From: a virus
DNA: 25,489 nt
IMG/VR virus record: IMGVR_UViG_3300037258_001181
Span: 1 to 25,489 of that record
Reading direction: 5' to 3' (one strand)
The notes below the pieces were generated by a model. It had not been told where the DNA came from. It saw only the letters and a program-made list of their open reading frames with translations, and made no database searches. Below, piece after piece: positions 1-25,489 of the stretch (position 1 is its first letter; each line of letters starts with the position of its first letter). Made by a program: the position numbers and the translations under genes.

Positions 1-1044
1 ATGCTTACGCTCTATCGCCGTCATCGGGCAAAGTGCCGGTTCAGTTCGCGGGCCGCGAAATGCTCGTGTCCGATCTGGGTACAGGGGGTTTTGCATGACG
101 AGAACATCCGGCGCTCGCTTGATCTCACAAACTGGGAAGCTGCCACGAAGAAAATCAGGGATTGGGAGATCCACGGGCGGAAAAATATAATCTCCGTTTC
201 CGACGCCTATGACCGCTTCATCGCGCAGCACGAGGCGAACGGCTCGGCCCTTGGCACCGTGCAAAAGCATCGCTTGCTAAAGCGGGAATCCCTGGAGTTC
301 TTCGGGGATGTGCCCGTCCGGTCTCTCACCGTGGATGATGTGTCCCGATTCCGGGAATCATGGACGGTGGGATTGCAGACGACAACGTATAAAATCGGGC
401 GCGTGAGGTCGTTCTTCAAGTTCTGCGTAGAACGTGAATGGGTCGAAAAAAGCCCGGCGAAATCTTTGAAATTGCCGAAAATTGACGAGATTGAGGTCAA
501 GCCCTATAAAGCAGAGGAGCTTCAAAAAATAATCAAGGCGATAGACAAGTTTCCGAATTGGGGGATCTATGGGGAAAAGAACCGCGACCGGGTGCGGGCA
601 TTTGTCGCCGTTCTCAGGTGGACGGGAATGAGAATCGGGGACGCCGTACAGCTAGACGCATCGAAGATCGTTGATGGACAGGTGATATTGCGAACGGAGA
701 AGAATGGAAAGCGCGTGTCGATTCCCGCACATCCTGAGATCACTTCCGCCCTTCTGAAGATGAATAAGAGCGGGTATTTTTTCTGGTCGGGGGAAAGCAC
801 CGTCCACTCTGCTGTGACGGACTGGTGGCGCACCTTGAAGCGCTTGGGACAAGTCGCACACATTCACGTCACGGCTCACAAGTTCCGCCATACGCTCGCG
901 GCGGAATTGATCTCTGCCGGAGTTCCGATCGCCCAAGTAGCAGCGATTTTGGGAAATTCTCCGAGGATCGTAGAAAAGCATTATTCGCAATTCATTGAGC
1001 AGCGGCAGATGGCGCTCGATGCGGCGGTGAAGGGGACGTGGTAG
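1..1044 (+). CDS. int: Tyrosine recombinase / integrase
   Basis: A site-specific recombinase that would integrate or excise the element. The C-terminal catalytic domain (about residues 165-340) shows Arg211 in the TGMRIGDAV context, a beta-hairpin Lys (Lys234 or Lys237), the H-x-x-R box His293/Arg296 (AHKFRH) and the nucleophile Tyr328 (EKHYSQF). The position usually His or Trp in the LGHS-type motif is Asn319 (ILGNS). Residues 65-150 form the SAM-like core-binding domain. The N-terminus (residues 1-35) is rich in Arg and Cys (C12, C21, C23) with a YRRH...CPIW pattern that I associate with Acidobacteriota integrases. At 347 aa it has a normal length for the family. The ATG is the first base of the window, so a longer upstream start cannot be excluded. 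The gene points at the tRNA-like site 1.2 kb downstream, which fits an int-att pair. Confidence 0.93.
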   Translation: MLTLYRRHRAKCRFSSRAAKCSCPIWVQGVLHDENIRRSLDLTNWEAATKKIRDWEIHGRKNIISVSDAYDRFIAQHEANGSALGTVQKHRLLKRESLEFFGDVPVRSLTVDDVSRFRESWTVGLQTTTYKIGRVRSFFKFCVEREWVEKSPAKSLKLPKIDEIEVKPYKAEELQKIIKAIDKFPNWGIYGEKNRDRVRAFVAVLRWTGMRIGDAVQLDASKIVDGQVILRTEKNGKRVSIPAHPEITSALLKMNKSGYFFWSGESTVHSAVTDWWRTLKRLGQVAHIHVTAHKFRHTLAAELISAGVPIAQVAAILGNSPRIVEKHYSQFIEQRQMALDAAVKGTW

Positions 1045-1076
1045 TGGTGCTATAAAGGGATTCGGCGGGAAATCAA

Positions 1077-1289
1077 ATGAGTAGGGAGTCAACTTATTGG
1101 GACGTTGTTTGCGGCGAATGCGGCAATAAGGGGACGCTTGAAATTTGGAGCGATGACTGGATACGGTGGGGCGGCACGTGGACCGGATTTGAAGGTCCAA
1201 TAAGGATCACGGGAGCTGACGAGGAAGAGGCTAGATGCCTGAGGTGCTATGCCAAGAAGGCCGTGTTCACTCGCCGACCCCTCTCTTGA
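1077..1289 (+). CDS. Small zinc-ribbon protein
   Basis: A 70-residue protein of unknown function. Two Cys pairs, C-G-E-C near residue 12 and C-L-R-C near residue 54, can form one four-Cys zinc site, suggesting a nucleic-acid or protein-binding ribbon. The middle is Trp/Gly-rich and acidic. It starts 32 bases after the integrase stop on the same strand, with a purine-rich stretch (GGCGGGAA) just upstream of the ATG, so it may be co-transcribed with the integrase. I do not recognise the family. An excisionase-like or accessory role is only a guess from the neighbourhood. Confidence 0.6.
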   Translation: MSRESTYWDVVCGECGNKGTLEIWSDDWIRWGGTWTGFEGPIRITGADEEEARCLRCYAKKAVFTRRPLS

Positions 1290-1739
1290 TTTCCCCTCTT
1301 CATTTCCTTTTTGTTCGGGTTGGTAAGCGACTTCCCCGCCGGTCATTTTTTGATCGCCGAAAATTCTTAGAACCCTCCCCTTCTTTTGGCATTGAAGAGG
1401 GAGGTGAAATAGAGCTGATGAAATCCTGTTGCGTCCATGCTTGCACGCTCCTTGTGGCGAAGAACCTTTGACGATCATTGCGGATGGGTTTTGCGATCGC
1501 AGTCAGTTCACGGTCCTGATGCGGCAACGGTCGCCAATTGCCATCCTTGCTCGTACTGCTTTACCGGCAATTCTCTGAGTGATGATGGGTTGTGCGATTG
1601 GTTTAAAACCCACTGCTCGCCAACCTGATTCACAGGCCGGTTAAACGCGGTTCCAACTCACCATCATTCAAAGAACTGCTTGAAGTCCAGCGGGCGATCA
1701 AAGGAGAAGTCCACTCCGGCGCAAGCAATTGAAGGAAAC

Positions 1740-1812
1740 AAAAAAAGCTTTGTCCTTAGCACCAGTAGACCTTGCAGAGAACTGATGCCGAGGACAAAGC
1801 TTGCAAGGTCTA
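1740..1812 (-). terminator. Interlocked inverted repeats: minus-strand terminator with pseudoknot potential
   Basis: Two perfect inverted repeats are interleaved in the order A-B-A'-B'. A is AAGCTTTGTCCT at 1745-1756 and its complement is 1791-1802 (12 bp). B is TAGACCTTGCA at 1766-1776 and its complement is 1802-1812 (11 bp). A' and B' abut and share one base. Read on the minus strand, the A stem is followed directly by a U-run (complement of the A-run 1740-1746), the signature of a rho-independent terminator. The other stem would form first during minus-strand transcription and interlock with it as an H-type pseudoknot. It could be an attenuator or the 3' end of a small RNA. No minus-strand gene lies immediately upstream of it. 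Confidence 0.6.
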
Positions 1813-1860
1813 TCCGAATCTAAGTGCCTTTATGAAAGCACACCGGCAGGAAAGCGCAAT

Positions 1861-1876
1861 GGGGCCTGGGGATAAG
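1861..1876 (+). repeat. Direct repeat copy 1 (GGGGCYTGGGGATARG)
   Basis: GGGGCCTGGGGATAAG is repeated with 14 of 16 bases identical at 2373-2388. The two copies flank the 2023 palindrome and the tRNA 3' end, spaced about 512 bases apart. They could be arm-type integrase binding sites, but that is inference from position. Confidence 0.4.
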
Positions 1877-2022
1877 TCTGGCGATTCAGTTTGTGGAAAA
1901 CATTCTGGCATCACGAGAGAATTTAGGGCATACTGTTCGCCAGAGACCATATTTCGATTTGGCCCGTTTTCGTCTTCATATACTTTGGGGTTTTCCTTGA
2001 TGACATCTCAAGTTGCCTTGGT

Positions 2023-2042
2023 TCTCCGGAATGTTCCGGAGA
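2023..2042. promoter_or_regulatory. 9+9 bp palindrome, operator-like
   Basis: TCTCCGGAA and TTCCGGAGA are perfect complements separated by the two bases TG. The compact symmetric form suits a dimeric DNA-binding protein, such as an excisionase or repressor, or a very tight hairpin. It lies in the non-coding zone between integrase and the tRNA-like site, about 240 bases from the latter. No T-run follows, so it is unlikely to be a simple terminator. Confidence 0.4.
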
Positions 2043-2285
2043 GAGTGGAATCGTGTGTTGATTCCGGTGTGGAGCGTGAGCAGGGTGTGAATCGTCCGTT
2101 GCGCCGCGCGTCCGATCTTTTCATTTCATTGATCCCCGGCCATGACACGTTCACGGAAAGAATTTTGAAGTTCCTCGGGGCACGCCACATTTAGAAAAAA
2201 CCGCCGCCCCATTCAAGGAGTGTCGCGCGGTGCAAAAGATAATTCTTTTCGCTTTTCCAACTGGATGGGTCATTCGTGATCGTTC

Positions 2286-2310
2286 GCAGGTTCGACCCTT
2301 GCTCGCCCCA
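2286..2310 (+). other. att: tRNA 3' end (T-arm plus acceptor strand): candidate attachment site core
   Basis: The 25 bases read as the last third of a tRNA. The T-stem GCAGG pairs with CTTGC (one G-T), with the universal G53-C61 pair. The seven-base loop TTCGACC fits the TTCRANY consensus. Then come the acceptor 3' strand TCGCCCC and discriminator A. No 5' acceptor strand GGGGCGA lies at the right distance upstream, and upstream bases do not give a D-arm or normal anticodon arm. Integrases of this class commonly target tRNA 3' ends and carry this segment in attP or leave it at an element boundary. The integrase gene lies 1.2 kb away. Confidence 0.7.
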
Positions 2311-2372
2311 TAAGCAGGCAATATACAGGGTAGCGCTGGGAAGATGAAGATTCTGTGAAGGAAGAGCGCACG

Positions 2373-2388
2373 GGGGCTTGGGGATAGG
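2373..2388 (+). repeat. Direct repeat copy 2 (GGGGCYTGGGGATARG)
   Basis: GGGGCTTGGGGATAGG, the partner of the copy at 1861. The core CTTGGGGATA also occurs at about 19265 in the divergent control region on the other side of the tail cluster. Confidence 0.4.
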
Positions 2389-2423
2389 CAAAAGGATTGC
2401 TGTTCTGCCCCTCCACCCGGGGG

Positions 2424-2429
2424 TATAAT
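2424..2429 (+). promoter_or_regulatory. Perfect -10 hexamer TATAAT before a small membrane gene
   Basis: TATAAT preceded by GGG places a start site near 2436, giving a short leader that contains GGAG (2439-2442) six bases before the ATG at 2449. No good -35 sits at 16-18 bases. The nearest TTG-type hexamer (2397) is 21 bases away, so strength is uncertain. Confidence 0.5.
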
Positions 2430-2448
2430 CCTGTCCTTGGAGAATCCC

Positions 2449-2652
2449 ATGCCCGAAAATAGAGAGTTTAGACGCCGAGCCGTGAGCGCACTCCTCTTTG
2501 GATTTATCGGTCTTCTTCCACTCCTCGCGACGCCGCGCCTCCAAAGGCTTCATGCCGTTGACATGGTCTCGCTCATCGGTTGCGGAATGTGCTTCGGCGT
2601 CTCGCTCACTCTTTTCATTCTCATGTTCAAGTCAAGGAGAACCCAAGAATAA
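2449..2652 (+). CDS. Small two-helix membrane protein
   Basis: A 67-residue protein with a basic N-terminus (ENREFRRR) followed by two hydrophobic stretches, about residues 12-27 (VSALLFGFIGLLPLLA) and 39-60 (MVSLIGCGMCFGVSLTLFILMF). It ends in a basic tail (KSRRTQE). This predicts a hairpin in the inner membrane with both ends in the cytoplasm. The ATG at 2449 is chosen because GGAG lies six bases upstream; an in-frame TTG at 2437 would overlap that site. A perfect TATAAT lies 20 bases upstream. I do not recognise the family. It could be a holin-like or host-derived small membrane protein. Confidence 0.6.
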   Translation: MPENREFRRRAVSALLFGFIGLLPLLATPRLQRLHAVDMVSLIGCGMCFGVSLTLFILMFKSRRTQE

Positions 2653-2739
2653 GCTGGTGAGCTTGATGTGAGCGTTGCTTGCAAAGTCCGCAGGCATTTC
2701 ATAAAATTGTGGCCTTATCCCACTTTTTTGGATCGACCC

Positions 2740-2937
2740 ATGAGCGTACTCGAAGATTTCGTCCGGCGAGTGAATAAAGATTCGACCGTTGATCTGATCT
2801 GCACCCGGTGCTTCCGAACCGTGATTCACGCGATGGATGATTCCGGATTCGAAGACGCCGAAAGAAAACACCGATGCGACCCGAACGACGTGTCACCGGA
2901 TCGATTCGCGCAACCCAGAGTGATCGAGGATCACTGA
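2740..2937 (+). CDS. Small CxxC / HxC zinc-binding protein
   Basis: A 65-residue protein: acidic helical start (SVLEDFVRRVNKDSTVDLIC), then C21-T-R-C24, then H44-R-C46 (KHRCDP). This is a one-site zinc ribbon. I associate the pattern 'DLICxxCFRTV...HxCDP' with conserved hypothetical proteins of Acidobacteriota (memory only). The ATG at 2740 is preferred over an upstream in-frame GTG at 2668, because the extra residues are unlike the rest of the protein, although the ribosome site before 2740 is weak. Function unknown. Confidence 0.6.
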   Translation: MSVLEDFVRRVNKDSTVDLICTRCFRTVIHAMDDSGFEDAERKHRCDPNDVSPDRFAQPRVIEDH

Positions 2938-2963
2938 TAGCGACGGACCATCACGAGCTATGC

Positions 2964-3161
2964 TTAGTCGTCCGTGAGGGCAACCGCTGGCTCGTGGATA
3001 AACCTTTTGAGGCGTTCAAGGTCCTTGTCTGCAATTTGAAGGCAAATATGGACCCTCGGGGAACAGGGTTCGAGCTTGAGCAAATAGTTGATATTGATGA
3101 GCCGCTCGACCAAGTTATTTAGTTCGACACGGTCTTCCGGAGTCCACATCGAAGAATTCAC
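2964..3161 (-). CDS. Small helical hypothetical protein
   Basis: A 65-residue protein from a GTG at 3161, or 61 residues from an ATG at 3149. It has amphipathic helical composition (EDRVELNNLVERLININYLL, then IADKDLERLKRFI) with a single Cys and no recognised motif. A plus-strand frame (2874-3122) overlaps most of it. I prefer the minus-strand frame because it has regular heptad-like spacing and no ragged low-probability segments. The choice is not certain. It lies 88 bases downstream of the lysozyme-like gene on the same strand, with a possible terminator between them. Confidence 0.45.
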   Translation of the reverse strand: MNSSMWTPEDRVELNNLVERLININYLLKLEPCSPRVHICLQIADKDLERLKRFIHEPAVALTDD

Positions 3162-3198
3162 ACACTACGCCCCCCCTCTCAGGGTTGGATGTAATGAC

Positions 3199-3225
3199 AA
3201 AAAGGAGTGTTGCCTCGAAAGCAAC
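3199..3225 (-). terminator. Possible terminator after the lysozyme-like gene
   Basis: On the minus strand GTTGC-TTTCGAG-GCAAC forms a five-pair hairpin (3209-3225). A run of five Ts (complement of 3199-3203) follows after a five-base gap. The stem is short and the U-run slightly displaced, so this is a weak candidate. It lies 25 bases past the stop of the gene at 3250-3684. Confidence 0.35.
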
Positions 3226-3249
3226 CGTGTTTGAGCGCGGAGGCGGCAC

Positions 3250-3684
3250 TTAATTACAGTCGGGCGGATTCTGGTTTCTATACCATTCACAGCGAAATCG
3301 CCAGGTGGACCACTGCTCAATGTGGCCGCCGAGAATCCAATTCAAACTCCACTCAGTTGAGCATTGGAGATCGTCGGCACAAGCCGTGGAAACCTCGGGG
3401 TGATAGACGCTGGAAATCATCCAGTAGCCCCGGCTTTGGCCGTCGTCGCCGCGCATATTCTGCCCGAACTGGGACTCGTGGCCGACGATCCAAAGCGCGT
3501 CCACTGGATTCATCCCATAGGCAATGGCCTCCTGGCGGATGTAGGCGGCGACCGTAGTAGTGGTTTCTTGCCCCTGTGGTGAGCTAGGAGCGACGTTTTG
3601 TACGGCGGGAACGGGATATGGGCTTATTGCGTAGGCGCGAGGCAGGAAAAGGGCGGTAAAAAGGACAAGCCATATATGTTTCAA
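3250..3684 (-). CDS. Secreted lysozyme-like / lytic transglycosylase
   Basis: A 144-residue exported cell-wall hydrolase. Residues 1-19 form a signal peptide with a hydrophobic core (IWLVLFTALFLP) and an Ala-Tyr-Ala cleavage site. A Ser/Thr/Gln-rich linker follows (residues 20-45). The lysozyme-like fold starts with IRQEAIAYGMNP, then GHESQF with the likely catalytic Glu70, then a Gly-rich turn with SRGYWMIS, and ends with Cys102, Cys108, Cys132 and Cys143, which could form disulfides outside the cytoplasm. The only in-frame start that gives the signal peptide is TTG at 3684; AGGA lies about 12 bases upstream. It may act as an endolysin for the tail/lysis cluster or locally open peptidoglycan for a transfer process. 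It sits away from the tail operon and on the same strand. Confidence 0.7.
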   Translation of the reverse strand: MKHIWLVLFTALFLPRAYAISPYPVPAVQNVAPSSPQGQETTTTVAAYIRQEAIAYGMNPVDALWIVGHESQFGQNMRGDDGQSRGYWMISSVYHPEVSTACADDLQCSTEWSLNWILGGHIEQWSTWRFRCEWYRNQNPPDCN

Positions 3685-3860
3685 AGTGATGCGGGGTTCC
3701 TGTCACTACCCGCCGCGCTGATTCGCGCATCCCCATCAGCTAAGTGGGGCGGTTGGTTTTGCGACCATCTAATGCTCGCACGTATGCCAATAATTTCAAG
3801 CTAATTGTCCACAGTCGGTTAATTGCGGAGGGGCGAAGAAAATGCGAGGATTAGGGTGCA

Positions 3861-4523
3861 ATGAATAGGTCGAAAGAGATTGTGGTAAATACCGCGCCTA
3901 GCGAGGATCTGCTGAGATTCGTAGGAAACCGTAGATTCGGCACGATTCTGTGCGATCCGCCATGGCAATTCCAGAATCGGACTGGAAAGATCGCGCCTGA
4001 GCATAAACGTTTGGCGCGTTACGGCACATTGAAGCTCGACGATATTAAGGCTCTGCCCGTCGAAAGAATCGCCGCGTCCGTTTCCCATCTTTATCTCTGG
4101 TGTCCGAACGCGCTGCTCCCTGAAGGAATTCAGGTGATGAAGGCGTGGGGATTCCAGTACAAAAGCAATTTGGTGTGGCACAAGATTCGCAAGGACGGCG
4201 GCTCCGATGGACGCGGAGTGGGATTCTACTTCCGCAATGTGACGGAGCTCATTCTTTTCGGGGTCCGGGGAAAGAACGCCAGGACGCTGAAACCCGGAAG
4301 GACGCAGGTCAATTACTTGTGCAGTCGGAAGCGCGAGCACTCTCGCAAGCCGGATGAGCAGTACAAGATCTTCGAATCGTGCAGCCCCGGTCCGTTTATC
4401 GAGCTCTTTGCGCGCGGAGAACGCAAGCGCTGGGCTTCATGGGGCAATGAGGCGGACGAGTCTTACACTCCGACCTGGGACACGTACGCAAACCACTCAA
4501 GAAGCGAAGTTGCCGCGGACTAA
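3861..4523 (+). CDS. MT-A70 family adenine-N6 DNA methyltransferase
   Basis: A 220-residue methyltransferase. The catalytic D-P-P-W motif is at residues 32-35 after the strand GTILC. The order of the other conserved blocks fits the MT-A70 group: LYLWCPNALLPEGIQVMKAWGF, then SNLVWHK, then the TELILFGVRG strand, then REHSRKPDE and the FIELFARGERKRWASWGNE motif that ends the family. It would transfer methyl from S-adenosylmethionine to adenine N6 in DNA. The start ATG follows GGATTAGGG. Its stop codon interdigitates with that of the BglII-type endonuclease on the other strand (CTAA at 4520-4523), giving a tail-to-tail pair with no spacer. That arrangement supports it being the protecting enzyme of a restriction-modification system. 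The target site cannot be read from the sequence. Confidence 0.88.
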   Translation: MNRSKEIVVNTAPSEDLLRFVGNRRFGTILCDPPWQFQNRTGKIAPEHKRLARYGTLKLDDIKALPVERIAASVSHLYLWCPNALLPEGIQVMKAWGFQYKSNLVWHKIRKDGGSDGRGVGFYFRNVTELILFGVRGKNARTLKPGRTQVNYLCSRKREHSRKPDEQYKIFESCSPGPFIELFARGERKRWASWGNEADESYTPTWDTYANHSRSEVAAD

Positions 4524-5179
4524 GCGTCTGGATCGTACTTTCGTTTCGTAATTCCGAATGCAAGCACCGGGCATCCGCCGGAGGCTCGGTTGTGCATTTT
4601 CGGAATCAGTTTGGACATGTGAGTCGTCGATTGGCCCGCGGCCGTGGTCTTGCCGAGCTCCATAAAGAGATCTTGAAGCTCGTCGGCGCGCGTGACGATC
4701 ACGCCCACACTCAGAACGTTCAATTCAAAAAGCAGGCGGAAAGTCGTGAGATCTCGATCGAAGAACGGATCCTTGTTATTCCATTCTGTCTCGATCGCAA
4801 TCCGATTCTTGTAGTAATCGACGTGATGGGTGGGAGCGAGTGTTTCAGCCCCGTCTGCGGTCACCTTAATATCGAAACTCTTCTCAACCCAACCGCGGGC
4901 GAAAAAAAGCCCGTCGATTGTCCTAGAAATTGGCGACTTGTTGCCGCCGCCCTTCTCAATGTATGTGCGTTTGAGAGTGAAGTCCTGGAGTACGGCAATG
5001 AGGTCGTTCCACTGATCCCGAAAATCCGTCCGAAGGATCGCACAAGCGTGATGGCGCTCCTCCGCCTGATAGCTATCGCGAATTGCTTGTGGAAGCAGCC
5101 CTATTCCCACGCCTGGCTCCCAAGTAACGAAGATTAAACCGATTATAAGCCGCCAAATAGGACGAGCAATCAGATCCAT
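4520..5179 (-). CDS. BglII-family type II restriction endonuclease
   Basis: A 219-residue protein that I assign to the BglII restriction-endonuclease family. The diagnostic core is KNRIAIETEWNNKDPFFDRDL at about 125-145, carrying the E-x-E-W catalytic strand. Next come the helix TTFRLLFELNVLSVGVIVTR, the STTHMSKLIP block and a closing GGCPVLAFGI strand. The cysteine-glycine-rich end and the 'STTHM' motif are, from memory, typical of this family in metagenomic genomes. The first 30 residues are unusually hydrophobic (WRLIIGLIFVTW) but there is no export signal pattern. The ATG at 5179 has GAGG five bases upstream. A strong terminator just upstream (5194-5221) insulates it, so it needs its own promoter. 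Together with the convergent MT-A70 gene it forms a likely type II restriction-modification system. Confidence 0.85.
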   Translation of the reverse strand: MDLIARPIWRLIIGLIFVTWEPGVGIGLLPQAIRDSYQAEERHHACAILRTDFRDQWNDLIAVLQDFTLKRTYIEKGGGNKSPISRTIDGLFFARGWVEKSFDIKVTADGAETLAPTHHVDYYKNRIAIETEWNNKDPFFDRDLTTFRLLFELNVLSVGVIVTRADELQDLFMELGKTTAAGQSTTHMSKLIPKMHNRASGGCPVLAFGITKRKYDPDA

Positions 5180-5193
5180 TAAATCCTCTGTAG

Positions 5194-5221
5194 AAAAAGC
5201 CGCCCTTATTGTTGGGCGGCT
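5194..5221 (-). terminator. Strong rho-independent terminator
   Basis: On the minus strand AGCCGCCC (complement of 5214-5221) pairs with GGGCGGCT (complement of 5198-5205): eight G/C-rich pairs with an eight-base loop, followed by TTTTT (complement of 5194-5198, sharing one base with the stem). The stop codon of the upstream gene (5206-5208) lies in the loop and its last Ala/Gln codons form the 5' arm, so coding and termination signals are overlapped. Confidence 0.85.
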
Positions 5222-5394
5222 GCGAAACGCTGTTTGAGACTGTCAAGCTCAAGAGCCGAACAGTCCCGGTTGTGGCGATTGTGGTAGTGAAACCGGTAGG
5301 TCGTTTCATCCACCTTGATCTTGACCGGAGCGACATCCTCGGGGAATATCGCCTGGCGGCAGAAATCGCAGTAGACGATTCCCTCGATGTTCAT
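5206..5394 (-). CDS. Small zinc-binding protein
   Basis: A 62-residue protein. C9-D-F-C12 near the start and a His-rich segment FHYHNRHNRDC around residues 35-45 can supply a Cys2-His/Cys zinc site. The remainder is short and ends in Ala/Gln. A near-perfect ribosome site AAAGGAGG lies four bases before the ATG. It ends in a strong terminator (5194-5221). From memory, the 'YCDFCRQ...YRFHYHN' pattern recurs in hypothetical proteins of Acidobacteriota mobile elements. It and the next zinc-ribbon gene upstream share the same strong ribosome-site type, but each looks independently expressed. Confidence 0.7.
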   Translation of the reverse strand: MNIEGIVYCDFCRQAIFPEDVAPVKIKVDETTYRFHYHNRHNRDCSALELDSLKQRFAAAQQ

Positions 5395-5442
5395 GGCTCC
5401 TCCTTTGGGGTGGGATGACGGGGTGGGTTAGGCCGCGCCGGG

Positions 5443-5643
5443 TCAAAAGACCCTTGGACGACGATCACCTCCTCCCGAATATCCGGTGGCGTCGGGAATC
5501 GTACCTACGGGCCAAGTACGGCCGATAGGTGCGACGTTGGGCTGGGATTCGTCGAAGATGTGATGACAGCCGTTGGTCGTGCATTCTGTTGCACGGGCAG
5601 GAATGCGCTTGAAACAAGAGGGACATACCTTTTGCTGGCACAT
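5443..5643 (-). CDS. Small zinc-ribbon protein
   Basis: A 66-residue protein. C7-P-S-C10 and the C21-T-T-N-G-C26 pair give a four-Cys ribbon in the first 30 residues (KVCPSCFKRIPARATECTTNGC). A flexible Gly/Pro/Arg-rich tail follows. The ribosome site AAGGAGGAG lies four bases before the ATG. It is divergent from the HNH-AP2 gene, and only 50 bases separate the two starts. Function unknown; zinc ribbons of this size are usually nucleic-acid or protein-binding adaptors. Confidence 0.7.
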   Translation of the reverse strand: MCQQKVCPSCFKRIPARATECTTNGCHHIFDESQPNVAPIGRTWPVGTIPDATGYSGGGDRRPRVF

Positions 5644-5652
5644 GACTCCTCC

Positions 5653-5680
5653 TTGACACGCGGTGTTGTTCCTGTAATGT
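5653..5680 (+). promoter_or_regulatory. Candidate promoter of the HNH-AP2 gene
   Basis: A consensus -35 TTGACA (5653-5658) is followed by TAATGT at 5675-5680 (16-base spacer) or TGTAAT at 5673-5678 (14-base spacer). The first has good spacing but a weak -10; the second the reverse. It lies in the 50-base gap between two divergent genes. Confidence 0.35.
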
Positions 5681-5693
5681 GAGTGGGAAGAGG

Positions 5694-6227
5694 ATGAAGT
5701 TAATCCCCCTGTCCAAAAACAAAACAGCGAAAATTGATGATTTAGATTTCGAGCGGGTCAGCCGTTGGAAGTGGTCTTTTTGTCCAAATCGCAATGGCTA
5801 CGCAGTAAGGAACGAAACATACGCTCCTGGGAAACACCGCTTTCTTCCGATGGCGCGTTTCATAATGAATGCGCCTAAAGGAATGTTGGTAGATCACCAG
5901 AATAGCGATACGCTCGACAATCGACGTGAGAATCTGCGGCTATGCACGATCGCAGAGAATCAGCAGAACAAGAGAAGGCCGAAACACAATACCAGTGGAT
6001 ACAAAGGGGTTCAGTGGTCAAAGCAAAAGCAAAAGTGGATTGCGATTGCTACACATGAGGGCCATCTCTACTGGGGTGGTGGATTCGATGACAAGGTTGA
6101 AGCGGCCAAAGCGTATGACCGCCTCGCTACTCGACTGTTCGGCGAGTTCGCTCGGCTCAATTTCCCTGAAGAAATTGTCCCAGCGAAGCCGTTGCACGAT
6201 ACTGAGGAATTGGGTCGAGCTGCTTGA
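5694..6227 (+). CDS. HNH homing endonuclease with AP2 DNA-binding domain
   Basis: A 177-residue protein with two domains. Residues 1-95 are the HNH nuclease typical of phage and mobile-intron enzymes: ISL-type start MKLIPLSKNKTAKID, 'RWKWSF', then the catalytic VDHQNSDTLDNRRENLR (D67-H68, N76, N80). Residues 98-157 form an AP2 domain (SGYKGVQWSKQKQKWIA ... EAAKAYDRLATRLFGEFARLNFP) that would bind the target. It cuts DNA near its own insertion site and so spreads to allelic genomes. The ATG at 5694 with GGAAGAGG directly before it is preferred to the GTG at 5679. Its 3' end overlaps the DUF932 gene on the opposite strand by 71 bases. Confidence 0.88.
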   Translation: MKLIPLSKNKTAKIDDLDFERVSRWKWSFCPNRNGYAVRNETYAPGKHRFLPMARFIMNAPKGMLVDHQNSDTLDNRRENLRLCTIAENQQNKRRPKHNTSGYKGVQWSKQKQKWIAIATHEGHLYWGGGFDDKVEAAKAYDRLATRLFGEFARLNFPEEIVPAKPLHDTEELGRAA

Positions 6228-6867
6228 ATGCAGCGGTGAACGAATTGGTCAAACTCCACTCGGTTCTCGGCGTGAACTCGGGAAGGGTCGGATGGAAATA
6301 TTCGTGGTAGACGACTTTTCCGAGATGCTTGGGAGCATCTAAGCCGTCTTCAAAGAATGCACGGCAGATGGTCGCGCGGGCAAAATCATCGCTGATCTGT
6401 GTATCGCGCCATGCGGCGATCTGGTTCTTCATTGGCTCAAAGTTCCGCTGCATCGAATCGAGTCCGATTGCGAGGGAATCCTTGAGGTTGAAGTTTTTGG
6501 AATGCTTATGCATGACGGGTTCAAACTCGCCCCGGAACTGCATATTCATGCACACGAATACCCGTACGCCAACAGTAAGCGCGAAACGAAACCGCTTGGC
6601 GTTGGAGTTTCGCAACCCCAAAGCGAAGCGTCCCCCTTCAAAGCCCTGGTCGAGTTCCATGAGGCCAAACATATCCGCCCCATCTTTGCTGACGCAAAAT
6701 TCTTCGCCGACCACTGCGATGTGGCGAAAGCTGAGAGATTCCGCGAGAGTTCTGACGATCTCGTGGTGTGGAATGGTTTGATGCGTCGCCGTTCTCGCTG
6801 GTGTGGGAACGAGGGCAAGCTGTGATCTGTCGAGCTTCCCGTCATAAGCGATGAGAGTGCTTTCCAT
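6157..6867 (-). CDS. DUF932 phage/plasmid-like protein
   Basis: A 236-residue protein of the DUF932 group, found on plasmids and phages, with no established reaction. Family signs are HHEIVRTLAESLSFRHIAVVGEEFCVSKDGADMFG-type text early, then the LGLRNSNAKRFRF core, the VGVRVFVCMNMQF segment and the FEPVMHKHS stretch in the middle. The start is fixed by AAGGAGAATTCC directly before the ATG at 6867; an upstream in-frame extension to 7029 would run through structured non-coding DNA. The last 71 bases overlap the HNH-AP2 gene tail-to-tail, so the two transcripts are mutually antisense at their 3' ends. Such proteins often travel with anti-restriction genes, which would suit its place beside a restriction-modification system, but no role can be shown here. 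Confidence 0.8.
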   Translation of the reverse strand: MESTLIAYDGKLDRSQLALVPTPARTATHQTIPHHEIVRTLAESLSFRHIAVVGEEFCVSKDGADMFGLMELDQGFEGGRFALGLRNSNAKRFRFALTVGVRVFVCMNMQFRGEFEPVMHKHSKNFNLKDSLAIGLDSMQRNFEPMKNQIAAWRDTQISDDFARATICRAFFEDGLDAPKHLGKVVYHEYFHPTLPEFTPRTEWSLTNSFTAAFKQLDPIPQYRATASLGQFLQGN

Positions 6868-6999
6868 GGAATTCTCCTTATTGAATTGGGAATGTGCGTA
6901 CAGGGCGTTGAGCGCCCAATCCCGCTCCGGGGCAGTGCGCTCCCTAGCGGGTCGAAAGCGCCAGGGACAAAAACGCGGAGCAGGACTGGACGTTAAACA

Positions 7000-7079
7000 T
7001 CCACGCCAGTAGCAATCCTGTAGGAGCAAGCCGCGCGGCTTAGCTGGACCGTCCCGTCCGTGAGAGCTACTGGTGTGGA
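7000..7079. ncRNA. Structured 80-base element with 14-bp closing stem
   Basis: TCCACGCCAGTAGC (7000-7013) pairs with GCTACTGGTGTGGA (7066-7079) over 14 bases with a single G-T pair. Inside lie AAGCC-GCGC-GGCTT (7028-7041), whose stem can extend through AGC/GCT, and GGAC-CGTCCC-GTCC (7046-7059). The result is a multi-branched RNA-like fold between the holin-like gene and the DUF932 gene. The rest of this 219-base gap also holds GGGCG-TTGAG-CGCCC and CCCGCT/AGCGGG arms. No T-run follows on either strand, so it is not a simple terminator. Its orientation cannot be decided from one sequence. Confidence 0.45.
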
Positions 7080-7086
7080 GGTTCGA

Positions 7087-7299
7087 CTATTGCTGGGCTT
7101 GGGGCGGCAGAGATTTTTGCGGGGCTTTTGCCTGGGCGGTAGCGGTCTGCACATCTGAGATGTGGAACGCGAACGCGATCACAGAAAGGATCGTTACGAC
7201 GATCCCGGAAATCTGCGCTGACATGAACGGGACGACGGCGTTGCCGACCGCGATGACGATGGTGGCGATTAAAGTCCAGTTGGTCTTGCTGAGATTCAT
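7087..7299 (-). CDS. Holin-like small membrane protein
   Basis: A 70-residue protein with two hydrophobic helices: about residues 8-26 (WTLIATIVIAVGNAVVPFM) and 30-46 (SGIVVTILSVIAFAFHI). A polar Gln/Pro/Ala/Lys-rich tail follows. Size, two-helix topology and position at the end of the tail/lysis gene run fit a phage holin, which would permeabilise the inner membrane to release or energise an endolysin. It starts 32 bases after the cysteine-protease gene on the same strand and has no Shine-Dalgarno sequence (ACTTCATTCCCA before ATG). Another small membrane function is possible. Confidence 0.6.
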   Translation of the reverse strand: MNLSKTNWTLIATIVIAVGNAVVPFMSAQISGIVVTILSVIAFAFHISDVQTATAQAKAPQKSLPPQAQQ

Positions 7300-7331
7300 T
7301 GGGAATGAAGTTTGGTTTCGACCTTTTCGGG

Positions 7332-8216
7332 TTAAATTACGGTTTCAATATCTTCCACAATTTCCTCCAGCTCGCCGAGCAAAGTTTTCTTTTCGGCAGG
7401 AGTGTCTTGCGTATCTTGCGCGACATCCGGCACAACTTGACCGGTGTCCGAGACGATCTGCGTTTCAATCGGCAAAGCGTCAACCGCTGTTCCGAGCTCA
7501 AAGAAAAAGAGCGACGTTAAGTATCGCTGGTCAATGTGCTTCAGGGAATAGGCAAGATTCGGCTCGGCGGAATCCACTACCCAGATGCCCGTATCATCCC
7601 AGTCATAGGCAGTCACGAAATGACCGTAGAGAGGTTGAGTAAAAGTGGGGCTTGATGTCCCCCAGAATCCGTCGTCGCACTTGATGAGGATGACGGCGGC
7701 TTTATATTTTTGGATCGCCTGGACGATGGTCTCGTAGGTCACGGTATCGCTATAGGCGAAATCAATGTCCTTGTGATTCCCGGCCGATGCGTCCGTTTCG
7801 AGTGTTACGACTGCGGGGTCGAGATAATCGCCCGGCTTCGCGTCTAAGGGAAGTGAGACATTATTTTCCAACGGTTCGTAGAGATCCACCCCTATCGTTT
7901 TCAGCCATTTGAAAATTGCTGTCATATCGGTTCCTTCTTCAACGGAGAATCCGTCATAGACCGGGGAGCCGGGAGTTTTTAGTTTGATGGCTCCATATCG
8001 GGGCGAGAAGCGATTGATCGTGCCACTTGCGGCGTGTTCCAAGATCGCCTGCAAGTGCGACGCGGCGTGTTCGCCGCAGAACGGCGTCTCGCCTTGCTGA
8101 TTGATCTGAAGCCACGAAAGATCGACCGGCGCGTGCGTTGTGGGAACTACGACCGCAGTTCCTAACTTTCGTTCATTCGGTAGCTTTACTCTTTCTTTCG
8201 CTCCGAGATTGGGCAT
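7332..8216 (-). CDS. Papain-like (C1-type) cysteine peptidase
   Basis: A 294-residue protein with a papain-fold signature. Gln41 of QGETPFCG is exactly six residues before Cys47, matching the oxyanion-hole Gln and nucleophile spacing of papain. YGHFVTAYDW supplies His199, and WVVDSAEP (Asp215) takes the place of the usual Asn. There is no signal peptide. The last 50 residues are acidic and probably disordered. It starts with AAGG four bases before the ATG at 8216 and lies between the fibre/coiled-coil genes and the holin-like gene, so it is likely part of the tail or lysis set. Possible roles are maturation of a tail protein or cleavage of a host surface or cytoplasmic protein. Activity is inferred from motif spacing only. 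Confidence 0.72.
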   Translation of the reverse strand: MPNLGAKERVKLPNERKLGTAVVVPTTHAPVDLSWLQINQQGETPFCGEHAASHLQAILEHAASGTINRFSPRYGAIKLKTPGSPVYDGFSVEEGTDMTAIFKWLKTIGVDLYEPLENNVSLPLDAKPGDYLDPAVVTLETDASAGNHKDIDFAYSDTVTYETIVQAIQKYKAAVILIKCDDGFWGTSSPTFTQPLYGHFVTAYDWDDTGIWVVDSAEPNLAYSLKHIDQRYLTSLFFFELGTAVDALPIETQIVSDTGQVVPDVAQDTQDTPAEKKTLLGELEEIVEDIETVI

Positions 8217-8264
8217 TACCTTAAGTGTGAGTGCTTTTTGGATTCTGTCCAGAGGGGATAACTA

Positions 8265-8555
8265 CTACCGATGGATAGCAAAATATACGGTAAGAGCTCC
8301 AAGAATGAGTCCGGCGATGACATAGAGGAGGTTCCAAACGGCTCGCTTGCCCGCGCTTTCGCCGGTTTGCTTATCACGCCACTTGTTGATCTCGGCTACT
8401 GCTTCCTCAAGTTTGCCAGTGCGGCCGTTCGCATACGCTTGCTTGGCATCGATCGCATCAAGACGCCCAAACATCTTTCCGAGCGCAAACATAATCTGAC
8501 CATGTTCGGAGGTCGGCGCTCCTGGCTGGGTTGGAAGTTTTATTTCTTCTTCCAT
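8265..8555 (-). CDS. Coiled-coil protein with C-terminal membrane anchor (XhlA-like)
   Basis: A 96-residue protein. The N-terminal 20 residues are polar and Pro-rich. Residues 25-65 look like an amphipathic coiled coil (MFGRLDAIDAKQAY...GKLEEAVAEINKWRDK). Residues 72-93 are a single hydrophobic helix (AVWNLLYVIAGLILGALTVYFA) ending in HR. This layout matches the hemolysin XhlA/holin-accessory style of small phage protein. The ATG comes two bases after the fibre stop (TAA-CC-ATG), so it is translationally coupled to the fibre gene. A lysis role is inferred from topology and location. Confidence 0.6.
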   Translation of the reverse strand: MEEEIKLPTQPGAPTSEHGQIMFALGKMFGRLDAIDAKQAYANGRTGKLEEAVAEINKWRDKQTGESAGKRAVWNLLYVIAGLILGALTVYFAIHR

Positions 8556-8557
8556 GG

Positions 8558-10333
8558 TTATGCGAATTCGGTGTTTGGTCCGACATAGGAGATGCCCGCG
8601 CCGCCAGCTCCGCCAGCGATTCCAGCGGAGCTGCTTCCACCGCTTCCCCCCGTTACGGTGTACGTCCCGATATTCGTGGTGAGCGTGTTGTAAATGATGA
8701 CGATGCTTCCGCCGCCGCCACCACCACCGCCGCCGTTGAGGGAAGAGTTCGAATAACTCACGCTGGTATCCGCTCCTGGCGATGCGCCGCCACCACCGCC
8801 ACCGCCAGCCCATCCTCCGGTAGTGCCAGATCCACCGCTGCCATTCGTGCCGTTAGCTCCAGGGGCGGTGAGAGTGCCTGTCACATTCAGTGCGCCGCCG
8901 CACTCGATATAAAGACCGCCGCCGCCTATCCCGCCCGCGCCATTCGTTCCGCCGCCCGTACCTGCCGCTCCTCCACCTCCGGCGAAGATGTTAAGCGCCT
9001 TGCCATTGAATAAAAACGCCCCCGTCCCCGGCTGGCCCCCAGCCGTCGAAACGGTGTACCAGCCGTACCCCGTCGTGAAATAGTTCAAGTTCCTGTATGG
9101 TCCCGTGCTGCTGAGGAGTCCGTAGCCGCTGTTCCCCGCCGACGCGCCCATGTTCGCCATGTTGATGGCCGCCGAAGCGCTCGAAGTGATCGTCACGGCG
9201 CCCTGGGACTTCAGGATGAGGATTGTCCCGTTCGCATTAGGGTTGCTGATTGTGAGCGATGCGGTGCCGGTGATCGAGATTGCGGTATAGTTCTTCACGA
9301 CCACGGCGGCGTTGCTCGCGTTGATCGTCGTCGTACCGCTCGTAATCGAGAGTGCCCCGTCGGCGCCGGTGCCGCCAAATTTGGAGAATTCAACATTCGC
9401 GCCGTTGAGCTGCATGACGCTCGTGGCATAGATGTTCTTTGCGTAGACGTCGAGCCATTCAGAACCACCGGAACCGAGCGAGCGCGTGTCTGCGGAATCA
9501 GGAATGAGGTCTTCAGGAATCGCGCCGAAAACCGGCCCGTAAGAGACTGTAGGCCGGACGTCGTTGCTGATATAGCCCTGCCCCGACTGCTGGTTCTCAT
9601 TGTCATAGAGCGCTGTCTCCCCTACCACGTTGTAGAGTTCGCAAATAGCGAGTTTGTTCGCGGGATAGGCCGGTGCCACGGGCGACGCGTTCTCCGTGCC
9701 GGCCGTCCACGCGAGCGTGCCGGTCGTATCGATCGTGAGCACATCGATGCGGGGATGGGATGACGGTGCCGTGACGGTCGGCGTCGATGCTCCGACGAAA
9801 AGATACCGCGTGCCGTTGGTGTAGTACGTCCCGTCCTCGACATAGAGCTGCATCGTCTGGGCGGTCCAGGAAGCGCTTGTCACCGTAGTGCTTGCGGTGA
9901 AGGACGTGAGATTCTTGGAAGCGTCCTCAATCTCCTTATCAAGTGAGAACGGTGTGAGCGTCGTGCCGCCGGAAGGAAGCGCCCACCCGACATACTGCAA
10001 GAGCTGCTGATCGGCGAGCGTCGCGGCAACTTGGTTGGCGTTCGCGATGTCCGGACGGCGGAGGAAATTGACCGTTGCCGCCACGGTCACGGCCGCTGAA
10101 CCCTGGATGAGAATGTTGTTTGGGGTGGAACCGATACTCGTGACGTAGGTGATGACGATGCCGGTTCCGTTCACCGTTACCGTGAGGGTCTGGCCGTTCG
10201 TCGGATTGGTGGGAAGGGCGAGGGCGCCGAGCTGCTGGTGCGCCAAAAGGAAGCTGCCGCCCCGCGCATCATCGCGGCGGGTGTTGTGGTCGGTGGCAAG
10301 GATCGGTTGGATGCCGAGCGGTCTGGATTTCAT
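8558..10333 (-). CDS. Tail fibre / receptor-binding protein with glycine-rich C-terminus
   Basis: A 591-residue virion protein. The first 250 residues are Thr/Ser/Val-rich beta-structure (LTVTVNGTGIVITYVTSIG, then VEDGTYYTNGTRYLFVGAS), typical of fibre shafts. The middle has IPEDLIPDSADTRSLGSG-SEWLDVYAKN, a segment often seen in phage fibres where the trimer is organised. The last ~140 residues are a Gly-rich sandwich (long GGGG runs around the 'FAGGGGAAGTGG' and 'WAGGGGGGGAS' parts) interspersed with predicted strands, a style of receptor-binding tip. The start ATG (10333) follows the upstream stop by two bases (TAA-CA-ATG). It presumably recognises the target cell surface. Confidence 0.8.
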   Translation of the reverse strand: MKSRPLGIQPILATDHNTRRDDARGGSFLLAHQQLGALALPTNPTNGQTLTVTVNGTGIVITYVTSIGSTPNNILIQGSAAVTVAATVNFLRRPDIANANQVAATLADQQLLQYVGWALPSGGTTLTPFSLDKEIEDASKNLTSFTASTTVTSASWTAQTMQLYVEDGTYYTNGTRYLFVGASTPTVTAPSSHPRIDVLTIDTTGTLAWTAGTENASPVAPAYPANKLAICELYNVVGETALYDNENQQSGQGYISNDVRPTVSYGPVFGAIPEDLIPDSADTRSLGSGGSEWLDVYAKNIYATSVMQLNGANVEFSKFGGTGADGALSITSGTTTINASNAAVVVKNYTAISITGTASLTISNPNANGTILILKSQGAVTITSSASAAINMANMGASAGNSGYGLLSSTGPYRNLNYFTTGYGWYTVSTAGGQPGTGAFLFNGKALNIFAGGGGAAGTGGGTNGAGGIGGGGLYIECGGALNVTGTLTAPGANGTNGSGGSGTTGGWAGGGGGGGASPGADTSVSYSNSSLNGGGGGGGGGSIVIIYNTLTTNIGTYTVTGGSGGSSSAGIAGGAGGAGISYVGPNTEFA

Positions 10334-10335
10334 TG

Positions 10336-10896
10336 TTACGAGTTGGTGAAGGAGATGTCGATTTCGAGGGTCGTGTCCGTGCCGTTCGACTTTGAGTACG
10401 GGGTGGCAAAGAGCGCATGGTTGAACATATTCCCGCTGCCGATCGATGATGAGCCGCCGATGAACGAGCCGCATTCGTTATAGGTCCCGTTTGCGAGGCT
10501 CGCATCAGGGAAAAAGAACTGAAGAGAGGCCGTCGTAAGACCATTGTCAAATGCGTAACTGACCGGCGCGCGATTGGTGGGAGTCGTCAACGCGATGTCC
10601 GTGTTCGCCGGAGTCGTGGTGCCAGTGCCGATCTCGCCCCATGCGATGCCGAGTGGAAAGCTGAAGGAGCCGTTGTAGGCGCTGATGAGGTACTGCACGA
10701 GGATGTCGATGCCGTAATTCGATGAATAGACGATGAGGTTCTTCTGCTCAACCTCAACCTTCCCCTCGGCAAGGAGCGCACGGGCGAGGTCGGTTTTGCC
10801 GAGTTCCATAAGCGTCTGATAGAGGTGGAGCGTCCCGGCCGGATATGAACGGATGATGATCTTGCCTGAGATTGATAGCGCTTCGCCCTCGATCAT
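10336..10896 (-). CDS. Phage tail/baseplate-associated structural protein
   Basis: A 186-residue protein. Residues 1-75 are mixed, ending in IDILVQYLISAYNG. Residues 85-186 follow a pattern I associate with phage tail proteins: IAWGEIGTGTTTPANTDIAL, then an aromatic strand LQFFFPDASLANGTYNECGSFIGG, then a Ser-Gly turn, then MFNHALFATP and a last strand TLEIDISFTNS. It is beta-rich and probably sits between hub and fibre. No Shine-Dalgarno is seen upstream. The 66 bases before it are A/T-rich with no clear promoter. Exact position in the tail tip is unknown. Confidence 0.65.
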   Translation of the reverse strand: MIEGEALSISGKIIIRSYPAGTLHLYQTLMELGKTDLARALLAEGKVEVEQKNLIVYSSNYGIDILVQYLISAYNGSFSFPLGIAWGEIGTGTTTPANTDIALTTPTNRAPVSYAFDNGLTTASLQFFFPDASLANGTYNECGSFIGGSSSIGSGNMFNHALFATPYSKSNGTDTTLEIDISFTNS

Positions 10897-10962
10897 GCGG
10901 ATAGTGGAGTTATATTGTCTTCATCTTACCAACCGTGGATTTTCTGTATATGTGCATAGTTG

Positions 10963-12492
10963 CTAGGAATAGAAGGCGAATCCGTAGCGCGCCGCCGGAG
11001 TGGTCGGGCCGTACGTGTACGGGCGCGTTCCGGCGGTGACCGTGACGGTCTCCGCAAGCACAAGGGCCTCGCTCGCGACCTCAAGGTTCTCGGTGACAGT
11101 CGAATCATCCACGGGGGTCTGCGTCGCTTCCGCCTGAAGGACGCTCGTCATGAGGTCCACGAATGTCACGTTGTCCGACCCGATGCATTCCACCTGATAC
11201 TCCAGCATTCCATCGATACCAAGATCGTCGTCTCCCGGCGCGTAGCCCACTGCTTCCACGCGCTTGATGATAAGAGGCCTCGTGAGGCCGAACGCGGGAA
11301 GGTTGAACGTGATCGTCTGACCGATGGCGCATCCGGGGATCAGCGTGTTGAACTTCACGTCATATACCGGGTGGCCGAACTGGAGGATCTGGGCATTCGC
11401 GCGGGCCTGCGCCTCGGGCACGCTCGTGATCTTCGAGTCGGATACGGCCCCCTGCCGTTCGCCGTACGCGGCGATGCTGGCCGAATCTGAGGCATGGGCG
11501 ACGATGGGAACCGACGCCGTTCCAAACACCTTGACCGTCTGCCCGGCCGAAGGCGCTCCCGCGGTGAACTGTATCCATCGCTGGGTGCCGTTGTAGAGGA
11601 CGTCCACCGTGGAGGGGTCTGTCGAGTTCGCTGTGCCTACCGTTTGCGGTACGCCGTCGAGCGTCACCGTGAGGGCTGCGTAAGGATATTCGGAGCCGGA
11701 CGTGTCGGTATAGGAATAGGCGACGGAGAAGAACTGCGTCACGCCGTCCGTGAGGAATGTGTCGGGCGTGTTCGCGGCGGTGAAAACGCGGGGGTATGTC
11801 CCGCCGATCACATACACGCTGTTCTGCATGTTCGTGATCTGCAGGTCCACGTCGAGCGAGTTCCACTCGATCTCACCGCTTGTTGCGTCCACGGTGATGG
11901 GGGCCTCGCCGCCCGCGCCGATCGAGCCGCCGCCGGAGCCGTCGTCGATGTCGTACGGACCGAAATGGAGGTCCTTGTTGGGGTCGATGAACCAATCCCA
12001 GCCGATGAGGTTCGCGAGCGACTGGAGCGCCTTGCTCGGCTGCTGGTAATTGAACTTGATCGAGGGGACGAGGAAATTGCCGTACTGGACATGGTCCGTC
12101 GTGAACCCCTTGCCCGCGCAAAAGGTGCTGATAAGGTCGATCACGATGTCGTGCGGGTCCATCGCCGCGTAGTTTTTCTTCACGAGCGTCCCGTCGAGGA
12201 GATAGCCCCAGTCGGTGCATGTCACTTGCCACGTGAGCATGAGGCCACTGATGATCGGTTCGACCTCAGTGACCGTTCCTCCAAAGATGATGCCCGTCGA
12301 GTCGTAAAGCTCGACAGTGTCGCCGATCTGGGGGATCGTCTTTGCGGGGTACGTCTGCCCGACGCCCTGGCGGACGTTGAACTTGAGAGTCCCGATCTCC
12401 TTCGTCAGGACGCTCACCATATCGACGGACTTCCAATCGACCGATTTCGTGATGTCCGTTTCGTTGTCGTAGATGCGTACGGCGCTTGCCAT
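10963..12492 (-). CDS. Phage tail hub / baseplate (tail-tip) protein
   Basis: A 509-residue protein with gp27/hub-like organisation. An N-terminal beta-barrel carries VSVLTKEIGTLKFNVRQG and GDTVELYDSTGIIFGGTVTEVEP. A central stretch, HDIVIDLISTFCAGKGF, leads to a SKALQSLANLIGWDWFIDPNKDLHF segment that is diagnostic for hub proteins. After about residue 200 come immunoglobulin-like strands and then a second barrel (GQTITFNLPAFGLTRPLIIKRVEAVGY). The C-terminus is Thr/Val-rich. It lies one base after the tape-measure stop (TAG-C-ATG), the usual order in siphovirus tail modules. It would close the tail tube and anchor the fibres. Confidence 0.82.
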   Translation of the reverse strand: MASAVRIYDNETDITKSVDWKSVDMVSVLTKEIGTLKFNVRQGVGQTYPAKTIPQIGDTVELYDSTGIIFGGTVTEVEPIISGLMLTWQVTCTDWGYLLDGTLVKKNYAAMDPHDIVIDLISTFCAGKGFTTDHVQYGNFLVPSIKFNYQQPSKALQSLANLIGWDWFIDPNKDLHFGPYDIDDGSGGGSIGAGGEAPITVDATSGEIEWNSLDVDLQITNMQNSVYVIGGTYPRVFTAANTPDTFLTDGVTQFFSVAYSYTDTSGSEYPYAALTVTLDGVPQTVGTANSTDPSTVDVLYNGTQRWIQFTAGAPSAGQTVKVFGTASVPIVAHASDSASIAAYGERQGAVSDSKITSVPEAQARANAQILQFGHPVYDVKFNTLIPGCAIGQTITFNLPAFGLTRPLIIKRVEAVGYAPGDDDLGIDGMLEYQVECIGSDNVTFVDLMTSVLQAEATQTPVDDSTVTENLEVASEALVLAETVTVTAGTRPYTYGPTTPAARYGFAFYS

Positions 12493-12493
12493 G

Positions 12494-14311
12494 CTAGAGC
12501 GCGTAGTTCTTTACCCGGATGTTCTGGACGATCGAGTTCGCGAGAAGGTTGCCGATCTGCCTGATAGTGCCGGCATCTGCCGGGAAGACGCCGCCATTGA
12601 TATTGATGATGATCTGCTGCATGTTGCCCGCTCCTCCCGCGCCCATTGCGGAGAGCGGCATCACGGCTTCGGGGCCTGCCTCGCCGATGATGGCGAGCGT
12701 CGGTTGGGTGACGAATCCGCCCTCAGCGAGCATCGGGATGTCGGGAATAGAGAAGCCAAGATTGATGGACGGGGTGGCGAGCTTCGTGCCGGGGATAGCG
12801 ATGGAAGGTATGGAAATTTTGATCGCGTCAAGGGCATTTATGAAGCCATTGATGGCACTGATGACGTAATCGACGCCGGTCTTCACCGTGTTCTGGATCG
12901 TGCTCCAAATGGAACTGAGAATAGTGCTCATGTCAGTCCATGCGGTCGTCCAAATATTTTTGACGTCGGCGAGGGATGTAGTGAAGAGGCTCTTGTAGAA
13001 GTTCCACTCGGCGGTGAAATACGTGGAGATGAATCCCCAGATCTCCTCGGTATCGTCTGCGATGAGTTGCCAGTTCGCAACGATCACGCCGACGAGGACC
13101 GCAACAACGGCCGCAATGCTTACCGCGGCTGCGGCAAATGCGGACCCTACGGCGGCGACGACGATTCCGACGACAGCGAGCACGGCAAGGAGCGCGGTGA
13201 AGACGACGATGCTCGCGAGAAGCGCCTCGGTAAGCTTCGGGTGTTCCTGCACCCAGTTTGAAATATCTTGGATGATCGGGATAAGCGCCTTTGCAAGCGC
13301 GTCAAGATCGGGGATAAGCGCATTGCCGACGGAGATCCCGAGCGACGTGAGCTGGTTCGAGAGCTGGGTGAGGCCCGCGCCCGGCGCGTTCGCTGCGGCC
13401 TGCGCCAATCCTCCCACCTGGCCTTGGAGGGCGGCGATGATCAGGTTGTCGGCTCCGGCGGTATCCCCGACCTTCGCCATATTCTCGATCATCGTGACCG
13501 TGGCCGCGGGAAGGTTCACTCCCGCTTGACGGATGAGCTGGTTGATGCCGGCCACGGGGTCGGCAAGCGCGCCGGTGAGGATCTTGGTCGCGTTCGGCAT
13601 ATTGTCGGCCAAGGTTCCAGAGGTCTGCGACATTTTGGTCGCAAGGTCGGCCGAGAGAGACGTGAGATTTTGATATTGTGGTGCGAGATCCTTGTAGCTG
13701 AGGATTATTCCCTCCGACTGGAGCGCCTGCTGCTGTGTGAGAAGTGTGGTCGCTTGAATCTGCTGGGCATATGCCTGAACCTGCGAGAGCGGGATAGAGG
13801 AACCGATCTGTTTGAGCTGTCCAGCGATGGTGCCGGATTCGATGTCCCATTCCTGGGCGGCGGAGACGGCGTTGGTCACGGCGCTCCAGACCCCTGCAAA
13901 TGCCAAACCTGCGGCGACGCCGATCGTCGTGAAGCTGCTTTTTGAGAGGGTGGCGGCTTCTTCCGACGAGGTGCCGATGGCGGCGTTCGCCTCCTCGATG
14001 ATCGACGCCGATTCCTCGGCGCTGGTGCCGGTGAGGAGCATGGTATCGATGATCTCCTGGTCGGATTCTTGTGCGACCTGCGCGGCCAAAGCGAACGACT
14101 GCTGCTGGGTAAGCAAGGCGTCCTCGATCTCGCCCGTGACCTGGTTCATTGTGAGGCCCACGGCCTCTAGGGAGCTGTCGGTTTCGGCAGAAGTTGAGGC
14201 CGCCACTTCGGACATCCCTTCGAGCGACGCGCTCACCTCATCAAAAGCCGCCGACGCCTCGTCGATTGCGGAGATTACGATCTCAAGATTCGATGAGGAG
14301 TCAGCGGCCAT
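12494..14311 (-). CDS. Tail tape-measure protein
   Basis: A 605-residue protein that sets tail length and is ejected ahead of cargo. The N-terminal half is long helical, Gln/Ala/Ser-rich text (VSASLEGMSEVAASTSAET, then VQAYAQQIQATTLLTQQQ). Residues 360-420 contain two long hydrophobic helices (LLASIVVFTALLAVLAVVGIVVAAVG and AAVSIAAVVAVLVGVIVA). The C-terminal signature AEGGFVTQPTLAIIGEAGPE, then VMPLS, is characteristic of tape measures, and a beta tail with IININGGVFPAD follows. By the rough rule of 0.15 nm per residue the tail would be near 90 nm. No Shine-Dalgarno precedes the ATG; the leader is A/T-rich. Confidence 0.92.
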   Translation of the reverse strand: MAADSSSNLEIVISAIDEASAAFDEVSASLEGMSEVAASTSAETDSSLEAVGLTMNQVTGEIEDALLTQQQSFALAAQVAQESDQEIIDTMLLTGTSAEESASIIEEANAAIGTSSEEAATLSKSSFTTIGVAAGLAFAGVWSAVTNAVSAAQEWDIESGTIAGQLKQIGSSIPLSQVQAYAQQIQATTLLTQQQALQSEGIILSYKDLAPQYQNLTSLSADLATKMSQTSGTLADNMPNATKILTGALADPVAGINQLIRQAGVNLPAATVTMIENMAKVGDTAGADNLIIAALQGQVGGLAQAAANAPGAGLTQLSNQLTSLGISVGNALIPDLDALAKALIPIIQDISNWVQEHPKLTEALLASIVVFTALLAVLAVVGIVVAAVGSAFAAAAVSIAAVVAVLVGVIVANWQLIADDTEEIWGFISTYFTAEWNFYKSLFTTSLADVKNIWTTAWTDMSTILSSIWSTIQNTVKTGVDYVISAINGFINALDAIKISIPSIAIPGTKLATPSINLGFSIPDIPMLAEGGFVTQPTLAIIGEAGPEAVMPLSAMGAGGAGNMQQIIININGGVFPADAGTIRQIGNLLANSIVQNIRVKNYAL

Positions 14312-14329
14312 GCTTCGAAATGAAATAAT

Positions 14330-14479
14330 TTATTGTTTGTCGCTCTTGTTTTTGATCTCTTCCCGGATGTCGAGCAATACTTCTACGACGATCGCGAGCA
14401 TTCTCGTTACGTTGGGGATGCCGGGCATCGCTCCGTTGATGCTTTTCGCGTGTTCTTGGATCTCTTCGCGAGTTCTCAT
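14330..14479 (-). CDS. Small helical protein between tail chaperone and tape measure
   Basis: A 49-residue protein starting MRTREEIQEHAKSINGAMPG and ending EIKNKSDKQ. It is acidic/basic helical with a middle hydrophobic stretch (VTRMLAIVVEVLLDI), so it may be a helical hairpin or bind the tape measure. It lies 18 bases before the tape-measure start. A perfect AAGGAGG occurs about 35 bases upstream of its ATG, inside a hairpin (14492-14526). That is too far to serve directly, so initiation may be unusual. No family recognised. Confidence 0.55.
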   Translation of the reverse strand: MRTREEIQEHAKSINGAMPGIPNVTRMLAIVVEVLLDIREEIKNKSDKQ

Positions 14480-14491
14480 GTTTATGGTGAG

Positions 14492-14526
14492 TAGTTAAGG
14501 TTTCGACCTTTCGACCTCCTTAACTA
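14492..14526 (-). promoter_or_regulatory. Leader hairpin containing a Shine-Dalgarno sequence
   Basis: TAGTTAAGG (14492-14500) and CCTTAACTA (14518-14526) are perfect 9-base arms around a loop with TTTCGACC twice. On the minus strand the 5' arm plus loop reads TTAAGGAGGT, so the strongest anti-16S match in this part of the operon is partly buried in the stem. It precedes the 49-residue gene. There is no T-run, so it is not a terminator. Confidence 0.4.
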
Positions 14527-14552
14527 AGCCATATTGCGGCCGATCCCGCAAG

Positions 14553-14768
14553 CTATGCCTTTGCTTTACGCTTTGCCTCTTCCGATTCTTCCTGAAGCAT
14601 GAGCAAAATATTTGTGACGAACCATTGAGGTTGGTCGCGGTAGTCGGCCCATGTCCATTTCATCTCTCGGCACAGGAGCACGGCTTTCAGCTCGGGCGAG
14701 AGATACGCGCGGCCGTTGGCGAAGAACTCGTGCCAGATCAGCTCTGCGCTGGAGTCTTCGCCTCCGTA
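14553..14768 (-). CDS. Frameshift extension of the tail assembly chaperone (T-like)
   Basis: A 71-residue frame (YGGEDSSAELIWHEFFANG, then WTWADYRDQPQWFVTNILLM) reading -1 relative to the chaperone gene it overlaps. It has no usable start near its beginning. The -1 frame is open from about 14900 onward, so ribosomes shifting near the end of the first gene would make a fusion. This is the layout of lambda G/GT and most siphovirus chaperones. The nearest candidate slip is T-TTT at 14768-14771 (codons GAT TTT ACG), where the P-site tRNA re-pairs perfectly; no classical two-tRNA heptamer is visible. The coordinates assume that slip point. A stop TAG at 14553 precedes the 49-residue gene. Confidence 0.65.
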   Translation of the reverse strand, partial: YGGEDSSAELIWHEFFANGRAYLSPELKAVLLCREMKWTWADYRDQPQWFVTNILLMLQEESEEAKRKAKA

Positions 14769-15040
14769 AAATCCCCGTTCACGATCTTCGTCACTTCCTT
14801 GCTGAGGAAGAGATAGTCGCCGAGCGGAAGGGCGCGGAGCGCGGCGGGGATGTTTTCCTTCGCGCCGTTGATTGAAACGACGGCGATCGTGACGAGCTGT
14901 TTAGCGAGCTCGCTTTTTGATAGTTCCGCGCCTTCCTTTGCGTCGTTGATGTCGAGGAATTCTCCGGCGGAGATGTATTCCTTGAGTTCGACAGGGACGC
15001 CGGACGGCGTGGATACTGTCTTTGTCTTTCGTTCTGACAT
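14738..15040 (-). CDS. Tail assembly chaperone (G-like)
   Basis: A 100-residue protein rich in Lys/Glu and Ser/Thr at the start, then helical (EGAELSKSELAKQLVTIAVVSINGAKENIPAALRALP), ending SKEVTKIVNGDFTEAKTPAQS. Size, position between tail tube and tape measure, and an overlapping -1 frame all match the first tail-assembly chaperone of siphoviruses, which coats the tape measure before tube assembly. The ATG follows a C/A-rich leader (CCCTCACCACA) without a Shine-Dalgarno sequence, 21 bases after the tail-tube stop. I do not recognise the exact family by sequence; the assignment rests on gene order and frame structure. Confidence 0.7.
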   Translation of the reverse strand: MSERKTKTVSTPSGVPVELKEYISAGEFLDINDAKEGAELSKSELAKQLVTIAVVSINGAKENIPAALRALPLGDYLFLSKEVTKIVNGDFTEAKTPAQS

Positions 15041-15061
15041 TGTGGTGAGGGTTTGGTTTGT

Positions 15062-16060
15062 TTAGTAGCTTTCGACGGTGTTCGTGGTCACGATATTCAA
15101 CATTTCCGAGTTAGCCGTTGAATACGTGGCGACGAACTTGATGGTCTGGTACACAAGATCTTTGACCTTGATCGGCCTGCTGATCTCCGTGAAATACGCC
15201 TGGTCGAGCGTGATCGCGACCTCGGGATTCGCCGCGCTGCCGATCGTGACGTCGGTGTTCTTGAGCTGGATGAGCATCGCCTGGGGAACATTCGGGGTCG
15301 CGAGCGCGACGGTCTTGAAGTCGGCCTCGTTTTGCCAGATGGCTTCAAGCGTGCCGGTCACCTTGAACTCCTTGTTCAGGTAATCGATCGGGGCGATGCT
15401 GCCGAGCACGTCGTCATCCTCGATACCTCCGTCGATGGAGAGCTTGAAGGACTTGAGCGCGATGGCGGTCGCGTCCGAAAGGCCGGAGACGCTTGTCGCG
15501 TATTTGAACGTCATGTACTGCGGGAGAAAGCGGTTTTCGGAGGCGATGGACGGGGTGAAGGAACTTTGCGAGGCGCCTTTGAGGGCTTTCACCGAAAGTG
15601 AGAGTTCCGCGAACTTCTTCAGCTCCACGTCGAGGTCGAGCTTGTGGACGACGCCCAACGCATGGGAGTAATCCACACCGGAGAGCGGGTCGTGGATGAA
15701 GAGGGTGAGCGACTGGTGCTGCGCGGATTCGCCGACGGTCGTCGTATGGTCGTAGACCGTCTCCTCCTCACCGTGCGCCGCGTCCGCATTCGAACCGAAC
15801 GCAGCGAGAAGGATCAGCGGGAGGCTCTGGTCCGTGACGGGAACCTTGAGTGTTCCTTCGGCCCAGTTCTTCGTGCGGAACTGGCCCACGGAATCCTCGA
15901 TGATGCCGTATGCCTCGTCCTGCGAGACGTTCGTGTACTTCTCGTCAAAGGATGCGTCGCTGAAGGGAAGCCAATAGGATGCGGACGATTCCGCCGTGCC
16001 GCGTGTGCCTTCCTTTTTGATGCCGATTGAGAATCTTCTTCCTATGCCTTTTTGTGACAT
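15062..16060 (-). CDS. Major tail (tube) protein
   Basis: A 332-residue protein assigned as the tube subunit. It starts GIGRRFSIGIKKEGTRGTA, a typical tube N-terminus. It continues with alternating strands and Asp/Gly turns (VDYSHALGVVHKLDLDVELKK, then AIALKSFKLSIDGGIEDDD), and ends with the domain ITLDQAYFTEISRPIKVKD-LVYQTIKFVATYS, which fits the tube beta-sandwich. At 332 residues it is on the long side. The start ATG is two bases after the upstream stop (TAA-CC-ATG), with no Shine-Dalgarno sequence, so it is coupled to the 81-residue gene. It would polymerise to form the tube around the tape measure. Confidence 0.8.
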   Translation of the reverse strand: MSQKGIGRRFSIGIKKEGTRGTAESSASYWLPFSDASFDEKYTNVSQDEAYGIIEDSVGQFRTKNWAEGTLKVPVTDQSLPLILLAAFGSNADAAHGEEETVYDHTTTVGESAQHQSLTLFIHDPLSGVDYSHALGVVHKLDLDVELKKFAELSLSVKALKGASQSSFTPSIASENRFLPQYMTFKYATSVSGLSDATAIALKSFKLSIDGGIEDDDVLGSIAPIDYLNKEFKVTGTLEAIWQNEADFKTVALATPNVPQAMLIQLKNTDVTIGSAANPEVAITLDQAYFTEISRPIKVKDLVYQTIKFVATYSTANSEMLNIVTTNTVESY

Positions 16061-16062
16061 GG

Positions 16063-16308
16063 TTATTCGTTATTGGTTTCTAATGCACCGACCTTTCCCG
16101 GTTTCACCGGTTTTCGTTTGACGAGATAGATCTTCTGCGCGTCCTGAAGGGTCGCCGCGCGTATTGCGATCGCCTGGTAGCCGTTCGTTTCGGGATAGAA
16201 ATACTCGTTCTCAAGCTGCGAGGCAGCCCTGATCGTCGTCGGCTGGACATCCTTGTTCAGGGTGTCTGCGCCGCCGATCATTTTGTTTTCTGTTGTTGGA
16301 ATATCCAC
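16063..16308 (-). CDS. Small hypothetical tail-operon protein
   Basis: An 81-residue protein from a GTG at 16308; an in-frame ATG at 16281 (72 residues, A-rich leader) is an equally plausible start. Text such as LENEYFYPETNGYQAIAIRAATLQDAQKIYLVKRKPVKPG is globular and strand-rich, with a basic patch near the end. It lies between the chimeric terminator-like ORF and the tail tube, ending two bases before the tube start, so a head-tail or tail-neck accessory role is likely. No family recognised. Confidence 0.55.
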   Translation of the reverse strand: MDIPTTENKMIGGADTLNKDVQPTTIRAASQLENEYFYPETNGYQAIAIRAATLQDAQKIYLVKRKPVKPGKVGALETNNE

Positions 16309-16325
16309 TGATGAAATGAGTTAAT

Positions 16326-17351
16326 TTATTGCACTGCTGCGGGAACGAGGACCTTTGCCTTAAGCGTAATGTAGAAGACCGTATATGTCACGGAGCCGCT
16401 ACTCACAGGCCCCGGAGGGTCAAGGATCGCGGGCTCGACGCCGCCGACCGCGTAGCCCTGGAGGGTGACGTCATTGTCGAAGGCCTGCAAGACGCCGTCC
16501 ATGAGCCCTTCAAGATACGTCGGATCGGTCTTCGGAAGATTCTCCGGGGTCGTAACGACCATGACGAACCACGTGTAGCCGGCCATCTCGCCCGCAGGCT
16601 TGATCGGTCCGCCTCCCGGTTGGTCGCTCAGTTCCTTGCCTGCGCCGCTCAAGAAGAGGAACGGCAAGCCGGACGATGAAGCGAGCGCGGAGCGGATCGC
16701 GGCCCAGACGGTGCGGTGCATGTACCATGCGGCGCCGTCCAGGATCGATTCCTCCAACGTTGCGATGACGTTCGCAGCGTCGGTGACCGGGTTGAACTTC
16801 GCATAGGTCGTGCCACCCGTGGCGAGCGTGCCATATCCCTTCGGCAGAGGGCCGTTCGCCTTCTCCCAAACGGCGACGTGCATCTGCCTCCTGTCGCCCG
16901 TAGTTGCGCGCCAGTAGCCATCATTCTTCCGGGGCATGTATCTGCGGCCGTCGAACACCCGGACGGCGCCAAAACTCTTTGACCTGAGCTTGAATCCGCG
17001 GACGCGGAACTGATCGTAGACCGCCTGGCGCGTCTTCCCGAATGCCTTCCCCACGTCAGCAAGCGAATAAATCTTGCCGTTGGCGCCGTGGAGGTACAAA
17101 AGATACATTGCGTCCACTTCCGCATTGTTCTTGCGGAGTTGAGTGAACTCCGGGCGAGTTTTCAGCGAGCTCCTGAGAACTTTCCGGGAACACTCACTAC
17201 ACAAATCCGATTCGACCCAGTGGCAGCCTCTCGGACAGGCTTGTTCGTCGGTGCATCCACATTTTCTGCATTGTTGGCCGTTTAGGCTGACATTTTTCAT
17301 GTAGGGCGGGGGCGGCTTTGTCACATTTGCTTTACCGGGGAGGGACGCCAT
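16326..17351 (-). CDS. Chimeric ORF: truncated HNH endonuclease + capsid fragment + tail-terminator C-terminus
   Basis: A 341-residue ORF that reads as three unrelated pieces. (1) Residues 20-60 hold a seven-Cys cluster (CRKCGCTDEQACPRGC, then CSEC) of the phage zinc type. Residues 78-173 are a helix-turn-helix and HNH lead (YSLADVGKAFGKTRQAVYDQ, then VWEKANGPLPKGYG) that stops just where the catalytic H-H-K-D should follow. (2) Residues 175-255 resemble an internal piece of an HK97-type major capsid protein (ATLEESILDGAAWYMHRTVW, then SGLPFLFLSG). (3) Residues 257-341 resemble the C-terminal part of a tail terminator (YLEGLMDGVLQAFDND, then VEPAILDPPGPVSSGSVTYT). Junctions lie near 16830 and 16585. 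Frames remain open through all three, so downstream tail genes still get translated. No complete head gene exists nearby. Confidence 0.6.
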   Translation of the reverse strand: MASLPGKANVTKPPPPYMKNVSLNGQQCRKCGCTDEQACPRGCHWVESDLCSECSRKVLRSSLKTRPEFTQLRKNNAEVDAMYLLYLHGANGKIYSLADVGKAFGKTRQAVYDQFRVRGFKLRSKSFGAVRVFDGRRYMPRKNDGYWRATTGDRRQMHVAVWEKANGPLPKGYGTLATGGTTYAKFNPVTDAANVIATLEESILDGAAWYMHRTVWAAIRSALASSSGLPFLFLSGAGKELSDQPGGGPIKPAGEMAGYTWFVMVVTTPENLPKTDPTYLEGLMDGVLQAFDNDVTLQGYAVGGVEPAILDPPGPVSSGSVTYTVFYITLKAKVLVPAAVQ

Positions 17352-17412
17352 GAAGATGTAATCAATCTCCGCGCTATTGCCCCGTGCTTATTTCCGGAGT
17401 GACCATTGAGGG

Positions 17413-17850
17413 CTAGAACGGGATCTCCGGCAAGTCGTCCGGCGCGCCGACCTTCGTTCCCTTCTTCACGATCACGGTATAGCCGTTCTCGTCGTCCACG
17501 CGCTCGTACCCTTCCGGCACAAGGTACACCGCCGTCACCGCCCGGCCGCCGACGCGCATCTTCTCCGTCTCACACGTGAGCACGTGGCCCTCCCAGTCCG
17601 CCGATTCCTCGCCGAACGCGTCGATCAGTCCATTCAGGGTGGCGCGATTCAGCGAAATGTTCTTGGTTTCGGTGTCGCCGCTGAAGAGAACCTTGGCGAC
17701 ATCCTGGAACTTCGTGTCGCCCGTCTTCTCATCCTTGAACTGGCTCGCCATGTGCGTCGTCTCGCTCATCAGCTTGCACCGCGAACCGGACTGAATCTCC
17801 GCACCCTTGACCCACGCGCCCGCCACTGACTGTTGTTTTGGATATTTCAT
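17413..17850 (-). CDS. Conserved phage-type hypothetical, possible DNA-binding
   Basis: A 145-residue protein: GAWVKGAEIQSGSRCKLMSETT, then KFQDVAKVLFSGDTETKNISLNR, then ATLNGLIDAFGEESADWEGH, then VLTCETEKMRVGGRAVTAVYLVPEG and a final acidic end. The beta-rich middle with repeated short strands is consistent with an OB-like fold, and similar text recurs, from memory, in phage early regions, where such proteins are often single-strand-binding-like. No sequence motif proves it. Its ATG overlaps the upstream stop by one base (TAATG). It sits where the head or packaging genes would be expected. It is separated from the chimeric ORF by 61 bases. Confidence 0.55.
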   Translation of the reverse strand: MKYPKQQSVAGAWVKGAEIQSGSRCKLMSETTHMASQFKDEKTGDTKFQDVAKVLFSGDTETKNISLNRATLNGLIDAFGEESADWEGHVLTCETEKMRVGGRAVTAVYLVPEGYERVDDENGYTVIVKKGTKVGAPDDLPEIPF

Positions 17851-18086
17851 TAGAATTTATTTTGCTGCTTAATTTGTTCGACCTTCTTCATCTCGTTTTC
17901 TATCGTCCGCTCGACCTCCTGCCGGACAATCTTGTCGAGATGCTCGGAAAATGACGTGATGATGGTATCGCTCGGCATGGAATCATCCTCATACTCCATC
18001 GAGACGGAGCAGAATGAATTGATCGGCTCGAAGGATGCTACTTGCTTGGTTTTACTGAACGCTCTGACAATGGTTACTTTTGGCAT
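17850..18086 (-). CDS. Small hypothetical protein
   Basis: A 78-residue protein. It begins with strands (KVTIVRAFSKTKQVASFEPI), continues through an acidic middle (MEYEDDSMPSDT) and ends in a helical, charged tail (ERTIENEMKKVEQIKQQNKF). A single-domain adaptor is likely. Its stop overlaps the next start (TAATG) and its start overlaps the upstream gene by 13 bases, so it is a tightly packed operon member. The leader is A-rich (AAAACAATCACG) without a Shine-Dalgarno sequence. Confidence 0.6.
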   Translation of the reverse strand: MPKVTIVRAFSKTKQVASFEPINSFCSVSMEYEDDSMPSDTIITSFSEHLDKIVRQEVERTIENEMKKVEQIKQQNKF

Positions 18087-18289
18087 CGTGATTGTTTTAT
18101 GTTTTCTTCGACGATCTCTCTAAGGAAATCCTCCTTGGGATTTTCAGGGAAGTAATGGGGAGTGTGGGCGGGGCCGCGCATAAGTTCGTCCGCCTTCATG
18201 TTTGCTTTTGCCAGCTCGTTTCGCTCGTCCTGCGCCAATTGTTCGAGAGCTGACGCGCGGTTGGCGGCGTCGAGTTCGGATTGTTTCAT
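18074..18289 (-). CDS. Small helical hypothetical protein
   Basis: A 71-residue protein (start MKQSELDAANRASALEQL). It is almost all Ala/Glu/Gln helix, then a short Pro/His turn (GPAHTPHYFPENPKEDF), then a basic end. It is probably a small coiled-coil partner. It starts within the ATGA overlap with the gene upstream, so it is translationally coupled. No family recognised. Confidence 0.55.
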   Translation of the reverse strand: MKQSELDAANRASALEQLAQDERNELAKANMKADELMRGPAHTPHYFPENPKEDFLREIVEENIKQSRCQK

Positions 18290-18714
18290 TGGAGCGTGAG
18301 AAGTTTGTTTTCGAGCAGGTAGATGAGCATCTTCGCGCGGGCATCGGCTTCCGTTGGAGCTGCACATTTCGTCTCGATTTGATAATTCTTATCAATTACC
18401 GAAGGTGTGAGACCGTTATAGTAATAGCCCACCACCCAATCGTTTTGAAATGTATCGAAGGCGCGTTCAAACCTAATACCTTGAAACCAAACATCCTTAG
18501 GCAACATCTCGCCCAGCTCGGCGACGGTAAAAGCGGAATATTGGAAATTGCCATCCTTCCTTTCCCATGATCTCGTCAAGGACCACCAATGCTTTCCACC
18601 CGGAACATCACTATCCCAATTTTCATCCCAATAAAACAGGCATTCCTGCTTCACGCCCAATTGCTTAAGTCGCTTTGCCAGCTCCAAACTGCAGACCTGT
18701 TGTTCGAGTTCCAT
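18286..18714 (-). CDS. Conserved phage-type hypothetical protein
   Basis: A 142-residue protein whose text LELAKRLKQLGVKQECLFYW, then YSAFTVAELGEMLP, then EADARAKMLIYLLENKL I recall from many phage and mobile-element genomes, where it is uncharacterised. The middle is Trp/Tyr-rich (DVPGGKHWWSLTRSWERKDG), suggesting a compact binding domain. The ATG at 18714 is chosen because the upstream gene stops two bases before it (TAA-AC-ATG); longer in-frame text is low-complexity Arg-rich. The stop is shared with the next start (ATGA). Confidence 0.65.
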   Translation of the reverse strand: MELEQQVCSLELAKRLKQLGVKQECLFYWDENWDSDVPGGKHWWSLTRSWERKDGNFQYSAFTVAELGEMLPKDVWFQGIRFERAFDTFQNDWVVGYYYNGLTPSVIDKNYQIETKCAAPTEADARAKMLIYLLENKLLTLQ

Positions 18715-18716
18715 GT

Positions 18717-18926
18717 TTAGTCGAAATGTTCGTTTTCCTCCGCCGACGCGACGAGCCCTCGTCGTGAAAAGTAATCTCCCGCGTCTGCCATCGCTTCGTT
18801 TATGCACGCTCCGCACATGCCGGCGCGGGGCTCGAAGTCGTCCTGCATGACGACGTGGGCGCCTTGCGGACACCAGACGAAGTCACTCTGTCCGCTGAGC
18901 GCTGATTCGATGATGTTGTTTGCCAT
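18717..18926 (-). CDS. Small Cys-containing protein
   Basis: A 69-residue protein with Cys19, and C38-G-A-C41 in GMCGACINEAMADAG, enough for a partial zinc site. The sequence is otherwise acidic. It begins two bases after a leader TAAGCAATTCAAATC-C without a Shine-Dalgarno sequence, and its stop couples to the next gene (TAA-AC-ATG). No family recognised. Confidence 0.55.
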   Translation of the reverse strand: MANNIIESALSGQSDFVWCPQGAHVVMQDDFEPRAGMCGACINEAMADAGDYFSRRGLVASAEENEHFD

Positions 18927-19005
18927 GGATTTGAATTGCTTAATTTATTTGATTCCTCTGTAGGGAAAGCTGGACGGCCGCCCCACAGAAGAATGTCCAC
19001 CTTTT

Positions 19006-19182
19006 TTACAACGCGCCGATTGACGCGAGCCACAAGAGACCATAGAGGAACGCACTGAGGATGACAATGAACGCAATCATCTCAAGCGCCCTGCGCCATA
19101 CTGGCACGTAGGTGATGGGCCGGAGATAGCTCCAGTCGTGGACGATCTCGCCGCCGATCAATTCTGTTTCTATATTGTTCAT
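19006..19182 (-). CDS. Small single-pass membrane protein
   Basis: A 58-residue gene too short for usual cut-offs. The N-terminus is polar (MNNIETELIGGEIVHDWSYL) and residues 34-54 are a hydrophobic helix (EMIAFIVILSAFLYGLLWLA). It would sit in the inner membrane with a cytoplasmic N-terminal tail. The leader CCAGCACCAATCC resembles that of the next gene and has no Shine-Dalgarno sequence. Function unknown. Confidence 0.5.
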   Translation of the reverse strand: MNNIETELIGGEIVHDWSYLRPITYVPVWRRALEMIAFIVILSAFLYGLLWLASIGAL

Positions 19183-19296
19183 GGATTGGTGCTGGTTGGT
19201 TTATGTGTACCCACGACCTCGGTACCCACTAACAATAGCATTCCTATAACCCTTGTCCAGTCCCCTTGGGGATAACTCCTATAACCACAAAGCCCC

Positions 19297-19452
19297 TTAT
19301 TTATGGGCTTGTGTACTGACTTTATAGCGGTCGCGCTGGTACTTCCTCAATCGCGTCCTGTTTGCTTCCCAATAAGCGCGATGATATTCGTTATACTTTT
19401 TCCGGCCCTCCCGCTTCCCGTACTTCTTCACATAACTATCGAGGCTTGCCAT
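19297..19452 (-). CDS. Small basic protein (possible DNA-binding)
   Basis: A 51-residue protein, MASLDSYVKKYGKREGRKKY, then NEYHRAYWEANRTRLRKYQR and DRYKVSTQAHK. It is rich in Lys/Arg/Tyr with aromatic-basic spacing that suits nucleic-acid binding. It is the first gene of the leftward operon. The predicted +1 of the promoter at 19459-19488 coincides with its ATG, so its mRNA may have no leader. A short hairpin-like AGCCC/GGGCT lies at its 3' end. Real gene status is likely but not certain at this length. Confidence 0.5.
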   Translation of the reverse strand: MASLDSYVKKYGKREGRKKYNEYHRAYWEANRTRLRKYQRDRYKVSTQAHK

Positions 19453-19458
19453 TCCATT

Positions 19459-19488
19459 AATATAACCACCCCTTCATGATTCCCGCAA
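19459..19488 (-). promoter_or_regulatory. Candidate promoter of the leftward tail operon
   Basis: On the minus strand TATATT (19464-19459) is preceded, after 18 bases, by TTGCGG (19488-19483). The -10 differs from consensus at one position, the -35 keeps only TTG. The start site would fall at 19452, the A of the first ATG, which predicts a leaderless transcript. Confidence 0.45.
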
Positions 19489-19527
19489 GCAGACTTATCC
19501 CCATTGCGCGTGGGTTATAGGTGTGCT

Positions 19528-19546
19528 TGAGTTATCAGGTAACTCA
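19528..19546. promoter_or_regulatory. 7+7 bp dyad, operator-like
   Basis: TGAGTTA-tcagg-TAACTCA is a perfect dyad 23 bases before the ATG of the rightward gene at 19570. Size and symmetry fit a dimeric repressor site. No repressor gene is recognised in the window. Confidence 0.5.
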
Positions 19547-19569
19547 GCTCTTTGAAAACTGGAGGAACT

Positions 19570-19752
19570 ATGCAGGGCGATAAGCCGTTGAAGGTCTATG
19601 CCATTGAGGATAATGGCGGGGGCGGAAAGTCCTACTGGAGAGAAATTGGTGTGGCGTTTCGCAATGCCGATAACTCCCTGAACGTCAAACTCTACATGAT
19701 GCCGCTCCTGAAGATTCAGATTCGGGAGCAAACCGCAAAGAAGCCGGAGTAA
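19570..19752 (+). CDS. Small conserved hypothetical protein
   Basis: A 60-residue protein: KVYAIEDNGGGGKSYWREIG, then VAFRNADNSLNVKLYMMP, then LLKIQIREQTAKKPE. It is strand-rich, with the 'Y/F-WREIGxAFxNxDxSLNV' pattern I recall from small plasmid and phage proteins of unknown function. The ATG at 19570 is fixed by GGAGG four bases upstream. It is the first gene of a two-gene rightward unit with the CHC2 zinc-finger protein, 28 bases apart. Confidence 0.65.
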   Translation: MQGDKPLKVYAIEDNGGGGKSYWREIGVAFRNADNSLNVKLYMMPLLKIQIREQTAKKPE

Positions 19753-19780
19753 TGGCCGGCTTCATCATTGGAGGGGCGAT

Positions 19781-20344
19781 ATGCTCGACTTCAATCGCAT
19801 CAAGGAAATCAAACTGACGGACGTGGTCGCGCGGTACAAGATCGCGCTGCGCTTCAGGGACGAGTACGCGGTGTGCGCGTGTCCGCTCCCAACCCACAAA
19901 CACGGAGACACCGGAAAGTCGTTCTCTATCCACCTGGGCGGGAACTACTGGCGGTGCTTCTCCGATTCCTGCAACGCGAACAACGGCGGCAAGCGCGGCG
20001 GGGATGTCATCAACTTCGTGGCCCTCATGGAAGGATGCCGGGAAAGGGACGCGGCGCAAAAGCTCGCACAATGGTACGGGGTTCCCGAAAGTAAAACGCC
20101 CCAGCACATGGCCGAGGCGTCGAAAGAGAAACCGAAAACAAACACATCAAGTTCTATCCCGAACATTACCACGAGTAACGGTAGTGCGAAAAGGTACATG
20201 GCGGAAACCGAAGCATGGTTCCGCGAACTGTGTGTGTACGGCGATGAGAGTGAGGATGCGTATCAGGCGCGCATCCTCAAAGGGTTGAAGAATCGGTGCT
20301 ATGAATCGTATCAGCGGGGCCTGAAGGAAGGTCGGAAGTCTTAG
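19781..20344 (+). CDS. CHC2 zinc-finger (primase-type) protein
   Basis: A 187-residue protein carrying the CHC2 zinc domain of DnaG-type primases. C34-x4-H39 (CPLPTH), then C59-x4-C64 (CFSDSC) give the Cys-His-Cys-Cys site; the pairs are wider than the classical Cx2H and Cx2C. Flanking text fits: DVVARYKIALR before, GGDVINFVALMEG after. After about residue 105 come a Ser/Thr/Asn-rich linker and a helical end (MAETEAWFRELCVYGDESED). There is no TOPRIM or polymerase domain, so it likely binds single-stranded DNA or loads a replication protein rather than synthesising primers. GGAGGGG is five bases before the ATG. A terminator follows. Confidence 0.8.
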   Translation: MLDFNRIKEIKLTDVVARYKIALRFRDEYAVCACPLPTHKHGDTGKSFSIHLGGNYWRCFSDSCNANNGGKRGGDVINFVALMEGCRERDAAQKLAQWYGVPESKTPQHMAEASKEKPKTNTSSSIPNITTSNGSAKRYMAETEAWFRELCVYGDESEDAYQARILKGLKNRCYESYQRGLKEGRKS

Positions 20345-20483
20345 GTGGCCTGCCACGGCGTTTCTGCGTCGTGGCTTTTTCTTGCCCCAGGATGGCAAGC
20401 TCGGCATCGATCCGGTCGCGTTCGGCGAGCAGGAGTTCTACGGCTTGCTGTTTCAATGTTGCGACTTGCTCCAGCGTATTCAT
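20277..20483 (-). CDS. Coiled-coil AT-hook protein
   Basis: A 68-residue protein: MNTLEQVATLKQQAVELLLA, then ERDRIDAELAILGQEK is a regular coiled coil, followed by KRRGRPPK, an AT-hook core that binds the minor groove of A/T-rich DNA. A polar end follows. The ATG at 20483 has GGAGG nine bases upstream (GGAGGGGAACATT). Its last 68 bases overlap the end of the CHC2 gene on the opposite strand, and the CHC2 terminator lies within its coding region. Likely a small chromatin-like or plasmid-maintenance protein. Confidence 0.65.
   Translation of the reverse strand: MNTLEQVATLKQQAVELLLAERDRIDAELAILGQEKATTQKRRGRPPKTSDLPSGPADTIHSTDSSTL
20352..20380 (+). terminator. Rho-independent terminator of the CHC2 gene
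   Basis: GCCACGGCG (20352-20360) pairs with CGTCGTGGC (20367-20375) over nine bases with one G-T pair, a six-base loop and TTTTT (20376-20380). It begins eight bases after the CHC2 stop. Confidence 0.85.
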
Positions 20484-20551
20484 AATGTTCCCCTCCGGAT
20501 GCGCAATATGGCGGTAACGAAAAGAGCGGCCGACTCGTTTACTTCATTGAC

Positions 20552-20827
20552 CTACTGCTCACCGGGCAATAAAACGGTTGTTGCATTTCTGTCCGGTTCG
20601 GTTGTGACCCAGACCTCCGTGCGATCCGGAAGATGGTACGAGGATAAAATGCGCCCTCCCATCTCCAGTGCCAAGTCATTCGACTTCTTGTCCTGGTCAG
20701 TCACATCGCCCCAGTCGCCCAGGACGTGCCGCTGAACAATGCTAGAGGCCGAGATGTTCGCCCGTTCCAACGCCTCAACCGCTCCTTCGGTGATCCCGAT
20801 CTGTCCCAGAGGAAACATCGGTTTCAT
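20552..20827 (-). CDS. Conserved mobile-element accessory protein
   Basis: A 91-residue protein: MFPLGQIGITEGAVEALERA, then FLARHVxGDWG-type text (SSIVQRHVLGDWGDVTDQDK), then LEMGGRILSSYHLPDRTEVW, then VTTEPDRNATTVLLPGEQ. I recall this family as very widespread on plasmids and in integrated elements, often misnamed as a restriction subunit, with unknown function. It starts three bases after the upstream stop (TAA-TCG-ATG), so it is coupled to the coiled-coil gene. Its conserved 'GDWG' and 'ITEADRS/TTEPDRN' blocks suggest a small enzyme or adaptor fold. Confidence 0.75.
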   Translation of the reverse strand: MKPMFPLGQIGITEGAVEALERANISASSIVQRHVLGDWGDVTDQDKKSNDLALEMGGRILSSYHLPDRTEVWVTTEPDRNATTVLLPGEQ

Positions 20828-20830
20828 CGA

Positions 20831-21247
20831 TTAGAGAAGGTCGGTTACGATCTGCTGAACGTCTTCGAGGTGACTTGCCGACAGGACCTGGAGTATGGCC
20901 CGGTCGTAATCCCTGAGAGCCGATTCAGCCTGATCGGCATACGGACGCTTCATCTTCTCGACGAGGTCTTCGACGCCTTCGTTGGTGCCGAGGATCCTGC
21001 CCCAGAGGGTCGCGGGCTGGCCGAACGCATCCATTCCCTGCAACTTCTGGGCAGACTCGGACAACTGGGAGCCGATCTGCTTGACCTGTTCGACGAGTTT
21101 GACGATGCCCTGGCGCTGCATGATGCGAGGCAGCACTTCCTCCTTTACCTTCTGATCCATCTCGCGCCGAAGTTCTGACTGTCGCTTGCTTTTCGCTTCC
21201 TGTAAGAGCCGCATGAACCCTTCACGCTGCTCTCGTGTGATGTCCAT
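20831..21247 (-). CDS. Coiled-coil hypothetical protein
   Basis: A 138-residue, strongly charged helical protein: EQREGFMRLLQEAKSKRQSE, then LRREMDQKVKEEVLPRIMQR, then VKLVEQVKQIGSQLSESAQKL. It has a Gly/Ala/Trp-containing link in the middle (GMDAFGQPATLWGRILG) and a second helical half. The ATG at 21247 is chosen because longer in-frame text to 21436 runs through the hairpin-rich non-coding stretch. The leader is A/C-rich (ACACTTAACACAACT) without a Shine-Dalgarno sequence. No family recognised. Location next to the mobilisation operon suggests a DNA-handling partner. Confidence 0.55.
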   Translation of the reverse strand: MDITREQREGFMRLLQEAKSKRQSELRREMDQKVKEEVLPRIMQRQGIVKLVEQVKQIGSQLSESAQKLQGMDAFGQPATLWGRILGTNEGVEDLVEKMKRPYADQAESALRDYDRAILQVLSASHLEDVQQIVTDLL

Positions 21248-21282
21248 AGTTGTGTTAAGTGTTAGTTGTTGTTGTGCGCTTG

Positions 21283-21472
21283 TCACCACCGCCATCGGTG
21301 CGGTGAGTCGGCTCGCGTCACGAAACGGCACGGAGGATCTCTCCGTGGCCTCGCATATGCCAGATCGCTCCGCGTTGGCATGTGTGATTCCCCTGAAGGA
21401 TGTTGCGTGAGTGCTCTGCGTTCCCACGAGGACCATTGTCCCCCCAACGTGTGGCGCGAGTACAGGCGCACA
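21283..21472. other. Cluster of five hairpins between mobilisation operon and accessory genes
   Basis: In 190 bases lie five successive inverted repeats: TCACC-ACCG/CGGT-gc-GGTGA (21283-21306); CACGGAG/CTCCGTG (21329-21347); TCGCATATGCCA/TGGCATGTGTGA with two wobble pairs and a 13-base loop (21351-21387); GGAC/GTCC (21430-21441); and TGT-g-GCGC/GCGC-ACA (21450-21472). None has a U-run. The stretch abuts the end of the ATPase/relaxase-like operon, where a transfer origin would be expected, but the nick site cannot be named. Confidence 0.45.
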
Positions 21473-21478
21473 ATACGC

Positions 21479-22717
21479 TCAAGCCGCTAGAAACTTATTT
21501 ATCTTTTCGATCACGATTTTTCGCGGGGACGCATAGCGTTGGAGCGAGTGCTTTATCAATTTTGTGGGGTTGGCTTCGTCGCCGCGCTTCTGAACGGTCG
21601 GCCAGCCGATGATCCTCCGGGCCTGCGGGAGATCATCAATAAATGTGCGGCAGTAAAATTCATAGCGGGGCAATGAAGTGATGTGCGTCGCCTGGACCTG
21701 TTCCTCGTTCCAGTTCTCCTGAATGGCCTGGGCGTCTTCGCCGCTGACGTTGAAACAAACCTGCGTCGGGCAGTTCGAAAATACATCCTTGGCAAACGGG
21801 AGCTGGTACATTCCCTGCGAAGCGAGCACGAGCGTAATGCCATATTTCCGGCTCTCGGCGAGCAGCGTCCCGAATCTGCCGCCGTGGATGAAGTTGTGGA
21901 CTTCGTCAGCCACGAGCATGAAGGGCGGCCGGACTTTCTGCTTTTCTCGTTTAAGCGCCGAGATGGAGACCATCGAAACGATGAGCGAGCCGAGGATCTG
22001 GGCGATCTCTTCCCCGAGACGGCCTTTTGAGAACCGGCACACGACGATCTTCTTCTTGTTCATGATCTCCAGAAAGTCGAGGGATTTGGGCTGGCCGATG
22101 ATCGGAATGATGGACGGCCGGAGAAGCTTGCCTACCTTATTGATCGGTGGCGAGAATTTGGACATCTGCTCGGAGTCCCTTAACTTTTCGTCGTATTGTT
22201 CTTTGAACATCTGAAGCAAGGGGTTCTCGGTCGCGGCCAAAATCTTCTCCCGGAACCTGTCGTCGGCCATGAAACGGAAGATGTGGACTGGCGTCGGGTG
22301 GTCGTAGTACTCGCACACCGCGTCGATCGCGTTAATGATGACCCGCGCGGATTCGTCGCCCCATGCGGAGCCCGCCAGAGATTTGAACGTGGTAAAAAGC
22401 GATTCTTTCCCAAGCTCCAGCTCCTCCGGGGAGTTGAAATGGAGCGGGTTGAACGGCGGGACAAGCGAAGCGTCGGGATCTATCCAAATGAAATCCCGCA
22501 TCCGGCTTTTCGGAATCAATTTGACGATCTGGTCGGCGGTGTCGCCGTGAGGATCAATAAACAATCCGCCGTTGCCCTGGCGGATGTGCTCGATGAAGAG
22601 ATTGACGAGCAGGGTACTCTTTCCCATGCCTGACATTCCCTCAACGTTCAAATGCTTGGTGGAGTCGATAAAGACCTCATTGCGGGTGATGCTATCTTTG
22701 CCGATTGATATATTCAT
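21479..22717 (-). CDS. HerA/VirD4-like P-loop ATPase (second in operon)
   Basis: A 412-residue ATPase of the HerA/FtsK/VirD4 superfamily. Walker A is GMSGMGKST (about residues 27-35), followed by the family text GGLFIDPHGDTADQIVKLIP. Walker B is FMLVADEVHNFI with Asp-Glu near residues 271-272. A conserved LVLASQGMYQL sensor motif and an arginine-finger region come before a C-terminal TVQKRGDE-type end. It would power DNA movement, most likely as a coupling protein for transfer or as a DNA pump. It is downstream of the replication-relaxation gene in one operon, separated by a 99-base gap. The ATG at 22717 is preferred to one at 22738; both lack a strong Shine-Dalgarno sequence. Confidence 0.82.
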   Translation of the reverse strand: MNISIGKDSITRNEVFIDSTKHLNVEGMSGMGKSTLLVNLFIEHIRQGNGGLFIDPHGDTADQIVKLIPKSRMRDFIWIDPDASLVPPFNPLHFNSPEELELGKESLFTTFKSLAGSAWGDESARVIINAIDAVCEYYDHPTPVHIFRFMADDRFREKILAATENPLLQMFKEQYDEKLRDSEQMSKFSPPINKVGKLLRPSIIPIIGQPKSLDFLEIMNKKKIVVCRFSKGRLGEEIAQILGSLIVSMVSISALKREKQKVRPPFMLVADEVHNFIHGGRFGTLLAESRKYGITLVLASQGMYQLPFAKDVFSNCPTQVCFNVSGEDAQAIQENWNEEQVQATHITSLPRYEFYCRTFIDDLPQARRIIGWPTVQKRGDEANPTKLIKHSLQRYASPRKIVIEKINKFLAA

Positions 22718-22816
22718 TTTCCGTGTCCCCGTCCCCATCGAGAGCGCGGATTACGCGCTGAGAGAACGGGGAGCCGGAGAAGTGCTGGAAAGCCAGCCCC
22801 GCGATTTTGCTCGCGA

Positions 22817-23650
22817 TTAGTTTAAGTGTAGCGAGTATGTGGTATTTTGATAGTCCCTCGGTGTGTGGAAGATTTGACCGCCGACATTTTCTTTATAGCT
22901 GAGTTCGTCGGTGAGCCAAAACATTCGGTGATTATACTGAGTGTTTAACGCCTTGAGGAGATTGGTGCGGCGCTCATCCGTCCGCTGGACCACGATCACC
23001 CTGAACTGCCGAAAATCCGTCCACTCCTTTTCGCACTTGTCCGTCCCGTAGTACTCGTAATACCGGCCTAATTTGGTCATGATGGACGGCTCCCCTTTTA
23101 CGTAATGCCCGATCTTCGCGCGCTCCAATTCGAGGAAATAGTACAGGGTGTTTTTGCCGTCGGGTTTTTGCGGGTCGGTCAGGGCGAACATCGCATCAGG
23201 GGAGACGGTGCATTTCAAGTCCGCCTGCTGCCAATAGAGTTTCAGTTTGTTTGTCGCGGCGAATTTCTTGAGGGCGATGTGGAAGAAAGAGATCTCCAAC
23301 TCGTGGTCGAGGGTGCGCTGGGAGTGCTCGTCGAACGTCTTGGCATTGGGCCAGAGGGACTTGCAGAACTCAACGCCCTTGTCGGAGAGGCCGTAGACAT
23401 AGGTCGTGCGGCCGTGGTCGCGATCAAGCTCTAAGTATGGGAGCCGTTTTGCGAGGCCGTCGCGGTACAACAGTCCGAGGGTGTGCCGGAGCGAACGTGC
23501 CTCATCATGGCTCGGAGCTTGGCCGCGCTCCAATTCACCGAGGTCGTTGGTTCGTAGGCAGAAGTATTCGGCGAGCAGTTCAATCGTCTTTATTTTGGCG
23601 CGGGTCAGTCGGGGCGCGGCCTTCTTCTGGTTCTCGGTACCGGTCGGCAT
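22817..23650 (-). CDS. Replication-relaxation family protein (relaxase-like)
   Basis: A 277-residue protein of the replication-relaxation family, linked to plasmid replication and mobilisation. Residues 15-95 are a winged-helix domain (LTRAKIKTIELLAEYFCLRT, then YVYGLSDKGVEF). The core has DHELEISFFHIAL (conserved His-Glu), then P151-D152 in SPDAMFAL, then E174-L-E176 in YYFLELERAK179, which matches the PD-(D/E)xK spacing; then GRYYEYY and the strand FRVIVVQRTDERRTNLL. It could nick or bind the transfer origin. It starts at 23650 with AAAGGGA one base before the ATG and overlaps the upstream ATPase by 71 bases in another frame. Confidence 0.8.
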   Translation of the reverse strand: MPTGTENQKKAAPRLTRAKIKTIELLAEYFCLRTNDLGELERGQAPSHDEARSLRHTLGLLYRDGLAKRLPYLELDRDHGRTTYVYGLSDKGVEFCKSLWPNAKTFDEHSQRTLDHELEISFFHIALKKFAATNKLKLYWQQADLKCTVSPDAMFALTDPQKPDGKNTLYYFLELERAKIGHYVKGEPSIMTKLGRYYEYYGTDKCEKEWTDFRQFRVIVVQRTDERRTNLLKALNTQYNHRMFWLTDELSYKENVGGQIFHTPRDYQNTTYSLHLN

Positions 23651-24905
23651 TCCCTTTATTATGGTAACCCTGCGGGTGTTGTAAAGAGGCGTTGGGGACA
23701 GTGCGTTTCAGGATGATTTCTGCGTAACTATGGGGGCTCTCTCCGAGGAAGTGGGGCGTATCCACGAGGGATGAGCCACAAGGCAGAGAAGCGACTGCGG
23801 TGAATTTTTGAAGAGTCGGAATTTGCTGAAGAAGGTCTTCCGGGATGCGGCGCTTGAACATATTTGGGTCGTCGAGGCGCATAAGTATGACGGTTCCAAG
23901 CATGGGAAGTTTCTGTTTTATTTTGTGAGGAAAATCGCTGTCGTCGGGAAGCTGATTGGCTAGGGTGAGACACAGATTGTATTTCCTGGCCTGGGTGAGC
24001 GTGTCGGAAAAATCATCCGCCGCGTGTCTGATAATCAGCTGACATTCGTCGATATAGAGGAAAAATGGTTCACGTTCCGAAAGGTCGATATGTTCGCGGG
24101 ATAGGGTAGCTTGTAAGAATTTGGCGAAAATGAGCGATCCAATGAAGCGGTCAGTAGGATTTTGTTTCAGCTTCACGAGAAGGATTTTCTTATCCCGCAT
24201 GATGTCGGAAATGTTTATCACCGGCACAGCATCGAAGATCTTGCGGAGGGTTGGCCGCTCGCTGAATCGTGAAAGGCGTTCGAGGAGGGTGGGGCTTACC
24301 TCCAGTTTCTTGAATTTCTGTTCGGGCCATTGGGGTTCGCGGTGAGGGGCGAATTTCCAGACCTCCTTACGGGTATCTTGGGATTCGATAAATCGGGCGA
24401 TGTCGAGGAACGTGAAATGGGCGCCGTTTTCATTTGCGTCAAAAAGGGTTCCGAGGATTCGTTCGAGAATGCGGATGCTTATTGGCGCTTCGTCCAAGCC
24501 TAAGATCGCCAGAAGCTGGTCGGTAAGTATGTCCCGGTCGCCTTCAAGCGTTTTGTTGTAGGAGAAAAAGTCGATGGGAAGCGGATCGTTGGTATCGAAA
24601 TAGATGGTGTCGTTTGCCCGCTGCTCAGGAATCCAGTGGAGGAGTTTTTTTACAAGATCGGCGGTCGGATCGATCACACAAACCCCGCGTTCCTCACAAA
24701 TGTCGTGAAGGATCATGTGCTGGAGAAGCGAGCTTTTTCCAGAACCTGGGTTCCCGGCGATATACACGGCTTCGGATCGGACGGCGGCGGGAATTTCGAG
24801 TGGCCGAGCGGATGGATTGTGGTACGAAATAAATGGTTGCGGAGTATTGCGATCGAGAAAAGTTCTTTTGGGTAGTTGATCGGTGAATGACGGCTTATAT
24901 TTCAT
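23580..24905 (-). CDS. HerA/VirD4-like P-loop ATPase (first in operon)
   Basis: A 441-residue ATPase. Walker A is GNPGSGKSS (residues 51-59), then ERGVCVIDPTADLVKKLLHW. Walker B is FFLYIDECQLI with Asp286-Glu287. The sensor stretch is YNLCLTLANQLP. The C-terminal 60 residues are polar and Pro/Gly-rich. It resembles the other ATPase in layout but shares little text with it. Its start overlaps the upstream membrane-protein stop (ATGA), so it is translationally coupled to that gene. A membrane-coupled DNA pump or coupling-protein role is likely; no other transfer-apparatus gene (no VirB4-like or pilus gene) is seen in the window. Confidence 0.82.
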   Translation of the reverse strand: MKYKPSFTDQLPKRTFLDRNTPQPFISYHNPSARPLEIPAAVRSEAVYIAGNPGSGKSSLLQHMILHDICEERGVCVIDPTADLVKKLLHWIPEQRANDTIYFDTNDPLPIDFFSYNKTLEGDRDILTDQLLAILGLDEAPISIRILERILGTLFDANENGAHFTFLDIARFIESQDTRKEVWKFAPHREPQWPEQKFKKLEVSPTLLERLSRFSERPTLRKIFDAVPVINISDIMRDKKILLVKLKQNPTDRFIGSLIFAKFLQATLSREHIDLSEREPFFLYIDECQLIIRHAADDFSDTLTQARKYNLCLTLANQLPDDSDFPHKIKQKLPMLGTVILMRLDDPNMFKRRIPEDLLQQIPTLQKFTAVASLPCGSSLVDTPHFLGESPHSYAEIILKRTVPNASLQHPQGYHNKGNADRYREPEEGRAPTDPRQNKDD

Positions 24906-25489
24906 TGGACAGGGACATCCTTATAAATAAGGCGGTGGTAGCTGGCACGGTCGATCTCCCAATCAACAAGCAGGTCCAGATTCACGGATTTTGCCGACTG
25001 ATGTTTATCGTAGATTCGAAACTGTAAATTTGTTGCCACCCCAGGTATGAGGGATTGTTGAATGGCGCTAAACATTACTTGCGCGGAATTCCCTTCATCG
25101 TCCACCGAATTACCCAAAGATCCAGTTTGGAGCAGCGCCCGCGCGTCAGTAAGATTAGTGACTTGTGCAGAACACCAAATTGCATCGTCGGTGTGGTGAC
25201 ACTCCCGGAGGATCAGCGAAAAATCGTCGATCGCGCCTGACGTTGGGCTTATTGGCGTGATCGTGTAGGTTGGCTTTGGCGGTAGCAATGGCTGCGCGGG
25301 TGGAGAAGGCTTTGGAGAAGCTTTCGGGAGAGCTTTAGGGGACGGTTTTTGTAATGCGGGCTGCATGATGGTTTGCGGGGGAATGGGCGGAGGGTGTGCT
25401 ATAAGAATCCGAACAGCGCCGCCGGTCATAACGACAATACAGGCAAATATGAAAGGTCCGCGCGGCGAAAAATGAGAAGTAGTGGTCAT
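24902..25489 (-). CDS. Membrane-anchored protein with Pro-rich stalk and periplasmic beta-domain
   Basis: A 195-residue protein. Residues 13-31 are a membrane helix (FIFACIVVMTGGAVRILIA), residues 32-76 are a Pro/Lys/Gln-rich stalk (SPKALPKASPKPSPPAQPLL), and residues 85-195 form an extracytoplasmic beta-domain with DFSLILRECHHTDDAIWCSA and VTNLTDARALLQTGSLG, then the LIPGVATNLQFRIYD strand. The domain pattern 'xLxxCxxxxxxxxCxxxVTNxxxxR' is familiar from Acidobacteriota surface proteins (from memory). The ATG is the last base triplet of the window, so a longer N-terminus cannot be excluded. It shares a stop/start overlap (ATGA) with the ATPase and may tether the pump to the membrane. Confidence 0.65.
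   Translation of the reverse strand: MTTTSHFSPRGPFIFACIVVMTGGAVRILIAHPPPIPPQTIMQPALQKPSPKALPKASPKPSPPAQPLLPPKPTYTITPISPTSGAIDDFSLILRECHHTDDAIWCSAQVTNLTDARALLQTGSLGNSVDDEGNSAQVMFSAIQQSLIPGVATNLQFRIYDKHQSAKSVNLDLLVDWEIDRASYHRLIYKDVPVQ

Follow-up and report, generated by a model that had tools for sequence, protein, structure and literature searches.

A provirus of a temperate siphovirus family that has probably lost its head module through two deletions

Incomplete (cryptic) prophages lose genes for packaging, portal and capsid preferentially and are enriched in integrase and tail genes (PMC7744054). The window analyzed here, i.e., the whole of one IMG/VR record (IMGVR_UViG_3300037258_001181; 25,489 nt), resembles these elements in having kept an integrase and a tail module and lost the terminase, portal and capsid genes. 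It differs from the surveyed cryptic prophages in that the exact scars and the parent sequences are readable, and in that both joins lie within one open frame. Like tailocins, the window carries tail genes without head genes; unlike tailocins, it has a broken terminator and therefore no complete tail gene set, has kept its early and integration genes, and gives no sign of belonging to a shared, conserved head-less lineage. The case is most likely one of ordinary prophage decay, of a known kind, rather than a new type of gene.

The window starts exactly at the ATG of an integrase gene, its other end coincides exactly with the start codon of the last minus-strand ORF, and we infer that it is a provirus cut out at gene boundaries. 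It contains the integrase and colinear phage modules; its tail and early genes are open and similar in length to their homologues, and most of the genes outside the region described below align over their full length with those of relatives. The window is most likely a provirus of a temperate siphovirus family, of which one complete integrated copy was found, in a metagenome-assembled genome (MAG) of Acidobacteriota. The following features were distinguished around the site of the missing head module:

17413-17850, minus strand: gene of the early region, found ahead of the head module in relatives (92% identical to its homologue in relative G007)
16326-17351, minus strand: chimeric ORF, 341 codons, open throughout
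17154-17351, minus strand: Cys-rich (zinc-ribbon-like) N-terminal segment of the ORF, residues 1 to ~66
16831-17153, minus strand: N-part of an HNH endonuclease, residues ~67-174, with a helix-turn-helix-like region and the start of HNH_3
16830/16831: junction 1, HNH Gly174 / capsid Thr241
16576-16830, minus strand: internal piece of an HK97-type major capsid gene (capsid codons ~241-325 of 410; 80-92% amino acid identity to relatives)
16576/16577: junction 2, capsid GGCTA / terminator TACACG, with a 2-nt overlap (TA)
16326-16577, minus strand: C-terminal part of the gene in tail-terminator position (~83 of 155-162 codons; 75-82% amino acid identity to relatives)
16063-16308, minus strand: intact small gene after the terminator
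15062-16060, minus strand: intact tail tube protein gene (PF18906, E 1e-12; phrog_290, E 6e-25)

Several accessory and structural genes of the window were also identified: (i) a convergent pair at 3861-5179, encoding an MT-A70 type II methyltransferase and a BglII-family restriction endonuclease (84 and 74% identity, respectively, to their homologues in relative G008), predicted to form a provirus-borne restriction-modification system; (ii) two VirD4/HerA-like ATPase genes (21479-24905; TraG-D_C, with PADLOC mads_8 and HerA matches) on either side of a gene for a 277-aa protein with no Pfam match at E 0.01, a trio kept in several relatives within this phage family; and (iii) within 14553-15040 (minus strand), a gene at 14738 that overlaps a second frame (ELIWHEFFANGRAYLSPELK...) ahead of the tape measure gene, an arrangement resembling a tail assembly chaperone pair produced by frameshifting.

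Used as a query, the chimeric ORF matched 31 viral loci, nearly all covering either residues ~175-262 or residues ~253-341, and the capsid and terminator pieces were never contiguous in dozens of related contigs. The capsid piece corresponds to ORF residues 175-259/262. Since the ORF holds ~85 of the 410 capsid residues, it does not contain a full-length PF05065 domain (~280 positions), which the capsid of an intact relative matches across 99-404. Matches to the capsid of loci L018 and L019, which ran past this piece, proved to involve a normal full-length capsid. The terminator piece (residues 253/259-341) lacks the N-terminal half of the 155-162-aa protein; the name "tail terminator" rests on gene order, the intact gene having no Pfam match. 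The preliminary description had read the ORF as a truncated HNH endonuclease, an internal capsid piece and a tail-terminator C-terminus in a single frame, and this composition was confirmed, as the ORF is open over 341 codons and each piece is matched separately in relatives. Of the families named there as search targets, HNH_3 was matched in part, and the HK97 capsid assignment came through PF05065 in the intact relative; the terminator received no Pfam name. Sequence comparison supports the view that the ORF joins three unrelated genes, with sharp boundaries between them.

Residues 71-174 of the ORF share 48-59% identity with three HNH proteins (L087 of G008, L115 of G022, and L196). The match of residues 142-174 to PF13392 (HNH_3) covers only positions 2-19 of 46 (E 0.023; phrog_1891, E 1.6e-4), and the catalytic HHxD...NN...N motif is missing, in agreement with the truncation proposed earlier: the homologues carry on as HHKDKDRSNNN (L196) and HHIDRNPLNN (L115), whereas the ORF runs into capsid sequence. 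The closest HNH homologue reads GCGIHHKD where the window reads GYGTLATGG, and the join was therefore placed after Gly174, at 16830/16831, as had been expected near 16830. The HNH part alone, as a single-sequence query, retrieved no relative, while a three-row alignment of this part retrieved one better homologue. The Cys-rich segment (residues 1 to ~66) is absent from the homologous HNH proteins and includes a 30-aa match (70% identity) to small proteins of Stenotrophomonas phages. Its presence may reflect either natural fusion or an additional join, and the ORF may thus comprise four segments. A second HNH gene of the provirus, a homing endonuclease gene encoding an HNH plus an AP2 domain, lies at 5679-6227 (plus strand).

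At the DNA level, the capsid-type matches that reach junction 2 end at ORF nt 773-780, mostly at 776, and the terminator-type matches begin at nt 775 in nearly all relatives. This is explained by the parent sequences: intact capsid genes read GGCTAT/CCGGTC, intact terminator genes GAATACACGTGG and the window GGCTACACGTGG, with 2 nt in common. Such agreement to the base between the two homology ends, across nearly all relatives, is far beyond chance. The join previously placed near 16585 was confirmed in the sequence, its position being off by ~9 nt. The overlap at the joins is only 0-2 nt. Degenerate patterns across both joins retrieved no other contig with the same joins from the viral contigs.

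In relatives, the early part comprises genes for a VirD4-like ATPase, a RepRel-position protein and a second VirD4-like ATPase, a primase-like gene and the 17413-like gene. It is followed by the head and tail part: small terminase, large terminase, portal, protease, capsid, connectors, terminator, tube, tape measure, hub, fibres and integrase, with an HNH gene after the large terminase in relative G004. The gene order of the window is the same, except that the block from 17413 to 16308 has shrunk to the chimeric ORF; the intact terminase-to-terminator block, which the preliminary description had suggested looking for, was found in relatives between the same flanking genes. There, the 17413 gene lies 19-21 kb before the capsid gene (~21 kb in G007), and the capsid and terminator endpoints are 2.5-3.1 kb apart; in the window the 17413 gene is directly upstream of the scar. 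Compared with G004 and the complete provirus (G018), ~18-21 kb is missing at junction 1 (terminases, portal, protease and the N-half of the capsid gene) and 2.5-3.1 kb at junction 2 (capsid C-end, connectors and the N-half of the terminator gene). No homologues of the small or large terminase, portal, protease or connectors were found in the window. Of the 34 relatives that carry the tube gene and extend far enough upstream, 33 have a full-length capsid gene. Among 148 loci with a capsid gene, with overlapping loci on the same contig counted separately, 137 have it either complete or interrupted solely by the end of the contig.

The complete provirus is located as follows:

PKVY01000081.1:116014-168126: complete provirus G018 (C67) of Acidobacterium sp. 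MAG palsa_291, ~52 kb

It is bounded by 23-nt att direct repeats (TTCGATCCCATCCGCCGCCACCA) at 116014 and 168104, 52.1 kb apart, the first of which lies at the 3' end of a tRNA-Met gene, and the G+C content is higher outside the repeats. The provirus is colinear with the window from the integrase to the last early gene (24902-like), with 84% identity for the tube and 92% for the VirD4-like ATPase. Unlike the window, it has a full head module (large terminase, portal, protease and connector queries match it at 84-91%) and no chimeric ORF; the missing head DNA accounts for the size difference between the two. Among 298 genomes of its order, only this one carries the tube gene. Other tube relatives in genomes (L103-L108; 44-57% identity) occur in MAGs of Patescibacteria (Nomurabacteria, Peribacteria and Falkowbacteria) and in one unclassified bin. 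In the Acidobacterium provirus, the gene for the large terminase (L112:11955-13949, minus strand) carries a Hint (intein-type) insertion.

A second head-deleted contig, IMGVR_UViG_3300050821_015813 (G322; loci L007, L039 and L188), lacks the large terminase, portal, protease and the N-half of the capsid gene. Its single join was located in two of these loci:

L188, ~7900: small terminase/capsid join
L007, ~7270-7281: small terminase/capsid join

Here the small terminase gene breaks off after codons for KAY and is followed, in a different frame, by the capsid gene from codon 240/241, the two sharing 2-4 nt at the join. In contrast to the window, the contig has one join only, its left partner is the small terminase gene, and the capsid C-half, connectors and terminator are intact. 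Its capsid endpoint nevertheless equals that of junction 1 within ~3 nt, for which post hoc estimates of the probability of coincidence are ~0.6% (even spread over the capsid gene) and ~0.03% (whole 23-kb block). Three further contigs (L157, L179 and L024) begin at capsid codons 227, 237 and 254; assemblies may tend to break near there, and the shared endpoint may thus have a technical cause. A short inverted repeat (AACGTG-8 nt-CACGTT) lies beside the capsid endpoint in several relatives, and junction 2 enters its right-hand gene at TACACG. The shared endpoint hints at either a deletion hotspot or a shared artefact. It is rather doubtful that deletions in this phage family recur at capsid codon 240/241, where two unrelated contigs break with different left partners; were it so, a recombination hotspot, due to cleavage or a hairpin, could lie behind it and generate head-less elements time after time. 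This endpoint is the sole unexpected element of the case.

The window is probably a defective provirus whose head module was removed by two deletions or by one complex template-switching event. The first deletion would have begun within an HNH gene and ended at capsid codon 241, and the second would have extended from capsid codon ~325 to the middle of the tail-terminator gene, both presumably in the cell by microhomology-mediated (illegitimate) recombination. The provirus would no longer be able to make particles, and the fused ORF would be an inert side product that stayed in frame by chance. A pair of scars within 255 bp is, however, more complicated than a single deletion, the degenerate patterns retrieved no other contig with these joins, and the second contig with the same capsid endpoint could mean a systematic artefact. 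An assembly or library chimera, in which an intact ~50-kb provirus would be the actual genome and its pieces (or those of co-resident strains) would have been joined by chimeric molecules, gap-closing or a scaffolding error, is accordingly an unlikely but serious competitor: the record is metagenomic, its joins recur in no independent contig, and the capsid endpoint shared with the second contig and lying near three contig starts is one at which assemblies tend to break. Yet joins made by k-mer overlap or gap-closing would hardly share as little as 0-2 nt, the ORF contains no N, and the two joins lie in one gene, both in frame, with the remaining genes colinear. A single continuous protein family, named beforehand as a finding that would overturn the chimeric reading, is next to inconceivable for this ORF, as profile searches found no family model spanning its 341 codons and its parts are different genes in relatives, 2.5 to ~20 kb apart.

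Selection was also weighed. The in-frame joins had been taken to suggest it, but this argument is not supported, since two random joins keep the frame with a probability of 1/9 and the frame is lost in the other contig with a head deletion. A selected head-less element, in which the fused ORF or the tail and early block is functional (as a tailocin-like particle, or through a fragment of the capsid that interferes with relatives when these superinfect), is highly improbable. It would agree with the frame kept open through both joins, the open tail and early genes of homologue-like length, and the pairwise dN/dS of the capsid piece (0.17, against 0.12-0.22 among intact relatives). Against it, the tail terminator is itself interrupted, the capsid piece falls short of a complete domain, this state occurs in no other contig, and the pairwise dN/dS of the window is the highest of the set, by a small margin, for the terminator piece, tube and tape measure protein (TMP). 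The same values bear on the proposal of a recent event, which is weakly suggested: the capsid piece, lying inside the intact range, fits it, while the terminator piece, tube and TMP are those for which the window ranks highest.

Whichever way the capsid endpoint is read, the chimeric ORF, with its probable two-deletion origin, shows at base resolution the scars left by loss of the head module in a provirus family of soil bacteria that have not been cultured, and intact relatives are at hand for comparison. If the endpoint is not real, the case is routine decay of a prophage and a warning against taking every in-frame fused ORF for a gene; if it is real, it would mark a specific route by which prophages turn head-less. 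The path from active phage to remnant may be read directly from the scars and the intact relatives.
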